NCBI RefSeq assembly: GCF_004375085.3
Contig: NZ_SNAQ03000004.1
Location: 124,001-188,000 of the forward strand
DNA length: 64,000 nucleotides
Reading direction: 5' to 3'
Source: Lewinella sp. W8
Lineage (GTDB): Bacteria > Bacteroidota > Bacteroidia > Chitinophagales > Saprospiraceae
Below are positions 1 through 64,000 of this stretch, in pieces (the stretch's first letter is position 1; every line of letters starts with the position of its first letter). Under the pieces are notes generated by a model, which did not search any database, had not been told where the DNA came from, and saw nothing but the letters and a program-made list of their open reading frames with translations. Position numbers and translations under genes: made by a program.

Positions 1-1072
1 CATAGAAGGGACTGACTTCGTTACTGACCGTATTGACGACGGGCCCCAGATTCGTAGGTGGCGAAAAACCACCGACGTTGGTGTTCAATTGCCGGGAAGT
101 CAGGTAAAGGTCCATACCTCCCCGCCCGCCTTCGCGGTCGCTGCTGAAGAACAAAAGCTCCCGACCATCCTCGAAGGTCACGTGGGGGAAGGCATTGTTT
201 GCTCCGGCTAAATTGATGGGACTGGGCAGCGCTTCCGGTTGGGTCCAGTTACCGTTGGTGGTACGTTCCCCCCGGAAAATTTCGCAGCGGTTCGTAGCGT
301 CTTCGCCCGTGAGGCCACTGCAGATGGTGAAGTAAAACACCCGCCCGTCGGGGCTGATGCTTCCCGTCCCGAATTCCCCTTCCGCAATCACCGGGAAACC
401 CGGTGGCACGGTGGCCTTCGTCCACTGCCGGGCCTCGTACCGGCTCTGGTACAGGCGGCTCTGCCCACCAGCCGTACTGGTGAAGAACAGTTGATCGCCC
501 GCCACGGCCACCGGACCGATCTCATCGGCTCCGGTATTGATCCCCCGGCCCGGCCGGTCAATGTCCACCGTCGCTGGCCGACCGATGCTTTCCTGCGCCA
601 GTCGGATGCCCGCCAGTTCGTTTCGCACGATTTCGGAGACGATTGGCCGATCGGCTCCGTTGTAGGTTTCCAGGAAGAGGGCCAACTCCCGTTGGGCCGC
701 TTCGTAGCGGCCGTCCTGCTTCAGCGCCCGCCCAAACTGCAGGCCCAGCAGCGGATAGTCATCGGCGTCCTTTTCCATGAACTGGAACGCTTCTGCCGCC
801 TTCCGGTAATCCTTGACCTGGGTGAACAGTTCCGCCGCCCGGTAAAGGATGGCCTGGTTACGGGGCTTAAGGGAATAGGCGGAGCGGTAATATTCCGCAG
901 CCACCCCAAAACGCCCGGCCTGCTCTTCCGCCTCCGCCTGCTGGATGAGCTGTTTGTAGGAAAGGGATTCCGCTTCGGGACCGGCAACGGACCGGGGGCC
1001 ACCACAGGCGGTAAGAAAGAAAACCGCCGATAACACCAGAATGCTTAAGGCTCGATTACGTAGGGTCAACAT
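1..1072 (-). CDS. PorE-like lipoprotein, TPR plus WD40-like (PD40) repeats, partial
   Basis: The reading frame opens at an ATG at 1072 on the minus strand and runs off the left edge with no stop, about 357 codons visible. The N-terminus is a lipoprotein signal peptide (basic MLTLRNR, then a hydrophobic run, lipobox LTAC), so the mature protein should be anchored by Cys23. Residues about 35-140 are helical and TPR-like (EEQAGRFGVAAEYYRSAYSL, then DYRKAAEAFQFME). After residue 170 come beta-propeller PD40 blades (PDGRVFYFT, GRELLFFSSDREGG, GGMDLYLTSR). TPR followed by PD40 in a lipoprotein is the start of the PorE-type architecture (TPR, propeller, carboxypeptidase-like domain, OmpA), a peptidoglycan-anchored part of the T9SS. 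The OmpA end would lie outside the window, so PorE identity is inference; other OmpA/PD40 lipoproteins share this N-terminus. Confidence 0.85.
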   Translation of the reverse strand, partial: MLTLRNRALSILVLSAVFFLTACGGPRSVAGPEAESLSYKQLIQQAEAEEQAGRFGVAAEYYRSAYSLKPRNQAILYRAAELFTQVKDYRKAAEAFQFMEKDADDYPLLGLQFGRALKQDGRYEAAQRELALFLETYNGADRPIVSEIVRNELAGIRLAQESIGRPATVDIDRPGRGINTGADEIGPVAVAGDQLFFTSTAGGQSRLYQSRYEARQWTKATVPPGFPVIAEGEFGTGSISPDGRVFYFTICSGLTGEDATNRCEIFRGERTTNGNWTQPEALPSPINLAGANNAFPHVTFEDGRELLFFSSDREGGRGGMDLYLTSRQLNTNVGGFSPPTNLGPVVNTVSNEVSPFY

Positions 1073-1198
1073 GCCGTGGGGTAAGTAGATACTGACGGAA
1101 AGTTACGTTCCCTCGGGGATTTCGGTATTACCGTGGGTCCCGCTCATGGTTTAACCCTGAACTTTATGGCCTGATCAGTATCCCCTTAACCAGCCGTT

Positions 1199-1996
1199 TC
1201 ATTGCCCATCTTTGGTAAAGACACCGGCCACCGTTTGCCAGACTACGGCATTGCCGCGCTCGTCCATGGGCTCCCTCACTTCCAGAGGGTCGACCCAATC
1301 TTCCAGCGTCCATCCCTGCTGGAGCAAGTGCTCCAGTAGTTTTACCGGCGGGTTCCAGTTGCGCCAGCCGTCGGGGGATAAAAAATTGAGCGGGGTAACC
1401 ATGATGAGTTTTCCGCCGGGGCGGAGCACCCGCCGCCACTCCGCCAGCCCGCGGGCGGGATTGGGCAGGCGGTCCAGCAGGAAGGTATTGATGACTACGT
1501 CGAGTGTTTCGTCGGCGAAGGGAAGATCCTGGCCCGAGGCCAGGGCAAAATGCAGATTAGTTACCTGCGGACCGCTCAACGAGGGGTTTTCCCAGCCATA
1601 CCGCGCCAAATGCGGCGTGAGCGTCACGCCCTTTTTCCAGTAGTCGTGGGCGTGCCGGAGCATCTGGTAGCTGAAGTCAAGTCCGTATACGTCCCACCCC
1701 GGTTTGCGTTGGGCGATTTCCGCCGCAATCCGCCCGAGGCTGCAGCCCACGTCCGTCAGGGCCGCCCGGTCCTGGTCCGGCAGCTGTCGCAGTACGTAAT
1801 CCAGTACCGGTTGAAAGGGGTAGTCTCCCCGAAGCTCGTCGGTCAGGTGAAGGGCCATCTGCCGACTCACCAGTTCATCGTAGCGTTCGTAAACGTCCGC
1901 CCGGTATTCGGCGGCGGTCTTGTTGTAGTACAGGGGTATGTCCCGGCGCCAGGAGATTGGTGCGGGAAGCAATTGACCCGAAGGAAGATCAGACAC
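1199..1996 (-). CDS. class I SAM-dependent methyltransferase
   Basis: This is a Rossmann-fold methyltransferase of the Methyltransf_11 type. Motif I is LTDVGCSLGRIAAEIA, followed by the acidic end of strand 2 (VYGLDFSYQML), and the post-motif segment AEWRRVLRPGGKLIMVTP is typical. The substrate cannot be told from the sequence. An ATG at 2101 is in frame but would put 95 bases inside the iscA-type gene, so I chose the GTG at 1996, which starts 10 bases after that gene's stop (VSDLPSGQLLPAP..., 265 residues). The two genes are co-directional and probably co-transcribed. The start is the least certain part of the call; the methyltransferase fold is clear. Confidence 0.85.
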   Translation of the reverse strand: MSDLPSGQLLPAPISWRRDIPLYYNKTAAEYRADVYERYDELVSRQMALHLTDELRGDYPFQPVLDYVLRQLPDQDRAALTDVGCSLGRIAAEIAQRKPGWDVYGLDFSYQMLRHAHDYWKKGVTLTPHLARYGWENPSLSGPQVTNLHFALASGQDLPFADETLDVVINTFLLDRLPNPARGLAEWRRVLRPGGKLIMVTPLNFLSPDGWRNWNPPVKLLEHLLQQGWTLEDWVDPLEVREPMDERGNAVVWQTVAGVFTKDGQ

Positions 1997-2006
1997 GTTG
2001 CGCGGC

Positions 2007-2366
2007 TTAGGCGCTGAAGGAAGACCCACAGCCACAGGTTTCCGTGGCGTTGGGGTTGTTGAAGGTAAAGCCCCGGTTATCCAGTCCGGTGGCCCAGTCA
2101 ATTTCCATCCCGATGAGGTAAAGGGCGTGACCGGCCTTCATCAATACTTTTTCGTCTCCCACCATAAAGGTTTGGTCATCGTCTTCGGGGAGGTCAAAGC
2201 CCAGCTGATATTCAAAGCCCGAACATCCGCCGCCGCGAACACCCACCCGGAGGAAATGATCGTCCCCTACGCCGAGTTCCTGGCGCAGGCTGGAGAGTTG
2301 CTCCAGTGCAGAGTCCGTAATCTTGATGGGGGAAGTGGAGGTAGTTGGCTTAACGTCAGCGCTCAT
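2007..2366 (-). CDS. HesB/IscA/ErpA-family iron-sulfur cluster assembly protein
   Basis: A 119-residue A-type carrier protein that would hold or transfer Fe-S clusters to apo-enzymes in the cytoplasm. All three conserved cysteines are present: one in GGCSGFEYQLGFD near residue 70, and the C-terminal CGCG pair in ETCGCGSSFSA. Length and the extreme C-terminal position of the CGC motif are normal for the family. Sequence alone does not separate IscA, SufA and ErpA, and no isc or suf genes flank it, so no gene symbol is given. It starts at ATG 2366; the 69-bp gap to the divergent membrane-protein gene should contain promoters for both directions. Confidence 0.93.
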   Translation of the reverse strand: MSADVKPTTSTSPIKITDSALEQLSSLRQELGVGDDHFLRVGVRGGGCSGFEYQLGFDLPEDDDQTFMVGDEKVLMKAGHALYLIGMEIDWATGLDNRGFTFNNPNATETCGCGSSFSA

Positions 2367-2399
2367 GGCTTAAATTTAACGGGGTAAAAATACTACAAT

Positions 2400-2407
2400 T
2401 ACCTTTG
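2400..2407 (+). promoter_or_regulatory. Bacteroidota -7 element (TACCTTTG)
   Basis: TACCTTTG matches the TAnnTTTG -7 consensus of the Bacteroidota primary sigma factor and lies 28 bases before the ATG at 2436 of the membrane-protein gene. There is no clear TTG at -33. The spacing supports ATG 2436, although ATG 2463 is also possible. Confidence 0.55.
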
Positions 2408-2435
2408 TTGTCCGATAAACAACGGGGGCACCAAC

Positions 2436-3005
2436 ATGGTTGCCTTAGCCAAACAGAACCTGATGGAATTAACCACCGCTCTCCTGCTGATTCTTGCCCT
2501 GATGATCTTTGCCGGCGTACTGGCCTACTGGCTTAAGGAAAGCCTGGACAAGCTGGACAAAACCCTCGAAGCCGTGGGGGAAATGGCCCGGCCGGCAGCC
2601 GTCAGCGGCGCGGAAAAAGAAAATCTGAGTGCCCTTCGGCTGCAGGCCTGTGAACGCCTGACGCTGATGCTGGAAAGAATTGCGGTGCCCAATTTGTTGT
2701 TGCGCCAGCCCCCGGCGGCGGGCATCACCGCCAAGGAATACACTGCCTCGCTGCTGCTCGGCATCCGGGAAGAATTCGAGTATAACGTCACCCAGCAGAT
2801 TTACGTGAGCGACGCCCTCTGGTCCGTCGTCAACCAGGCCCGCGACAACGTCAGTCAGCTCATCGTCCGGGCCGCCGAGGGGGCCGAATCCGCTCCGCAG
2901 ATCGTGGATCGCCTCCGACTCATGAGCAGCCGGCAGCCGCAGGATGCCATCGCACTGGCCCAACAAGCCGTACGCCAGGAGGCCACCCGGGTACTGGGAA
3001 AATAA
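2436..3005 (+). CDS. single-pass membrane protein of unknown function
   Basis: A 189-residue protein with one strong transmembrane helix (ALLLILALMIFAGVLAYWL, residues about 14-32), then a helical, charged domain of about 150 residues (LSALRLQACERLTLMLERI, YASLLLG-like and VTQQIYVSDALWSVVNQARD stretches). The positive residues after the helix and the lack of a signal cleavage site suggest an N-out or N-terminal anchor with a cytoplasmic domain. It resembles uncharacterised membrane proteins common in this phylum, and I assign no function. An internal ATG at 2463 would remove nine residues but keep the helix. It is co-directional with the molybdopterin oxidoreductase, 124 bp upstream of it, which may be coincidence. 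Confidence 0.8.
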   Translation: MVALAKQNLMELTTALLLILALMIFAGVLAYWLKESLDKLDKTLEAVGEMARPAAVSGAEKENLSALRLQACERLTLMLERIAVPNLLLRQPPAAGITAKEYTASLLLGIREEFEYNVTQQIYVSDALWSVVNQARDNVSQLIVRAAEGAESAPQIVDRLRLMSSRQPQDAIALAQQAVRQEATRVLGK

Positions 3006-3129
3006 GGATATCTAAATTTCCTTAAGGCTGAACATTGACGGCCCGCTCCTGTCGTAAGGAGACGGAGATCACCGAGGTTGCCAACTCCGTCGAAAACCCG
3101 TTCTTTAGGGCAACCCTAACTTCACCGTC

Positions 3130-5415
<2,286 letters not shown>

Positions 5416-5517
5416 GCTCCCGTAAGACCGGTGGTTGAGCCAGTGGCCATGGCCCCAAACGGTAAGTTTTTCTGCCGGCCCGGGCAACGCCCAACAAATT
5501 GGGCACGTTTACCCTTG

Positions 5518-5715
5518 GTGAGAACTAAAGAACAGGTGACGATGGTCTGCTTTGGGCTGGTGGGCATCATGGGTATTCAACTCGGTCTGTACGAGTTGAT
5601 CCAGGGGCTGGCCTATCCGAAAGCCTACGGCATGCTGTTCATTGGTTCCGTGCTTACCCTTACCGGGTTTGGTCGCTACAAGCGGATCCAGGAAGAAGAA
5701 GATCAGGAGGGTTAG
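5518..5715 (+). CDS. small two-helix membrane protein
   Basis: A short frame with two hydrophobic segments (VCFGLVGIMGIQLGLYELI and YGMLFIGSVLTLTGFGRY) and a charged tail (KRIQEEEDQEG). I see no recognisable family. Three starts are possible: ATG 5431, which gives a 29-residue basic leader unlike a normal N-terminus; GTG 5518, used here; and ATG 5542, which begins right at the first helix. A possible -7-like TACCCTTG at 5510-5517 would favour 5542. It follows the oxidoreductase on the same strand. Its stop is 15 bases before the transposable element at 5731, so its 3' end now reads into that element. Confidence 0.5.
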   Translation: MRTKEQVTMVCFGLVGIMGIQLGLYELIQGLAYPKAYGMLFIGSVLTLTGFGRYKRIQEEEDQEG

Positions 5716-5720
5716 GAGGC

Positions 5721-5730
5721 TCCCTAGTGG
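5721..5730. repeat. 10-bp target-site duplication, left copy
   Basis: TCCCTAGTGG directly abuts the left end of the 607-bp element; the identical decamer abuts its right end at 6338-6347. The pair marks the insertion site. Confidence 0.88.
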
Positions 5731-6337
5731 TAGGCTGTTCCGTGAGATTTCATCAGCGATTCCTGCGGAATCGCGGCAGTTCAGAGGGGCAAATGGTAGC
5801 GGCAAGGCATGTGTCAGTTAGCACAAAGTTATAACCCTTACCGTGGCGTAGAGTTACGGCCGTAGTATGCTTTGTACTCTGTGCCCCACGAATACCTTTT
5901 TCACCTTTAGGTTTGTGGCCAGTAGTCTGACAGACTACAGACTTATCTTGACTCCCACTTAAGGAAATGTCAAATGATTGGAGGCAGGTGGTGTTTCCTT
6001 TCACCGAAAGGAAACCGAATCAGACTGGGATAACTAAAGGACCTTCCGTGAAAGAATGAGGCCAATCGATCTTGTACAATTCTTCCTTCTTTGATGGAGT
6101 GGTCGCCTTTCGGGGAAAGGCGACACCAGGCATTTACCCCTAGGGTGGATGATTTCGCCTTTCAGGTGATCAAGATTTTCAAGAACCCCAGAACCCAGAA
6201 AATTTGGACTTAAATATTACGGGACAAATTATAGCTTCTAGAAGGGGTATAACGCTAATGCCATCCCACACATGCCTTGCCGCTACTAGTAAATTCAATG
6301 ACTTGATGGCCAGAGGGTTAATTCACGGAACAGCCTA
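5731..6337. mobile_element. 607-bp non-autonomous transposable element (MITE-like) rich in hairpins
   Basis: Both ends carry the 15-bp perfect terminal inverted repeat TAGGCTGTTCCGTGA (5731-5745 and, inverted, 6323-6337). The element is flanked by a perfect 10-bp duplication (5721-5730, 6338-6347). A 19-bp perfect subterminal inverted repeat, GTAGCGGCAAGGCATGTGT, lies at 5796-5814 and inverted at 6268-6286. Inside are four perfect stems with 3-nt loops: 5756-5774, 5922-5938, 5993-6015 and 6102-6124. Composition is more AT-rich than the neighbouring genes. It is too short for a complete transposase. The only longer frame, 83 codons on the minus strand (5753-6004), has no family I can name and runs through two of the hairpins. 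The 10-bp duplication suits several DDE insertion-sequence families but does not identify one. It sits between two convergent genes that would otherwise be about 16 bp apart. Confidence 0.85.
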
Positions 6338-6347
6338 TCCCTAGTGG
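6338..6347. repeat. 10-bp target-site duplication, right copy
   Basis: TCCCTAGTGG, identical to 5721-5730, immediately after the right terminal inverted repeat and one base before the stop codon of the GTP cyclohydrolase II-like gene. Confidence 0.88.
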
Positions 6348-6348
6348 A

Positions 6349-6864
6349 CTACGGCAATTTGATCTCCTGGCTACCGGTGACCCGGATTCCCTGCTCCACC
6401 AGGGTGTTTACCTTTTGGGGGTTGTTGGTCAGCATGATCACGGAAGCGACGCCCAGGTCCCGCAGGATTTTTCCGGCCGCCGCAAAGTCCCTGGCGTCGC
6501 GCCGGAAGCCCACGGCTTCGTAGGCGTCTGCCTGGGCCTCGCCCAGGCGTTTATGGGCGACGCTGTTGAGCAGGGCAAAGTGTCCGTTTCCCTTCCCTTC
6601 CTGGTCCAGCAGGATGATGATTCCCGCTCCCGCCCGGGCGATGAGCTGCTGGGATACGTCCAGTTGTTCCTGGCAGTCACATTCGATGCTGTTGAAGTAG
6701 TGGCCGAAGATGCAGGAGGAGTGTACCCGACAGAGCACGTCGGTTCTCCCCCGCAAATCTCCGAGAAAAAGGGCGATGCTTTCTTTCTGTCCGTCGTAGT
6801 ACAGGGCCTCCTGAAAGGTGCCGAACCTGGTTTTCAAATCTCCCTCGGCGAGTTTAACGATCAT
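6349..6864 (-). CDS. divergent GTP cyclohydrolase II-like (RibA-type) protein
   Basis: A 171-residue protein with the RibA fold: RVHSSC...CDC keeps the three zinc cysteines, and RRDARDF and LTNNPQKV match the catalytic Asp/Arg and substrate-binding segments. It departs from classical GTP cyclohydrolase II in the middle: the EGRNIGL loop reads EGKGNGH, and by hand alignment the catalytic Tyr (Tyr105 of the E. coli enzyme) falls on Val. There is no fused RibB domain. It may therefore be a paralogue with an altered product or substrate rather than the riboflavin enzyme. ATG 6864 was preferred to 6924 because it avoids overlap with the upstream gene and has TACCTTCG at 6876-6883 just before it. 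Its 3' end abuts the transposable element. Confidence 0.82.
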   Translation of the reverse strand: MIVKLAEGDLKTRFGTFQEALYYDGQKESIALFLGDLRGRTDVLCRVHSSCIFGHYFNSIECDCQEQLDVSQQLIARAGAGIIILLDQEGKGNGHFALLNSVAHKRLGEAQADAYEAVGFRRDARDFAAAGKILRDLGVASVIMLTNNPQKVNTLVEQGIRVTGSQEIKLP

Positions 6865-6875
6865 TGCTTTTTTTG

Positions 6876-6883
6876 CGAAGGTA
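6876..6883 (-). promoter_or_regulatory. -7-like promoter element (TACCTTCG)
   Basis: On the minus strand TACCTTCG lies 11 bases before ATG 6864. It differs from TAnnTTTG at one position, and the same variant recurs before ligA. It lies next to or inside the end of the upstream beta-lactamase-fold gene. Confidence 0.4.
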
Positions 6884-6886
6884 CGG

Positions 6887-8062
6887 TCATTCCGGGGGGA
6901 GCAGTCCAGTCTCGGGCCGGTCAAAGGGCACGTAGTTTTCCCACTGCCAGGGGGTGTAGACGTCGCCGATGGCCGCTTCCAGCACGTATTTGAAAATTCC
7001 TTCCGCCCGGTCGCTGTTGCTCATCAGCAGCAGGCCTTTGGCGGCTTGGGGATAGATGATGGAATAATGCTGAAAGCCGTGATCGTGCCCCTCCTTGAAG
7101 TACCCAAAGCCGTGGGGGCTGCTCAGTCTTCCCCACCCCAGCGTGTACCTTAAGTCAATGGCTTCGAGCGAGCGATCGTCTTCCCGGGCCAACGGCCCGA
7201 ACTGCATCCGCGAGCGAATCCGCACGTTGGGCTGGAAGAGCACCTCCGTGAGGGGGTGCCCGGCCCGGGTAAGCTTCATAACGTGCCGCATAAACCTGGC
7301 GTAATCTTCCGGAGTGGTTTCCAGGGAACCGGCGGCACCGGCCCGGTGGCGAATCTTTTTCTTCAGCACCGTTCCGTCAGCGGTATGACCGTGGCAGTAT
7401 TTGCCCGCGAAATGGTCCCGCCAGACGTAACTGCTCATGGTCATTTGGAGCGGATCGAAGACGATTTCCCGGGCCAGGGATTCCAGTTCCCCGCCCGTCG
7501 TACGTTCGATTACGCGCTGGAGGAGCAGCATGCCTTCGCCGGAATATCCGTAGCGCTGACCGGGCGCCCATTTGAAGTAGAGCTTCCCCGTAGGCTCCCG
7601 CCCCTCATCGACGAGGAAGCGCCAGTTGGGGAAACCCGTGGTGTGCGCCAGGCACATTCTTGGCGTAAGCTGACGGTAGCGATCGTCTCCGGCTAGGTCC
7701 CGATAGTGCTGCCACTCTTTCTCCGCCGGGAGTTCGGGAATCGGGACGTCCAGGTAGGATTGCAGGGGGCGATCCAGCTCCAGCACACCTTCCTGCACCA
7801 GGCGGGCCACCAGGTAACCGAAGACGGACTTACTCAGGGAAGCCCCGTAGAAGAGGTGGTCGGTGCGCAGCGCTTCGCCGGTCTCGGCGTTGGCCTGGCC
7901 GTAGGCCCGGCGGAAGCAAACCCCTTCCCGGTCGAGGACCATCACGGCCAGTCCGGCAAGGTCGGCGCGGCGGACGAGCTCCCGGAGGCAAGCATCCAGT
8001 TCGGGCACCGCAATTTCGGTGCCGTCCAGGCGGATGATGAGTGGGGGAGAATTGTTGGGCAT
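6887..8062 (-). CDS. serine hydrolase of the beta-lactamase / penicillin-binding-protein fold
   Basis: The class C-type motifs are visible: SLSK (nucleophile Ser75, Lys78 from the chosen start) in YGASLSKSVFGYL, and YSG near residue 173 in the place of YxN. The fold belongs to the Beta-lactamase (PF00144) family, which includes esterases, D-aminopeptidases and carboxypeptidases as well as true beta-lactamases, so resistance should not be assumed. No signal peptide is seen at the chosen start. ATG 8155 would add 31 residues (MAATQWAPPK...) reaching the foldback repeat. ATG 8062 (MPNNSPPLIIRLDG) fits the family and has a CTCTTTG-like element about 20 bases upstream. It is co-directional with the RibA-like gene, 22 bp away. 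Confidence 0.88.
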   Translation of the reverse strand: MPNNSPPLIIRLDGTEIAVPELDACLRELVRRADLAGLAVMVLDREGVCFRRAYGQANAETGEALRTDHLFYGASLSKSVFGYLVARLVQEGVLELDRPLQSYLDVPIPELPAEKEWQHYRDLAGDDRYRQLTPRMCLAHTTGFPNWRFLVDEGREPTGKLYFKWAPGQRYGYSGEGMLLLQRVIERTTGGELESLAREIVFDPLQMTMSSYVWRDHFAGKYCHGHTADGTVLKKKIRHRAGAAGSLETTPEDYARFMRHVMKLTRAGHPLTEVLFQPNVRIRSRMQFGPLAREDDRSLEAIDLRYTLGWGRLSSPHGFGYFKEGHDHGFQHYSIIYPQAAKGLLLMSNSDRAEGIFKYVLEAAIGDVYTPWQWENYVPFDRPETGLLPPE

Positions 8063-8160
8063 AAGCGGTTGGGACAAAGAGCAGGCATAAGATAACCTAA
8101 TAAGCCAGACCGCTGCGGACCGAATTTTAGGAGGCGCCCATTGGGTCGCGGCCACTGCTT

Positions 8161-8323
8161 AGAGCTTGTTTGAAATTTAATAATCGACCTCCATTTGGCC
8201 TTTTTTAGCGCTAGTTTCGTTGGAAAAATCCTCATTTAGCGCTGCTAAACTCCGGTTTTCCCGCCTCGCTACCACTAAAAAATTCTCAAATTCGGCCAGA
8301 TGACCAAAATCCAAACAAGCTCT
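8161..8323. mobile_element. 163-bp foldback (long inverted repeat) element
   Basis: The ends are a perfect 12-bp inverted pair, AGAGCTTGTTTG (8161-8172) and its complement at 8312-8323. The similarity continues inward imperfectly over most of each arm: GGCCTTTTTTAGCGCTAG on the left answers the inverse of CTACCACTAAAAAATTC on the right, and both arms meet near TTTAGCGCTGCTAAA at the centre. The whole segment could form one large interrupted hairpin, as in foldback MITEs. No convincing target duplication flanks it and no protein is encoded. It lies between divergent genes, and a TATCTTG promoter-like sequence begins where its right end stops. Confidence 0.6.
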
Positions 8324-8356
8324 TATCTTGCCGCAACAACCAAAAAGCACAACCAA

Positions 8357-9841
8357 ATGCGAATTCCCCTGATGATCATTGCCCTGCTGGCAATTCTTAG
8401 CACCTGCGTCCACGCCCAGGAGCTGAACCGCGAGCTGAACATGGACATGGCCCAGACCAGCGAACACAGCGTCAAGATTGGTGGCCAGACCGTCAACTAC
8501 GTGGCCGAAATCGGGGTGCAACCCGTGTACGACGATAAGGGCATGGTTGTGGCCGGCCTGCACTACACCTACTATAAGCGTACCGGCGTCAACGACCCCA
8601 ACCGTCCCCTGCTGATTTCGTTTAACGGCGGTCCCGGTTCGGGCTCGGTGTGGATGCACCTGGCCTACACGGGCCCCAAGGTGCTCAACATTGACGACGA
8701 GGGCTACCCCGTTCAGCCCTACGGCGTCAGCGACAACCCCTATTCGGTGCTGGACGTCTCCGACATCGTGTACGTCAACCCCGTCAACACCGGCTTCAGC
8801 CGCATGGTGGAAGGCGCCAAGCGGGAAATGTTTTTCGGCGTCAACCAGGACATTCAGTACCTGGCCGACTGGCTGAGTAACTTCGTCAGCCGCAAAAACC
8901 GTTGGCGTTCGCCCAAATTCCTGATCGGAGAGAGCTACGGTACCACCCGGGTGTCCGGCCTGGCGCTGGAACTGCAGGAGGCGCGCTGGATGTACCTCAA
9001 CGGAGTGATCCTGGTCTCCCCCACCGACATCGGTATTGAGCGCAACGGCATCGTGAAGGCCGCCAACCGCCTCCCCTACTTTGCCGCCGCGGCCTGGTAC
9101 CACAATAAATTACCGGCAGATTTACAGGGCAAAGACCTCGTGGACATGCTGCCCGAAGTAGAGGCCTTCACCCGGGATAAACTCCTCCCCGCCCTGGCCG
9201 CCGGTGCCATGCTGTCGGATGCCGACCGCCAGCAAATCGCCGAAGCCGCGGCGCGCTATTCCGGCCTGGACGCCCAGGAATGGCTGGACAATAACCTCAT
9301 GCCTTCCACCAGTTACTTCTGGAAGAACCTTCTGCGGGGCGACGAGGACGGCAACTTCACCGTTGGCCGACTGGACTCCCGCTACAAGGGTATTGACGGA
9401 AGGGCCGCCGGAGAACGCCCCGACTACAACAGCGAACTCACCAGCTGGCTGCACTCCTTCACTCCCGCCATCAACTATTACCTGCGCGAGGAACTGGGCT
9501 TCAAGACGGACCTCCAGTACAATATGTTCGGCCCCGTACGTCCCTGGGACCGCAGTGGTGACCGTACCGGCCCGAATCTGCGCCAGGCCATGGCCGAAAA
9601 CCCCTACCTGAACGTGATGATTCAGTCCGGCTATTTCGACGGAGCGACGAACTACTACGACGCGAAGTACAATATGTGGCACCTGGATCCCAGTGGCCGG
9701 ATGAAGGATCGGCTGAGCTTCAAGGGCTACTACTCCGGCCACATGATGTACCTGCGTCGGGAAGACCTGAAGAACGCCAATCAGGACGTACGGGATTTCA
9801 TTAAGCGGAGTTTACCGGGATCCCGCTCGGCGAAGTACTAG
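8357..9841 (+). CDS. secreted serine carboxypeptidase-type peptidase (S10 family)
   Basis: A 494-residue exported alpha/beta-hydrolase. The signal peptide is MRIPLMIIALLAILSTCVHA, cleaved before QELN. NGGPGSGSVW is the S10 oxyanion/substrate segment, GESYG holds the nucleophile (Ser193), and GYYSGHMMY holds the catalytic His (His462); the Asp should lie in the MIQSGYFDGATNYYD region. S10 enzymes remove C-terminal residues from peptides, so this is probably a periplasmic or outer-membrane peptidase. An ATG at 8300 is in frame but lies inside the foldback element and would bury the signal peptide, so ATG 8357 was chosen. TATCTTG at 8324-8330 is a likely promoter element. Confidence 0.93.
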   Translation: MRIPLMIIALLAILSTCVHAQELNRELNMDMAQTSEHSVKIGGQTVNYVAEIGVQPVYDDKGMVVAGLHYTYYKRTGVNDPNRPLLISFNGGPGSGSVWMHLAYTGPKVLNIDDEGYPVQPYGVSDNPYSVLDVSDIVYVNPVNTGFSRMVEGAKREMFFGVNQDIQYLADWLSNFVSRKNRWRSPKFLIGESYGTTRVSGLALELQEARWMYLNGVILVSPTDIGIERNGIVKAANRLPYFAAAAWYHNKLPADLQGKDLVDMLPEVEAFTRDKLLPALAAGAMLSDADRQQIAEAAARYSGLDAQEWLDNNLMPSTSYFWKNLLRGDEDGNFTVGRLDSRYKGIDGRAAGERPDYNSELTSWLHSFTPAINYYLREELGFKTDLQYNMFGPVRPWDRSGDRTGPNLRQAMAENPYLNVMIQSGYFDGATNYYDAKYNMWHLDPSGRMKDRLSFKGYYSGHMMYLRREDLKNANQDVRDFIKRSLPGSRSAKY

Positions 9842-9881
9842 GGTTTACGTCCCGATCTCCCCGGACAATTATTTATCTCCC

Positions 9882-9913
9882 GCCCCGCAGCCGACATTAT
9901 TCGGCTGCGGGGC
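9882..9913 (+). terminator. strong GC hairpin downstream of the S10 peptidase gene
   Basis: A perfect 13-bp stem, GCCCCGCAGCCGA (9882-9894) with TCGGCTGCGGGGC (9901-9913), and a 6-base loop. There is no T-run after it, so it may act as a mRNA 3' end stabiliser or Rho-assisted stop rather than a classical intrinsic terminator. Confidence 0.6.
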
Positions 9914-9939
9914 TCGATACTTAGGGAGGTTGCTAATGT

Positions 9940-9947
9940 TATCTTTG
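9940..9947 (+). promoter_or_regulatory. Bacteroidota -7 element (TATCTTTG)
   Basis: TATCTTTG exactly matches TAnnTTTG, 23 bases before the metalloprotease ATG at 9971. The -33 region has no clear TTG at the usual spacing. Confidence 0.65.
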
Positions 9948-9970
9948 CGTTCGATATATCATCAAGACTA

Positions 9971-12900
9971 ATGACACGACTACTCTTCACTCTCATCGCC
10001 TGCTGCGGTGGGTTGCTGCTTTCCGCACAAAATTCTTCGTTCCAATTTATCAGCTCGCCAACTTCCGGCGCCGAGGAACGGACGGTTGAACTCGACCAAC
10101 GGCAGTTTCTGTCCACGCTCAAACGCGCTCCCCGGGAATTTTCCGGCGCCAAGCACGGACAGCGCCTGGTCCTGCCCCTGCCCACGGGCACTTTTGCGGA
10201 GTTTGAGGTGGTCAACAGTCCGCTCATTGGCCGTTCGATCCAGGAACGCTACCCCGAAATCAACAGCTACAAGGTGGCCGGCCCCTGGGGTGGAGGGCGT
10301 ATTTCGGTGGGCCCCAGCGGCATGTCGGCCGTCCTTCGTGGTCCCAACGGATACTACGTCATTGAGCCCGACGAAGCGGGTAGCGACCAACAGTATCGCG
10401 TCATCAAGCACACCGACTACCTCCGGCAGCTGAGCACGGAGGGAGCTCCCCTGTCTTGTGGGTACGACGATCACCAGGGTACCGGCCTGGAGGACCTGGA
10501 GCTTGATCCGGACATGCTGGATCATGGCGAGGTCGCAGGTGCCGAGCTTCCCCTCAAAGCGGGCAATGATCCCCGGGAACTTCGGATTTACGATCTGGTG
10601 ATGACCTGTACGGGTGAATTCGCCCAGCGGGTGGGCGGAGACACGCTCGACGTTCTGGAGGCCTTCAACACGGCCGTATCCACCATCAACGGCATCTTTG
10701 AAAACGAGGTTGGCATCCGGATGAACCTTCTGGACGCCACCCTCAACGTCATTTTTCTTGATCCGGACAACGACCCCTACAGCAACGCCAATACGGGTGG
10801 TGCACTCCTGGGGCAGGTATTGCCGGCCTTTAACGATGCCAACATTCCGCCGGAAGCCTACGACCTCGGACACATCTTCACTTCCCGTTGTACGGACGTT
10901 GGCGGTGTAGTGAGTGGCAACGCCTGTACGGGTGGAAAGACCCGGGGAGTTACCTGCGTTGGCGGTTCCGTAGTCGGTGCTGCCCTGCGCATCATGTCGC
11001 ACGAAGTAGCGCACCAGTTTGCGGTGTCCCACAGCTGGAACAACTGCCCCGGCAGCGAAGGCCAGCGGGCTGGCGGTGCGGCCTTTGAGCCCGGCTCCGG
11101 CACCACCATCATGTCTTACGCCGGCGCGTGTGGCAACCAAAATATCGGCGCGGACGATTCTTACTACCACGTGGGCAGTCTGCAACAGTTTCTCACCTTC
11201 ACCCGGGTCACCGGTGCCCGGGCCTGTGCCACGATCGTGGAGACGGATAACTTCACCCCCGACGTGGAACTGGACTATGCAGAAGACTTCTTCATCCCCA
11301 TCAGTACGCCCTTTGTCCTGAGCGGAACCGCAACGGACGCCAACGACGACGAGCTCACCTACAACTGGGAGCAGTTTGACCTCGGTCCCGCCGTAGACAT
11401 TCGTGACCCCTCCGGCAACGCACCGCTTTTCCGGTCCGTGCCGCCTTCTCCCGACGGCAACGTGCGGTATTTCCCCCGCATCGACCGCATCGTCAATAAC
11501 ATCAGTAGCCTGCAGGAGGTCCTGCCGACCTACAGCCGTGACCTGACCTTCCGGCTGGTGGCCCGGGACAACAACCCCGAAGCGGGGGGCGTAGATTGGG
11601 AAACCATGCATTTCTTCGCCGAGGAAACCGCCGGTCCCTTCGTGGTTAACGATCCCGTCGATCCCGTCTGGGAGACCGGTGACCACCAGGAAGTCACCTG
11701 GGACGTAGCGAACACCGACAAAGCTCCGGTCAACTGCCGGCAGGTAGACATTTACCTCTCCCAGGACGGTGGCTTCACCTACTCCGACACGCTTGCCAGG
11801 GGTGTCGCCAACAACGGACGGGCCTTCGTCACCATCCCCGAAGGCATCCTAACCGACGCCGCACGGATTATGGTGAAGGCCGCCGACAACATTTTCCTGA
11901 ACGTCAACGAAACGGATTTCACCATCACCGGTGCCAGCCTTCCCACCTTTACGCTGGAGGCTAGCGACCGTTATGAGCAAGTATGTCTTCCCGATCAGCT
12001 TTCCTTTGACTTCAGCTCGGGAAGTGTGCTCGGATTTTCCGCGCCCATTTCCCTTTCGGTAGACACCACCGGAATGCCCGACGGGCTACTGACGACCTTC
12101 TCCAATGACGTCATCAATCCCGGAGACAATACTACGCTGGGGGTTGACCTCAGCGAGGTCCGCTTCGATGGCACCCTTGAACTGACCGTCCTGGCCGTTA
12201 CGCCCGGGCTCGACACCGCTCGGCGGATCATCGTACTGGACGTTACCGACAACGACTTCAGTGACCTGGCCTTCACCGCGCCGGCGGAAGGCACCAGCGG
12301 CATTATTCTTTCTACGGACTTTGACTGGACGGACGCCGTCAACGCCGACAGCTACGAAATCCAGATCGCCACTCGGCCAAACTTCGTGGAGGCCTCCATT
12401 TTTGAAGTGGCCTCCGGATTAACGGAAACGGAATATACTCCCGTTGAATTCTTTGAGCCCAATACGCTCTACTACTGGCGCATTCGCCCGGTCAATGACT
12501 GTGGCCCCGCCGAGTGGACGGATCCCGCCAGTTTCCGCACGGTAAACAGTCAGTGTATTACCTACTCGGGGGAAGACACTCCGATTGCCCTTCCGGGTAC
12601 CGGCCCCTCCTTCACCCGGGAATCTTCCGTGTTCGTCGACCAGCAGGGCTCCATCAGTGACCTCAACATTCCGAACATCAAGATGCGCTACAACTTCGCA
12701 TCGAAGGTTACCCTGACCCTGACCAGCCCCGCGGGCACCAGCGTCGTACTTTACCTGGAGAACTGTTTTTCGACCAACGCCATCGACCTTGGTTTTGACG
12801 ATGATGCTCCGCGAGACATCGTTTGCCCACCCGATGACCAGCGGGTCTTCGTACCCGTTGGCTCCCTGGCCGACTTTAACGGAGAAGATACCTTCGGCAC

Positions 12901-13594
12901 CTGGGTGCTTTCCGTTGAGGTGAGTGAGACGGGAGGTTCGGCCGGTCAGCTGGAAAGTTGGTCCGTTGAATTCTGTGCGGACATCAACTCCGTACCCCCC
13001 TCCATTGTGAACAGTTCCGTTACGGAAGTTCCCCCGCTGGGTCGTAACAGCATTGCCAAAGACAAGCTGCGGGTAGAAAGTTCGGTCTTCTCCAGTGGCG
13101 ACGTCCTTTATACGCTGACCGCACTGCCGGAAGCTGGGTTCCTGACCCTCTACGGCAGAACCCTACGGGTGGGCGATACCTTTGACCAGTCCGACATCAA
13201 CGGCAACGGTCTCTTCTACGAGAACACCGACGAGGTAGCGGTAAACGACGACTTTGGCTTCGTGGTTACCACGCCCGATGGTGGTTACCTTCCGGTAACC
13301 TACCACGACATTCTGATTACGGAAGACGCCGTGGTGAGCAACGAAGAACGGAATCCGCTGGCCGCCAGCCTACGTGTTTTCCCGAACCCGGTCAACGACC
13401 AGCTGAACGTTCGCTGGGATACCGAAGAGGCACGGACCTTATCCGTGATCTTGTTTGACCTCAACGGTCGTGCGCTCAGTGTCCAGCGTATTCCGTCACA
13501 AACCGGTACGGCTACGGTAGATACCAGTCAACTTCCCGGGGGCGTTTATTTGCTGCGAGTGGACGGAGCCGTCCGTCGCATCGTTAAGCAATAA
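9971..13594 (+). CDS. T9SS-exported reprolysin-like zinc metalloprotease with P-domain
   Basis: A 1207-residue secreted protein. It begins with a signal peptide (MTRLLFTLIACCGGLLLSAQ). The pro-region is followed by a zinc-protease domain with HEVAHQFAVSH (His344, Glu345, His348, third ligand His354), the extended metzincin motif. Downstream are Ig/FN3-like modules (DFDWTDAVNADSYEIQIAT near residue 785), a proprotein-convertase-type P/Homo B domain (residues about 865-1015, ending GTWVLSVEV...LESWSVEFC), and a T9SS type A C-terminal domain (LRVFPNPVNDQLNVRWD ... GGVYLLRVDG). It should cross the outer membrane by the T9SS and be released or attached at the surface. It ends 21 bp before the LptF/G-type gene. 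Confidence 0.93.
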   Translation: MTRLLFTLIACCGGLLLSAQNSSFQFISSPTSGAEERTVELDQRQFLSTLKRAPREFSGAKHGQRLVLPLPTGTFAEFEVVNSPLIGRSIQERYPEINSYKVAGPWGGGRISVGPSGMSAVLRGPNGYYVIEPDEAGSDQQYRVIKHTDYLRQLSTEGAPLSCGYDDHQGTGLEDLELDPDMLDHGEVAGAELPLKAGNDPRELRIYDLVMTCTGEFAQRVGGDTLDVLEAFNTAVSTINGIFENEVGIRMNLLDATLNVIFLDPDNDPYSNANTGGALLGQVLPAFNDANIPPEAYDLGHIFTSRCTDVGGVVSGNACTGGKTRGVTCVGGSVVGAALRIMSHEVAHQFAVSHSWNNCPGSEGQRAGGAAFEPGSGTTIMSYAGACGNQNIGADDSYYHVGSLQQFLTFTRVTGARACATIVETDNFTPDVELDYAEDFFIPISTPFVLSGTATDANDDELTYNWEQFDLGPAVDIRDPSGNAPLFRSVPPSPDGNVRYFPRIDRIVNNISSLQEVLPTYSRDLTFRLVARDNNPEAGGVDWETMHFFAEETAGPFVVNDPVDPVWETGDHQEVTWDVANTDKAPVNCRQVDIYLSQDGGFTYSDTLARGVANNGRAFVTIPEGILTDAARIMVKAADNIFLNVNETDFTITGASLPTFTLEASDRYEQVCLPDQLSFDFSSGSVLGFSAPISLSVDTTGMPDGLLTTFSNDVINPGDNTTLGVDLSEVRFDGTLELTVLAVTPGLDTARRIIVLDVTDNDFSDLAFTAPAEGTSGIILSTDFDWTDAVNADSYEIQIATRPNFVEASIFEVASGLTETEYTPVEFFEPNTLYYWRIRPVNDCGPAEWTDPASFRTVNSQCITYSGEDTPIALPGTGPSFTRESSVFVDQQGSISDLNIPNIKMRYNFASKVTLTLTSPAGTSVVLYLENCFSTNAIDLGFDDDAPRDIVCPPDDQRVFVPVGSLADFNGEDTFGTWVLSVEVSETGGSAGQLESWSVEFCADINSVPPSIVNSSVTEVPPLGRNSIAKDKLRVESSVFSSGDVLYTLTALPEAGFLTLYGRTLRVGDTFDQSDINGNGLFYENTDEVAVNDDFGFVVTTPDGGYLPVTYHDILITEDAVVSNEERNPLAASLRVFPNPVNDQLNVRWDTEEARTLSVILFDLNGRALSVQRIPSQTGTATVDTSQLPGGVYLLRVDGAVRRIVKQ

Positions 13595-13615
13595 GCAAAC
13601 AAGCCCGCGGGACGC

Positions 13616-14710
13616 ATGCTGAAAAAACTGGATTGGTACATCATCGGGAAGTTTTTACGCACCTTTTTCTTTACGGTGCTGATCTTCTCGATGGTGAGCC
13701 TGATCATTGACTTCAGTGAAAAGGTAGAACGATTCATTGAATCGGACATCACCAAGTACGAGATTGCCTTCGAGTACTTCCCGACCTTCCTCCTGTTTAT
13801 CCTGGGGCTGCTCTGGCCAATGCTTACCCTGATTGCCGTGATCTTTTTTACGGGCAGGATGGCCAACAACTCCGAGATCATCAGCATCCTGAACGCCGGG
13901 GTCAGCTTCCGGCGGCTGCTACGTCCTTATCTGGTCACCGCCGGTTTTTTGTCGATTCTGTACGTGATCGGCGTTAACTTCCTGATCCCGATCGGCAATG
14001 CCCACCGCACGGAACTGGAACGGGTGTACTTCGGCCGGAATAAAGACGACGGCAAAACCGCCAACGTACACATGTTTGTGGCCCCAAACACCAAGGTGTT
14101 CATGACCCACTACAGCAAGCGGGACAGTTCGGCACGAAATTTCCGGATCGAACACATTGTCGACAATAAGCTGGTCAGTCTGACCAAGGCCAGGACGGCA
14201 GAATACATTCCGGGAGACACCGCACGCTGGAGGCTCAATAATTACGAAATCCGAAACTTTGACGGCGACGACGAGGAGCTGATCATTGGGGGCAGTCGGA
14301 GTAGCCTCGATACCGTGCTCAACCTGAAGCCGGCAGATTTTTTTGATTTCCGGGAAAGGCGGACCGCCCTGAGCACCCCACAGCTCATAAAATTCATCCA
14401 GCAGCAGCGGGCCCGGGGGGCCGGGAACGTCAGGCGATACGAGATCGAACTGGCTCGAAGGTCTTCGCAGCCTTTCACCATCTTCATCCTCACCCTGATC
14501 GGCGTTTCGGTGGCGGGGCGAAAAGTCCGTGGGGGTATGGGTATTCAGCTTGCCCTGGGGATTCTCATCGGCGCACTTTTCGTTTTCCTGAGCCAGTTTG
14601 CCTCTACCATCAGCACGGACGCTAATTTGCCCGTGTACCTCGGCATGTGGATGCCCAACATCATTTTCTTTGGGGCTGCCATGTACTTTGTGGCTACCGC
14701 CCAGCGCTGA
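13616..14710 (+). CDS. LptF/LptG-family permease (YjgP/YjgQ)
   Basis: A 364-residue inner-membrane protein of the lipopolysaccharide export ABC transporter. MLKKLDWYIIGKFLRTFFFTVLIF is the family's typical N-terminus. Three transmembrane helices precede a periplasmic beta-rich domain (residues about 130-270), and three more follow (FTIFILTLIGVSVAGRKVRGG, GIQLALGILIGALFVFLSQF, LGMWMPNIIFFGAAMYFV). The length is normal. In Lpt the two permeases pair with the LptB ATPase; neither LptB nor a second permease gene is here, so LptF and LptG cannot be told apart from context. The RKVRGG segment after the fourth helix is typical. Confidence 0.92.
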   Translation: MLKKLDWYIIGKFLRTFFFTVLIFSMVSLIIDFSEKVERFIESDITKYEIAFEYFPTFLLFILGLLWPMLTLIAVIFFTGRMANNSEIISILNAGVSFRRLLRPYLVTAGFLSILYVIGVNFLIPIGNAHRTELERVYFGRNKDDGKTANVHMFVAPNTKVFMTHYSKRDSSARNFRIEHIVDNKLVSLTKARTAEYIPGDTARWRLNNYEIRNFDGDDEELIIGGSRSSLDTVLNLKPADFFDFRERRTALSTPQLIKFIQQQRARGAGNVRRYEIELARRSSQPFTIFILTLIGVSVAGRKVRGGMGIQLALGILIGALFVFLSQFASTISTDANLPVYLGMWMPNIIFFGAAMYFVATAQR

Positions 14711-15081
14711 CGCCCGGAAAATCTTCCATCACCCGGCACCCAACCACCCTGATTGGACAAAAGGGGGGTGAAATCAGGGTATAAATGTCGGTCTGCGTAC
14801 TTAAGGACAAAGTAGTGCGCCCGCAAACATATTGTTGAGGAAAAAGGCGGGTATAAGTGCCCGCAGACGGGGAAATGCACTCTTTTGTTTAACTATTTCC
14901 CCCCAAAAGGGGCCAAAACCTTAGACAAAACGTCTTTATTTTCATTTTTTACTGAAAAATAAAAAATCATTTTCCTTTCGTCGTCCGGAAGACCAGTGTT
15001 GAAAAACAGGCATTTACGAAGGATTTGTGCAAAAAAAGAACAGGAGTGTGAATAAAAATGGACCAACTTTTGCCCAGGGGC
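14711..15081. other. AT-richer non-coding leader region
   Basis: About 370 bp without a credible gene. It contains A/T-runs (around 14935-14965) and short inverted pieces, but no tRNA or structured RNA that I recognise. It leads into the sigma-factor promoter. Confidence 0.5.
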
Positions 15082-15112
15082 TTGTCAAACATCTAACTTT
15101 TACCTAATTTTG
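15082..15112 (+). promoter_or_regulatory. complete Bacteroidota promoter (-33 TTG, -7 TAATTTTG)
   Basis: TTG at 15082-15084, a 20-bp spacer, then TAATTTTG at 15105-15112. Both elements and the spacing match the primary sigma-factor consensus. It is the most complete promoter found in the window and lies 35 bases before the ECF sigma-factor ATG. Confidence 0.75.
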
Positions 15113-15147
15113 GTTCAACAAAAAAAACCACCCACAACCAAATTGCC

Positions 15148-15669
15148 ATGTCCCAATCTGAGTTTTTTAAAGAATTTGACCGGCTATCCACGCTGCTCCA
15201 CTCTTTCGCCTATAATCTGACGAAAAATTCAGAGGATGCTAAAGATTTATACCAGGAAACGGCCTTCCGTGCCATGACTAACCGCGATAAATTTCGTCCT
15301 GGCACAAATTTGAAAGCATGGCTTTTTACCATCATGAAGAACATCTTCATCAACAACTATCGTAAGAAGGTTAAAGCCAATACGATCATGGACAATACGG
15401 ATAATCTGTATTACATCAATTCTGGTCGTAATACCATCGAAAACGATGCAGACAGTAACATTCTCATCAAGGAGCTCACCGAGATGATCGAGTCACTGGA
15501 TGACAGTACGCGGGTGCCATTCCTGATGCACTACCAGGGCTTCAAGTACCAGGAAATTGCGGATCACCTTGACCTTCCACTGGGAACGGTGAAAAGTCGG
15601 ATTTTCTTTGCCCGTAAAGATCTCAAATCACAGATTGCAAGACAATATGGTAAGTTGCGGGAACAGTAA
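15148..15669 (+). CDS. ECF-type RNA polymerase sigma factor (sigma-70 family)
   Basis: A 173-residue two-domain sigma factor. Region 2 is at residues about 10-80 (FAYNLTKNSEDAKDLYQETA, then AWLFTIMKNIFINNYRKK), and region 4 at about 110-165 (FLMHYQGFKYQEIADHLDLP, then GTVKSRIFFARKDLK, the DNA-reading helix). There is no region 3, as in ECF factors. No anti-sigma gene is adjacent: the next gene is mutY, separated by a strong terminator. Stand-alone ECF factors of this kind, transcribed from a primary-sigma promoter, are common in the phylum. Its codon use is more AT-rich than most genes here. The regulon cannot be inferred. Confidence 0.95.
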   Translation: MSQSEFFKEFDRLSTLLHSFAYNLTKNSEDAKDLYQETAFRAMTNRDKFRPGTNLKAWLFTIMKNIFINNYRKKVKANTIMDNTDNLYYINSGRNTIENDADSNILIKELTEMIESLDDSTRVPFLMHYQGFKYQEIADHLDLPLGTVKSRIFFARKDLKSQIARQYGKLREQ

Positions 15670-15740
15670 GTCTTAAAGGATATTGCCCCCCCATCTTCTT
15701 GAGGCTAGTAAACTATCACTGCCCGCAAAAATCTTACCTT

Positions 15741-15775
15741 CCGCCGCAGAACCTTCTGCGGCGGATTTTTTATTT
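15741..15775 (+). terminator. intrinsic terminator after the ECF sigma gene
   Basis: Perfect 11-bp stem, CCGCCGCAGAA with TTCTGCGGCGG, and a 2-base loop, followed by ATTTTTTATTT. It ends 8 bases before the mutY ATG. A TACCTTCC promoter-like sequence just before the stem leaves open a role as a mutY leader attenuator. Confidence 0.85.
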
Positions 15776-15782
15776 ATGGATC

Positions 15783-16868
15783 ATGGACATTAGTTGGTCA
15801 ATTTTTCGAACGGCCTTGCTGAAGTGGCACAATCCGGAGGACCGCCCCATGCCCTGGAAAGGCATCCGGGACCCCTACCGAATATGGCTGAGCGAAGTCA
15901 TATTGCAACAAACCAGGGTGGAGCAGGGCCTGCCCTACTATAACCGCTTCGTAGCCGCATACCCTACGGTCCAGGACCTGGCCGCGGCCCCCGACGATGA
16001 GGTGATGAAACTATGGGAAGGCCTGGGGTACTACTCCCGAGCACGCAATCTCCTCAAGGCTGCCAGGATGGTAAGCCAGGAGCTTGGTGGCGAATTTCCC
16101 CGTGACTACAATGGGTTGAGGGCATTGCCCGGCGTTGGAGACTACACCGCAGCGGCCATCGGGTCATTCGCCTTCGATCTGCCGACCCCCGTCCTGGACG
16201 GTAACGTTTTTCGGATTCTGGCCCGCTACACCAATTCCTTTCAGCCCATCGATGACGGTGCGGGTAAAAGGTACTTCAAAGAGCTGGTGGAAGCAGCACT
16301 GGGTAGTGCATCCGCGAGAAAGTTTAATCAGGCCATTATGGACTTCGGGGCAACCGTTTGTACGCCCAAACGTGCTTACTGTACTCAGTGCCCCCTCGCC
16401 TTCTCCTGTGGCGCACGTTCGGCCGGAACCGTTTATGAGTTACCCGTAAAACGGAAAACCCTGAAGCGCACCACCCGCCACTTTCATTACCTCGTGCTGC
16501 GGGACCAAGGTGACCGCTGCCTGATCAGGAGAAGGGAAGAAAAGGACATCTGGCGGGGCCTGTATGAATTCCCCTTAATTGAAACCACAGGGCCTATTCT
16601 TCAGGCAAGTGACCTGGCGGTTCACCCGGACTGGCCCGGCTCCATTCCCGCCCGGGAACTTCAATTCTTACGCAGCAGCCCCCCCTACAAACAGCAGTTA
16701 ACCCACCAAACCATTATCGCGGTGTTCCATGAATTCAGTGCTGCTGACTTACCAACAGCTTTGAAGGCCCATCAACTGATTAACTACAAAATGTTGGCCA
16801 AAATGGCCTTCCCGAGGGTGATTACTAGGTTCTTATCGGAGAATAGGCTACATTTAGATTTGTTCTAA
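15783..16868 (+). CDS. mutY: adenine DNA glycosylase MutY
   Basis: This base-excision repair enzyme removes adenine paired with 8-oxoguanine. It has the HhH-GPD fold with catalytic Glu in LSEVILQQTRVEQG, helix-hairpin-helix LPGVGDYTAAAIGSFAF and the essential Asp in PVLDGNVFRI. The 4Fe-4S loop CTPKRAYCTQCPLAFSC has C-x6-C-x2-C-x5-C spacing. A C-terminal NUDIX-like 8-oxoG recognition domain follows (HYLVLRDQGDRCLIRRREEKDIWRGLYEFP is split over the start of this domain). I chose ATG 15783 (MDISWSIF) because the upstream ATG at 15699 would translate the terminator hairpin. mutY, ssb and gldE in this order is a recurrent arrangement in Bacteroidota. Confidence 0.96.
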   Translation: MDISWSIFRTALLKWHNPEDRPMPWKGIRDPYRIWLSEVILQQTRVEQGLPYYNRFVAAYPTVQDLAAAPDDEVMKLWEGLGYYSRARNLLKAARMVSQELGGEFPRDYNGLRALPGVGDYTAAAIGSFAFDLPTPVLDGNVFRILARYTNSFQPIDDGAGKRYFKELVEAALGSASARKFNQAIMDFGATVCTPKRAYCTQCPLAFSCGARSAGTVYELPVKRKTLKRTTRHFHYLVLRDQGDRCLIRRREEKDIWRGLYEFPLIETTGPILQASDLAVHPDWPGSIPARELQFLRSSPPYKQQLTHQTIIAVFHEFSAADLPTALKAHQLINYKMLAKMAFPRVITRFLSENRLHLDLF

Positions 16869-16887
16869 CCACAAAATTTAAGAGATC

Positions 16888-17364
16888 ATGGTAAACAAGA
16901 TAACCCTGGTCGGCCGTCTGGGCGCCGACCCCGAAGTAAGAACCCTGGAAAGCGGCGCGATGGTCGCTAAATTCGGCCTGGCCACCTCGGAAAACTACCG
17001 GGACCGCAACGGGGAATGGCAGGAGCAAACCGAATGGCATGACGTTGTCGTTTGGCGCAGCTTAGCCGAGCGGGCACAGGAATATTTGAAGAAGGGCAGT
17101 CTGGTGTACCTGGAAGGCAAACTCACCCACCGCAAGTGGCAGGACAAAGACGGCAATCCCCGCAAAACCACAGAAGTAGTGGGGAGTTATTTCCGTATGC
17201 TCAGCAGTCGTCAATCGAATGGCGGTGGTGGTGGAAACTACTTCCCGAACGAAGAACCCGCCCCGACGATGTCGGCTCCGGCCCCCAAGGCAGAGGCATC
17301 ATCTTCCGGCGATGACACCCCCACTCCACCGGCCGGTGGAGATGACGACGACCTGCCCTTCTAA
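16888..17364 (+). CDS. ssb: single-stranded DNA-binding protein
   Basis: A 158-residue SSB. The OB-fold occupies residues 1-108 (MVNKITLVGRLGADPEVR, KFGLATSENYRD, EWHDVVVW, GSLVYLEGKL), followed by a Gly/Pro-rich flexible linker and the acidic tip DDDLPF that recruits partner proteins. Length and layout are standard. It is transcribed from 19 bp after mutY, probably from the same messenger. A long hairpin after its stop overlaps the gldE promoter. Confidence 0.97.
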   Translation: MVNKITLVGRLGADPEVRTLESGAMVAKFGLATSENYRDRNGEWQEQTEWHDVVVWRSLAERAQEYLKKGSLVYLEGKLTHRKWQDKDGNPRKTTEVVGSYFRMLSSRQSNGGGGGNYFPNEEPAPTMSAPAPKAEASSSGDDTPTPPAGGDDDDLPF

Positions 17365-17386
17365 GGGTAAGCATCAATTGTTTCGG

Positions 17387-17426
17387 GATAGGGTGACGGC
17401 TACTAAAGGCCTTCACCCTATCTTTG
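17387..17426 (+). promoter_or_regulatory. ssb terminator-like hairpin overlapping the gldE promoter
   Basis: A perfect 10-bp stem, GATAGGGTGA (17387-17396) with TCACCCTATC (17413-17422), is followed by TTTG. The distal arm contains the first half of TATCTTTG (17419-17426), an exact -7 element 23 bases before the gldE start. One sequence appears to serve as both the end of the upstream message and the start of the next. Confidence 0.6.
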
Positions 17427-17449
17427 TATCGATCAGTACTTAGTGCTCT

Positions 17450-18883
17450 TTGACCATAGCTGAACCACTACTAGTTTTTCAAATCACCGGCCTTTTACTC
17501 AACGCCCTCCTGGAGATCAGCCTCGGTGTGGGAGGGGTGATGATATTGCTGTTTCTATCCGGACTCGTCTCCGGATCTGAAGTCGCCTTCTTTTCCCTCA
17601 CGCCTAACGATTATGAGGAACTGGAGGGGAACGACTCTTCCTCGGCTCGCGAGCTACTGCAGCTCCGCAACATGCCCCGAATGTTATTGGCGACCATTTT
17701 GATCGCCAACAACCTGATCAATATTGCCATCGTCCTGTTGTCGGACTTCATCATTCGCCGGGCATTCCCCAACGAGGTGTTCATCACCTGGGCCACCAAC
17801 ATCCGGGATACGCTGCCCTTCCTGCAGTTCATCAGCGAGGATGGCATGGCTCAAGGCATCAGCTTTTTGATCACGGTACTTGCCGCCACCTTCCTGTTGG
17901 TGCTTTTCGGCGAGGTCGCCCCGAAAGTTTACGCCCGCTATAACCGGTTGAAACTGGCGCTACAAATGGCTCGGCCACTGAAGTTTTTGCTCTGGTGTTT
18001 TCGCCCCCTGGCCTTTCTGTTGGTTCGGGGAGCCGGCGTGGTGGAACGACGACTGGAGAATCACAGTCAGGACGGCATTACGGCAAGCCAGGAAGAAATT
18101 GACGAAGCCATTGAGCTAACCGTGAGCAGTGAGGATCACGGAGAGGAAGGCCCCCAGGACGTCGGCATCCTGAAACGCATCGTCCAGTTCAGCAACGTCA
18201 CCGTACGCCAGATCATGCGGTCGCGGGGAGACGTCATTGCCGTAGACCAGAAAATCGGATACCCGGAGTTGCTCACCGTCATCCGGGAAAGCAGTTATAG
18301 CCGAATTCCGGTTTTTGAAGAAGACTTTGACCAGGTCAAGGGCCTACTGTACGTCAAGGATCTGCTGGGCCACCGCCACGAACCACCCGATTTTGAATGG
18401 CAAAAACTGGTGAGAACTGAAGTCCTCTACGTGCCGGGCAACAAGAAGATCAACGATTTGCTTCGGGAGTTTCAGCAGGAGAAAATGCACATGGCGATTG
18501 TCGTCGACGAATACGGTGGGACGGAAGGCGTAGTAACGCTGGAAGACATTCTCGAAGAAGTCATCGGAGACATCCAGGATGAGTTTGACGAAGGAGACGA
18601 CATCATCTATCAGCGCATTGACAACCTGAACTACATCTTCGACGGTAAAACACTACTGGGCGATGTTTGTCGGGTACTGGATCTGCCCACCAATACCTTT
18701 GACGACGTCAAAGGAGAAGCAGAATCCCTGGCGGGCCTGCTGCTGGAAATGCTCGGACAATTCCCCCAGCCCGAAGAAGAAATCGAGTGCGGGGAATACC
18801 GGTTCAAGGTCATGGCCATGACGAACCGCCGGGTAGAGGAAATCCTGGTGACCCTACCGGAGCCGGCTCCGGAGAACGGGTAA
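17450..18883 (+). CDS. gldE: gliding-motility-associated protein GldE (CNNM/CorC-type membrane protein)
   Basis: A 477-residue membrane protein: a DUF21/CNNM transmembrane domain (residues about 1-200; hydrophobic runs such as GVGGVMILLFLSGLVSGSEV and ISFLITVLAATFLLVLFG), a CBS pair (about 225-350; VRQIMRSRGDVIAV, HMAIVVDEYGGTEGVVTLED) and a C-terminal CorC_HlyC domain. The family is tied to magnesium/cobalt export. GldE is named for its supporting role in gliding in Flavobacterium, where it acts with GldD, but gldD is not adjacent here. The start is TTG: a stop lies nine bases upstream and no ATG fits the first helix. The position after mutY and ssb supports the name. Confidence 0.9.
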   Translation: MTIAEPLLVFQITGLLLNALLEISLGVGGVMILLFLSGLVSGSEVAFFSLTPNDYEELEGNDSSSARELLQLRNMPRMLLATILIANNLINIAIVLLSDFIIRRAFPNEVFITWATNIRDTLPFLQFISEDGMAQGISFLITVLAATFLLVLFGEVAPKVYARYNRLKLALQMARPLKFLLWCFRPLAFLLVRGAGVVERRLENHSQDGITASQEEIDEAIELTVSSEDHGEEGPQDVGILKRIVQFSNVTVRQIMRSRGDVIAVDQKIGYPELLTVIRESSYSRIPVFEEDFDQVKGLLYVKDLLGHRHEPPDFEWQKLVRTEVLYVPGNKKINDLLREFQQEKMHMAIVVDEYGGTEGVVTLEDILEEVIGDIQDEFDEGDDIIYQRIDNLNYIFDGKTLLGDVCRVLDLPTNTFDDVKGEAESLAGLLLEMLGQFPQPEEEIECGEYRFKVMAMTNRRVEEILVTLPEPAPENG

Positions 18884-18912
18884 GCCCCCTAAATATCCTT
18901 CCGTGCTATTGT

Positions 18913-21189
18913 TTACTGGTCAACGTACCAGGCGAAGGTGCGGCATTCAGCAATGGCCTTCTGGTAGAAACGAGTGCCCGCATAGTTGGTCCTGAGCAGC
19001 TGAAAATAGCGGAAGGGTCGCGTAGCCCCGGGGGGTGCGGTAGTGTAGTGCTGGTTGCGCTCCGTTTTGGCCGCAAAAAAGACGGCCTCCGCCGCGGCTT
19101 CCCGGTTAGGGGCCCGCGTAAGTGCCCGCTCGAAGTAGTAGCGGGCCCGCTCCATGTTCATGTCTTCGCGGTTGCCCAGCGGCGCTTCCGGGTGCGAAAA
19201 CACGAAGTTACCGTTCCGACGGCTCCGCTGGAGCTGTTGCATACTACTCCCCGACCGGAAGTAATCCGCCATCCTCCAGTTATAACTGAAGTAGCTCATG
19301 TTGTACAGGGCCAGACCAATATTGAAGTAGTTCCTGGCGGCCAGGGTATCGTTGGTCGTCCCCCGGGCCTCTTCCTCCAGTTCCAGCAACCGCTCCAGCA
19401 AATCGACCTTATTGTATTCCGTAGCCGTAGCGGAGGGCCGGAAATTGACCCGGTCATTGAACTGCTTAACGAAGGGAGCGTAGGTCCCGTAGGTATCTCT
19501 CCGGGCGGTGGGAACCCGCCGAAAAATCTCCAGGGCGGTTTCCCACTGCCCCTGCTGAAGGTAATAGGTTCCCAGAAGGTCGTTAATGTCATCCTCTGCA
19601 TTAGGGCCCACCCGCTCCGCCAGCAGTAAGCGATCAAAGCTATTACCCAGTATGGAGTCCGCCATACTTTCCAGCTCCTGTATCTGCGGAAGCTGGGGGT
19701 TGATCCGCAGGGCGTCAAAACCATACTGTAGAAGCGCAGCTTTCCCGGTTGCTCCCTTCTGCCGGTAAACGGCTTCCAGTTTATCGTTGACCAGCGACCG
19801 CAAATCCGGATACTGTCTCCTTAGGGAATTCTGCCGCAGTAACTGATAGTAGTAAACTTCGATGGAATCACTGATCCGGTTGAGGGCCAGGACATGGAGT
19901 ACCTCATCGAGAATATCGAGTTGCTTGACGATACTGTCGTTCTCGGTCATGACCCGAAGATCTTCGAAGGTTTCTTCCGCGTAGAAATAGTCACCGGCCA
20001 GTAACTCGACGACTCCGCGGGCGAACATCCAGAAGTCCTTATTCCCACTTTTGCCGTCCCGAATCACCTCGTTGATGAATTCCTGCAGGGCCACTACCCG
20101 GGAGGTTACCCCCCGCCGGGGGCGCCCGAACGCCTGCTCATTACGCTGACGGTAAGGGTTGAAATCCAGGCCGAGCAAGTCACGTTCCAGTTCCAGCAGC
20201 TCCCGCATCAGCAGCGGAGTCAGGGCCGCATTCTGGGGGTCATACCGGTAAATGGACCGCATCTCCTCCACCAGCTGGGCCTTGCTATTCTGGGCCCGCA
20301 GGACGTGCATCATGGCCCGCTCATGATCGCTTTCGCAAAGTAGTAAAGCATCTTTCCATTGTTGATCCGTCCGGATTCGGAAACTCAGATAGGCGCTCTC
20401 CCGCTTGCTGGGGCAACGTTCGAAGACCCGGCTGAAAAGGTAGGCCGACTGCGCATACTCTCCTTTGGCCTGAAGGGCTCCCGCCCGGTGTCCTTCAATC
20501 CAGTCATAAATGATGCTTTCCTCCGCCTCAATTTTGGGCATCAGATAATTGTACAATTCGATGACGTAATCGTATTCCTTCAGATAATGCGCCAACCGAA
20601 TAATCTGAAAGGCATAGCGCAACCGCACGTAATGGCTTTTAAGCGTTTTGAATCGATCAAGTCCGTCATCGATCAGACGCTCCATGTCTTCCCGACGGGT
20701 ATTGTCCGTGGTAAAGGCCAGGGCATCGGAGCTGACCAGTGGTTCGCAGCGTTTGGCGAAGAGCAGGTATTCCACGACCTCATCGCACTTATGCCGTAAA
20801 AGGTGCTGCGCGAAGGAGTTCGCGCGCAGGTTGGGGGGAAGGTCGGCCGTTCGTGCCTGGGGCTGCCCGATGAGTCGCAGCAGCCGCTGTAGCCGGTTTT
20901 CGGTATTCCCGTAGATCAGGTTTTGAATGTCCAGCAGGTCTACCTGTTCACAGTAGCGTTCGTGCCATTCGGCCAGATTATCTTCCAACTGAACGGCCGC
21001 TGCACTCACGGCCTCCCCCTCATAGGTATCCCCGAAAGCCAGGAAAAAGGGGGCCAGTCTGCTGTCATAATCAACCACCTTAGGGTTGAGAAACTGATAT
21101 CCGTAAAATCCAAAGTAGGGTCCGCAATCCGCCGCGGCGATTGCCGGCAACAGGAGGACGATCAGACAAATCAAGGTGCGTAAAGCCAT
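18913..21189 (-). CDS. large secreted helical-repeat protein of unknown function
   Basis: A 758-residue protein with a signal peptide (MALRTLICLIVLLLPAIAAA, cleaved before DCGPYFG; Asp before Cys argues against a lipobox). The rest is almost entirely alpha-helical with TPR/HAT-like pairs (YNYLMPKIEAEESIIYDWI, GEYAQSAYLFSRVFERCP, QGQWETALEIFRRVP, FNIGLALYNMSYFSYNW). Some segments look like canonical TPRs, but no catalytic motif is visible. Uncharacterised periplasmic proteins beginning with a CGP segment and continuing in TPR-like repeats occur in this phylum. It is convergent with gldE and divergent from the patatin-Omp85 gene. Likely periplasmic; function unknown. Confidence 0.88.
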   Translation of the reverse strand: MALRTLICLIVLLLPAIAAADCGPYFGFYGYQFLNPKVVDYDSRLAPFFLAFGDTYEGEAVSAAAVQLEDNLAEWHERYCEQVDLLDIQNLIYGNTENRLQRLLRLIGQPQARTADLPPNLRANSFAQHLLRHKCDEVVEYLLFAKRCEPLVSSDALAFTTDNTRREDMERLIDDGLDRFKTLKSHYVRLRYAFQIIRLAHYLKEYDYVIELYNYLMPKIEAEESIIYDWIEGHRAGALQAKGEYAQSAYLFSRVFERCPSKRESAYLSFRIRTDQQWKDALLLCESDHERAMMHVLRAQNSKAQLVEEMRSIYRYDPQNAALTPLLMRELLELERDLLGLDFNPYRQRNEQAFGRPRRGVTSRVVALQEFINEVIRDGKSGNKDFWMFARGVVELLAGDYFYAEETFEDLRVMTENDSIVKQLDILDEVLHVLALNRISDSIEVYYYQLLRQNSLRRQYPDLRSLVNDKLEAVYRQKGATGKAALLQYGFDALRINPQLPQIQELESMADSILGNSFDRLLLAERVGPNAEDDINDLLGTYYLQQGQWETALEIFRRVPTARRDTYGTYAPFVKQFNDRVNFRPSATATEYNKVDLLERLLELEEEARGTTNDTLAARNYFNIGLALYNMSYFSYNWRMADYFRSGSSMQQLQRSRRNGNFVFSHPEAPLGNREDMNMERARYYFERALTRAPNREAAAEAVFFAAKTERNQHYTTAPPGATRPFRYFQLLRTNYAGTRFYQKAIAECRTFAWYVDQ

Positions 21190-21260
21190 GGGTTAAAGGT
21201 AGGGGACAGGCACCCAATTTTCGCCCTCCCCGCAGACGATAATCATCGGGGCAGGCTTCC

Positions 21261-23534
21261 ATGCGAAACCCTAAAGCTGATTGCCCTAATTTTACCGGCC
21301 AACCCGCCATAACAACATTGACCTTGCGCACGCTCACCGTACTATTCATCCTCCTTTTCTCCCTATCCCTTTCCGCCCAGGAAGAAGACCTGAAAGTGGG
21401 CCTCGTACTCAGTGGAGGTGGAGCTCGCGGCTACGCCCACATCGGTGCCCTTCAGGTACTGGAGGAAGCGGGCGTCCGGGTTGACTACATCGGCGGCACC
21501 AGCATGGGGTCCATCATCGGTGGACTTTACGCTGCGGGCTACAGTGCCCACCAACTGGAAGAAATGCTCCGGTCCACCAACATCATGGAAGAACTCCAGG
21601 ATGCGGTTGGCCGGGACAACCAGAAGATTTACGACAAGCTCTACAACGATCATTATCTGGTGGACCTCTCCATGAGAGACTTCAGTCTGCAATTACCCAC
21701 GGCGCTCTCCGACGGGCAGCGGATTCACGACCTGTTCAGCCACTGGACGGCCCACGTCAACGACGTCAAGGATTTCAGCAAGCTGCCCATTCCCTACCTG
21801 GCCATTGGCACGGACATTGAAACCGGCAACGCCGTGGTGCTGGAAAGCGGAAGGCTGGCCGAAGCCATGCGGGCCAGTGCCGCCCTGCCGGGCATCATCA
21901 CCCCCTACAAAATTGACGGTATCGTCATGACGGACGGGGGCGTCTCCAACAATTATCCCGCCGAGGAGGTGAAAGCCAAGGGGATGGATTACATCATCGG
22001 CATTACCGTGGAGCAGGACCCCTATCTGGCCGAAGAGATCAACTCTCTGGACAAACTCCTGCTCCAGATCGCCTTTTTTCAGGCGACCCGGAGGAACCTG
22101 GAGCAATACGCTACGACGGATATCGACATCAAACCGGAATTGGGGGATTTTTCACAACTCAGCTTTGAAGCCATCGACGCCATCATGGAGGCCGGCCGCG
22201 CGGCCGCACGGGAACAACTCGGCACCCTGCGCGCCGTCGCCCAAAAACAAGGGGCCCCACGGCCACAACCCGACACTTCGGCGGTACAATTCCCCGAATA
22301 CCTGAACGCTCAAACCGTTAAGATCGAGGGGAACGTGGACCTCAGTCGCCGGCAAATTCTGGCCTTTTTCAACGGCAAGCTCCCCGGCCGGATCAGCTGG
22401 GAGGAGTTCCGCGAAGACCTGGTGGCCCTTTACGCCACGGGGCGTTACGCCAACATTGACTATGACTGGGAGCCCCTGCCGGGATCAAGCGACGGGGAAG
22501 TCGACCTCACGCTTCAGTTTACGCGGCGTCCGGAGTTTGGTCAGCGCCTCCGGATCGGGTTGCACTACGATCAGGAATATCGTGCCAACCTGTTGGTGGG
22601 GCTCCGGGCCAGCGACCTCATCATTGACAATACCATCGCCACCATCGACCTGATTGGCGGCAGCCGTTTCCGGTACCGCGCGGAGTTCCGGGTAGATCGC
22701 GTAGATGGCTCGGCCTTCGGAGTGCGCAGTCAACTGCACTTTGCCGACGTCGGCTTTGACATCCCCGAAACCATGGGTGGCCCGGCGGGGCTCATCATTG
22801 ACCAGCTTGACTTCCGCTTTTCCGACCTCTCCGGAGAGCTGTACTGGGATTTCCGCCAAACGGAGAACTCCTTCACGGGGGTTGCGGCCGAAATGAAGTA
22901 CTACCAGACGCTGTCTGACCAACTGGCACGGGTCGACTCCTCGAGCCTCTTTGACCTGAGTAACGAGTTCTACTTTGCTCCCCGCTTATACTTCCTCTAC
23001 GACAAGCTGAACGACAAAAACTTTCCCATGCGGGGTTTCAGCATTAACGCCGAGGCGCGGGCGATCCGTCGTTTAGAGAGCGATTCCCCCTGGGCCTACA
23101 ACGGTGACCTGGAGGCCCTCTTCCTGTTTCCCGCCGGGGCCAACACCAGCTTTGGGCTGGAGCTGGCCGCGGGGGGCTTTCTGGACGAGTCGGCCCTCCC
23201 CTTCCGGTATTACCTGGGCAGTAACAACCGGAATCTGATGAACAACTTCCGGCCATTCCCCAGTCTTGACCTGGGGGAAGCTTCCGGCAATTTCCTGCTC
23301 CTGGGAGAGCTCTTCCTGCGCCTGCACCTGGGTGGAGGGCACCACTTTACCCTGGGCGGCCGGGGGGCACGCCTGGGTAAAGATGAAGACCTGCCCAGCT
23401 CCGTGAGCCGCGCCTGGCTCGGCGCCGGACGCTTCACCTACGGGCTCGACTCCCCACTGGGGCCCGTGGAGTTGACCTACGCCCACGGAAACACCGGGGG
23501 GCAGCTGTACTTTAACCTGGGCTACTGGTTCTGA
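21261..23534 (+). CDS. patatin-like phospholipase with POTRA and Omp85-type barrel
   Basis: A 757-residue protein of the PlpD type. The patatin domain has the oxyanion motif SGGGARGYAHIG, the nucleophile in GTSMG (Ser81) and the partner Asp in MTDGGVSNNYPA (Asp225). A POTRA-like module follows (VKIEGNVDLSRRQILAFFNGK, about residue 350), then a C-terminal outer-membrane barrel ending in the aromatic GQLYFNLGYWF. It should be a two-partner-like protein whose lipase domain is delivered to or through the outer membrane. The given start is ATG 21261; a TTG at 21318 would give a more compact signal peptide (TLRTLTVLFILLFSLSLSAQ) and may be the true start. Confidence 0.9.
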   Translation: MRNPKADCPNFTGQPAITTLTLRTLTVLFILLFSLSLSAQEEDLKVGLVLSGGGARGYAHIGALQVLEEAGVRVDYIGGTSMGSIIGGLYAAGYSAHQLEEMLRSTNIMEELQDAVGRDNQKIYDKLYNDHYLVDLSMRDFSLQLPTALSDGQRIHDLFSHWTAHVNDVKDFSKLPIPYLAIGTDIETGNAVVLESGRLAEAMRASAALPGIITPYKIDGIVMTDGGVSNNYPAEEVKAKGMDYIIGITVEQDPYLAEEINSLDKLLLQIAFFQATRRNLEQYATTDIDIKPELGDFSQLSFEAIDAIMEAGRAAAREQLGTLRAVAQKQGAPRPQPDTSAVQFPEYLNAQTVKIEGNVDLSRRQILAFFNGKLPGRISWEEFREDLVALYATGRYANIDYDWEPLPGSSDGEVDLTLQFTRRPEFGQRLRIGLHYDQEYRANLLVGLRASDLIIDNTIATIDLIGGSRFRYRAEFRVDRVDGSAFGVRSQLHFADVGFDIPETMGGPAGLIIDQLDFRFSDLSGELYWDFRQTENSFTGVAAEMKYYQTLSDQLARVDSSSLFDLSNEFYFAPRLYFLYDKLNDKNFPMRGFSINAEARAIRRLESDSPWAYNGDLEALFLFPAGANTSFGLELAAGGFLDESALPFRYYLGSNNRNLMNNFRPFPSLDLGEASGNFLLLGELFLRLHLGGGHHFTLGGRGARLGKDEDLPSSVSRAWLGAGRFTYGLDSPLGPVELTYAHGNTGGQLYFNLGYWF

Positions 23535-23555
23535 CCCGCCTCCGGCGGGGGAACC

Positions 23556-23882
23556 TTACTCATTCTCTCCGGCGCGGATAAATCCGATCATCCGCCGACT
23601 GTTCCAGGAAGCTTCGCTCCCGGCACCGACGTCTACCTGTAGCCACTTGGCGTAGTTGCGGGGAAAGATCACGTCCTTGAAGGAGGCTTTGGCGCCGTTG
23701 ATCACCCGAATGGCGGGAAGGCAGCCTTCACAGATAATCTTAAAGCCGTTTCCTTCGTAATTCGTGTCTTCAGAAATGACCAGGGTTTCGGATAGCACCA
23801 GGTCTTCGGTGAGCGTCACCGTAGTTTGCCCGTAGGCGGCCACTCCTCCCAACAGGAAGAGGGCGGTAAAGAGAGTTTTCAT
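23556..23882 (-). CDS. small secreted protein of unknown function
   Basis: A 108-residue protein with a clear signal peptide (MKTLFTALFLLGGVAAYG, cleaved before QTTVT). The mature part has short alternating hydrophobic strands (VTLTEDLVLSETLVISEDT, GNGFKIICEGCLPAIRVING), reminiscent of one or two rungs of a right-handed beta-helix, but it is too short for a complete fold of that kind. It has a CEGC pair. No family is recognised. It is convergent with the patatin gene and preceded by a non-coding region of about 450 bp. Confidence 0.7.
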   Translation of the reverse strand: MKTLFTALFLLGGVAAYGQTTVTLTEDLVLSETLVISEDTNYEGNGFKIICEGCLPAIRVINGAKASFKDVIFPRNYAKWLQVDVGAGSEASWNSRRMIGFIRAGENE

Positions 23883-24339
23883 GTTGTTGCGTAGTGTTAT
23901 TCAAAAAGCGAATGGAAGCAAGCTTCCACTTTAGTTTTGGGAAATATGAGATGACAATGCGGACACTACGCCGTAAGACAGTTACTCCTGCAGACGAAAA
24001 AACCTAAAGACCGTCACTGGGTAGTGACGACCATTTGATGATGGGCCAACTTATTTCTGGAAAGTACCTGCCTCAGAAAATCGAACAGGTGAAATGAGAA
24101 CCCATATCAAACTTGTATAGGTTTCTTCATGGAGCAGTCCAAAAGTAAGTTGAAGACATGGTCTACACAAGGAGCAATACGTTAAACCCCGACCCAGGGC
24201 GGATGAATACCGCGGAGAAAGGGGATGGCCGGAGAAAAAAGATGGTTAAATAATCACCCCACGGGAAGCATTCCCGCAGGGAACGACCAGTTTTTGTCCA
24301 GAGACCGTACTTTTAGGCCTCCAAAAGTGCAGGCTACCT
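23883..24339. other. 457-bp intergenic region with small hairpins
   Basis: No credible gene. Short perfect stems occur at 23913-23928 (TGGAAGC/GCTTCCA), 24012-24029 (CGTCACT/AGTGACG) and 24264-24276 (GGGAA/TTCCC). Base composition is lower in GC than the flanking genes. Nothing matches an RNA family I recognise; it should hold promoters for the two divergent genes. Confidence 0.5.
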
Positions 24340-25452
24340 ATGTTGAACCTCCCCTTACTGAAGGCCATTTGCGAAGCGCCGGGTGTTTCCGGCTTTGAGC
24401 GCAGAATTCGTGATCTCGTACTCCGGGAAGTACGTCCACTGGCCGATGAGGTTTCGGTGGACAACATGGGCAACGTCATTGCCGTCATGAAGGGTAAGCA
24501 GCCCAAGCGCGTCATGGTGGCTGCGCACATGGACGAAATCGGTTTCATCGTCAACCACATTGACGAGAAGGGCTTTCTCCGTTTCCTCCCGCTGGGAGGA
24601 TTCGACCCCAAGACGCTGACCGCTCAACGGGTGATCGTGCATGGGCGTCGGGACCTGATTGGGGTACTGGGGTGCAAGCCCATCCACATCATGAAGCCGG
24701 AGGAACGCAAGCAGGTCGTTCCCCTCAACGAATATTTCGTTGATCTCGGCCTGCCCCGGTCGGAAGTCGAAAAACTGGTGGCCGTGGGAGACCCCATCAC
24801 CCGGGAACGGGAGATGATTGAGATCGGGCACTGCGTGACGAGTAAATCCCTCGACAACCGCATTTCGGTCTTCATCCTCCTGGAGACCATGCGTAAGTTG
24901 AAAGAGCAGGAGCTCCCCTACGATCTCTACGCCACCTTCACGGTGCAGGAAGAGGTGGGCCTGCGGGGCGCCATGGGCAGCGTGGGCCACATCGACCCCG
25001 ATTTTGGTTTCGGCCTGGACGTCACCATCGCCTACGACGTGCCCGGATCCAGCGCCCACGAGTCCGTCACCAACCTCGGCGAAGGGGCGGCCATCAAGGT
25101 GCTGGACGGCAGCGTCATTTCCGACTACCGGATGGTCAATTACCTCAAGGAGGTAGCGGCCAAGGAAAACATTAAGACCCAGCTGGAATTGTTGCCCGCC
25201 GGAGGAACGGACACCGCCGCGCTGCAGCGCTATGGTCAGAAGGGCGCGATCGCAGGTGCCATATCGATTCCGTTGCGCAATATGCACCAGAGCACGGAGA
25301 TGGCCCACCAGCAGGACGTGGCAAACTGCATCGACCTGCTCAGTGCGGGAATCGCCCAGCTGGGCAGCTACGACTGGGATTTTGCCCGGCCGCACGGGCA
25401 GGGCCCGCACCCCGATGCCGGTTCCGCTCCGGGGGAATTTGACTGGATGTAA
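24340..25452 (+). CDS. M42-family metallo-aminopeptidase
   Basis: A 370-residue cytoplasmic dinuclear metallopeptidase of the FrvX/glutamyl-aminopeptidase/TET group. The metal and catalytic segments are in order: AAHMDEIGF (His63), SKSLDNRIS, VQEEVGLRGA (catalytic Glu and metal Glu), GLDVTIAYD, and the final His in NMHQSTEMAHQQD. Family members form large tetrahedral oligomers that trim peptides. The start ATG follows the non-coding region and gives the normal family N-terminus (LLKAICEAPGVSGFE). A short extra tail (RPHGQGPHPDAGSAPGEFDW) extends beyond the conserved domain. Confidence 0.94.
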   Translation: MLNLPLLKAICEAPGVSGFERRIRDLVLREVRPLADEVSVDNMGNVIAVMKGKQPKRVMVAAHMDEIGFIVNHIDEKGFLRFLPLGGFDPKTLTAQRVIVHGRRDLIGVLGCKPIHIMKPEERKQVVPLNEYFVDLGLPRSEVEKLVAVGDPITREREMIEIGHCVTSKSLDNRISVFILLETMRKLKEQELPYDLYATFTVQEEVGLRGAMGSVGHIDPDFGFGLDVTIAYDVPGSSAHESVTNLGEGAAIKVLDGSVISDYRMVNYLKEVAAKENIKTQLELLPAGGTDTAALQRYGQKGAIAGAISIPLRNMHQSTEMAHQQDVANCIDLLSAGIAQLGSYDWDFARPHGQGPHPDAGSAPGEFDWM

Positions 25453-25594
25453 TCGGTCACACTACGGGAAAATCATGCTCGCCTGGGAGGCTTCTCCCCG
25501 GCTACTTTCGGACCTTCCTGGCCCTTCCGGATGGTCACGGCACCCGCTCCGTCAAAAAAAAATGAATACCTTTCAAGGGAAACCCAACCTACCC

Positions 25595-26716
25595 ATGAAA
25601 GCGCTTTTGTTTTTTACCCTCCTGTTCTCTGCCGCGGCCCTTCCGGGTCAGATTAAGGGCCTGTTCGCCCACAATGCCCGGGCCTTCAATTTTGGTCTGG
25701 GGGAAGAAAAATCGGCGGCCATCAACGCCGGCGACCTCGACGGTGACGGAGACCAGGACGTGGTCGTTACCAACGGGCGCCACTGGCCCGGACAGAACGA
25801 AATTTACCTGAACGCCGGTAACGGGCGGTTTCGGGTTTCCTATGATCTCGGGATATACTCCTCCACCAGCTACGCCGCCAAACTGAGTGACTTTGACGGC
25901 GACGGCGACCTAGACATCGCCGTGGGCAACGACACGGCGCCCAACCGCCTGTTCCGCAATAACGGTAGCGGACAATTTGAGGAATACGGCACCTTTGGCG
26001 CGCCGTATTCCAACACCCGCAACCTCACCCTGGGGGACGTTGACGGGGACGGAGACACGGACATCATCGTCTGTAACCGCTTCTTTGAGAATGAAATCTG
26101 CCTGAACGACGGCGCGGGGAACTTTGAGGACGTCCGCTACTTCGGGGAAAAGAATGATGCCACCCTACAGATCATCTGCTACGACGTGGACCAGGACGGC
26201 GACGTGGACCTCATTGTGGGGAACCGCAACCAACAACAGAATTATATCTACCTGAACGAGGGGATGGAATTCGGCAAGAAGATTCCCTTCGGCTCCGGTG
26301 ACGACGACACCCGCTCAATTGCCGTAGCGGACCTCAACGGAGACGGTTATCCGGACATCATTACGGGCAACTTATCGAGCCGCAACCAGATTTGTTTCGG
26401 AGGGCCTAACCTGAGCTTCCAGCGAGTCATCGATCTCGGCACCTCCCGTCGCAACACCTACAGCCTGGACGTGGGTGACTTTGATCTGGACGGAGACGTG
26501 GACATCGTCGTCGGCAATTCCCGGCGTCCCAACCTGCTGTACGTCAATTCGGGAAATGGCGTCCTTTTCGAAGAAAAAAAGCTCAGTAAGCAGAAGCTCG
26601 ACACCTACAACATTCAGTTCGCCCACCTGAACAAGGATCAGTATCTGGACATCATCGAGGCCAATTCGGATGCGGTGAATTACTACTATTTGAACCTGGT
26701 TGGGCGCCGGAACTAA
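25595..26716 (+). CDS. secreted FG-GAP/VCBS beta-propeller protein
   Basis: A 373-residue exported protein: signal peptide MKALLFFTLLFSAAALPG, cleaved before QIKG, then seven calcium-loop repeats at roughly 45-50 residue spacing (DLDGDGDQD, DFDGDGDLD, DVDGDGDTD, DVDQDGDVD, DLNGDGYPD, DFDLDGDVD, HLNKDQYLD). Seven FG-GAP repeats make one complete seven-bladed propeller like integrin alpha heads. The last loop is degenerate. Such proteins usually bind surfaces or glycans. ATG 25562 (MNTFQGKPNLP) is also in frame; the signal peptide favours 25595. No T9SS sorting domain is seen, so export may end in the periplasm. Confidence 0.88.
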   Translation: MKALLFFTLLFSAAALPGQIKGLFAHNARAFNFGLGEEKSAAINAGDLDGDGDQDVVVTNGRHWPGQNEIYLNAGNGRFRVSYDLGIYSSTSYAAKLSDFDGDGDLDIAVGNDTAPNRLFRNNGSGQFEEYGTFGAPYSNTRNLTLGDVDGDGDTDIIVCNRFFENEICLNDGAGNFEDVRYFGEKNDATLQIICYDVDQDGDVDLIVGNRNQQQNYIYLNEGMEFGKKIPFGSGDDDTRSIAVADLNGDGYPDIITGNLSSRNQICFGGPNLSFQRVIDLGTSRRNTYSLDVGDFDLDGDVDIVVGNSRRPNLLYVNSGNGVLFEEKKLSKQKLDTYNIQFAHLNKDQYLDIIEANSDAVNYYYLNLVGRRN

Positions 26717-26728
26717 GCCTCAGCAACA

Positions 26729-26962
26729 ATGAACTTCCCGAAGACGCCATTCCATATAGCTTGGGTAGTGACCACAATACTGGTCATGATCGGACTTTTT
26801 CAAAGCCTCCCCGCCACGAAAAGAATTATCGGTAGCCACGGCGAGGGGTTCGAAACCTCCGTGACAATTTCTCCCTACCTGATCGTGGGGTTGGTGTTGT
26901 TCCTGATCTTACTGTTTCTGGACCGTAACCTCTACCGCGACAAAAACACTAGCCAGCGGTAG
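26729..26962 (+). CDS. small two-helix membrane protein
   Basis: 77 residues with two hydrophobic segments (AWVVTTILVMIGLFQSL and PYLIVGLVLFLILLFL), a short loop between them and a charged tail (DRNLYRDKNTSQR). No family is recognised. It starts 12 bp after the propeller gene on the same strand, so co-transcription is likely. Its 3' end overlaps the convergent mscL gene by 14 bp. Confidence 0.6.
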   Translation: MNFPKTPFHIAWVVTTILVMIGLFQSLPATKRIIGSHGEGFETSVTISPYLIVGLVLFLILLFLDRNLYRDKNTSQR

Positions 26963-27395
26963 CTTCCCCACCGTTCATCTTCTTCATTTCATCCCGAATT
27001 TCGGACAACAGCTGAATGTCCTTCGGGGTGGGTACTTCCTTGTTTCCTTCATCCTCAGCCTTATCCTTGAGGCTGTTGATAAACCGGATGACCACAAAGA
27101 GCGTAAAGGCGACCAGGAAGAAATCAATCATGGCTTCCAGCAGGTAGCCAAAGCCGATAACGACTCCCGGGTCCGTCACCGTGCCGTCCTCCGCCACCAC
27201 GGGGGCTTTGATCACCCATTCCCACTGAGACATTTCCGTCCCGGAGGTGAGAAAGCCCAGAGGAGGCGTAATGATCTTTTTTACGAGGACATCAATGATC
27301 TTATTAAACGATGCCCCGATGATGACGCCGATGGCAAGGTCGATCATGTTACCCTTGACGGCAAACTTTTTGAATTCCTGAAAGAGATTCTTCAT
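26949..27395 (-). CDS. mscL: large-conductance mechanosensitive channel MscL
   Basis: A 148-residue inner-membrane channel that opens under extreme turgor. The N-terminal amphipathic helix (MKNLFQEFKKFAVKGNMIDLA) leads into TM1 (AIGVIIGASFNKIIDVLV). After the periplasmic loop comes TM2 (DFFLVAFTLFVVIRFIN), then the cytoplasmic helix (LSEIRDEMKKM). The N-x-x-D-LA-GVIIG core is the family signature. It is slightly longer than the E. coli protein because of the periplasmic loop and the linker before the last helix. Six copies of a heptamer directly abut its start codon. Confidence 0.96.
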   Translation of the reverse strand: MKNLFQEFKKFAVKGNMIDLAIGVIIGASFNKIIDVLVKKIITPPLGFLTSGTEMSQWEWVIKAPVVAEDGTVTDPGVVIGFGYLLEAMIDFFLVAFTLFVVIRFINSLKDKAEDEGNKEVPTPKDIQLLSEIRDEMKKMNGGEATAG

Positions 27396-27437
27396 GCTGG
27401 TTGCTGGTTGCTGGTTGCTGGTTGCTGGTTGCTGGTT
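27396..27437 (-). repeat. heptamer tandem repeat (AACCAGC)6 abutting the mscL start codon
   Basis: Six perfect copies of GCTGGTT on the plus strand (27396-27437) read as AACCAGC on the mscL strand. The last base of the array is immediately followed by the ATG. The repeat therefore makes up the translation-initiation region, and a copy-number change would alter leader length by 7-base steps. Confidence 0.9.
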
Positions 27438-27524
27438 AAGCTATGTTTTTATGCGTTGTTCCCAAATTTTGGTAACGTACTCTGGGAACCGCACTCTCCC
27501 CGGGTAGGTTCTGCCATGAGGCGC

Positions 27525-27532
27525 TATCTTTG
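27525..27532 (+). promoter_or_regulatory. -7 element (TATCTTTG), near-leaderless
   Basis: An exact TAnnTTTG match ending six bases before ATG 27539. The expected transcription start would fall at or just before the start codon, giving little or no 5' leader. Confidence 0.6.
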
Positions 27533-27538
27533 CCGGCC

Positions 27539-28747
27539 ATGGCAAAATACGAACTACGCGCATCGACCGATTGGGGCCAGTGGCACGCCGTCCTCGACGA
27601 GGTCTACCGGAACAACCCCCAGTACGTGTATCCGCTTCGCGGAGACATCGAAGGAATTCTGAGCGAAAAGAATGCAGCCTTTGACGGAGATAATCTGCGT
27701 AAATGGGTGGTCCTGCGGGAAGGTACTCCCGTGGGCCGTATTGCCGCCTTTATCGATAAGGCCCGCAACGAAGAACTGGACCTCCCCGTGGGGGGCATCG
27801 GCTTTTTCGAATCCATTGAATCCGAAGAAGTGGCCGGCCTGCTCTTTGACGCCGCCGAAAACTGGTTGCGGGAAGCGGGTATGGAAGCCGTGGACGGCCC
27901 CATCAACTTCGGAGAGCGGGATAAATTTTGGGGCCTCCTCGTGCGGGGCTGGTACCGGCCCATTTATCAGGAGACCTACAACCCTCCCTATTACCAGGCC
28001 TACTTTGAGGGGCGGGGCTACCGCCCCCACGAGCAGTGCCTGACCATGCGTGGAGTAGTCGCCGAATTCCCCGGCGATCGCCTGAAAAAACTCGCCGAAC
28101 GCGTGGGAGAACGCTACGGGCTGTACACGAAGCAAATCACCAAGGATAACCTGCGGGAGGGAGCGGATCACTTCGCCCAGGCGTACAATGCCGCCTTTAA
28201 TCACTGGCCCTACTTCAAGCCCCTGACGGGCGACGACATCTACCCCACTTTCCAGCAGATGAAGCCCATCATGGACCCGCATCTGACCTGCCTGGCCTAC
28301 AACAAGGAAGACCGGCCCATCGGCCTCGCGGGGCTCATTCCCGATTTAAACTGCTTCCTGCCCGGAATGAAGGGTAAAATGAACTGGCTGGAACTCCCCC
28401 GCTTTCTCTACCGATTGAAGTTCCAGAAGCAGCCCCGTAATTGTAAGGGCATTGCCTTTGGCATCGCTCAGGACTACCAACGCATGGGGGTCTACCCCCT
28501 CATGGTGAGCGCCATGTTTCACAGCGGCAACAAGCACACTTCCCGAACCTATCGCTACGTGGATATGGCCACCATCCGCGGCCACAACAAGGTCATGGTC
28601 GACACCTGCCGCCAAATGAACACCGACGTCCACCGCGTACACCTCGCCTACCGCAAGGCCCTCACGCCCGACGCGAGTTGGGAGTCCTTCGACCAAATGG
28701 ACGTCAGCGAAGTTGACCCGGGGGTCTACGGCAAAAAGGGAGAATAA
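27539..28747 (+). CDS. GNAT-like N-acetyltransferase-family protein
   Basis: A 402-residue cytoplasmic protein. The N-terminal half looks like a GNAT domain (WVVLREGTPVGRIAAFID, then AAENWLREAGMEAVDGPINFGERD), and the C-terminal half is a second acyltransferase-like region (RKNCKGIAFGIAQDYQRMGV-type segment, where QDYQRMGVYPLM is the acetyl-CoA-loop-like stretch). The family is widespread and uncharacterised in Bacteroidota and is distantly like YghO. The substrate is unknown. ATG 27539 (MAKYELRAST) is preferred to 27530 because the TATCTTTG element ends at 27532. Confidence 0.83.
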   Translation: MAKYELRASTDWGQWHAVLDEVYRNNPQYVYPLRGDIEGILSEKNAAFDGDNLRKWVVLREGTPVGRIAAFIDKARNEELDLPVGGIGFFESIESEEVAGLLFDAAENWLREAGMEAVDGPINFGERDKFWGLLVRGWYRPIYQETYNPPYYQAYFEGRGYRPHEQCLTMRGVVAEFPGDRLKKLAERVGERYGLYTKQITKDNLREGADHFAQAYNAAFNHWPYFKPLTGDDIYPTFQQMKPIMDPHLTCLAYNKEDRPIGLAGLIPDLNCFLPGMKGKMNWLELPRFLYRLKFQKQPRNCKGIAFGIAQDYQRMGVYPLMVSAMFHSGNKHTSRTYRYVDMATIRGHNKVMVDTCRQMNTDVHRVHLAYRKALTPDASWESFDQMDVSEVDPGVYGKKGE

Positions 28748-28787
28748 GGGTAGGAATAAATCCGGATCTCAGAACCGAACGTAAGGG

Positions 28788-29537
28788 CTACGAAGCCACC
28801 TGCACCTGGTCTTCTTCCAGCAGCGGTTTGCGCTGGTAGCGGAAAAAAAGCTGTGCCGTGGCCAGAACGTCCTTCTCGCAGTAATGGGCGATCCGGTCGA
28901 GATCATCTTCTTGCCAGAACACCCGTCCCACTTCGCTGCCGTCGATATCGTCCTTCGGACTGGGGAAGCCCAGCACCGCCGCCAGTACTTTGAGGGAGGT
29001 ATAGGACTTACGGTCGCCAAATTTCCAGAGCTCCATGGTGTCCAGCAGGTGCTTGGTTTCCCAGGGTTTTTTCCCGGCGATGTCCAGCATCTTGGGCAGG
29101 GGAAGCTGGTTGGTCACCAGACGCCGGCACATGTAGGGCACGTCGAACTCCTTGATGTTATGGCCACAGATGAACTGCCGGTTTACGTCGCCGTAATATT
29201 GGTCCAGCATGGCCGAAAAGCCCTTTAAAAGGGTGGCTTCATCGCGGTCGGCGAAGGACTTCAACCGGATTTTCAGCCGCTTATCTTTATCCCGGTATAC
29301 CGCCCCAACGGAGATACAGACGATCTTACCGAACTCCGCAAAAATTGCGGCCCGGTCTTCGTAGCTCGCGGCAATTTCTTCTTCCGTCATCTCTTCTCCG
29401 AAGCGGCGCATGGCTCCGGGCGCCTTCAGCGCCCACAGATACTGAAAGGTTTCGTCCAGGTCCTCATAAGTGGCCCGCCCACTCACCGTTTCTATATCCA
29501 GGAAGAGAACTTTGGTGACGTCAATCTGGTCGATCAT
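28788..29537 (-). CDS. DEDD-type 3'-5' exonuclease (predicted)
   Basis: A 249-residue RNase-H-fold exonuclease of the DNA_pol_B_exo2 type. The metal-binding acids appear in order: FLDIETV (Asp, Glu), GHNIKEFDVPYM (Asp) and YCEKDVLATAQLF (Asp), the DEDD layout. Members are often annotated as polysaccharide-biosynthesis-associated exonucleases, but that name comes from gene neighbourhoods rather than biochemistry. Here the neighbours are unrelated, so nucleic-acid trimming is the only safe call. ATG 29537 (MIDQIDVTKVLFLDIE) fits the family better than 29585. Upstream lies an AT-rich spacer with TACCTTTC at 29593-29600. Confidence 0.88.
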   Translation of the reverse strand: MIDQIDVTKVLFLDIETVSGRATYEDLDETFQYLWALKAPGAMRRFGEEMTEEEIAASYEDRAAIFAEFGKIVCISVGAVYRDKDKRLKIRLKSFADRDEATLLKGFSAMLDQYYGDVNRQFICGHNIKEFDVPYMCRRLVTNQLPLPKMLDIAGKKPWETKHLLDTMELWKFGDRKSYTSLKVLAAVLGFPSPKDDIDGSEVGRVFWQEDDLDRIAHYCEKDVLATAQLFFRYQRKPLLEEDQVQVAS

Positions 29538-29665
29538 GGGAATAATTTTCGTGGAGGATTCCCCCCTGCTGTTTAGATAACCCAAGCGGGCTGAAAGGTA
29601 ACTAAATATACGATATTATTATCAAAAAGTTTATTAAAACCCTTAAAATAACCAAATAAAGTACA

Positions 29666-30550
29666 TTATTTTTCCTTACCCAACCGCTCTAATTCCCGGA
29701 TGAGGGTACTGATGCTGTTGCGGAAGATAAAGTCGATCCGACGATTTTTCTTGCGTCCCTCTTCGGTAGCGTTGCTGGAGGTAGGACCATATTCTCCGTG
29801 GCTGGCGGCGATCACCCGGTTGGGGCTCAGGTAGTACGTCTGGGCCAGTTCGTTGGCGATGTGGGTGGCCCGCAGGGCAGCGTACTCCCAGTTGTTGGTG
29901 TTACGCCGTGGACTTGGCTGGTTATCCGTATGTCCGACCACCGTTAACTTGAGGAGCGGATCGTCATTCAACGCTCCCATAACGGCCTCTAACACGTATT
30001 CGGCGGCGGGCGTCAGGCGGTCCACGGAGCGGGGCGCAAACAGCAAATCCTCTTGAATGCTCATAATGAACTCTCCCGCCCGTTCGGTAAAGTAAAAACT
30101 GGCGTCGGGAATTTTACCGTCGAGTGAATCCGTGATGACGCGCCCGGCCCGCAGGCCGGTTTCCTGGAAATTCTTGATCAGGGCACCCTGATCCTGTAAT
30201 AATTGCCGGTACTTCTCTTCGGAACCTTCGAGCTCCTCGCGCAGGTCCGCCATCTGCCGTCTCATCTGGGAGCTGGTGGAGTTCAGGTTTCCCTGCAGCG
30301 CCTCCAGGGCGTCGTCCTGTTCCATGATTTTTGCCTGCAGCTTATCCTGGGTAAGCAACAACATATCGTTCCCTCCGCGAATACGCTCCAGCGCGAGGGC
30401 CAGGGTGAGGATGCTGTCCGATTGCAGGCTCATGATGCTGTCCCGGGCGTCCAGCGCCCGTTCGTAGCGGGCGGAAGCCTCCTTCAGCTTCTTGGGGGCG
30501 ATGCAACTGGTGATGACGAGGAGTAGGGCGAAAAAGGTAATAATGCGCAT
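29666..30550 (-). CDS. OmpA-family lipoprotein with coiled coil
   Basis: A 294-residue protein beginning with a lipoprotein signal (MRIITFFALLLVITSC, lipobox ITSC at the cleavage site). Residues about 20-130 are heptad-rich coiled coil (RYERALDARDSIMSLQSD, EDALEALQ-like stretches). The C-terminal 120 residues form an OmpA/MotB-type peptidoglycan-binding domain (LKLTVVGHTDNQPSPRRN, RVIAASHGEYGPTSSN, KKNRRIDFIF). It should tether the outer membrane to peptidoglycan. The layout resembles other coiled-coil OmpA lipoproteins of the phylum. It begins 28 bp downstream of the YgjP-like gene on the same strand. Confidence 0.92.
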   Translation of the reverse strand: MRIITFFALLLVITSCIAPKKLKEASARYERALDARDSIMSLQSDSILTLALALERIRGGNDMLLLTQDKLQAKIMEQDDALEALQGNLNSTSSQMRRQMADLREELEGSEEKYRQLLQDQGALIKNFQETGLRAGRVITDSLDGKIPDASFYFTERAGEFIMSIQEDLLFAPRSVDRLTPAAEYVLEAVMGALNDDPLLKLTVVGHTDNQPSPRRNTNNWEYAALRATHIANELAQTYYLSPNRVIAASHGEYGPTSSNATEEGRKKNRRIDFIFRNSISTLIRELERLGKEK

Positions 30551-30577
30551 AGTGGCTGGGAGAAATGAGCGACAAAA

Positions 30578-31354
30578 CTACACCGGCTCCGGACGAAACA
30601 CCAATTCCTTGCCGTGCTCTCTTAGCCAGGCGTCGTATTCCCGGTAATTGGGCAGCACCCGTGACACCTCCGCCCAGAAGCGGGGCGAGTGGTTATGCTC
30701 CACCAGATGCGCCAGTTCGTGGACGATGACCGCATCCAGGACCGGATCCGGAGCCAGCAGCAATCGGGTAGCCAGATTGATGTTTCCCTTGACCGAACAA
30801 CTTCCCCAGCGGGAATAAGTGTCCGAGAGCTTAACGGAGTTGATGGGCCGACGAAAGTGCTCCCGGTTGAGGGTATGTACCCGCTCGCTGATCATCGGTA
30901 AATACTGCTTCCCGAAATGTTTGGCCAGCAGCCGCGGCAGCAGCTGCCCCGACCGCAACCGGTCGTCGTCTGCATTGACCTTCACCAACAACTCCTCCTC
31001 GCCCGTCACCTTGATGCGGTGGCTACGGGCTCCGTGAGTTTCCAGCCGGATGCGGTAAGATTTGCCCCGCAGCGCAAACCGGTAGTTCTCCGCCAAAGCG
31101 GCAGTCTTGAAGTGCGCGAAGGCTTCGGGCTTATCCCGCAGGACGCCCCGCGCCCAGTCCAGCATCTTGCGGATTTGCCCGCTCCGGTCACCCGGCCGCA
31201 GCGCGGCCGGCACCCGAATGATGAGCGCCCGCGAGGTAACCGACGCCCGCGTACCGTAGCGCCCCCGCTCGGTGATAATTTTGACGGGAATCCGGAGGTC
31301 ACCGACCTCCCAGACGTCTCGTTCTTCGTGCACTTTTTTGGGCCTGCTCGCCAT
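30578..31354 (-). CDS. YgjP-like (DUF45/M48-type) metallopeptidase domain protein
   Basis: A 258-residue protein with the WLM/SprT-like zinc motif VIVHELAHLVEHNHSPRFW, in which the third ligand His is spaced as in YgjP proteins. The preceding YSRWGSCSVKGNINLA is the other family hallmark. Such proteins are often found beside restriction or stress genes and are presumed cytoplasmic peptidases; the substrate is unknown. ATG 31354 (MASRPKKVHEERD) was chosen over 31420. It has TATCTTGG ending five bases upstream and an intrinsic terminator of the previous gene just beyond. Confidence 0.9.
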   Translation of the reverse strand: MASRPKKVHEERDVWEVGDLRIPVKIITERGRYGTRASVTSRALIIRVPAALRPGDRSGQIRKMLDWARGVLRDKPEAFAHFKTAALAENYRFALRGKSYRIRLETHGARSHRIKVTGEEELLVKVNADDDRLRSGQLLPRLLAKHFGKQYLPMISERVHTLNREHFRRPINSVKLSDTYSRWGSCSVKGNINLATRLLLAPDPVLDAVIVHELAHLVEHNHSPRFWAEVSRVLPNYREYDAWLREHGKELVFRPEPV

Positions 31355-31359
31355 GGCCG

Positions 31360-31367
31360 CCAAGATA
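31360..31367 (-). promoter_or_regulatory. -7-like element (TATCTTGG), near-leaderless
   Basis: On the minus strand TATCTTGG ends five bases before ATG 31354. It differs from TAnnTTTG at one base. The 5-base gap is close to that seen at 27525-27539. Confidence 0.5.
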
Positions 31368-31379
31368 CGGCCCGCACGG

Positions 31380-31412
31380 AAAAGCCCCCGGTCAACTGAC
31401 GTCGCCGGGGGC
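31380..31412 (-). terminator. intrinsic terminator of the AhpD-like gene
   Basis: On the minus strand the 8-bp stem GCCCCCGG/CCGGGGGC (31405-31412 with 31384-31391) is followed by TTTTCC. It separates the AhpD-like gene from the YgjP-like gene. Confidence 0.75.
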
Positions 31413-31452
31413 CGTACCACTTAAACCCTTCTTTGGTTTTTCGGGAAAGAGA

Positions 31453-32001
31453 CTAGACCGTCGCCTCCGCTAATTCGGGGGCCGCGGGAAAATCAACGGG
31501 AATCTGGGTTACGCCGTGCAGGAAATTGGAAATGATCTTATCGCCAACGACCACGATGGCGTCAACGAGATTTTCTTTGGTGTAGCCGGCGGCCAGCAAC
31601 TCATCGATCACCTGCGGATTGGGTTTGCCACGCTCCAGCGTCACTGCTTTGGCAAAACGGGCCAGCGCGTCAAATTTGGGATTAAAGGAGGCGTGGCCTT
31701 CCCGGAGTTCCAGTATCTGTTCGTCCGTGAAGCCGTTCATCTTTCCGAGCGCCGTATGGGCCGCCAGACAGTAAGCACATTCATTTACCTGACTCACCAC
31801 CAGATTGATAATTTCTCTTTCTTTCGCCTTCAGGCTGCTCTTGGCGTTCTGCAGGGCCAGGTAGCTTCCCAGCGCCCGATCGGAGTAGGCGAAGGTGGCG
31901 TATAGATTGGGCACGAATCCCAGCCCCTTTTCGAGCTGGTCAAAAATTTGCTGATTGTCCGTGCTGACGTCGTTGCGGGTGGGAACTTGAAAATTTGCCA
32001 T
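31453..32001 (-). CDS. AhpD-like carboxymuconolactone decarboxylase-family protein
   Basis: A 182-residue all-helical protein of the CMD/AhpD family. NECAYCLAAHTALGK carries the redox C-x2-C and the nearby His that define peroxidase-type members. A role in reducing peroxides or in thiol-linked detoxification is therefore likely, though the electron donor is not encoded here. GKMNGFTDEQILELREG is the typical second half of the motif region. It starts at ATG 32001 and its upstream side is the repeat-rich region. Confidence 0.9.
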   Translation of the reverse strand: MANFQVPTRNDVSTDNQQIFDQLEKGLGFVPNLYATFAYSDRALGSYLALQNAKSSLKAKEREIINLVVSQVNECAYCLAAHTALGKMNGFTDEQILELREGHASFNPKFDALARFAKAVTLERGKPNPQVIDELLAAGYTKENLVDAIVVVGDKIISNFLHGVTQIPVDFPAAPELAEATV

Positions 32002-32380
32002 GATTAAATTTTTATGGATGATTAATTGAAGTCACTTGCTTTCGGTGACCTGGCAAAGTTGGGGGCAGACGCCCGCGATCTTCCGACCCATTCTTCCCGG
32101 TGGCTGTCCAATTTTTCCCGACTTGAGGTTTTTCCGGAAAATTCACCGCAGGAAGACACTCCCGACTTCCGTTGGCTCGTCGGGGTCGTCGATGCTTTAA
32201 AGATTGCGACGGAGCGCAGGTGCAGTGAAACGGAATCCTCGTGCTCTGCCGGGATGCAGTGGAGAGAAGGAAGAAGAAAGAAGGAAGAGATCTAATAGTT
32301 CCCTAATTATATAAGCTTCCATGCAGGGCAAGTTCGCAGGGAAACCAACCCGCCGTTAACTGGAGGCACCAACAAATTCA

Positions 32381-32436
32381 GTAGCGACGGCTTCAGCCGT
32401 TGACTCAGCCCCTTCGCCGGATAAATCCGGCGCTAC
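32381..32436. repeat. paired REP hairpins (BIME-like), copy 1
   Basis: GTAGCGACGGCTTCAGCCGT begins the left REP and GCCGGATAAATCCGGCGCTAC (split as a stem plus CTAC) ends the inverted right REP. Each has the tetranucleotide GTAG followed by a near-palindromic stem, the layout of REPs mobilised by RAYT transposases. Confidence 0.75.
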
Positions 32437-32716
32437 CGCAAATGGCAGCATGATTAGCAAGTGGCTTTCTTCGCGTCCTCGCCCATCCGGACGCTCAGAG
32501 ATCCGGCAGGGTTTTCTTTTCAGTATGACCGCTATTTTTCAGACGATCACCGCAGGTGCAGTGAAACGGAATCCTCGTGCTCTGCCGGGATGCAGTGGAG
32601 AGAAGGAAGAAGAAAGAAGGAAGAGATCTAATAGTTCCCTAATTATATAAGCTTCCATGCAGGGCAAGTTCGCAGGGAAACCAACCCGCCGTTAACTGGA
32701 GGCACCAACAAATTCA

Positions 32717-32772
32717 GTAGCGACGGCTTCAGCCGTTGACTCAGCCCCTTCGCCGGATAAATCCGGCGCTAC
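32717..32772. repeat. paired REP hairpins (BIME-like), copy 2
   Basis: Identical to copy 1 and exactly 336 bp downstream of it. Confidence 0.75.
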
Positions 32773-33052
32773 CGCAAATGGCAGCATGATTAGCAAGTGG
32801 CTTTCTTCGCGTCCTCGCCCATCCGGACGCTCAGAGATCCGGCAGGGTTTTCTTTTCAGTATGACCGCTATTTTTCAGACGATCACCGCAGGTGCAGTGA
32901 AACGGAATCCTCGTGCTCTGCCGGGATGCAGTGGAGAGAAGGAAGAAGAAAGAAGGAAGAGATCTAATAGTTCCCTAATTATATAAGCTTCCATGCAGGG
33001 CAAGCTCGCAGGGAAACCAACCCACCATTAACTGGAGGCACCAACAAATTCA

Positions 33053-33108
33053 GTAGCGACGGCTTCAGCCGTGGACTCAGCCCCTTCGCCGGATAAATCC
33101 GGCGCTAC
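33053..33108. repeat. paired REP hairpins (BIME-like), copy 3
   Basis: Third copy, 336 bp further on; one T-to-G change after the left stem (CGTTGACTC to CGTGGACTC). Both GTAG ends are intact. Confidence 0.75.
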
Positions 33109-33200
33109 CGCAAAATTTAGCTATTTCGGCAACCTCGAAGTTTCCGCCTGATCAGAAGATTAAGCCCTGCTAGGGTCGACCTGGTCCCGCTAAAGTATGT

Positions 33201-34466
33201 CTACTCCACTTTCTCCACCACGAAGCCCAGTGATTCCAGGTCGTGATAAAAATCCGGATAGCTCTTGCCGACGACCATGGGGTCTTCGATGCGTACCGGG
33301 TGCAGGAGGGCCAGCGGGGCCAGGGCCATGGCCATCCGGTGGTCATGGTAGGTAGCGAAGGTGGGGGTGCCGAGGGAAAAGTTGGCTTTTTCGTCCTGCC
33401 CGAAGTACTGCAGACCGCTACCGTCGCTCAGCTTCATGGGAATTTTGTAGAGGGCTACGCCGAGCTTACCCAGCTCGGTTTTCATGGCCTTCACGCGGTC
33501 CGTCTCCTTAATGAAGAGGGTCTGCAGGCCGCTGTAGAGCCCCTGTACGCCCTGGGCGGCACAGGTGGCCATGAGGGTTTGGGCGATATCGGGGCACTCC
33601 ACGAAATCCTGCTCAAAGAGGGGCGGTGGCGGCGTAGCCGCCGCTTTGGTGATCCGTACGCCACCGTCGTTGTAGGTGGTTTGCACCCCGAAGCGTTCGT
33701 ATAACTTAGCCACAACGGAGTCTCCCTGTACGCTTTCGGCGAACAGTCCGTCCACCTGCAAGTCCGCTTCGGGAGCGATCGCCGCCAGGCTGTAGTAATA
33801 GCTGGCGGCCGACCAGTCGGCCTCCACGGTAAACGCCCTTCCCCGGTAGGCCTGGGGGGGCACCACGATCGTTTGCTCTTCCCAGTGATGGCTCACCCCG
33901 AAGTAGGCCATGAGGGAGAGGGTCATTTTGATGTAGGGAAGACTGACGATGTCCCCTTCCAACCGCAACCGCAATCCGTTGGGCAGCGTTGGTGCCAGCA
34001 TCAGGAGGCAGGAGATGTACTGACTGCTGGTGTCGGCGGCGATGCTCAGCTCACTGGCCGCATCGAGGGCGCTCTCTCCGATGTAGAGGGGCGGGTAGCC
34101 TTCCTTTTCGGCGTAGGTGATGTCGGCCCCGAGTTGTCGCAGGGCATCCACCAGAATTCCGATGGGCCGTTCCTTCATCCGCTGGCTGCCGGTAAGCAGC
34201 TGGCGGCCCGGCCGCCGGCAGAGGAAGCCCGTCAGGAAGCGGAAGGTCGTGCCGGCCGGGCCGGCGTCCAGGGTATCGTCGTCGGAAGCCAGGAGACGCT
34301 CCAGGCGTACCGTGTCGTCGGCCGCCGCCAGGCGGTGGATGGGGAAACCGCCCTCCGTCAGGGCGCGAATGATGAGCGCACGGTTGGCGATGGATTTGGA
34401 GCCCGTCAGGGCAACGCGTCCCCGGAGGGGGCCACCGGGATGGCTGAGCTGGTAAATCACGGACAA
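33201..34466 (-). CDS. aroA: 3-phosphoshikimate 1-carboxyvinyltransferase (EPSP synthase)
   Basis: The penultimate step of the shikimate pathway, joining shikimate-3-phosphate and phosphoenolpyruvate. GSKSIANRALII (Lys24) opens the protein, AGTTFRFLTGFL and GSQRMKERPIGILVDALR form the substrate site, and IKETDRVKAM and TYHDHRMAMALAPLA are the late signatures; TYHDHRMA is diagnostic. The 421-residue length is normal. The start is TTG 34466, or GTG two codons later; TACCTTTG lies at 34481-34488 just upstream. No other aromatic-pathway gene is linked. It faces the 336-bp repeat array at its 3' end. Confidence 0.96.
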   Translation of the reverse strand: MSVIYQLSHPGGPLRGRVALTGSKSIANRALIIRALTEGGFPIHRLAAADDTVRLERLLASDDDTLDAGPAGTTFRFLTGFLCRRPGRQLLTGSQRMKERPIGILVDALRQLGADITYAEKEGYPPLYIGESALDAASELSIAADTSSQYISCLLMLAPTLPNGLRLRLEGDIVSLPYIKMTLSLMAYFGVSHHWEEQTIVVPPQAYRGRAFTVEADWSAASYYYSLAAIAPEADLQVDGLFAESVQGDSVVAKLYERFGVQTTYNDGGVRITKAAATPPPPLFEQDFVECPDIAQTLMATCAAQGVQGLYSGLQTLFIKETDRVKAMKTELGKLGVALYKIPMKLSDGSGLQYFGQDEKANFSLGTPTFATYHDHRMAMALAPLALLHPVRIEDPMVVGKSYPDFYHDLESLGFVVEKVE

Positions 34467-34480
34467 TCAATTGGGGGTGG

Positions 34481-34488
34481 CAAAGGTA
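34481..34488 (-). promoter_or_regulatory. Bacteroidota -7 element (TACCTTTG) of aroA
   Basis: An exact TAnnTTTG match on the minus strand, 14 bases before the TTG start at 34466. The leader would be short, about 7-10 bases. Confidence 0.6.
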
Positions 34489-34688
34489 GCCGATCCCGCA
34501 GAGCCCGGGAATCATTCCCGTTCTTTTCCACAAAAATTTGCCCGCGAATTATGACGGGCAGCCCTTAATTGGCGGACGTTTTGGCAACCTTTGTCGGGCC
34601 GTGTCGATCATTCTTATAAAGAACCGTTAAACCTTCGCCGCACAAACCGCTTACGAACTAGTTTTACCGTCCGAAAACCCCTTCCCGC

Positions 34689-37277
34689 ATGATCCGCTGC
34701 CTTACCCTGCTCCTTGCCCTGGCCCTCTGCACCTGCGTCCACGCCCAAACGCTGACGGGCACCATTACCGACGCCCAGACCGGGGAGCCCCTGCCCTTCG
34801 CCTCGATTTACGTGGAGACCACGAAGAGCGGTACCGCCAGTAACGCCGAGGGGCAGTATCAGCTGCGCCTGTCCGGAGGAGCCAACCGGGTCATCTTTCA
34901 GTTCCTCGGCTACCAGGCGGTGGTCAAAACCGTCTACCCCTCCACCGGCCGTCTGGACGTCGCCCTCCAACCCGAGGCCCTGGACCTCCAGCAGGTTGAA
35001 ATTCTGAGTAGCGGGGAAGACCTGAGCTACAGCGTCATCCGGCGGGCCATCGCAAAGGCCGACTACCACCGCAACCAGATCGAGCGCTACGACGCGGAGG
35101 TCTACATCAAAGGAACGGGGAAGGTCAACAAAATCCCCGGACTCCTCCGGATGATGGCCGACAAGGAAGACCGCGAGGAAATCGACGCCTTCGTGGGGCG
35201 TCCCTTTACCACCGAAAGCACCAGCAAGATCACCTACGAGCGCCCCAACACCTTCAAGCAGGACGTGGTGTCCGTCTACAAGATCGGCGAAGAGACCTTC
35301 GACGCGGCGCCCTACGTATTTGCTTCCTTCTACGAACCCATGATTGCCGACGAGATCGTCAGTCCACTCTCTCCGAAATCTTTCGGCTACTACCGCTTTG
35401 AACACGAGGGGGTCTTCGTCGACCAGGATGAGCTCATCAATAAAATCCGGGTGATTCCCCGGAGTCGCGGGGAGGACGTCTTTGAGGGCTACGTTTACAT
35501 CGTACAGGACGACTGGTCGCTGCACAGCCTGGACCTGACTACCTACAAGCTGGGCTTTCAGATTGACGTGGCCCAGAATTTTGCGGAAGTGCAGGAGCAC
35601 ATCTGGATGCCCATTACGACCAAGATGGACGCAGCCGGTCAGATCATCGGCGTGGGGTTTGAGTACCACTACCTGAGCACGGTCAGTAATTACAATCTGG
35701 AGCTGAACGAAGAGCTCGGTGGATACGTGGAAGTAATCGACGAAAAAACGCAACCGGACCTGGCCAACAAAACCAAGCGGGAAAACCAGGTGGCCGGCTA
35801 CGAGCAGACCCTGGCGGAGGGTGGAGAGCTGACGCGTAAGGAGCTGCGTCGCCTGATGCGGGAATACGAAAAGCAGGAACGCAAGGAATCCGACGCTCCG
35901 GAGGTGGTGAGCAACTACACCCTCACCAACGACAGCGCCAAGGCCGTCATTGACACGGCCTACTGGGCGGCCAACCGCCCGGTGCCCCTCACCGCGGAAG
36001 AGAAGCGCGGCTACGCCATTGCCGACAGCATTCAGCGGCTGGAGCGGGAAGAGCAGGGCATGGTGCGGGTGCAGATTAACGACGGCGACGCCAACCTGCC
36101 GGACAGCACCGCCATCGACACCAGTCGGGTTCGCCGGAAGCGGTCGCCCTGGCGGCGGCAGTTCCTGCCGGACGCCTTCTTCAACCCCGTGGAGGGCTAC
36201 ACCCTGGGCGGGCGGCTGGGCATCGCCAACAAGAACCGTTTCGGGCTCGGGCTGCGCTCCCGCTACGGGATTGCCTGGGACCGGCTGAGCTGGGAGGTAG
36301 ACACCTGGATCGGCCGCAGCGGTAAGGGTTCCGAAAAACGCTTCCGCTTTAGTGGGGGACGGTACCTGCGGCAGTTCAACGACCAGCCGGCCATCGACCC
36401 CTGGATCAGCACCTTCGCCAACCTCTTTAACGGGAACAACTTCATCCGCCTCTACGAGCGGGCCTACGGCCGTTTTGACTACCGCAGAAATTACGGACCG
36501 GCCTGGCGGACGGAATTCAGCCTGGCCTACGAAGACCGCCGCGCCGTGAGGAATAACGCCGAGAACCAATGGTTCTCGAAGGATGAGGAACCCTACGCCC
36601 CCAATTTACCCATCAGTGCCGAGCGGGGCATTGTGGGCACGGTGGCGCCGGCGGCCACCGTCGACTTCCGTCTGGCCTGGCGGCCAGGCCTCGAGTACCG
36701 GATTGAAAACGGCCGCAAGGAGGTAATTGAGCTTTCGGCACCGACGGTGAGCCTCGGTTTCCGGTCCGGCATCCCCGAAATCGGGAACAGTACGGCCGAC
36801 TTCACGCTGCTGGAAGCCGCCTACGAGCATCGCTTCGCCATGGGCCGCAAGGGCTTCGTGGACCTCCTCGTACGGGGCGGTACCTTCCTGAATAATTCAT
36901 CCGTGGACTTCCCCGACTTCAAGCACTTCGCCACCTCGGAGATCACCCTGACGTCCCTGGACCCCATCGGCTCCTACCGGCTGTTGCCCTATTACCTGAA
37001 CAGCACCCAGCAGGAATATGTGGAATTTTACGGACACTACCAGTTTCGGAAATTCCTCCTCTCCCGCATCTGGAAGCTCCACTTGATGGGGCTTAAGGAA
37101 GACCTCTTCGTCAACTACCTCTACACACCGGCATCGGAAAACTACACGGAGCTGGGCTATTCCATCGACAATATTTTCCGGATACTCCGGCTGGAATTCG
37201 TGACCAGCTTCCGGGACTTTGAGTACGAAGATTTTGGGGTGCGGCTGAGTGTTTCCACGACCTTGTCGCGATTGTAA
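34689..37277 (+). CDS. DUF5686 outer-membrane protein with CarboxypepD_reg-like domain
   Basis: An 862-residue exported protein. Signal peptide MIRCLTLLLALALCTCVHA is cleaved before QTLTG. A carboxypeptidase-regulatory-like beta-sandwich follows (residues about 20-110; TGTITDAQTGEPLPFASIYV, SGTASNAEGQYQLRL), then the DUF5686 domain, with a predicted barrel-like C-terminus ending in VRLSVSTTLSRL. The family occurs across Bacteroidota and is uncharacterised. A role in outer-membrane assembly or nutrient uptake is inferred only from the TonB-like N-terminal domain. A 651-codon antisense frame covers most of it and is judged a codon-bias shadow. Confidence 0.9.
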   Translation: MIRCLTLLLALALCTCVHAQTLTGTITDAQTGEPLPFASIYVETTKSGTASNAEGQYQLRLSGGANRVIFQFLGYQAVVKTVYPSTGRLDVALQPEALDLQQVEILSSGEDLSYSVIRRAIAKADYHRNQIERYDAEVYIKGTGKVNKIPGLLRMMADKEDREEIDAFVGRPFTTESTSKITYERPNTFKQDVVSVYKIGEETFDAAPYVFASFYEPMIADEIVSPLSPKSFGYYRFEHEGVFVDQDELINKIRVIPRSRGEDVFEGYVYIVQDDWSLHSLDLTTYKLGFQIDVAQNFAEVQEHIWMPITTKMDAAGQIIGVGFEYHYLSTVSNYNLELNEELGGYVEVIDEKTQPDLANKTKRENQVAGYEQTLAEGGELTRKELRRLMREYEKQERKESDAPEVVSNYTLTNDSAKAVIDTAYWAANRPVPLTAEEKRGYAIADSIQRLEREEQGMVRVQINDGDANLPDSTAIDTSRVRRKRSPWRRQFLPDAFFNPVEGYTLGGRLGIANKNRFGLGLRSRYGIAWDRLSWEVDTWIGRSGKGSEKRFRFSGGRYLRQFNDQPAIDPWISTFANLFNGNNFIRLYERAYGRFDYRRNYGPAWRTEFSLAYEDRRAVRNNAENQWFSKDEEPYAPNLPISAERGIVGTVAPAATVDFRLAWRPGLEYRIENGRKEVIELSAPTVSLGFRSGIPEIGNSTADFTLLEAAYEHRFAMGRKGFVDLLVRGGTFLNNSSVDFPDFKHFATSEITLTSLDPIGSYRLLPYYLNSTQQEYVEFYGHYQFRKFLLSRIWKLHLMGLKEDLFVNYLYTPASENYTELGYSIDNIFRILRLEFVTSFRDFEYEDFGVRLSVSTTLSRL

Positions 37278-37317
37278 GAACCAACGCGCCAATCCTTGTG
37301 CTGCCAATTATACACAG

Positions 37318-37375
37318 TGAGGCAATTGAGCTTGGTAATTGCCTCAAAAATAACCATAATTTGAGGCAATTACAA
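37318..37375. repeat. three-copy GAGGCAATT motif with a 10-bp hairpin between convergent genes
   Basis: TGAGGCAATT (37318-37327) pairs perfectly with AATTGCCTCA (37337-37346) across a 9-base loop. A third, direct copy, TTGAGGCAATTAC, follows at 37361-37373. There is no proper T-run on either side, so it may be a factor-independent stem, an operator-like site or a shared 3' end structure. Confidence 0.6.
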
Positions 37376-37393
37376 GGGTTAACCACCTCATCC

Positions 37394-39103
37394 CTACTCC
37401 AGCCGGTACTTCCCGAGCACCTGGCCGGCTCCCTTGACGATGAGCTCCAGGCGTTGCCCCGGCGGCATGGTCGGTAGCTGAATGACTTCGGAGTAGGGGC
37501 CCGGTCCGCGTATCGATAGTTCCTGTTTGAAGAGCAATCGCATATTGTTGTCGACGACCAAAATGACGGGGCGACCCGTTTCGGAAAGTTGAAACCCAAC
37601 GCGCACCCTACCGGCGGCATCGCGCCGCAGGATGGCCGGGGCTTTACTGGCCTGAATGACCGTATTGCCCGCGGGTCCTCCGGGCGGATTGGAGGTGGAG
37701 GAAAAGGCCAGAACGTCATCGGGACGCCGGGGAATCCGTAAAACGTCGCCCGTGTTGTCGGCGTCCCAGTAGTAGATGCCGGGAGGCGTGCGGAAGCGCG
37801 CCATGGGATCAACCTCACTGGCCGTTCCCATGGACCGGTCGATACGCACCGTACGCACCTGAATTTGCCGCAGTCCGACCCAAATCCATTTGAACTGATT
37901 AAAGCGGCCGCTGGCGCGGGTCCATTTTTTGTCGTCATCATTGGCCCGTAGGGGGGCTCCCCAGCAGCCCTCGCCGATGTAGACGGTTCCCCGGCGGTCG
38001 TCCCGGATGAAGCCCTGGCTGGACCCCGGTTCCCGGCTCGGCCGGATGGGATACGTTTGTTTTACGGTATGCGCATCGGATTCGATGACCAGGTCCATGC
38101 CGTAGCGCGTAAACTGCGTGGCCCAGAGCGTAATTAATTCGTCCCGCTCGGGTTTGGAGAGGGTGTGGGGGCGCATGGCGTGGTGGTACTGGGCGATTTT
38201 CCACATCGCCTTCGTCCGGGAAAGGTCCCGACTCAGCCAGGACAGTTGATCGCCTCCGGGGGGGAAGAGGGTATTGAGGGTGTAGGTCCGCAGAAGACCA
38301 CCGGCAAAGTTTAATCCGTAGTACACGTCTGGATTGGGGACGTCGAAGAGATTGTAAATCGATGCGTTGGCACGTTCGTGGTTGCCCCGGGCGGGGACGA
38401 TGGGCGTCAGACGGCCATCGTAACTCATGGTAAGCTGCCAGTCGTCCAGCCACTGCTGCCATTCCATGTCGGTGTCTCCGTTGGTCATGTCTCCCCCGAA
38501 CATCACGAAATGAGGGCGCAACTTGCTCACCAGCCGGTTTGCGGCCTGGGCCGTGGGGCGGTTGTTCCGGCTATCGCCCCCCGCGATGATGCTGAGGGGG
38601 AGGTCGGGGGTCGCGTGTGGGGTTTCAAATTTCATCTGCTTGCTCACTCCTTCGGAGTCGACCACCAGAAAATTATAGGTTGTCGCAGGGCGGAGTCCCT
38701 TGAGGCGAACGAAGACATTGCGCATCCCGGCGTGGTTGACCGTACGGGCCGGAGTGGCCGACCAGCGGTAGTCGCGCCAGCTGCGGCCGTGGTCCTGGGT
38801 ATCGTAGACTACCCGTACTGCGGCACCGGAGAAATGCTCGAAACCGATCACCATCGTGGTGGCCGGATCATCGCGCCAGGTACAGCGGTAGCGGCGGGTG
38901 CCGGCTTCCAGGTCAGCGGGGGTCCAGAGCGTCAGCAATAAGAGCACCAGCAACGGGAACGAATACCGGAATCCGGGTAAGCGACTAGCGATTTCCGAGG
39001 GATGGACGGCGACCGAAGGTGGGCAAGCGAGGTTCCCGAAGCGGGTGGTCGATAGCCCGGTTTTGCGCGTTTTTTGTTCGTCCTGTACGTAAGGTAGCTG
39101 CAT
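37394..39103 (-). CDS. secreted metallophosphoesterase (purple-acid-phosphatase-like)
   Basis: A 569-residue protein with a calcineurin-like phosphoesterase core: GGDSRNNRP (metal Asp), MFGGDMTNGDTD, PARGNHE (metal Asn/His), AQYHHAMRP and ESDAHTVKQ supply the expected ligands. A fibronectin-like domain precedes it (RVVYDTQDHGRSWRDY region) as in purple acid phosphatases. The C-terminal 100 residues look like a beta-sandwich and could be a degenerate sorting domain, but no clear T9SS motif is visible. The N-terminus is odd: 47 polar residues precede the hydrophobic segment (FPLLVLLLLTLWTPADLEAG), so the true start may lie further in. Substrate unknown. Confidence 0.87.
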   Translation of the reverse strand: MQLPYVQDEQKTRKTGLSTTRFGNLACPPSVAVHPSEIASRLPGFRYSFPLLVLLLLTLWTPADLEAGTRRYRCTWRDDPATTMVIGFEHFSGAAVRVVYDTQDHGRSWRDYRWSATPARTVNHAGMRNVFVRLKGLRPATTYNFLVVDSEGVSKQMKFETPHATPDLPLSIIAGGDSRNNRPTAQAANRLVSKLRPHFVMFGGDMTNGDTDMEWQQWLDDWQLTMSYDGRLTPIVPARGNHERANASIYNLFDVPNPDVYYGLNFAGGLLRTYTLNTLFPPGGDQLSWLSRDLSRTKAMWKIAQYHHAMRPHTLSKPERDELITLWATQFTRYGMDLVIESDAHTVKQTYPIRPSREPGSSQGFIRDDRRGTVYIGEGCWGAPLRANDDDKKWTRASGRFNQFKWIWVGLRQIQVRTVRIDRSMGTASEVDPMARFRTPPGIYYWDADNTGDVLRIPRRPDDVLAFSSTSNPPGGPAGNTVIQASKAPAILRRDAAGRVRVGFQLSETGRPVILVVDNNMRLLFKQELSIRGPGPYSEVIQLPTMPPGQRLELIVKGAGQVLGKYRLE

Positions 39104-39233
39104 GAAATCGACTGGGGCTAAGCTAATGTTTGCAAGTAAGTAACCGGTTAGGTAAACGATACTGACCGTAAAAATGGTGATAGTCTAACAAATTTTCTCT
39201 AAGGGTAATTGCGGTCCTGCTTACAATATGGTG

Positions 39234-39241
39234 TAATTTTG
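39234..39241 (+). promoter_or_regulatory. Bacteroidota -7 element (TAATTTTG) of glyA
   Basis: An exact TAnnTTTG match, 48 bases before ATG 39290. It lies downstream of ATG 39209, which argues against that earlier start. Confidence 0.6.
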
Positions 39242-39289
39242 CACTTTGCTAACAATGCCTCCCGGCGTTCACCCCAAATACTTGCTTTC

Positions 39290-40582
39290 ATGGCCAGAGA
39301 TACAGCCGTTTTTGATCGAATCAACCGCGAACTCGACCGCCAGCGCAATGGCATCGAACTGATCGCCTCCGAGAACTTCACTTCCCTGGCCGTGATGGAA
39401 GCGGTGGGTAGCTGCCTGACCAACAAGTACGCCGAGGGCTACCCCGGCAAACGCTACTACGGCGGTTGTGAGGTCGTTGACGAAGTGGAGCAGCTCGCCA
39501 TTGACCGGCTCTGTAAACTCTTTGGCGCCGAATACGCCAACGTGCAGCCCCACTCCGGCGCCCAGGCCAACGCCGCCGTATTTCTGGGGTGCCTCAAGCC
39601 CGGCGACGCGACCCTCGGCTTCAGCCTCGCGCACGGCGGCCACCTGAGCCACGGTCATCCGGCCAACTTCAGCGGCAAGCACTTTGACGCCCACTTTTAC
39701 GGGGTGGAGGAAGCCACCGGTCGGATCGACATGGACAAGGTGGCCGAAAAAGCCCAGGAAGTGAAACCCAAAATGATCATCTGTGGGGCCTCGGCCTACA
39801 GCCGCGACTGGGACTACGCACGATTCCGGGAAATTGCCGACGAAGTGGGAGCCCTGCTCCTGGCCGACATCGCCCACCCGGCCGGCCTGATCGCCGCCGG
39901 ACTCCTGAACGACCCCATGCCCCATTGCCACATCGTGACGAGCACCACCCACAAAACCCTGCGGGGTCCGCGGGGCGGCATCATCATGATGGGCAAGGAC
40001 TTTGATAACCCCTGGGGCCGCACCACCAAAAAAGGTACCGTCATCAAAATGAGCCGGATCCTCAACGGCGCGGTATTCCCCGGCATGCAGGGTGGCCCCC
40101 TGGAGCACGTGATTGCCGGCAAGGCCGTGGCCTTCGGCGAGTGCCTCCAACCCGAGTGGAAAGCCTACGGACAGCAGGTGATCGCCAACGCCCAGGCCAT
40201 GGCCCAGGCACTCGTAGACCGCGGCTACCACATCATTTCCGGCGGAACGGACAACCACAGCATGCTCATCGATCTGAGCAACAAGAACATCACCGGTAAA
40301 GAGGCCGAAGCCGCCCTGGGCAAAGCGGAGATCACCCTGAATAAGAACATGGTACCCTTCGACAAAAAGTCCGCCATGGTCACCAGCGGCATTCGCATCG
40401 GTACGGCCGCCGTCACCACCCGTGGCTTCAAGGAAGCCGACTGCGTCAAGACGGTGGAGTGGATCGACGAAGTGATCATGAACCACACTGATGATGGCGT
40501 GCTGGACCGGGTACGGCAGGAAGTCCACGGCTTCATGCAGGATTTCCCGTTGTACGCGGAGTTGGATGCTACGGTAGGGTAA
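39290..40582 (+). CDS. glyA: serine hydroxymethyltransferase
   Basis: This PLP enzyme interconverts serine and glycine and charges tetrahydrofolate with a one-carbon unit. [11 protein letters not shown] opens the fold, [10 protein letters not shown] and the [12 protein letters not shown] segment belong to the active site, and [15 protein letters not shown] carries the PLP lysine. It has 430 residues, slightly longer than the E. coli enzyme and normal for Bacteroidota. ATG 39290 ([12 protein letters not shown]) is supported by the upstream TAATTTTG. No riboswitch-like leader is seen. It is followed by a non-coding, repeat-bearing region of about 490 bp. Confidence 0.97.
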
Positions 40583-40648
40583 ATTCCATCCGAACCCACC
40601 TGCGGCCCGGCCGATCGTATTGGAAAGTGACGAGCGGTAGTCGCCACG

Positions 40649-40684
40649 GCCCCGAGTTCCGTTCCGCTCGTCGGGATCGCTGAT
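40649..40684. repeat. dispersed palindromic repeat, copy B
   Basis: CCCCGAG (40650-40656) opposes CTCGTCGGGATCG (40667-40679) across a short loop. Close relatives lie at 53897-53935 and 32161-32193, each upstream of a GCAGGTGCAG motif. Confidence 0.55.
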
Positions 40685-40781
40685 TTCAGGAAATTGCAGC
40701 GGCGTGTCCGCCTGGTCAGTCGGATAAGACTATGCGGCTAACCGTTGGATAATGGGCACAGACGTGCAGGTGCAGTGAAGC

Positions 40782-40895
40782 GGAATCCCCGTGCTTAGCC
40801 AGGATGCCGGCATCACCCGGGCGGTAATCGATTTTACCGACCTACCCGGCCAGTCCCACTGGCACGGCACCCGCGTCTGCGCCCAATTCTCCTGA
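40782..40895 (+). pseudogene. possible subtilase-like protein remnant
   Basis: One frame reads GIPVLSQDAGITRAVIDFTD and then LPGQSHWHGTRVCAQFS before a stop. HGTRV resembles the catalytic-His motif HGTHV of subtilisin-type proteases, and DAGI resembles the DTGI segment, at about the right spacing. There is no start codon, and the first part overlaps a dispersed repeat, so chance resemblance is a serious alternative. Confidence 0.2.
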
Positions 40896-41001
40896 TCTGA
40901 TGGCGTCAATCAGGCTACTCCTCGGCTCATTTCGGCCACTGGGCCCGTTTTTAACACCGGTCTCCGCACTTTAAGTACTAGTGACTGCGTTCGTTAGGCT
41001 G

Positions 41002-41009
41002 TACCTTTG
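41002..41009 (+). promoter_or_regulatory. Bacteroidota -7 element (TACCTTTG)
   Basis: An exact TAnnTTTG match, 63 bases before ATG 41073. The leader between them contains a nested stem (ATGGTGA at 41026-41032 with TCACCAT at 41052-41058, enclosing TCCT/AGGA). Confidence 0.65.
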
Positions 41010-41072
41010 CGGTCCTTAAAAAACCATGGTGATCCTTCGAGGAAGTAATCCTCACCATCCCACGAACTGAAT

Positions 41073-44000
41073 ATGCCCGGTATGCACAACGGCTCCCTGC
41101 TACGTTCTTCCCTCCTCTGCCTTTGTTTGTTATTTCTGCTAGCTCCGGCGGCCCTGCTCGCCCAACGACCCGTTAGCGTCAAACTGCCCAAGGCCAGTAG
41201 CGGGCCGGCCCTTAACGTCAAAATGGACTGTAATGACGCCGGCGACATCAATGAGTTTTCGGGCTTTGCCATGCGCAGCAACAGCTTCGGCGACAACATT
41301 CAGGTGAGTGACGTTCGTCCCTTTGCCGCACGGCCGGACACCATCTTCCTCTGCGCCGGCGACGGTTTTAACGTAGACATTGTTCCCGGATCCTTCGACC
41401 TCGGCGGAGACCCCGACGGAAGCACGACTCCCGGCATCGGCTACGCCTTTTACCGCTGCGCACCCACCGTCAGCGGCCCACTCCTGACGGACATTGCCAA
41501 CGACCCCTGCGTGGCGGATAACGGTCTGGACCCCTTCGACACCCTGGCCATTGCCGTGCCGAATAACTACGAAATGGGGGATTACACCCTCATGGTGGAA
41601 AACAGCGGTGATGACATCACCACGGCCACCATCATGTCCTTGTTCCCCAACATGGACGGCAGCCCCTCGCCGGTGGTCCTGACCCTCGCGCCCATCACCT
41701 TCGATGCGGCTAACCTGAATTCTCCCGGAGAAGCCGACTACGAAGGCACCCCCTCGGGGCAGTGCGTTAACGTATCCACGGACCAAACCTTCAGCGTCGC
41801 CTACCTCAACGCCGTGACCGTTGACGTAAACGACGGCTTTGGTTTCGCCGGTTGTGATGGCTTCTTTGCCGTGCGGGGTGGCACGCCGGAACTACGGGGA
41901 GGAACGGGCTACACCATCCGCATTGAAAATACCATGACCGGCGAGTTGGCGACGATTCAAACGGCACCGGAAGACATTGTGCACGATGCGCTGGTACGGT
42001 ACCAGGTCCCCACCGCCGGCACCTACCGCATTACGATTGAAGACGAAAACAGCTGCGGGCTGAACGAAGGCGCCATGAGTAGTGGCATCCTCGTGGGCCA
42101 TCCCGCAGGTTGCCAGCAACCGCTGTCCTTCAACTTCCCCTTCGAGAACGCGCTACCCGGGGAAACCTTCTGTGTCCCCGTAACGGTGGAGAACTTCAAC
42201 AGCATCCAGGGTTTCCAGTTCGACCTGAATTTTGACCCCGCCGTCTTGCAGTTCAACAACATCGCCATGGAGAACGCCCAGCTCGGCGGCGCCCTGCTCG
42301 TTAACGGCCCCGTGAGCAGTGGTGGTACCCTGGCGGAAGGGCGGGTACGCTTCGTCTTCAACCCCATCGGATTTTCCGCAGACATCCCCGACGGGGACAC
42401 CGTTTTCGAAATCTGTTTCACCGTCATCGGTAACATCGGCGATCAGACCCCCCTGGAGGTGGACGACAATGCCGCCTTTGAATTTACCCGCGATGGCGTT
42501 ACCCCCGAGACGCCCATTTCCTCTCCGGGCAGCATCGTGGTGAGCAGCCAACCCTTCTTCCTGGACCTGACGCCCATGGACGAAAACTGTCTCGGTGAAA
42601 ACGACGGAAGCATCACCGCCTCGGCGAACGGAGGTCCGGACCCCTACATCTTTGAAATCCGCCTCCTCGGTCAGATGCCCGAAACCATCTTCGGCAACGC
42701 CATCACCCGGCTGGGCAACCCCGCCGAAGCAACCTTCAACGGCCTGCCCGACGGCATTTACGCCGTGCGTTCCACGGCGGCCAACGGGGACGTCGTGATT
42801 GATACGACAACGATCAACTCCGGGTTAGACCTCAGCATTGACCTACAGATCGTGCAGCGGCCCAGCTGTTCAGGATTTACGGATGGCTCCCTTACCGTGC
42901 AGGTCTTCGTCAACGGCAGCGAGGTGACCGGAGCGGGACTGGCCGATTACGAATTCATCTGGTCGGATACGGATTCCGTTTCCGGCCCCAACCGCTTCAA
43001 CCTACCCGCAAACCAGCCCGGGCAATCGTATACGGTGCAAGTAGTGGGACCGAACGGACTCTGTACGTCCCTACCGGACTCGGAAACCCTGCGCGATCCC
43101 GATGCCGTACGCACCCTGCCCGACGTCCCCGCCGATGCCGTGGTTGATGCCACCTGTACCGGATCCGATGATGGGTCGATTACCATCAACGCTGCCGGCG
43201 GAACGGCCCCCTACACTTTCGACTGGGGCATGACGCTCGGTCAGGACGACATGGTGGCCAACTCCGCACGTACCAATCTCCTGCCCGGCGCCTACGCCGT
43301 GACCGTCACCGACACCCGCGGGTGCGCGGATACGTCCAACTTCGTGGTCAACGCCACCAAAATTCTGGAGGTCGTCAGTGGACTGGACTCCATCACCTGT
43401 TTCGGGGAAAACGACGCCATCATACGGGCTACCGGAAGCGCCACCGGAGCGGCACCGGACCTGCCCTTCGAGGTCAGCCTGATCAACCTGGATAACGGTG
43501 CCGTGATTCCCTTCCAGACGATCAACGACATCAGCATTCCCGTAGAGTTCACGAACCTCGGTCCGGCAACTTACGTCCTCGTACTCCGCGACCAGGACCC
43601 CGCCGGCTGTGAAGCCACGGACACCATTCAGGTCGTTGAACCCGACCTGCTGGTGATTGACGACATCGCCATCACGAATGAAACCTGTACGGTCGGGATG
43701 GACGGTACCGCTACGCCCACCATCAGCGGTGGCACGGCCCCTTATGAATACCGTTGGGTGAACGACAGCCTCGACACGCCCCTGGACACCATCACCCCGG
43801 GCGCGCTGCTCACGGGCCTGAGCGCGGACACGAACTACGTCCTGATCATTACCGACGCCAGAGGCTGTACGGCCCGGGACACTTTTGAGATACTCTCCCC
43901 CGGTGGAGCCACCTTCCTGCCCATTGACACCAGTTTCGTTTCCTGTCCGGGAGACGTTGACGGGCAGCTCTCTGTGGTCGCTACGCCTCCGCAGGGGGAA

Positions 44001-45977
44001 ACCATTACGGCAATTACCTGGTACCGCCTGAACGCTGACGGCACCCTGGGTAGTCCGGTGGCCAACGGTGCTTCCACCCAAAACAACCTCCCGGTCGGCG
44101 ATTACGCCGTGGAGATCATCACCTCCAACTCCTGTATCGTCTTTGGTGCGGGCTCGGTGGTGAGCCCCGGTGACGTCTTCCTGGAGTCCTTCGTGATCAA
44201 CGATCCGCAGTGTCCGGGAGACGCCAACGGCAGCATCTTCCTGAATCCCAACGGCGGTACACCCAACGGAGACGGAACCTACAATTACGTTTGGTCTACG
44301 GACCCCTTTGGCGCTCCCACCACCAACCCCGCCTTTACGAATCTGGAGGCGGGCAGCTACACGGTAACCATCACGGACGGTAACGGCTGTCAGCCCCCCT
44401 TCGACACCACCTTCGTCCTGACGGACCCACCCGCCATTACCGGCGTCTTTACGATCGATAACGTGAGCTGTCCGGACGACATGACGGCGGACGGAGCGGC
44501 CACCTTCGAGGCCGAATTTTCCGACGGCACGGCCGGCACCTTTGACTTCCTCTGGGACGACGGCTTCCCGACCTTCGGCGCCTCGCAATCTACGGTGATG
44601 GGTCGGACGCGTGGCCCGGTTTCCGTCCGGGTAACGGACGGTGTCTGTACCGAAACCTTCCGGGACACCATCCGGAGTCCGGAAGAATTCGCCGTAACCG
44701 TTCAGACGACTCCGGTCAGCTGTAATGGCCTCATGGACGGAACGGCTACCGTGGAAGTGACGGGCGGGACGGCCAATTATACCTTCGCCTGGTCGGCTTC
44801 CACCGATACCGATAACATGATCACCGGCCTGGCGGCGGGAACGGGCTTCACCGTGGACATCACCGACGCCAACGGATGTTCTCCGCAACAGCAGACCTTC
44901 CAGATCATGGAACCCGATCCGCTGACGCTGTCCATTGATGACGTTCAGACCACGCCCACCGTCCAGTGTGCCGGTGACGCCAACGGCCGGATCAGCGTGT
45001 TCATCAGCAGTGTCAACAATAACCCGCTTTCGGCCAATCCCTACACCTGGTCCGGCAACGTAGCCGGCTCTGACGAGGCCATCGCCAATGACCTTCAGCC
45101 GGGCACCTACGGCGTCACTGTTACCGACGTGGAGGGCTGCCAGGACAGCCTGAGCTACACCATCGGGGAACCCGAGGCCATCACCTTCAGTGTTTTGCCC
45201 ATTGAGGAGCCCCTTTGCTTCGGAGAATTAACCCCCGTGCTGATTGACACGGCCTTTGGCGGCACGTCCAACGGCATCGAAGACTTTACCTTCTCGGTCA
45301 ACAACGACGGTTTCCGCATCCCGGTTGGTCAGGTCGGCAGCGCCTTTGCCGGCGAGGTAGTCGTGACGGTATTCGACAGCGTCGGGTGCCCCGCCAGCCA
45401 GACCTTCAGCGTCAATCAGCCCCCCCAGATTTTGGTGGACCTGCCCGAAGAGATCGTGGTGGAACTGGGCGACAGCCTGACCGTACTCAACCCGATCATT
45501 AGTCCCGCCGGCGACGTCTACACCTACCAGTGGACGCCGGCTGAATTTTTGAGTTCCGATACCGTCCGCAACCCCACCATCTTCCCCTTTGAAAGTGAAG
45601 AATATACCCTGACGGTAACCAACGCCAATGGCTGCCAGGCCTTCGCCGACATTTTCGTGGAGGTCGACGCCAACCGCAACGTATACATTCCGAATGCCTT
45701 CAGTCCCAACCGTGACGGGCGCAACGAAGACTTCCGCATTTTCGCCTGCCAGGGCGTGCGCGTCGTCAACTCCGTCAAGGTCTTTGACCGCTGGGGAGGA
45801 CTGGTCTACGAAAACGAAAACCTGCCGCCCAACTGTCTCGACGGCATCCAGTTGTGGGACGGCACCCGCAACGACGGCAAGGCGGTTTCCCCCGCCGTGT
45901 TTGTCTACATGATCGAAGTGGAGTTCCTCGACAATACGACCCTGCTGTACCGGGGAGACATTGCGGTGGTCCGGTAG
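41073..45977 (+). CDS. T9SS type-B (CHU_C) surface protein with cohesin-like domain and SprB-like repeats
   Basis: A 1634-residue exported protein; the signal peptide ends AAPALLAQ-like (LLAPAALLAQ), and ATG 41082 would give a tighter one. Residues about 345-490 form a cohesin-like domain (SFNFPFENALPGETFCVPV, QGFQFDLNFDPAVLQFNNI). About residues 500-1480 are tandem SprB-type repeats, each with a Cys near the start, DGSITINAAGGTAPYTFDW and LPGAYAVTVTDTRGC-like blocks. The C-terminus (PNAFSPNRDGRNEDFRIF, VKVFDRWGGLVYENENL, VFVYMIEVEF) is the gliding-motility-type CHU_C sorting domain. SprB is an adhesin moved along gliding cells, so surface adhesion is the best inference, though no gliding machinery is linked here. 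Confidence 0.92.
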   Translation: MPGMHNGSLLRSSLLCLCLLFLLAPAALLAQRPVSVKLPKASSGPALNVKMDCNDAGDINEFSGFAMRSNSFGDNIQVSDVRPFAARPDTIFLCAGDGFNVDIVPGSFDLGGDPDGSTTPGIGYAFYRCAPTVSGPLLTDIANDPCVADNGLDPFDTLAIAVPNNYEMGDYTLMVENSGDDITTATIMSLFPNMDGSPSPVVLTLAPITFDAANLNSPGEADYEGTPSGQCVNVSTDQTFSVAYLNAVTVDVNDGFGFAGCDGFFAVRGGTPELRGGTGYTIRIENTMTGELATIQTAPEDIVHDALVRYQVPTAGTYRITIEDENSCGLNEGAMSSGILVGHPAGCQQPLSFNFPFENALPGETFCVPVTVENFNSIQGFQFDLNFDPAVLQFNNIAMENAQLGGALLVNGPVSSGGTLAEGRVRFVFNPIGFSADIPDGDTVFEICFTVIGNIGDQTPLEVDDNAAFEFTRDGVTPETPISSPGSIVVSSQPFFLDLTPMDENCLGENDGSITASANGGPDPYIFEIRLLGQMPETIFGNAITRLGNPAEATFNGLPDGIYAVRSTAANGDVVIDTTTINSGLDLSIDLQIVQRPSCSGFTDGSLTVQVFVNGSEVTGAGLADYEFIWSDTDSVSGPNRFNLPANQPGQSYTVQVVGPNGLCTSLPDSETLRDPDAVRTLPDVPADAVVDATCTGSDDGSITINAAGGTAPYTFDWGMTLGQDDMVANSARTNLLPGAYAVTVTDTRGCADTSNFVVNATKILEVVSGLDSITCFGENDAIIRATGSATGAAPDLPFEVSLINLDNGAVIPFQTINDISIPVEFTNLGPATYVLVLRDQDPAGCEATDTIQVVEPDLLVIDDIAITNETCTVGMDGTATPTISGGTAPYEYRWVNDSLDTPLDTITPGALLTGLSADTNYVLIITDARGCTARDTFEILSPGGATFLPIDTSFVSCPGDVDGQLSVVATPPQGETITAITWYRLNADGTLGSPVANGASTQNNLPVGDYAVEIITSNSCIVFGAGSVVSPGDVFLESFVINDPQCPGDANGSIFLNPNGGTPNGDGTYNYVWSTDPFGAPTTNPAFTNLEAGSYTVTITDGNGCQPPFDTTFVLTDPPAITGVFTIDNVSCPDDMTADGAATFEAEFSDGTAGTFDFLWDDGFPTFGASQSTVMGRTRGPVSVRVTDGVCTETFRDTIRSPEEFAVTVQTTPVSCNGLMDGTATVEVTGGTANYTFAWSASTDTDNMITGLAAGTGFTVDITDANGCSPQQQTFQIMEPDPLTLSIDDVQTTPTVQCAGDANGRISVFISSVNNNPLSANPYTWSGNVAGSDEAIANDLQPGTYGVTVTDVEGCQDSLSYTIGEPEAITFSVLPIEEPLCFGELTPVLIDTAFGGTSNGIEDFTFSVNNDGFRIPVGQVGSAFAGEVVVTVFDSVGCPASQTFSVNQPPQILVDLPEEIVVELGDSLTVLNPIISPAGDVYTYQWTPAEFLSSDTVRNPTIFPFESEEYTLTVTNANGCQAFADIFVEVDANRNVYIPNAFSPNRDGRNEDFRIFACQGVRVVNSVKVFDRWGGLVYENENLPPNCLDGIQLWDGTRNDGKAVSPAVFVYMIEVEFLDNTTLLYRGDIAVVR

Positions 45978-45993
45978 ATTGAATGCGAAAATA

Positions 45994-46027
45994 AAAAGGG
46001 GACGAGGGTCATAACTCGTCCCCTTTT
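45994..46027 (+). terminator. intrinsic terminator (possibly bidirectional)
   Basis: A perfect 13-bp stem, AAAAGGGGACGAG (45994-46006) with CTCGTCCCCTTTT (46015-46027). The A/T ends give U-runs in both directions. It can serve the surface-protein gene and the convergent ligA. Confidence 0.88.
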
Positions 46028-46091
46028 CTATTGGAGGAAATTACTTTGGGCGATCACCGCAGGTGCAGCCTCCTTCCGAAAAGGCCAGGAA

Positions 46092-48236
46092 TTAGTCAGC
46101 CAGCTGGCCGAGGAATTCTTCCTCGGTCATCACCACCACCGTGCCCAAGGCCTGGGCTTTTTTCAGCTTAGACCCCGGCTTTTCTCCCACGACGAGGATG
46201 TCCAGTTTTCCGCTGACGGCGGAAACTATGCGGGCACCGGCGGCCTTGGCCCGTTCCTGGGCTTCCTTCCGGCTCATCTGCTGCAAAGATCCCGTGAACA
46301 ACATGCTCTTGCCCACAAAGGGACCTTCGGTTACTTCCGCGGCGGGGCGGTCCTCATCCGTAGGGCGTACGTTTACGCCGAGGGCTTCCAGTTCCCGGAG
46401 CTGCTCCCGGTGCAGGGGCACGGAGAAGTATTCCATGACGTTCTGGGTCACCGTTGGGCCAATGTCCTTAATGTTGGTGAATTGCTCTTCCGTCCAGTCG
46501 GCCAGATCCAACACGTGGTCAACGTTCTGGGCCAGCAGGCGGCTGGCCTTGCTCCCCAGGTGATGGATGCTCAGACCGTGCAGCAACCGCCACAGGGGGT
46601 TCTTTTTCGCCGCCTCCACGGACTTGCGGAGGTTCTGGGCCGACTTTTCTCCGAAGCCCTCCAGCTCCGCGATCTGCTCGTAGGGCAGGCGGTAGACGTC
46701 CACGATGGTGCGTAGCCACCCCAGTTCGTAAAACTGCTCCACGTACCGGCGGCCCATGCCGTCGATGTCCATGGCCACCTTCGACACGTGGAAGATGATT
46801 CGCTGTAGGTTCTGCGCGCCACACACGCAGGCCGGGCAGCGCCAGGCGGCCTCCCCTTCGGCCCGCACGAGGGTTACGGGTTCTTCGGTATCGTTGATGG
46901 GGCAATGGGTTGGCCATTCGATGGGCCGCTCGCTACCGTCGCGGAGGTCCTCCAGCGGCTTGACGATGTAGGGAATTACGTCGCCGGCCCGTTCGAGCAG
47001 GACCTTATCTCCCAGTCGCAGGTCCTTGTCCCGGATGAAGTCTTCGTTGTGCAAGCTGACGCTGCTGATCATGACGCCCGCCAGCGCTACCGGAGTGGTT
47101 TTCGCCACGGGGGTGATCGTGCCAATTTTACCCACCTGATACTCGACGTTCTCCAGCATGGTGGTCGCCTGCTTGGCGGCAAACTTGTAGGCGATAGCCC
47201 AACGGGGGTGATGGCTCGTATAGCCCGCCCGCTCCTGCAAGACCAGATCATCGACCTTGACCACCATGCCATCAATCTCGTAGGGGTACTCCTCCCGTTG
47301 GGCCTCCCAGCGAGCGCAAAACTCTGCCGCTTCGCTGATGTTTGGCAATGCCTCCCGTTCGTAGCCCGTGGCGGGGACCTTGAACCCTAACTCGGTAAGC
47401 ACGTCCAGTGCCCGGGAGTGGGTACCCAGGGCCTGCACGGCGTCATTTCCTGCTTCGTCCGTGCCGTAACCGAAGCTGTATATGAAGGCTTCCAGTTGAC
47501 GGTTCGCCACTTCGGCCGGACTCTTCATTCGCAACCCGCCCGTAGCCGTATTGCGGGGATTCGCAAAGAGCGTTTCCCCCGCCTCGGCCCGTTTGGCGTT
47601 CATCGTCGCAAAACGATCCTTCCGGATAATCACTTCTCCCCGGACCTCCACACGGTAGAGCCCGTACCGGGAAAAAGCCGCGGTAAGGGGGATCGATCTG
47701 ATTACCCGGGCATTGTGGGTGATCTCCTCACCCAGCGTACCGTTGCCGCGGGTCGCAGCTCGCACCAGCTGGTCGTTCTCGTAAACCAGCACAATAGTGC
47801 CCCCGTCGTATTTGGGCTCCACGGCGTAGGCCAATTGGGCGGCTTCGTCCATGTTGAGCATCCGCTTGACCTGTCGGTCAAATTCCCCCAAATCCTCGGC
47901 GTTGTAGCTGTTGCCCAGCGAGAGCATGGGCGTCAGGTGAGGAACGCTCCGAAAATCACCGGAGAGGTCACTCCCGACCCGCTGGGTCGGGCTGTCGGCA
48001 CGAATCAGTTCCGGATGCTCCGCTTCCAGCGCCTCCAGTTGCTTGTAGAGCTGGTCGTACTCGTAATCACTCAGCACGGGATCGTCCTGAATGTAGTAGC
48101 GCCACTCGTGGTAACGCAGGAGCTGCCCCAGGCCTTCTACCAGGGTTTTGGGCGTCTCCATTCCTGCGGGAATATCACCCGCGAGGAGTGCCTTGGAAGA
48201 AGTGAAAAAACGACGTTGGTCTTCGGAAGAATACAT
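46092..48236 (-). CDS. ligA: NAD-dependent DNA ligase LigA
   Basis: It joins nicks in replication and repair. YHEWRYYIQDDPVLSDYEYDQ is the NAD-binding Ia domain, VEPKYDGG holds the adenylated lysine (Lys142), and SLHNEDFIRDKDLRLGDKVLLERAGDVIP is the OB-fold. A four-Cys zinc region follows (THCPI ... WRCPACVC), then helix-hairpin-helix repeats (LEGFGEKSAQNL, LGSKASRLL) and a C-terminal BRCT domain (GKSMLFTGSLQQMSRKEAQE). The 714-residue length is a little above E. coli LigA because of an N-terminal extension. The start at 48236 has TACCTTCG ending four bases upstream. Confidence 0.97.
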   Translation of the reverse strand: MYSSEDQRRFFTSSKALLAGDIPAGMETPKTLVEGLGQLLRYHEWRYYIQDDPVLSDYEYDQLYKQLEALEAEHPELIRADSPTQRVGSDLSGDFRSVPHLTPMLSLGNSYNAEDLGEFDRQVKRMLNMDEAAQLAYAVEPKYDGGTIVLVYENDQLVRAATRGNGTLGEEITHNARVIRSIPLTAAFSRYGLYRVEVRGEVIIRKDRFATMNAKRAEAGETLFANPRNTATGGLRMKSPAEVANRQLEAFIYSFGYGTDEAGNDAVQALGTHSRALDVLTELGFKVPATGYEREALPNISEAAEFCARWEAQREEYPYEIDGMVVKVDDLVLQERAGYTSHHPRWAIAYKFAAKQATTMLENVEYQVGKIGTITPVAKTTPVALAGVMISSVSLHNEDFIRDKDLRLGDKVLLERAGDVIPYIVKPLEDLRDGSERPIEWPTHCPINDTEEPVTLVRAEGEAAWRCPACVCGAQNLQRIIFHVSKVAMDIDGMGRRYVEQFYELGWLRTIVDVYRLPYEQIAELEGFGEKSAQNLRKSVEAAKKNPLWRLLHGLSIHHLGSKASRLLAQNVDHVLDLADWTEEQFTNIKDIGPTVTQNVMEYFSVPLHREQLRELEALGVNVRPTDEDRPAAEVTEGPFVGKSMLFTGSLQQMSRKEAQERAKAAGARIVSAVSGKLDILVVGEKPGSKLKKAQALGTVVVMTEEEFLGQLAD

Positions 48237-48240
48237 GGCC

Positions 48241-48248
48241 CGAAGGTA
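48241..48248 (-). promoter_or_regulatory. -7-like element (TACCTTCG) of ligA, near-leaderless
   Basis: On the minus strand TACCTTCG is followed by GGCC and then the ligA ATG. A 14-bp tandem duplication lies immediately upstream. Confidence 0.5.
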
Positions 48249-48252
48249 AGGG

Positions 48253-48286
48253 TTAGGAGCGAGGTTTTAGGAGCGAGGTTTTAGGA
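48253..48286. repeat. 14-bp tandem repeat upstream of the ligA promoter
   Basis: TTAGGAGCGAGGTT occurs twice in tandem (48253-48266, 48267-48280), with a partial third copy (TTAGGA) after it. It covers the region where -33 contacts would be. Confidence 0.7.
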
Positions 48287-48324
48287 TTCAGGCGTTAGAT
48301 AATCATCGAAAAGACTTCGGAAGA

Positions 48325-48341
48325 GGCTTGCTCCGCAAGCC
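48325..48341. repeat. GGCTTGC hairpin repeat, copy 1
   Basis: GGCTTGCTCCGCAAGCC, a perfect 7-bp stem with a 3-base loop. The same 17 bases recur at 48528-48544. The surrounding 370-bp gap between ligA and the next gene contains no credible gene. Confidence 0.65.
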
Positions 48342-48515
48342 GGTCGAAAAGGGTCGAAAATAAGGCTTAGGCTAAGGAGAAGGCTAAGCGTAATGAGCCC
48401 GTGAGCCACTCAAAGGAGCCACGCGCTGCGCTTATTGCATGCTTCAAGGCCCCGGGGAAGCGCACCCCAAACCGGTCGAGGCGTTTCACGCCGAGCCATT
48501 CCCGGAGCCGAATAT

Positions 48516-48554
48516 CTTTACGGGAAAGGCTTGCTCCGCAAGCCGGGCGTAAAG
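48516..48554. repeat. GGCTTGC hairpin repeat, copy 2, nested in an outer stem
   Basis: The 17-base core at 48528-48544 is enclosed by CTTTACG (48516-48522) and CGTAAAG (48548-48554), giving a two-level hairpin. Confidence 0.65.
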
Positions 48555-48613
48555 GAAATATGTGATGACAGTGATAAAACAAGTTGTTTACCAGGGTCTA
48601 ACCGTGATACTCC

Positions 48614-49219
48614 TTATGCTCCCTTTTTCCTCAGTTCCTGGATGAGTTTAGGCACCGATGCGACATCACGAATAGTAATCGCAGCAAGATTAGAATGCTG
48701 ATCCAACCAGAAATGGACGGTTGAGTTTAACGCACAACAAGCAACCTTCTCCCCAAATCGGAATTCGGCGATATCTCGTCCATTGTGGGCCACCAGTACG
48801 TCTACCTGATGTTCAGTGATCAGATACCGGGTTTCGTCGTAGTCCATTCCACGCGCCAGTCCGAAGGAGGACACAAAGGTAGATACGTCAATGATCGGTA
48901 TTTGGAACTCTTCGTTAGATTCAAAAGGTATTGCCTCTTCCACCACGGAAAATTGCTGGAGAGAAACAAAATCAATGTGCTGTATCCACCGATCATTTTT
49001 GCTGATGTAGAAATAAATGAAACTAGCGAGTTCCGCCGTTTTTCTTCCTTGCTTATCCCGGTAGACCGCTACGGTTTTATTGAATCTGAAAGAATAGGCA
49101 TGGCTAATGCTTCCACCCCTTGATCCGTCAAAGATCAGCGAACCAAACTGACTTGTATATTCATCGAGCTCGTACCTAGCTAGTGATTTTTCACTAATGA
49201 CTTTCTCTACTTTCATCAT
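48614..49219 (-). CDS. hypothetical protein, atypical AT-rich composition
   Basis: A 201-residue protein with no signal peptide or membrane helix. Its middle is rich in aromatic and beta-prone residues (SFRFNKTVAVYRDK, ASFIYFYISKNDRWIQHIDF), and the C-terminal part (CCALNSTVHFWLDQHSNLAAITIRD) could be a small alpha/beta domain. No family is recognised. Base composition and codon choice are more AT-rich than the genes around it, which suggests recent arrival. The preceding 370 bp of repeat-rich DNA and the next AT-rich gap at 50.8 kb fit an insertion hotspot, but no mobility gene is present. Confidence 0.7.
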   Translation of the reverse strand: MMKVEKVISEKSLARYELDEYTSQFGSLIFDGSRGGSISHAYSFRFNKTVAVYRDKQGRKTAELASFIYFYISKNDRWIQHIDFVSLQQFSVVEEAIPFESNEEFQIPIIDVSTFVSSFGLARGMDYDETRYLITEHQVDVLVAHNGRDIAEFRFGEKVACCALNSTVHFWLDQHSNLAAITIRDVASVPKLIQELRKKGA

Positions 49220-49238
49220 CCCAGCATCATCACCAACC

Positions 49239-50828
49239 CTACTCCCCCGTCAAAAACTGCGGTGCCCGCCGGTGTTGGGTAGCTTGCTCGTAGGCGTAGG
49301 TAATTTCCAGGAGCAGCGGTTCCGTCCAGGCCCGGCCGAAAAACGACAGGCCAACGGGTAGATGATCCACGTAGCCCATGGGAACGGTAATGTTGGGGTA
49401 ACCCGCCCGGGCGGCCGGGGAGGAACTTCCCAGGCCGAAGCTGTCACCGTTGGTCCAGTCCGTCTTCCAGGCGGGGCCACCCGTGGGAGCGATGAGGGCG
49501 TCCAGATTGTGCTCTTCCATCACCCGATCGATTCCTTGCTCCTGGGTGCCGACGCGCATTTTTTCGATGGCGTTCAGGTATTCCTCTTCCGTAAGCGGTC
49601 CCTTTTCCTGAGCCATTTCCAGGTACCGTTGGTTGTAGTATTGGAGTTCAATGGAGTCACTGGCGTTGAAGGCAATCAGCTCCGCCAAATTTTTGATCGG
49701 GGCGTCCGGCCCCAGCGAGGCAAAGTACTTGTTCAGGCCATCCTTGTATTCATAAAGCATGATGTTAAAGGAATAGCCCCCCATATTTTCCCGGGAAATC
49801 CGGTCAATTTCGATCACTTCGGCACCGGCAGCTTCCAGGTCCCGGATGGCCCGGGCCGTCAGGGAGTCCACCTTGTAGTTCCGGCCCCGCGGGGCGGTGT
49901 AGTAACCGATGCGTTTGCCCCGTAGTCCGTCTTCCTTCAGGAAGGGGGTGTAGTCGGTGAAGTAATTGTCGGCGCTGGCCAGGGTTTTGCGGTCGCTGGA
50001 ATCCACCCCGACGATGGCGCCCAGTCCGATGGCCGCATCACGGACCGTCCGGGCCATCGGCCCGGGGGTGTCCTGGGTAAAGGAAATGGGAATGACGCCG
50101 CTGCGGCTCACCAGTCCCACGGTGGGCTTGATGCCCACGATGCCGTTAGCGTGGGAGGGGCAAACGATGGATCCGTTCGTCTCCGTCCCGATGGCCAGCG
50201 TGGCCATATTGCCGGACACCGCTGCCCCCGACCCGGAGCTGGACCCGCAGGGGTTGCGACTCAGGTCGTAGGGGTTCCGGGTCTGTCCGCCCACCCCACT
50301 CCAGCCACTGCTGGAGGGTTCTCCCCGGAAGTTGGCCCATTCGCTCAGGTTGGCCTTTCCGATGATGACGGCCCCCGCTTCCCGTAGCTTGGCGGCCACG
50401 TAACTATCCTGGAGGGGAAAGGAATTGGCCAGGGCCCGCGAGCCCGCCGTGGTGGGCATTTTGTCGTGGGTGTCCAGGTTGTCCTTGAGGGCCACCACGA
50501 TACCGTGGAGCGGGCCGCGGGGCTTGCCGTCCGCCAGTTCCCGGTCCAGTTCCGCCGCGATCTCGAGCGCATCGGGGTTGAGGGCAATCATGGAGTTGAG
50601 CTCGGGCCCGGACTGATCCATCGACTCGATCCGGTCCAGGTACGCCTGCACTACCTCCGCCACCGTAAAGTCACCGTTGCGGTACCCCTCCTGAAACTGG
50701 GGAATGGTGTATTCCAGGTAGGGGAAATCGTTGTTCACTTCAGCTGACGTATCACCTGGAGGCGATTGACATTGAAAGAATATAATGCATAACCAAAGTG
50801 AGATAACGGGAGGGTTCATTAGCTTCAT
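49239..50828 (-). CDS. amidase-signature-family lipoprotein
   Basis: A 529-residue amidase. The N-terminus ([18 protein letters not shown]) is a lipoprotein signal with FFQC as a plausible lipobox. The signature is complete: [14 protein letters not shown] holds the catalytic Lys, and [21 protein letters not shown] plus [22 protein letters not shown] holds the cis-Ser and nucleophile Ser. Family members hydrolyse amides from peptides to aryl amides, and the substrate is not predictable. A surface- or periplasm-anchored amidase with this domain is common in Bacteroidota. Not a GatA: no GatB/GatC, and the export signal argues against it. Confidence 0.93.
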
Positions 50829-50851
50829 TATGCGTTAAAATTGGTTTTTAT

Positions 50852-50878
50852 GCACCGTTTTTGGTTGAAAAATGGTGC
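50852..50878. promoter_or_regulatory. AT-rich palindrome, operator-like
   Basis: GCACC-G-TTTTT (50852-50862) pairs with AAAAA-T-GGTGC (50868-50878) around a 5-base loop, with one G:T pair. Direct TTATGCAC/TATGCG repeats flank it. It lies between the divergent amidase and small-protein genes. Confidence 0.45.
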
Positions 50879-50931
50879 TTATGCACTAAAAATGGCGCAT
50901 TATTCTCAAAAAGAGGGCCTAAAGCACCGAA

Positions 50932-51129
50932 ATGCTGCCCACAGACTACTTGTTGAACCTCCGCAGGCTTACCAGGAAACGAGACGTAAGCGCTTACGTC
51001 AGAATGATGCAGCGGGCCCATGAATTCAGTCACGGGTTGAACCCCAACAACTATGAAAAGCTGAAGGACCAACTGACCCGTAGCAATGCGTTTCTAAACG
51101 ATGATGAAGCGATCCTAATACTTCAATGA
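50932..51129 (+). CDS. possible small protein, 65 residues
   Basis: MLPTDYLLNLRRLTRKRDVS is followed by a helical, basic segment and NDDEAILILQ. No family is recognised. It sits in an AT-rich gap, starts after a palindrome, and ends seven bases before the convergent frr gene. An overlapping 60-codon frame (50841-51023) is equally open. I rate it as plausible rather than supported. Confidence 0.35.
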   Translation: MLPTDYLLNLRRLTRKRDVSAYVRMMQRAHEFSHGLNPNNYEKLKDQLTRSNAFLNDDEAILILQ

Positions 51130-51135
51130 CCTACA

Positions 51136-51699
51136 TCAAATCGACATCACCTCGCGGGTTTTGTTCGCCACGACTTCTTCGATCTTCTTGTAGTAGCCCT
51201 TTACCCAGCCATCTACTTCGTCTTCTTTCCGCTTGCCGGCATCTTCGGGGTAGCCATCTTTGACTTCCTTCTTGATGGCATCCATGGCCTCGCGCCGGGC
51301 GTTACGGACGGAGACTTTCGCGTTCTCACCCTCGGCGGCCACCTGTTTTGCCAGTTGCTTACGGCGTTCTTCGGTCAGGGGGGGAATATTAATCCGGATC
51401 ATTTCCCCGTCGTTCATGGGCGTAACGCCCAGGTTCGCTTCGAAGATGGCCCGCTCGATGTCTCCCATGGCCGACTTATCGAAGGGCTGGATGGTGAGGG
51501 TGCGGGAATCCGCCGTACCGATGTTGGCGACCTGCTGAATGGGCGTCTTGGCCCCGTAGTAGCTCACCAGCAGTCCGGAAAGCATGGCCGGACTGGCCTT
51601 GCCCGTGCGGACCTTGATCAATTCCCGTTCGAGGTGCTCGATGGATTCCTCCATCTGCATTTTGATTTCTTCCAGTATTTCGTCCAGTAATTCGTCCAT
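51136..51699 (-). CDS. frr: ribosome-recycling factor
   Basis: A 187-residue factor that releases ribosomes from mRNA after termination. IEHLERELIKVRTGKASPAML is the conserved head of the three-helix bundle, YYGAKTPIQQVANI and RTLTIQPFDKSAM form domain II, and RINIPPLTEERRKQLAKQV is the signature near the hinge. It starts at ATG 51699 (MDELLDEIL); ATG 51759 would add a Pro/Ser-rich tail unlike the family. Clearly an RRF. Confidence 0.97.
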   Translation of the reverse strand: MDELLDEILEEIKMQMEESIEHLERELIKVRTGKASPAMLSGLLVSYYGAKTPIQQVANIGTADSRTLTIQPFDKSAMGDIERAIFEANLGVTPMNDGEMIRINIPPLTEERRKQLAKQVAAEGENAKVSVRNARREAMDAIKKEVKDGYPEDAGKRKEDEVDGWVKGYYKKIEEVVANKTREVMSI

Positions 51700-51836
51700 G
51701 ATTGGTAAGGCAGTTAAGGGTGAAAACCATGCTTGGGTGCTGCGACTGCCCCCGGGCAAATCTGGGCACCTGCGCCCTCGCCCAAATAAAAGCGAGAGCG
51801 GCCCAAAAATATAAACTTCGCGCTAATAGCGCTCAC

Positions 51837-52511
51837 TTAGTCTCTGCTCAGGAAGAGGTAGAGGAAAATCGTGATGGCCGACAGGGCGGAGACGACGTAG
51901 GTCATGGCCGCCCACCAGAGGGCATCCTTGGCGCCTTCGTGCTGCACCCCGGTAGCGACGTGGCTCCGGTCCAACCACGCCAGGGCCCGCTTACTGGCGT
52001 CAAATTCCACCGGCAGCGTAACCACCGCGAAGAGGGTGGTGATGAAAAAAGCGGCAATAAGAATCTGCCACAGCAGTCCTCCGCCCACGCCACTGGCGAA
52101 GCCCCCGAAAGCCAGGATGAAGAGCAGGCTCTGCGCCCGGCTGGCGAGTTGGACGACGGGCACCATTTTGCTCCGGAAGGTCAGCCAGGAATAGGCTTCC
52201 TTGTGCTGCACGGCGTGTCCACACTCGTGGCTGGCCACCGCAGCGGCCGATACGCTCCGGCCCTGAAACACCTCGGGGCTCAGCGAAATGGTCTTGGTCT
52301 GCGGGTTGTAGTGGTCGGTCAGGAAGCCCTGTCCCTGGACGATTTTCACGTCGCGGATGTTGTAGTGCTCCAACATTTTGGCGGCGACTTCGGCACCACT
52401 CAATCCGTTGGTCATCGGCACCCGGGAGTAGTGCTTGAACTTACTTTTCAGGCGATTGCTGACCAGCATACCAATCAGGCCAAAGAAGCCTACGATAATG
52501 AGATAACCCAT
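51837..52511 (-). CDS. YugP-type membrane zinc metallopeptidase
   Basis: A 224-residue inner-membrane protein of the Zn_peptidase_2 family. ASHECGHAVQH is the HExxH-type motif with ligands on a helix facing the cytoplasm. Hydrophobic segments lie at the N-terminus (GYLIIVGFFGLIGMLV) and C-terminus (LIAAFFITTLFAVVTLPVEF, MTYVVSALSAITIFLYLFL). Function is unproven, and no partner gene is evident. Located between frr and serS. Confidence 0.92.
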   Translation of the reverse strand: MGYLIIVGFFGLIGMLVSNRLKSKFKHYSRVPMTNGLSGAEVAAKMLEHYNIRDVKIVQGQGFLTDHYNPQTKTISLSPEVFQGRSVSAAAVASHECGHAVQHKEAYSWLTFRSKMVPVVQLASRAQSLLFILAFGGFASGVGGGLLWQILIAAFFITTLFAVVTLPVEFDASKRALAWLDRSHVATGVQHEGAKDALWWAAMTYVVSALSAITIFLYLFLSRD

Positions 52512-52545
52512 TTGATTTTAGCTTGCGTTTTTGTTTGCGTCCGGC

Positions 52546-53826
52546 TTAAACCCGCTCCAGCCTGGTGCGCCCGAGGTAGGGATGCAGGACTTCTGGTAAT
52601 ATAATGCCTTCGGCCGTCTGGTTGTTTTCCAGCAGGGCAGCAATTATACGGGGGAGGGCCAGCGCACTACCATTGAGCGTGTGGGCCAGATCATTGCCCC
52701 GTTCTCCCCGATAACGGAGTTTCAGGCGGTTACTCTGGAAGGTTTCAAAATTAGAGACGCTGCTCACTTCCAGCCAGCGTTGCTGGGCGGCGCTCCATAC
52801 CTCAAAATCGAAAGTCATGGCGCTCGTGAAGCCCAGGTCGCCACCACAAAGCCGGAGAATCCGGAAGGGCAGCCCCAGTTCGTCGAGTAGCCCTCCCACG
52901 TGGGCCACCATTTCCTCCAGCAGGGCGTAGCTGTTGTCAGGGTGTGCCAGTTGGACGATTTCCACCTTGTCGAACTGGTGCACGCGGTTGAGGCCGCGTA
53001 CGTGAGCGCCGTAGCTGCCCGCTTCCCGGCGGAAGCAGGGCGTATATCCCGTCAGTTTGATGGGGAAATCTTCTGCGTCCAGCAGGGCTCCGCGGTAGAG
53101 GTTCGTCAGGGGGACTTCTGCTGTGGGGATCAGGTACAGGTCGTCTCCGGTAACGTGGTACATCTGTCCTTCCTTATCGGGGAGTTGTCCCGTCGCCCGG
53201 GCGGTGTCTTCGTTGACCAGCAGGGGAGGTTGGTACTCGGTGTATCCCGCGGCAGTGTTGCGGTCGAGGAAGAAATTGACCAGTCCGCGGGCCAAACGCG
53301 CGCCCTGTCCGGTGAAGACGGGGAAACCGCTGCCCGTGGTGCGCACGCCGAGTTCCAGGTCAAAAATGCCGTATTCTTCGGCCAGTTCCCAGTGGGGTTT
53401 GGCGTCTTCGGGCATCTGGGGGAGTTCCCCCGGGTAGGCCTGAAAAACTTCGTTGTCCTCCTCGTTGACCCCGGCGGGCACCAGCTCGTGGGGAACGTTG
53501 GGCAGCTGCAGGAGGAGGTTTTCCAGATCTGCCTTGACGGTCTTGAGGGTTTCTTCCCCCACGGCCAGCTCTTCCTTCATGGCGTTGACCTTATCCCGCA
53601 GCGCCTGTCCTTCTTCGTGTCGCCCGGACTTCATCAGTCCGCCAATCTCTTTACTCAGCTTATTGCGCTCGCTGAGGAGTTGCTCGTTGGCGGTTTGCTG
53701 GGCTTTGCGCTGGTCGTCGAGGGCGATGGCCCGTTCCACTAATTCGGCGGCGTCCGCAACCTGTCGCTTGGCCAGTCCGGCCAGCACTCGTTCTTTTTCG
53801 TCGCGAAGGGTTTGAAGTAAAAGCAT
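52546..53826 (-). CDS. serS: serine--tRNA ligase
   Basis: It charges tRNA-Ser (and starts selenocysteine charging where that exists). The N-terminal coiled-coil arm is at residues about 20-110 (LAKRQVADAAELVERAIALD). The class II core contains motif 2 (TPCFRREAGSYGAHVRGLNRVHQFDKVE) split over the insertion loop and motif 3 (ALALPRIIAALLENNQ). 426 residues is a normal length. It ends 34 bp before the YugP-type gene and 720 bp before frr on the same strand, so the three could share transcripts. Confidence 0.97.
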   Translation of the reverse strand: MLLLQTLRDEKERVLAGLAKRQVADAAELVERAIALDDQRKAQQTANEQLLSERNKLSKEIGGLMKSGRHEEGQALRDKVNAMKEELAVGEETLKTVKADLENLLLQLPNVPHELVPAGVNEEDNEVFQAYPGELPQMPEDAKPHWELAEEYGIFDLELGVRTTGSGFPVFTGQGARLARGLVNFFLDRNTAAGYTEYQPPLLVNEDTARATGQLPDKEGQMYHVTGDDLYLIPTAEVPLTNLYRGALLDAEDFPIKLTGYTPCFRREAGSYGAHVRGLNRVHQFDKVEIVQLAHPDNSYALLEEMVAHVGGLLDELGLPFRILRLCGGDLGFTSAMTFDFEVWSAAQQRWLEVSSVSNFETFQSNRLKLRYRGERGNDLAHTLNGSALALPRIIAALLENNQTAEGIILPEVLHPYLGRTRLERV

Positions 53827-53896
53827 ATGAAAATCGTCTGCGGATTAAAATCTTTTGGTATCGGGGCTTTCGTTTATCGAAGGCCCTGATGGGGGG

Positions 53897-53968
53897 CAAC
53901 GACCCCGAGTACCGCTAGGCTCGTCGGGATCGTTGATCTAATTTAAAGGCAACGGCGTGCAGGTGCAG
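53897..53968. repeat. dispersed palindrome plus GCAGGTGCAG module, copy C
   Basis: CAACGACCCCGAG (53897-53909) opposes CTCGTCGGGATCGTTG (53920-53935) as a bulged hairpin. GTGCAGGTGCAG follows at 53957-53968. The best-formed member of this dispersed family. Confidence 0.65.
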
Positions 53969-53969
53969 C

Positions 53970-54329
53970 GTTCTTCCGTTGAGCCGGGTGATGAATATTT
54001 TCACACAACGGTAAACAAATAGGTAGAAGTTGCTGTACTCATAAAGTGCAAGTCAACCGCACGCCGCAAAGGTAATACCCGTTTTCGTTCGTCAAACGAA
54101 ATAATATCCTTACTTTTGCCCGGCGAGTAAAACAACTTGCATAACGAAAGCCAACCATTCTGCTTGCCTTTCGCCACGTTAATCTTTGCCATTTACGGAC
54201 TTCATTCTGAACGCTTGCCATCCTTTCTGGAAGGCCGTCCCTAATGCATGGCATTAACCCCCACCCATCAGCGCGCATCTGTTTCTGCGCTCCTATCCTA
54301 CTTTTATACCTACTAGCACTACCTTTTTA
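53970..54329. other. rho leader region with candidate promoter
   Basis: About 360 bp without a credible gene. TACTTTTG at 54111-54118 matches TAnnTTTG on the plus strand and would give rho a leader of about 210 bases. A TTTCGTT/AACGAAA inverted repeat lies just before it. Such a leader could carry Rho autoregulation, but no specific element is recognised. Confidence 0.5.
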
Positions 54330-56240
54330 ATGTTAAGTATAGCGCAATTAAAGGCCATGCTGGTCCCCGAATTACGGGACCTGGCCGAAAAAATGGGACT
54401 CAAATCCTACAAGCGGCTAAACAAACAGGATCTGATTCTGAAGATCCTGGATCAGCAAGCCGTTCAGGGCACCAGCTCCGTTGCCGAGCCCCCCTCAGCT
54501 TCCGATACCGACCGTGTCCCCAACCGACGTGCCGCCGCCGCAGCCGCTGCTGCCGCCGCTCGCCGTCATAATGAGGAAGAAGAAGCCAAGCAATCCCGTT
54601 CCACCCGCGGCCGCAGCCGCCGCAGTAAGGACCGGGATGACGACGAAAAACCATCCGGCCGCAACACCCGCAACACCCGCAGCAAGAACGAGGACGCCAA
54701 GAACGAGGACAATTCCTCTCGTGGACGTCGGAGCCGGGGCAAGGGTGAAGAGGAAGAAAGCGCTCAGGCCGCCCGTGCCCGTGGGCGCGGCCGCACCCGC
54801 GACGCGCAGTCCGAGGACAACGGTAACCGCCCCCGCGGCGGCGACAATGGTGACGACGATGGTCGTAACCGCGGCCGGGGCCGCGCCCAGCGCGGCGATT
54901 CCGGCAGCGATGATGCCCCCCGCAACGATCGCTACGAACGCCGGGGCCGCTACGATGAGCGGGACGACAACCGCGGTCGTGGCCAGCAGCGCAACGACCG
55001 GGATGATCGCCGCCCCAACAACAACCGCAACAACGACAGCCGTAATAATGACGACCGCAACCGCGGCCGCGGTAATCGGGAGGAACGGGAAACCCGTCCC
55101 CGCGTACCGGAATACAAACTCGACGGACTGGTTTCCGTGACCGGAATCCTGGAAATGATGCCCGACGGTTACGGTTTCCTCCGTTCCGCCGACTACAACT
55201 ACCTGACCAGCCCAGACGACGTATACGTAAGTCCGCAGCAGGTCAAGCAGCACGGCCTCCGGACGGGAGACACCGTTCGTGGTCCCGTCAAACCACCGAA
55301 GGAAGGGGAAAAATATTTCGCCCTGCTCGAAGTGGAGAAGATCAACGGCCTCGATCCGAAAAATGTACGGGACCGGGTGCCCTTCGACTACCTGACCGCC
55401 CAGTTCCCCACCGAGAAGTTCACCCTTTCCGGTCGTCCGGACGGTAAAGACTACGGCATGCGCCTGGTCGACCTCTTCGCCCCCATCGGTAAGGGGCAGC
55501 GTGGTCTGATCGTGGCCCAGCCGAAGTCCGGTAAAACCTTCCTGCTCAAGGACGTGGCCAACGCCATCGCCAAGAATCACCCCGAGACCTACCTCATCGT
55601 GCTGCTCGTCGATGAGCGTCCCGAGGAAGTAACGGACATGAAGCGCAGCGTAAACGCGGAGGTCATCAGTTCTACCTTTGACGAGCCCGCCGAAAACCAC
55701 GTTCGGGTGGCTAACGTCGTCCTGGAAAAATCCAAGCGTCTGGTCGAAACCGGACACGACGTATGCATCCTGCTCGACTCCATCACGCGCCTGGCGCGGG
55801 CCTACAACACCGTCCAGCCCAGCAGCGGAAAGGTACTTTCCGGTGGTGTGGAAGCCAACGCACTGCAAAAGCCGAAGAAGTTCTTCGGTGCGGCCCGTAA
55901 CATTGATGGCGGTGGATCGCTGACCATTCTCGCCACCGCCCTGATCGATACCGGCTCCAAGATGGACCAGGTAATCTTCGAAGAGTTCAAGGGAACGGGT
56001 AACATGGAGCTTCAGCTTGACCGCGGCCTGGCCAACAAGCGGATGTACCCGAGTATCGACTTCACGAAGTCCAGCACCCGTCGTGATGACCTCCTCCTTG
56101 ACCGGGACGTTCTCCAGCGGATGTTCGTGCTCCGCAATCACCTGGCGGACATGAAGCCGGAAGAAGCCTTCCAGTTCCTGATGCGCCACATGAAGAGCAC
56201 GACGAGCAACAGCGAGTTTATCGCTACGATGAATAGCTAA
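54330..56240 (+). CDS. rho: transcription termination factor Rho with large disordered insertion
   Basis: A 636-residue ring helicase. Rho_N is at residues 1-45 ([20 protein letters not shown]). An Arg/Gly/Asp/Asn-rich low-complexity insertion covers about 55-255 (many RGR, GRGR and NRNND tracts). The RNA-binding cold-shock-like domain is at about 265-345 ([20 protein letters not shown]). The ATPase domain has Walker A AQPKSGKT (Lys402), Walker [15 protein letters not shown], the Q-loop and the R-loop ([11 protein letters not shown]). The insertion explains why the protein is about 200 residues longer than E. coli Rho. In Bacteroidota such inserts are known to promote condensate formation and to alter termination; here that is inferred. 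A strong terminator follows. Confidence 0.97.
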
Positions 56241-56264
56241 ACGCGCAAGCGCGCAAACGCCTCC

Positions 56265-56303
56265 GGCGGCGATGAACGGGTTTCATCGCCGCCGTTTTTC
56301 TTT
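56265..56303 (+). terminator. intrinsic terminator after rho
   Basis: A perfect 12-bp stem, GGCGGCGATGAA (56265-56276) with TTCATCGCCGCC (56282-56293), followed by GTTTTTCTTT. Confidence 0.88.
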
Positions 56304-56342
56304 CCCGCAATTTTGCCCTCGCCTCCCCCTAAATCTTTCACC

Positions 56343-57005
56343 GTGCCCCTTGAAGTCCTTTCCCTCACGTTCAATGCCGTTCAGGAAAATACCTTTCTGG
56401 TCTACGACACCGACAGCCTGGAGACCATCATTTTCGATCCGGGCTGCTACTCCCGCGCGGAGGAACAACGCCTGCTGGACGTCATCGAGGAACGCGGGCT
56501 GAAGCCCACGCAGTTGATCAATACGCACTGCCATTTCGATCACGTTTTCGGCAATGCCTTCGTCAAGGAGACCTTTGGCCTCCAGTTGGGCATTCACCCC
56601 CTGGAACAGCCCATCCTGGAAATGGCTCCGCTGATTGTCTCCACCTACGGCATGCCGCCCATGACGGCCTCTCCGCCACCAGATTATTTTATCAACGAGG
56701 GCGACGACATCAAATTGGGCCAGTACCAATTTCAAGTGCTGCTCTGTCCGGGCCACTCTCCGGGGAGCCTGTGCTTTTACCAGCCGGAAGCGGGCTTCGT
56801 CATCGGTGGCGACGTATTGTTCCGCAACAGCATCGGCCGAACGGACCTTCCCGGAGGCGACCATCCGACCCTGATGGGGGCCATCATTACCAAGTTATTT
56901 CCGCTCCCGGACGAAACCGTCGTATACCCCGGTCACGGCTCCAGCACCACTATTGGATACGAGAAGAAAAACAATCCTTTCGTCAGAGAATTTTTGGACG
57001 CCTAG
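56343..57005 (+). CDS. MBL-fold metallo-hydrolase (glyoxalase II / YcbL type)
   Basis: A 220-residue hydrolase with the complete metal set: NTHCHFDHVFGN (HxHxDH), CPGHSPGSLCFY, GGDVLF (bridging Asp) and VYPGHGSSTTIG. Size and layout fit YcbL-like type II glyoxalases, which hydrolyse thioesters such as S-lactoylglutathione, although the physiological substrate in this phylum is uncertain. GTG 56343 (VPLEVLSLTF) gives the usual beginning; a TTG at 56313 is also in frame. Its TAG stop overlaps the stop of the convergent Crp/Fnr gene. Confidence 0.88.
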   Translation: MPLEVLSLTFNAVQENTFLVYDTDSLETIIFDPGCYSRAEEQRLLDVIEERGLKPTQLINTHCHFDHVFGNAFVKETFGLQLGIHPLEQPILEMAPLIVSTYGMPPMTASPPPDYFINEGDDIKLGQYQFQVLLCPGHSPGSLCFYQPEAGFVIGGDVLFRNSIGRTDLPGGDHPTLMGAIITKLFPLPDETVVYPGHGSSTTIGYEKKNNPFVREFLDA

Positions 57006-57688
57006 GCGGCGGCCGCCAACTGTTCCATGTCCCGCACCAGCATCCGCTTGCGGTCAAAGGTGAGGATATTCTGCCGGCGTAAATCATTGAGGACGGCATT
57101 TACCGTTTGTCGGCTGGTGCCCGTCAGGTCCGCAATTTCTTTGTGGGTAAGCATGTTGCGCACTTCGCGTTCGTAGCCAACTACCCTGCCCCGCGTTTCG
57201 GCCAGATGGTGGAGAAACTCCACGATCCGGCTACGACTGGTTTTGAACATGAGGTTTTCCAGGCGTTGTTCCAGCTGAAGCGTCCGGCTACCGATGAGGC
57301 GCATGAAAAATAGCTGAAGGTCATTACGCTCCTTGAGCATATCCTTCAGGTCCTCCTTTTCCAGCACGCACAGTTCCGTGGGCTCGAGGGTGTAGGCGAA
57401 ATCCCGGCGGGCATCTTCACTGATGAGGGCCAACTCTCCAAATACCTCTCCCGGATTCAGGATGGCCTTGGTGACTTCCTTGCCGTCCGCTCCGTAGGTG
57501 CCAATTTTGATCCGCCCGCTGCTGATCAAAAAAATTCGCCGGGCGGGTTCTTCGGGGAGGTAGATGTATTGGTTAGCGCCAAACTCCAGGTGGTCCTTAG
57601 CTTCCAGTGCTCCCGCTCCGATTTTTTTCGGGCAGAAGATGTTGGAGAGGTCGATATTTTCTACGTACCAGAGTTGCTGATCAGGCAT
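57002..57688 (-). CDS. Crp/Fnr-family transcriptional regulator
   Basis: A 228-residue regulator: an N-terminal cyclic-nucleotide-binding-like beta-roll (residues about 30-140; YLPEEPARRIFLISSGRIKI, GEVFGELALISED), a dimer helix, then a winged HTH (about 170-220; LTHKEIADLTGTSRQTVNAVLNDL). The phosphate-binding cassette (GELAL...R) resembles Crp, but ligand binding cannot be shown from sequence. No Fe-S cysteines suggest an Fnr-like oxygen sensor. The target genes are unknown. Its stop shares bases with the MBL gene in a CTAG. Confidence 0.92.
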   Translation of the reverse strand: MPDQQLWYVENIDLSNIFCPKKIGAGALEAKDHLEFGANQYIYLPEEPARRIFLISSGRIKIGTYGADGKEVTKAILNPGEVFGELALISEDARRDFAYTLEPTELCVLEKEDLKDMLKERNDLQLFFMRLIGSRTLQLEQRLENLMFKTSRSRIVEFLHHLAETRGRVVGYEREVRNMLTHKEIADLTGTSRQTVNAVLNDLRRQNILTFDRKRMLVRDMEQLAAAA

Positions 57689-57794
57689 AATGGATTGCGC
57701 TTTTGCTGTAATACAGACGCCCCAGGGGAGCCCGCTGTTTTATCCTCATCGTGGGTTTAGGGGGTTGGAACTGACGCGGAAACAACAAAACGGG

Positions 57795-59120
57795 TCAACG
57801 CCCGCCCTTCATACTCTTTTGCCATTTTTCCAACTGTTCCCAGAGTCCATCCGCGGCCAGTGCGGCTTGCTCGGGCCAGCTTTCGGGATTGTGAGACTTG
57901 TAGCGTGATCCGGCGGCTTCCAGCACGTCACGCAGGCGGTCGGCATTGGTAGCGGCCAGCGTGGCCAGTGAGTCGATGCCGGCGTCCTTGAGTACCCCCT
58001 CGATTTTGGGCCCGATGCCCTCAATGATTTTCAGGTCCTCGGGATCCCGCCCGCCATAAACATCGGCGGATTTCGCCGGAGCTTCCTCACTCCCCTTCGC
58101 GGCGGCCAGCGCCCTGGCCTGTCCCACCCAGTCGTTCTGCTCAATGACCCCCGGCAGGTAGCCGATCAGCTCCGTGTAGGTGGCAATATCGGCGGCATTC
58201 CAGTTGGCGATTTGCTCGTAGCTGTAAATGTCCGCTTCGTTGAGCTTTCTGGCCAGGAAGGGACCGATGTGCTTGATCTTGGTCAGGTCATCGTGCCCGG
58301 GAGCGCCTTCTGCATCCACCATTTCCGGCACCTGTATGGACGGAGTTGTCTGCACGATGACTTCCGTTTCCCCGGATTTTTGTCCCGTCCGCACCCCGGG
58401 TGCGGCCGTATCCGCCCGGATGACCAGGGGCTCGCCCCGCTCATCGGTGGGCATGGGGCTACCGATGACCGGCTGGTGGCCGACGAAGCCGGAAGCTCCC
58501 CCGTCCCCGACGGTAGTTGCGCCCGCCCGGAGGGAAGCATTCTCTTCCGTAAGGCGTTGCAAGCGCTCTTCAAATAATCTGAAACGGGATTCGGTGGCCG
58601 CAATGTGGGCCTCCAGAGAACCACCCGCATGGCCGGGTTCTTCGCCGGCGCCGTCCCCAACGCCCTGACCGACCTTCGCCGTTAGTTGTTCGTTTTGGGT
58701 CTTCAGGCCAATCACCTGATCATTAAGGCTTTCGATTGTGGCCGAAAAACTCTGGTTAGAAATCGTCAGCTCCTCCTGACGGGCCAACAGATCATTAATG
58801 GTCTTGTCCCGCTCCTCCAGCGCGCCGTTGAGCGATTCGATCCTCTCCATGGCTTCCACCTTCTCCCGGCTCACCATTTCGAGCTCCCGGGCCAGTGCCT
58901 TTTGCTTTTCTTCGGAGGTGCGGTAATGCATTTCAAAGTCATTCCGTTCCTGCTGCACCAGCATCAGCTGCTTCTTGTAGCGGCGGGTTTTACTGCCCTG
59001 CACAATCCACCCTACGATTACTCCGAAAAGGAAAACCAGTAGTCCGAGGAAACCAAGCAAAATGGTTTCTTCATTCGTACGTTCGTAAAAGAAGTTCTGG
59101 AGCAGATCGAAAAAGTTCAT
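57795..59120 (-). CDS. membrane-anchored coiled-coil protein with helix-hairpin-helix domains
   Basis: 441 residues. One transmembrane helix is near the N-terminus (LLGFLGLLVFLFGVIVGWIV, about 22-41). A coiled coil covers about 50-210 (QQERNDFEMHYRTSEEKQKA, EALIESLNGALEERDKTIND-like heptads). Two helix-hairpin-helix-like units follow (LTKIKHIGPFLARKLNEADI and LKIIEGIGPKIEGVLKDAGI, about 285-310 and 365-385). Such units bind DNA non-specifically in other proteins, so this could tether DNA to the membrane, but that is inference. Members occur in many Bacteroidota without known function. A stretch of 97 bp separates it from the regulator gene on the same strand. Confidence 0.83.
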   Translation of the reverse strand: MNFFDLLQNFFYERTNEETILLGFLGLLVFLFGVIVGWIVQGSKTRRYKKQLMLVQQERNDFEMHYRTSEEKQKALARELEMVSREKVEAMERIESLNGALEERDKTINDLLARQEELTISNQSFSATIESLNDQVIGLKTQNEQLTAKVGQGVGDGAGEEPGHAGGSLEAHIAATESRFRLFEERLQRLTEENASLRAGATTVGDGGASGFVGHQPVIGSPMPTDERGEPLVIRADTAAPGVRTGQKSGETEVIVQTTPSIQVPEMVDAEGAPGHDDLTKIKHIGPFLARKLNEADIYSYEQIANWNAADIATYTELIGYLPGVIEQNDWVGQARALAAAKGSEEAPAKSADVYGGRDPEDLKIIEGIGPKIEGVLKDAGIDSLATLAATNADRLRDVLEAAGSRYKSHNPESWPEQAALAADGLWEQLEKWQKSMKGGR

Positions 59121-59217
59121 GCCCGAAAAATAAGGAAGTAAACGTTAGCAAACGCACTGCCGGGCCGCAAAGACGAAAATGTAGCCAGGGAGGGCTTTCC
59201 TGCGGGGCACGGAGCGC

Positions 59218-60453
59218 CTACATTCCACTGGTCATCAACAGGTCGATGTCCGTACTCCGCATATCAAAACGCTTCCCCAGATACTGATTGGTCAGGCAGC
59301 CCTTAAAGGTGTACACCCCGTGCCGTAGTCCGGGGCGGTGCAGGATAAAATGCTCGAAGGAGCGTGCGCCACCGGCCCGCAACAGCAGCGGGACGATGAT
59401 GTTACTCACCGCAATGCTGGCCGTCCGTCCGACCCGGCTGGCCAGGTTGGGGACACAATAATGAATAACGTCGTACTTACTGAAGGTGGGGTTGTCCAGG
59501 GAAGTAAGTTCACTGGTGGCAAAGCAGCCCCCCTGATCGATGCTTACGTCAATGATCACGGAGCCGGGCCGCATGGCCCGGACCATATCTTCGTTCACCA
59601 CGATGGGCGCCCGGCCGTGCTCGGCGTGGATGGCTCCGATGGCCACTTCGGCCGTGACCAGCTCCCTCCGCAGGTAATGCGGATTGATGGCACTCGTATA
59701 CAACTGACGGCCCACGGAATTTTGCAGCCGCATCAGCTTGTGAATGTTGTCATCGAAAATCCGTACTTCGGCGCCCATGCCCAGGGCAGCGCGGGTAGCG
59801 AACTCCGCGACAACCCCACCACCGAGAATTACAACCTTGGCGCTCGGCACCCCGGATACGCCCCCCAGGAGCACTCCCGGTCCGCCGCGGGTGGTACTCA
59901 ACAGCTCTGCGGCCGTCTGCACGGCGGAAATACCGGCCATCTCACTCATGATCCGCACGATGGGGAAGCTCCCCTGTTCGTCCTGCAGGTATTCCATCGC
60001 CAGGGCGATGATCCGCTTGTGCTTCAACCGGAACAGGTAATCGGCCGTAATGATGGGCAGCTGAAGGGGCGAGATCAGTATCGTTCCCGGCTGCATCATC
60101 TCAATCTCTTCCAGCGTGGGCGGTGCCGCCTTCAGGATGATGCGCGCTTTCTGGTAGACCTCCTTGGCCGAATAGGCAATTTCTCCACCACTTTCACTGT
60201 AGGCATGGTCGGAAAAATTACTGTGCTTCCCCGCCTGGGTTTCAATCAGCACCCGGTGACCGTGGCTGGTCAGGGTGGCAACTCCGCTGGGCACCAGGGC
60301 AACCCGTTTTTCCTGTAGCGTGATCTCTTTGGGAATACCGATGAACAGTTCCTCCTGCTTGCGCTCTACCGCCAGTGTTTCGGCCTGGGTCTGCCCGTAG
60401 CCAGACGTTAATTCCGACGGAACGGATATCTTTTCTTTGTCCTTACTGCTCAT
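59218..60453 (-). CDS. ald: alanine dehydrogenase
   Basis: A 411-residue NAD-dependent enzyme of the AlaDH/PNT family interconverting alanine and pyruvate plus ammonia. LFIGIPKEITLQEKRVALVP is the N-terminal domain with pyruvate-binding residues. VVILGGGVVAEFATRAALGMGAEVRIFDD is the NAD Rossmann motif, and IDVSIDQGGCFATS and HYCVPNLASRVGRTAS are substrate and cofactor loops. It has a 35-residue Ser/Lys-rich N-terminal extension. ATG 60453 (MSSKDKEK) was chosen over 60537. The start overlaps the end of tsaE by 11 bp, suggesting translational coupling; tsaE-ald pairing is recurrent in Bacteroidota. Confidence 0.93.
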   Translation of the reverse strand: MSSKDKEKISVPSELTSGYGQTQAETLAVERKQEELFIGIPKEITLQEKRVALVPSGVATLTSHGHRVLIETQAGKHSNFSDHAYSESGGEIAYSAKEVYQKARIILKAAPPTLEEIEMMQPGTILISPLQLPIITADYLFRLKHKRIIALAMEYLQDEQGSFPIVRIMSEMAGISAVQTAAELLSTTRGGPGVLLGGVSGVPSAKVVILGGGVVAEFATRAALGMGAEVRIFDDNIHKLMRLQNSVGRQLYTSAINPHYLRRELVTAEVAIGAIHAEHGRAPIVVNEDMVRAMRPGSVIIDVSIDQGGCFATSELTSLDNPTFSKYDVIHYCVPNLASRVGRTASIAVSNIIVPLLLRAGGARSFEHFILHRPGLRHGVYTFKGCLTNQYLGKRFDMRSTDIDLLMTSGM

Positions 60454-60889
60454 CGCTGGGTGTCGGGTAGCCGGTAGAAATGGTGAGTTCGCGGTGGGCG
60501 CCGCCGTCGGGCGCATGGGAAAGCCGCAGATAAACAACGTCCGTCGGCAAAATCGGTTGTATCACGGCCGGCCATTCCACAAATATTGTGGGTTGCTCTT
60601 CGGCAAATAATTCTTCCAGTCCCGCATCCAGGGCCTCGTAGATGTCTTTGAGGCGGTAGGCGTCCATGTGGTAGATTGTCCGGTCACCGGCGGGATATTC
60701 GTTGACAATGCTGAAGGTCGGACTGCTGGTGGGCGTCTCAACGCCCAGCTGCCGGCACATCTCGGCCACCAGCGTAGTCTTCCCGGCGCCGAGGTCACCT
60801 TCCAGCGCGTACACTCGCCCGGGGCCAAATTGCTCCAGTAACTCGGCGGCCACGGCGGGCACCTCCTCAAGCGTATACCGTCTAATCAT
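60443..60889 (-). CDS. tsaE: tRNA threonylcarbamoyladenosine biosynthesis protein TsaE
   Basis: A 148-residue P-loop ATPase that activates the TsaB-TsaD complex making t6A37 in ANN-decoding tRNAs. Walker A is ALEGDLGAGKTTLVAEMC, the switch segment is TSSPTFSIVNEY, and DAYRLKDIYEALDAGLEE and FVEWPAVIQPILP are family signatures. Length is normal. It overlaps ald by 11 bp. TsaB, TsaC and TsaD are not in the window. Confidence 0.96.
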   Translation of the reverse strand: MIRRYTLEEVPAVAAELLEQFGPGRVYALEGDLGAGKTTLVAEMCRQLGVETPTSSPTFSIVNEYPAGDRTIYHMDAYRLKDIYEALDAGLEELFAEEQPTIFVEWPAVIQPILPTDVVYLRLSHAPDGGAHRELTISTGYPTPSDEQ

Positions 60890-61083
60890 GGTGGATGTAT
60901 TTTCCGGTGGACGGAGCGGGGTTGTTCATTAGGGTCACCGTTTAATCGGGCGCAAGCGCGCAGGTGCAAAGACCTATGGTGTGGCCAGGTTCGTGGTGGT
61001 AGCCGGAAAATGGGGACCAAAATATTATGGCTCGGTTCCCACCGCATGGCACCTGCGCCCGCGCCATTATCAGCTTCGCTGCA

Positions 61084-61923
61084 TTACTTCTTCTGCTCGT
61101 CAAGACGGGCCACGATATCGCCCATTAGCTTCCGTAGCTTGGGTTCCACGGCCTGCACGGTAGCGATCACGTCGTCTACCGTAGTGGGTTGTATTTCGGC
61201 GATCGGGAAACACTTGTTCGACACCACGGAAACCACGAACACCGGCAGGCCCATGTGGCGGGCCACCAGGACTTCGGGTACGGTACTCATCCCGATGCAG
61301 TCCGCGCCCAAAATGTTGGCCATGCGGTATTCCGCCGGAGTTTCGAGATTGGGTCCGGGTAGGGCCAGGTATACTCCTTCGTGGGCGCGTATATCGTGGG
61401 CTTTTGCCCGTTCGATGGCCCACACGTTCAGCTCCCGGTCGTAGGCGTGGAGCATATCCGGGAAGCGGGGCCCCAGGCGGGGATCGTTGTGTCCCCGCAG
61501 GGGATTCTCGGGCTGCATGTTGATGTGATCCCGGAGGAAGATGATGTCACCCGCCTCAATGTCGCCGTTTACACTCCCGGAGGCATTGGAGATGATCAGG
61601 TGTTCGATGCCCAGGCCGGCCAGCACCCGCACGGGGAAGGTCAGCTCCTGCATGGAGTAGCCCTCGTAGTAATGCAAGCGGCCGGCCATGGCCACGATGG
61701 GCACCCCGCGGAAGGTGCCCAGGATCAACTTCCCCTGGTGGGAGGCCACCGTGGAGGCGCAGAAAAATGGCAGCAGTCCGTAGTTGAACTCCCGCTCCAC
61801 CACGAATTCTTCGCTAAGCGTGCTCAATCCCGTCCCCAAAATGATCCCCACCCGGGGCTGGGTCTTTGACCGCTGACGGATAAAGGCGACGGTTTCCTGA
61901 ACTTGCTCGTAGGTACTCTCCAT
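61084..61923 (-). CDS. purine-nucleoside phosphorylase (trimeric PNP type)
   Basis: A 279-residue salvage enzyme releasing purine bases from nucleosides with phosphate. VGIILGTGLSTLSEEF is the phosphate-loop start, MAGRLHYYEGYSMQELTFPV is the signature, and NASGSVNGDIEAGD, GPNLETPAEYRM and GMSTVPEVLVARHMGL follow in order. The residues around the base site (EYRM, then SNKC) suggest inosine/guanosine preference, but specificity was not tested. It starts at ATG 61923, with TACCTTCG-like bases about 20 nt upstream. Symbols punA or pnp are used for orthologues. Confidence 0.95.
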   Translation of the reverse strand: MESTYEQVQETVAFIRQRSKTQPRVGIILGTGLSTLSEEFVVEREFNYGLLPFFCASTVASHQGKLILGTFRGVPIVAMAGRLHYYEGYSMQELTFPVRVLAGLGIEHLIISNASGSVNGDIEAGDIIFLRDHINMQPENPLRGHNDPRLGPRFPDMLHAYDRELNVWAIERAKAHDIRAHEGVYLALPGPNLETPAEYRMANILGADCIGMSTVPEVLVARHMGLPVFVVSVVSNKCFPIAEIQPTTVDDVIATVQAVEPKLRKLMGDIVARLDEQKK

Positions 61924-61998
61924 GCAACATTTGATTTTTCGGAGTCCGAAGGTAAGGGTATCAAGGAAATGCGGAGCCAGAAAAATGGTTGGCAGTGG

Positions 61999-63528
61999 TT
62001 ACTGTTTGACCACCTTGTGCGTCACCGTGCGATGCTGGTCCGTTAGGGCGACGTAGTAAAGGCCAGCAGGGTAAGTGGACAAATCAAAGGATTGATGGCC
62101 CGTCAGAAGGTCTTTTCGTAAGACCTGCCCCCGCCCATTGTGGAGCGTAAGGGTCACCGGGTGCAGAAATGCCGGAGTAGCTCGAATCAGCAGCTGGTCC
62201 CGCACCGGATTCGGAAATAGGGAAATCTCGTGGTTGGGAAAAATCGCGCTCACTGCATTGGGGCGGGTGATGCCACAGTCGGCATCATCGCCAACGCAGT
62301 AGTTGGCTACGTAAGCCCGGATAATCGGACTTTCACAATCTGCGTCAAGGTTTACAACCCCGGCAAAGCGGCCCCTCAACCTTCCGATACCGGATACCAT
62401 TACATCTCGGTTGATCACCTGGTATTTTCTCAAAGCACCACCATATTCCACCCAACGAACCAGGTCAATTCCACCGGTATTACACCGTGAATCGAACGGC
62501 AATGAATCTCCTGCTGCCAGGGTAAAGTCATAAAGGAGAATCTCACCGGGATAAGCCGTCGCGAAATCCGGATCAATCAGTCGGGCATACACCCGTTGCC
62601 TCAGCGTATCGTCCCGTAGTAAAGCCCATAACTTCGTCGGTCCGGAAGTGGAATAGGGCGGCACATCATTTGGGTACGGATAATCTGGATTGACCGGTAA
62701 ATATTGGCGGCGGAATAACTTTTTGTACATATTTCCTTCCACCATAGTATCTCCCCGGATGCTCATAATCCGATGTCCCGTCAATAGGCCCTCCGGTTGA
62801 TTATCCCAGACTACCCAATTCGCATTCTCCACGGCCAGGGGCTGATAGGGTGTTGCTTCGGGTATCACCACGTTAATGTTACAGTCCGATAATTCTCCCA
62901 CGCAGTAATCGAGCACCAAAGTGACACCATCTTGGGTACGATAACGAAGCCCCCCGGATTGTGGACCATAGTTCAATGACCCAACACCCTCAATGTATTC
63001 ACGGTCTCCCTCAATAACCCTGCGGATTTGTCCCCAACGCTCTTCTTCGGTAATGGAGTAAATCTCAATCGGAGACGCTTCCGGCTTGAAGAATGCCCCC
63101 TGCATAATATCTCCCTCCACCAAAGAATAATCATGTAGCAGGGTGTCCGAGGAAAACGTGTCGGCCAGGGTCCAATATCTGCCCAACACCCTTTTTCCTG
63201 CCACATCGTCCCACAGCAACGCTACCAGTTTTCTTTCCTGCGCGACGTAATAGGGCGGTGCGGGAGAATCCGTATCGAAGATATTCCACCAGTCGTGGTA
63301 CATCCGGTAACGGTAGAGTTTTTTGTAGGTATAATTACCGACTACCGTATCTCCCTCCAGGCGTTGGACGAAACCGTAGTTTTCGGAACCGCTGGCCCGG
63401 GTGTTGATTTGCACCCAATTAGCCCCCTCCAGAGCCGTCGGTGCGTACGCTATTTGTCCCTTAGCCGGGATGGTCAGGCACCCCAACAACAATGTGGAGT
63501 AGAGAATTTTGAATAAACGGGTAAGCAT
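61999..63528 (-). CDS. secreted protein with duplicated module and T9SS type A sorting domain
   Basis: A 509-residue protein: signal peptide ending LTIPAKGQIAYAP, two homologous halves, then a T9SS type A domain (ISLFPNPVRDQLLIRATP ... YPAGLYYVALTDQH). Each half starts LEGANWVQI or VENANWVVW, contains GDTVVGNYTYKKLYR or GDTMVEGNMYKKLFR, then KLVALLWDD or KLWALLRDD, and ends DYCVGELSDCNI or NYCVGDDADCGI. No enzyme motif is seen. The repeat unit of about 200 residues is unfamiliar to me, and its role is unknown. It should be exported to the cell surface or medium. Confidence 0.9.
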   Translation of the reverse strand: MLTRLFKILYSTLLLGCLTIPAKGQIAYAPTALEGANWVQINTRASGSENYGFVQRLEGDTVVGNYTYKKLYRYRMYHDWWNIFDTDSPAPPYYVAQERKLVALLWDDVAGKRVLGRYWTLADTFSSDTLLHDYSLVEGDIMQGAFFKPEASPIEIYSITEEERWGQIRRVIEGDREYIEGVGSLNYGPQSGGLRYRTQDGVTLVLDYCVGELSDCNINVVIPEATPYQPLAVENANWVVWDNQPEGLLTGHRIMSIRGDTMVEGNMYKKLFRRQYLPVNPDYPYPNDVPPYSTSGPTKLWALLRDDTLRQRVYARLIDPDFATAYPGEILLYDFTLAAGDSLPFDSRCNTGGIDLVRWVEYGGALRKYQVINRDVMVSGIGRLRGRFAGVVNLDADCESPIIRAYVANYCVGDDADCGITRPNAVSAIFPNHEISLFPNPVRDQLLIRATPAFLHPVTLTLHNGRGQVLRKDLLTGHQSFDLSTYPAGLYYVALTDQHRTVTHKVVKQ

Positions 63529-63835
63529 AGGAAGCGGGTGTTTCTACTGTCCCCGTAAGATAAAGGCTCCCAAAGGTTCTTTTTGTCCGGTTTCAAACAT
63601 CCCGCTGATTAGGGGGGGAGGAAGGCAATCAGGCATCAATAATCAAACTCCGACAACCGCCTTTTGAAGATTGCAAGGGCAGTGCTAAAAAATTGAGGAC
63701 AAAAGTTGGTCGCCCTCCCCTTAGTTGCCAGGACAAGCATTTGTCTGAATTCAGGCATCCCCGCCAAAAATTCTGAGAATGCCCCTAATTTTAGAGACCC
63801 TCCCTATTTGTTACACCTCCTAGCGTACACCACCG
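63529..63835. other. 307-bp intergenic region between divergent genes
   Basis: No gene is supported here. It should hold the promoter of the minus-strand T9SS protein (TATCTTAC on that strand about 40 bp upstream) and of the lipoprotein at 63836. No repeat or RNA is evident. Confidence 0.5.
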
Positions 63836-64000
63836 ATGAAAACCTATACCAGTTATTTCCTTTCCCTCGCTTTTCTTCTGATCCTTTTTGCCCCCTCCTG
63901 CGCCCCCGTTTTTTCGGACCTGCAAAGCGCCCGTACCGTAGGCCAGGGCAACCACGAGCTCACCCCCAGCTACTCTTCCGTTTCCGCCTCCAATGACGGA
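63836..64000 (+). CDS. lipoprotein, partial (cut by right edge)
   Basis: The frame opens with MKTYTSYFLSLAFLLILFAP, continues SCAPVFSDLQSARTVGQGNH and runs off the window without a stop after 55 codons. The lipobox FAPSC would place the lipidated Cys at residue 22. The mature start (FSDLQSARTVGQGNHELTPS) resembles the beginning of some outer-membrane-associated lipoproteins, but too little is visible to name a family. Confidence 0.72.
   Translation, partial: MKTYTSYFLSLAFLLILFAPSCAPVFSDLQSARTVGQGNHELTPSYSSVSASNDG

Follow-up and report, generated by a model that had tools for sequence, protein, structure and literature searches.

The 607-bp element in the window analysed here (the whole stretch of 64,000 nucleotides) is real, is repeated in the genome and is accounted for by a nest, in which a 144-bp MITE, designated A, is split at its central palindrome by a 459-bp MITE, designated B (Table 1). 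A and B are two independent insertions, each with its own target duplication. The left neighbour of the segment is an unassigned 94-aa ORF that ends at 5715, and the other neighbour is a ribA-like GTP cyclohydrolase II gene, the best named relatives of which include a Lewinella MAG and Neolewinella agarilytica (79% each). We conclude with high confidence that A inserted between these two genes and that B inserted on the palindrome axis, duplicating CATG and bringing with it REPs of the type present at a Y1/RAYT-type locus. A preliminary description had taken the segment for one transposable element with a true 10-bp duplication and without a transposase; the duplication and the lack of a transposase stand, and the single 607-bp element gives way to the two nested MITEs.

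Table 1. Coordinates of the nested MITEs and their internal features, in positions of the window.
Feature	Position	Strand	Remark
Outer MITE A, left 10-bp target duplication TCCCTAGTGG	5721..5730	.	
A, left terminal inverted repeat TAGGCTGTTCCGTGA	5731..5745	+	
A hairpin GCGATTCC-tgc-GGAATCGC	5756..5774	+	
28-bp target palindrome, left arm GTAGCGGCAAGG	5796..5807	+	
Inner MITE B, left 4-bp duplication CATG = palindrome axis	5808..5811	.	
Inner MITE B, 459 bp, TGT..ACA ends, imperfect terminal inverted repeats	5812..6270	+	
B hairpin GTAGTCT-gac-AGACTAC, 7 bp	5922..5938	+	partly kept in other subfamilies
REPIN-like inverted REP pair in B, TGGTG..CACCA	5989..6128	+	stems 5993-6015, 6102-6124
B, right 4-bp duplication CATG	6271..6274	.	
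Target palindrome, right arm CCTTGCCGCTAC	6275..6286	+	
A, right terminal inverted repeat	6323..6337	-	
A, right 10-bp target duplication	6338..6347	.	

The segment is bounded by a perfect 10-bp duplication, with TCCCTAGTGG on both sides, and its 15-bp ends consist of TAGGCTGTTCCGTGA and the complement of this sequence; the length of 607 bp follows from the positions of the flanking duplications and the ends. The segment contains four hairpins with a 3-nt loop and a perfect stem of 7 bp or longer: an 8-bp stem starting at 5756, a 7-bp stem at 5922, and 10-bp stems at 5993 and 6102. Four such stems were found in none of 1000 dinucleotide shuffles (mean 0.054, maximum 2). The terminal repeats, the duplication and the four stems, all noticed in the preliminary description, were confirmed and exceed chance. 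The 19-bp subterminal inverted repeat noticed with them is also real, being the perfect core of two arms (5796-5823 and 6259-6286) that are 86% complementary in the repeat search. As B lies on the palindrome axis, 16 bp of this core belong to the interrupted target, and the other 3 bp are the beginning of B.

The copies of the outer element were sought in its own genome, a draft assembly of 6.18 Mb in 91 contigs. A search with the 607-bp query yielded 70 matching pieces. At about 20 places, query positions 1-81 are joined straight to positions 541-607 with CATG in common, which makes a 144-bp element, and query positions 66-556 are also found without A ends and, reversed, inside A ends. An exact search for the 15-mer end gave 33 places in this genome, and none for the reversed pattern; with up to two mismatches, the end gives 45 + 49 matches and the reversed control 3 + 2. 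In the loci examined, 34 bounded A elements of distinct sequence were counted, 26 of them 142-144 bp long, one of 274 bp and seven of 606-630 bp. This count took in pairs of ends separated by 138-149, 270-279 or 595-639 bp, allowing no more than four mismatches in either end and five in the two together; identical sequences were counted once, and A copies that are degenerate (such as those around L016) or that contain the related B2 elements were left out. The normal length of A is 144 bp, and its uninterrupted copies are empty sites for the insertion of B. The 10-bp flanks of A agree at a mean of 7.97 positions, with a maximum of 4.91 in 2000 re-pairings between loci. The duplication is perfect in 8 of the 34 elements, and at least 8 of 10 positions agree in 25 of them and fewer than 8 in the other 9; it is centred on YTAR, with mid-bases favouring T-Y-T-A-R-A. 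As is usual for MITEs, A is short and non-coding, and it carries 15-bp terminal repeats and a target duplication in multiple copies. The pattern GCGATTCCNNNGGAATCGC of the A hairpin is present at 57 places in the genome, some of them outside A.

The palindrome within A is 28 bp long and runs from GTAG to CTAC. Its form GTAGCGRCAAGG-NNNN-CCTTGYCGCTAC occurs in the genome 21 times exactly and 34 times within three mismatches, and the reversed control gave no match; other A copies have a palindrome with an AATT-type axis. Solo palindromes of the GTAGAGACAAGGCATGCCTTGTCTCTAC type were observed at loci L205-L213, mostly with no GCGATTCC hairpin nearby and often bordered by GCGCAGGTGC / GCACCTGCGC repeats; those with GAGAC arms contain none of the 15 full-length B copies. 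In the 274-bp A copy (L202, C33:4893-5166), an unrelated third insert of about 130 bp breaks the palindrome near the axis, suggesting that the palindrome is a hotspot.

The inner element is represented by 15 full-length copies of 441-485 bp, which form about three subfamilies; the partial copies L015, L017, L018 and L020 were dropped from this set, and L018 and L017 are REP pairs without B ends. With its imperfect terminal inverted repeats and its target duplication, B is likewise assigned to the MITEs. All 15 full-length copies sit at the same point of the palindrome, with palindrome arms on both sides; of the 12 arm positions, between 7 and 12 are paired. Twelve of the 15 copies have a perfect 4-bp duplication, and in two (L008, L014) it differs by one base; the flanks of the remaining copy, L009, are unlike (AATT/CATA), and this copy may be recombinant. 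The duplicated bases follow the target, being CATG, CATA, AAAT or AATT. Eight copies are inside A, one of them (L016) in a degenerate A, and seven are outside A. B occurs in either orientation relative to the GCGATTCC hairpin, which is found at a nearly fixed distance in 13 of the 15 loci (left of B in eight, right in five), and the palindrome arms differ by locus, independently of the B subfamily (L002, L005, L008, L014).

A related group, B2, comprises at least two elements of about 1 kb with B-like ends and a different interior: one of 972 bp in L082 (L082:1460-2431, equal to C11:55459-56430) and one of 951 bp in L084, on contig C21. Their 4-bp flanks are TACT on both sides in L082 and GATT/AATT in L084. 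The hairpins inverted in the B2 interior are two others, CCTTTTG..CAAAAGG and GTACTTTTG..CAAAAGTAC. The CCTTTTG..CAAAAGG hairpin differs between L082 and L084 by a C-G to T-A change that affects both sides. The L084 element is on the axis of an AATT-type palindrome, the right side of which resembles A, and has no ORF of more than 61 aa wholly within it. The L082 element, with the same ends and the TACT duplication, lies in no recognisable palindrome, so axis targeting is not absolute.

The two CCTTTC/GAAAGG stems of B form a 140-bp inverted REP pair, from TGGTG to CACCA. Two inverted REPs thus occur as one unit, and such pairs are also present away from B ends: three full-length pairs without a detected B end are 76-86% identical and keep most of their stems, two more lack the first stem, and one is split around an A+B copy. 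In L087 (C3:155800-158200), partial copies of the REP pair stand on either side of an A+B copy (C3:156602-157207), and these two partial copies have about 25-30 bp in common, a direct duplication far longer than the 10 bp of A. The genome contains seven Y1_Tnp genes, and stems of the B type are found on both sides of one of them, in L078, with 12 strict matches in 3.2 kb. The hairpins at this locus are of two types, GTTTCCTTTY-n-GAAAGGAAAC and GTCGCCTTTY-n-RAAGGCGAC. The match is confined to the stems, as the linker of the L078 array is unlike that of B. The L078 gene scores 31.7 bits against Pfam Y1_Tnp (cut-off 23), and its best NCBIfam match is REP_Tyr_transpos at 60.5 bits, under the cut-off of 80. 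Within 1.5 kb on each side of the other six Y1_Tnp genes, REP stems of the B type are absent. Three of these genes (L075, L077, L079) each have their own repeated hairpin nearby; GGCTTGC-gga-GCAAGCC occurs four times in L079, and the same TCCTCGACCGG hairpin occurs twice in L077.

Among the three B subfamilies, the REP stems are the most constant part of the element. When L001, L011 and L016 were compared, with gaps counted as mismatches, identity was 60-75% in the flanks, 81-84% in the linker and 96-100% in the REP stems. Of the 60 REP columns, 55 do not vary over the 15 B copies, and elsewhere in B this holds for 173 of 429 columns (Fisher p 8e-15), in a test that does not draw on 15 independent sequences since the copies fall into about three subfamilies. 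REP pairs away from B keep their stems too, so this conservation is a property of REPINs and no proof of a role in the movement of B. The proposal in the preliminary description that single-strand processing shapes the segment gains partial support, in that the CCTTTC/GAAAGG stems also surround a gene for a Y1/RAYT-type, that is, single-strand, transposase in the same genome and that the two stems are nearly invariant among the B copies.

Related elements were also sought in other genomes. Copies of the 607-bp unit were found in none of 20 congeners, and the 297 other genomes of the family, with two first-look candidates scored per genome, gave one weak match of 41 query bases (G137). In the same 297 genomes, the exact A end matched once each in G041 and G192, and the reversed control also gave two matches (G052, G300); around the G041 and G192 matches, no second end with fewer than four mismatches was present within 3 kb. 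The B ends gave 12 matches in 10 of the 297 genomes, all with three mismatches, and the reversed control gave 16. The search for an orthologous empty site of A covered 49 named ribA-like loci, none of which matched the molybdopterin neighbour or the 94-aa neighbour, and the beta-lactamase-like neighbour had distant matches at only two of them. No orthologous empty site of A was found among these loci.

A full insertion sequence with the same ends was found for neither A nor B. By the end pattern and by DDE_Tnp_1 and Y1_Tnp family searches, no transposase with A ends was found in the genome. The sole DDE_Tnp_1 gene found is in L117, where five A-end matches at 4-5 mismatches amount, by our own estimate, to about chance level for 3.7 kb. 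All 28 B-end matches in the genome are in B or B2 elements; the end pattern yielded no transposase with B ends, and B itself contains none. In L085, an IS110-family transposase gene adjoins a B2-like right end, which is followed by an A right end (L085:513-1583); this locus is a multi-layer nest.

The nest has to be weighed against an ancestral 607-bp MITE, of which the 144-bp copies would be internal deletions between the 19-bp subterminal repeats. This would fit the observation that the 144-bp copies consist of both ends of the 607-bp unit, brought together at a common CATG, but seven of the 15 full-length B copies are found away from A and have their own palindrome arms and 4-bp duplications, B occurs in both orientations, and copies of one subfamily (L011-L014) are found in different palindromes. 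Moreover, uninterrupted A copies with an AATT axis exist, the bases duplicated by B in such copies are AATT (L016) or AAAT (L003), and the B2 element of L084, with similar ends and another interior, occupies the same kind of palindrome. An ancestral 607-bp unit is accordingly most improbable, and we regard it as already refuted by those B copies that lie outside A and are flanked by matching 4-bp duplications. It was also suggested in the preliminary description that the segment could encode an RNA, and B may be imagined as the gene of a structured non-coding RNA carried within a MITE. The 607-nt strand does fold better than shuffled sequences (z -9.6 for the plus and -7.9 for the minus strand, 20 shuffles each), and the hairpin at 5922 shows GC-to-UA changes in some copies. 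However, features explained at the DNA level, namely the REP stems, the terminal repeats and the target palindrome, dominate the fold by inspection, no Rfam family reaches its gathering score within the window, and two-sided compensatory changes in the 15 B copies affect only six of the 99 predicted consensus pairs. An RNA gene is hence unlikely. A minus-strand 83-aa ORF is unlikely to be conserved either, as B lengths vary by one or two bases (457-461).

On the nested reading, A and B would be non-autonomous, and their movement in trans would have depended on two different DDE-type transposases, each specific for the terminal repeats of its element. The transposase of B would read the palindrome as its target, in the manner of IS1397, ISKpn1 and ISPsy8 on REPs. 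IS3 elements have TG..CA ends, and ISPsy8 also belongs to the IS3 family. With the TG..CA ends and the 4-bp duplication of B, an IS3-like enzyme would be the best fit, an assignment drawn from end dinucleotides, duplication length and target habit; the chances that an IS3-like, REP-targeting partner moved B are about even. A palindrome-targeting recombinase of the IS110 type is an unlikely substitute for the DDE transposase, given that IS110 elements normally lack terminal inverted repeats and that B has imperfect ones together with a consistent 4-bp duplication. The IS110-family gene adjoining the right end of the B2-type element in L085 would speak for such a recombinase, but it looks like a later insertion into B2, and no second B end within three mismatches is present there. 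REPs are targeted by some IS110 elements, according to PMC1525189. The best reading of B remains a REPIN-carrying MITE that was moved in trans by a REP-targeting transposase, which has been lost from this genome, is unassembled or is unrecognised in it. The REPs within B may remain substrates of the RAYT, which would explain their nearly unchanging stems, and their upkeep would then fall to this enzyme. More speculatively, B and B2 could represent a modular class served by two transposases, in which the DDE-type ends pick the palindrome axis and the RAYT maintains an interchangeable internal REP pair. If so, a REPIN population would have a terminal-repeat transposon as a second vehicle.

The components of the nest are of known kinds (a MITE, a REP-targeted insertion and a REPIN), and their combination in a MITE that carries a REP pair and targets palindrome axes was not seen in the open-access literature searched; in a search of this literature by title and start of abstract, no MITE that targets REPs was found among the papers listed, and one may still be in print. 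Like A and B, bacterial MITEs such as MITEPsy1 of Pseudomonas syringae are short and non-coding, with terminal inverted repeats, a target duplication and several copies (PMC3189936). MITEPsy1 inserts at CTAG or YTAA (PMC3189936), whereas A duplicates 10 bp instead of 4, and B targets palindrome axes and contains a REP pair; a partner IS was found for neither A nor B. GTAG-tagged REPs are described as short palindromes with GTAG at an end, in many copies and sometimes within other palindromes, and the passage listing the phyla with such repeats does not name Bacteroidetes (PMC3733652). In these REPs the GTAG tags a single end (PMC3733652), whereas the GTAG of the 28-bp palindrome is paired with CTAC, making it symmetric. 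REPINs consist of two inverted REPs and cluster beside the gene of a REP-associated tyrosine transposase (RAYT), and Bertels and Rainey predict strong conservation of both REPs in REPINs moved by a RAYT (PMC3116915). The pair in B shares the inverted REPs, the clusters beside a RAYT-type gene, here with the same stems at L078, and the conserved REPs, but most full-length copies found here ride within a terminal-repeat MITE instead of alone. This genome is therefore one in which spread of the same repeats by a RAYT could be told apart from their spread by a DDE transposase. For the way in which a transposase reads palindromes, the axis insertions offer a clean natural data set, in which the uninterrupted copies serve as empty sites. 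The closest counterparts in target choice are IS1397 and ISKpn1 (both of the IS3 family), ISPsy8, ISRm22 and ISPpu9/10, which insert into palindromic repeats at a constant position, as B does; ISPsy8 and ISRm22 insert at the symmetry axis, with direct repeats of 3 bp and 6 bp, respectively (PMC1525189). These elements bear a transposase (PMC1525189), whereas B is a gene-less element of 441-485 bp with a 4-bp duplication in a Saprospiraceae genome. REP-type palindromes are thus known as landing sites of whole insertion sequences, and the gene-less B is equally precise, in 15 of 15 full-length copies.
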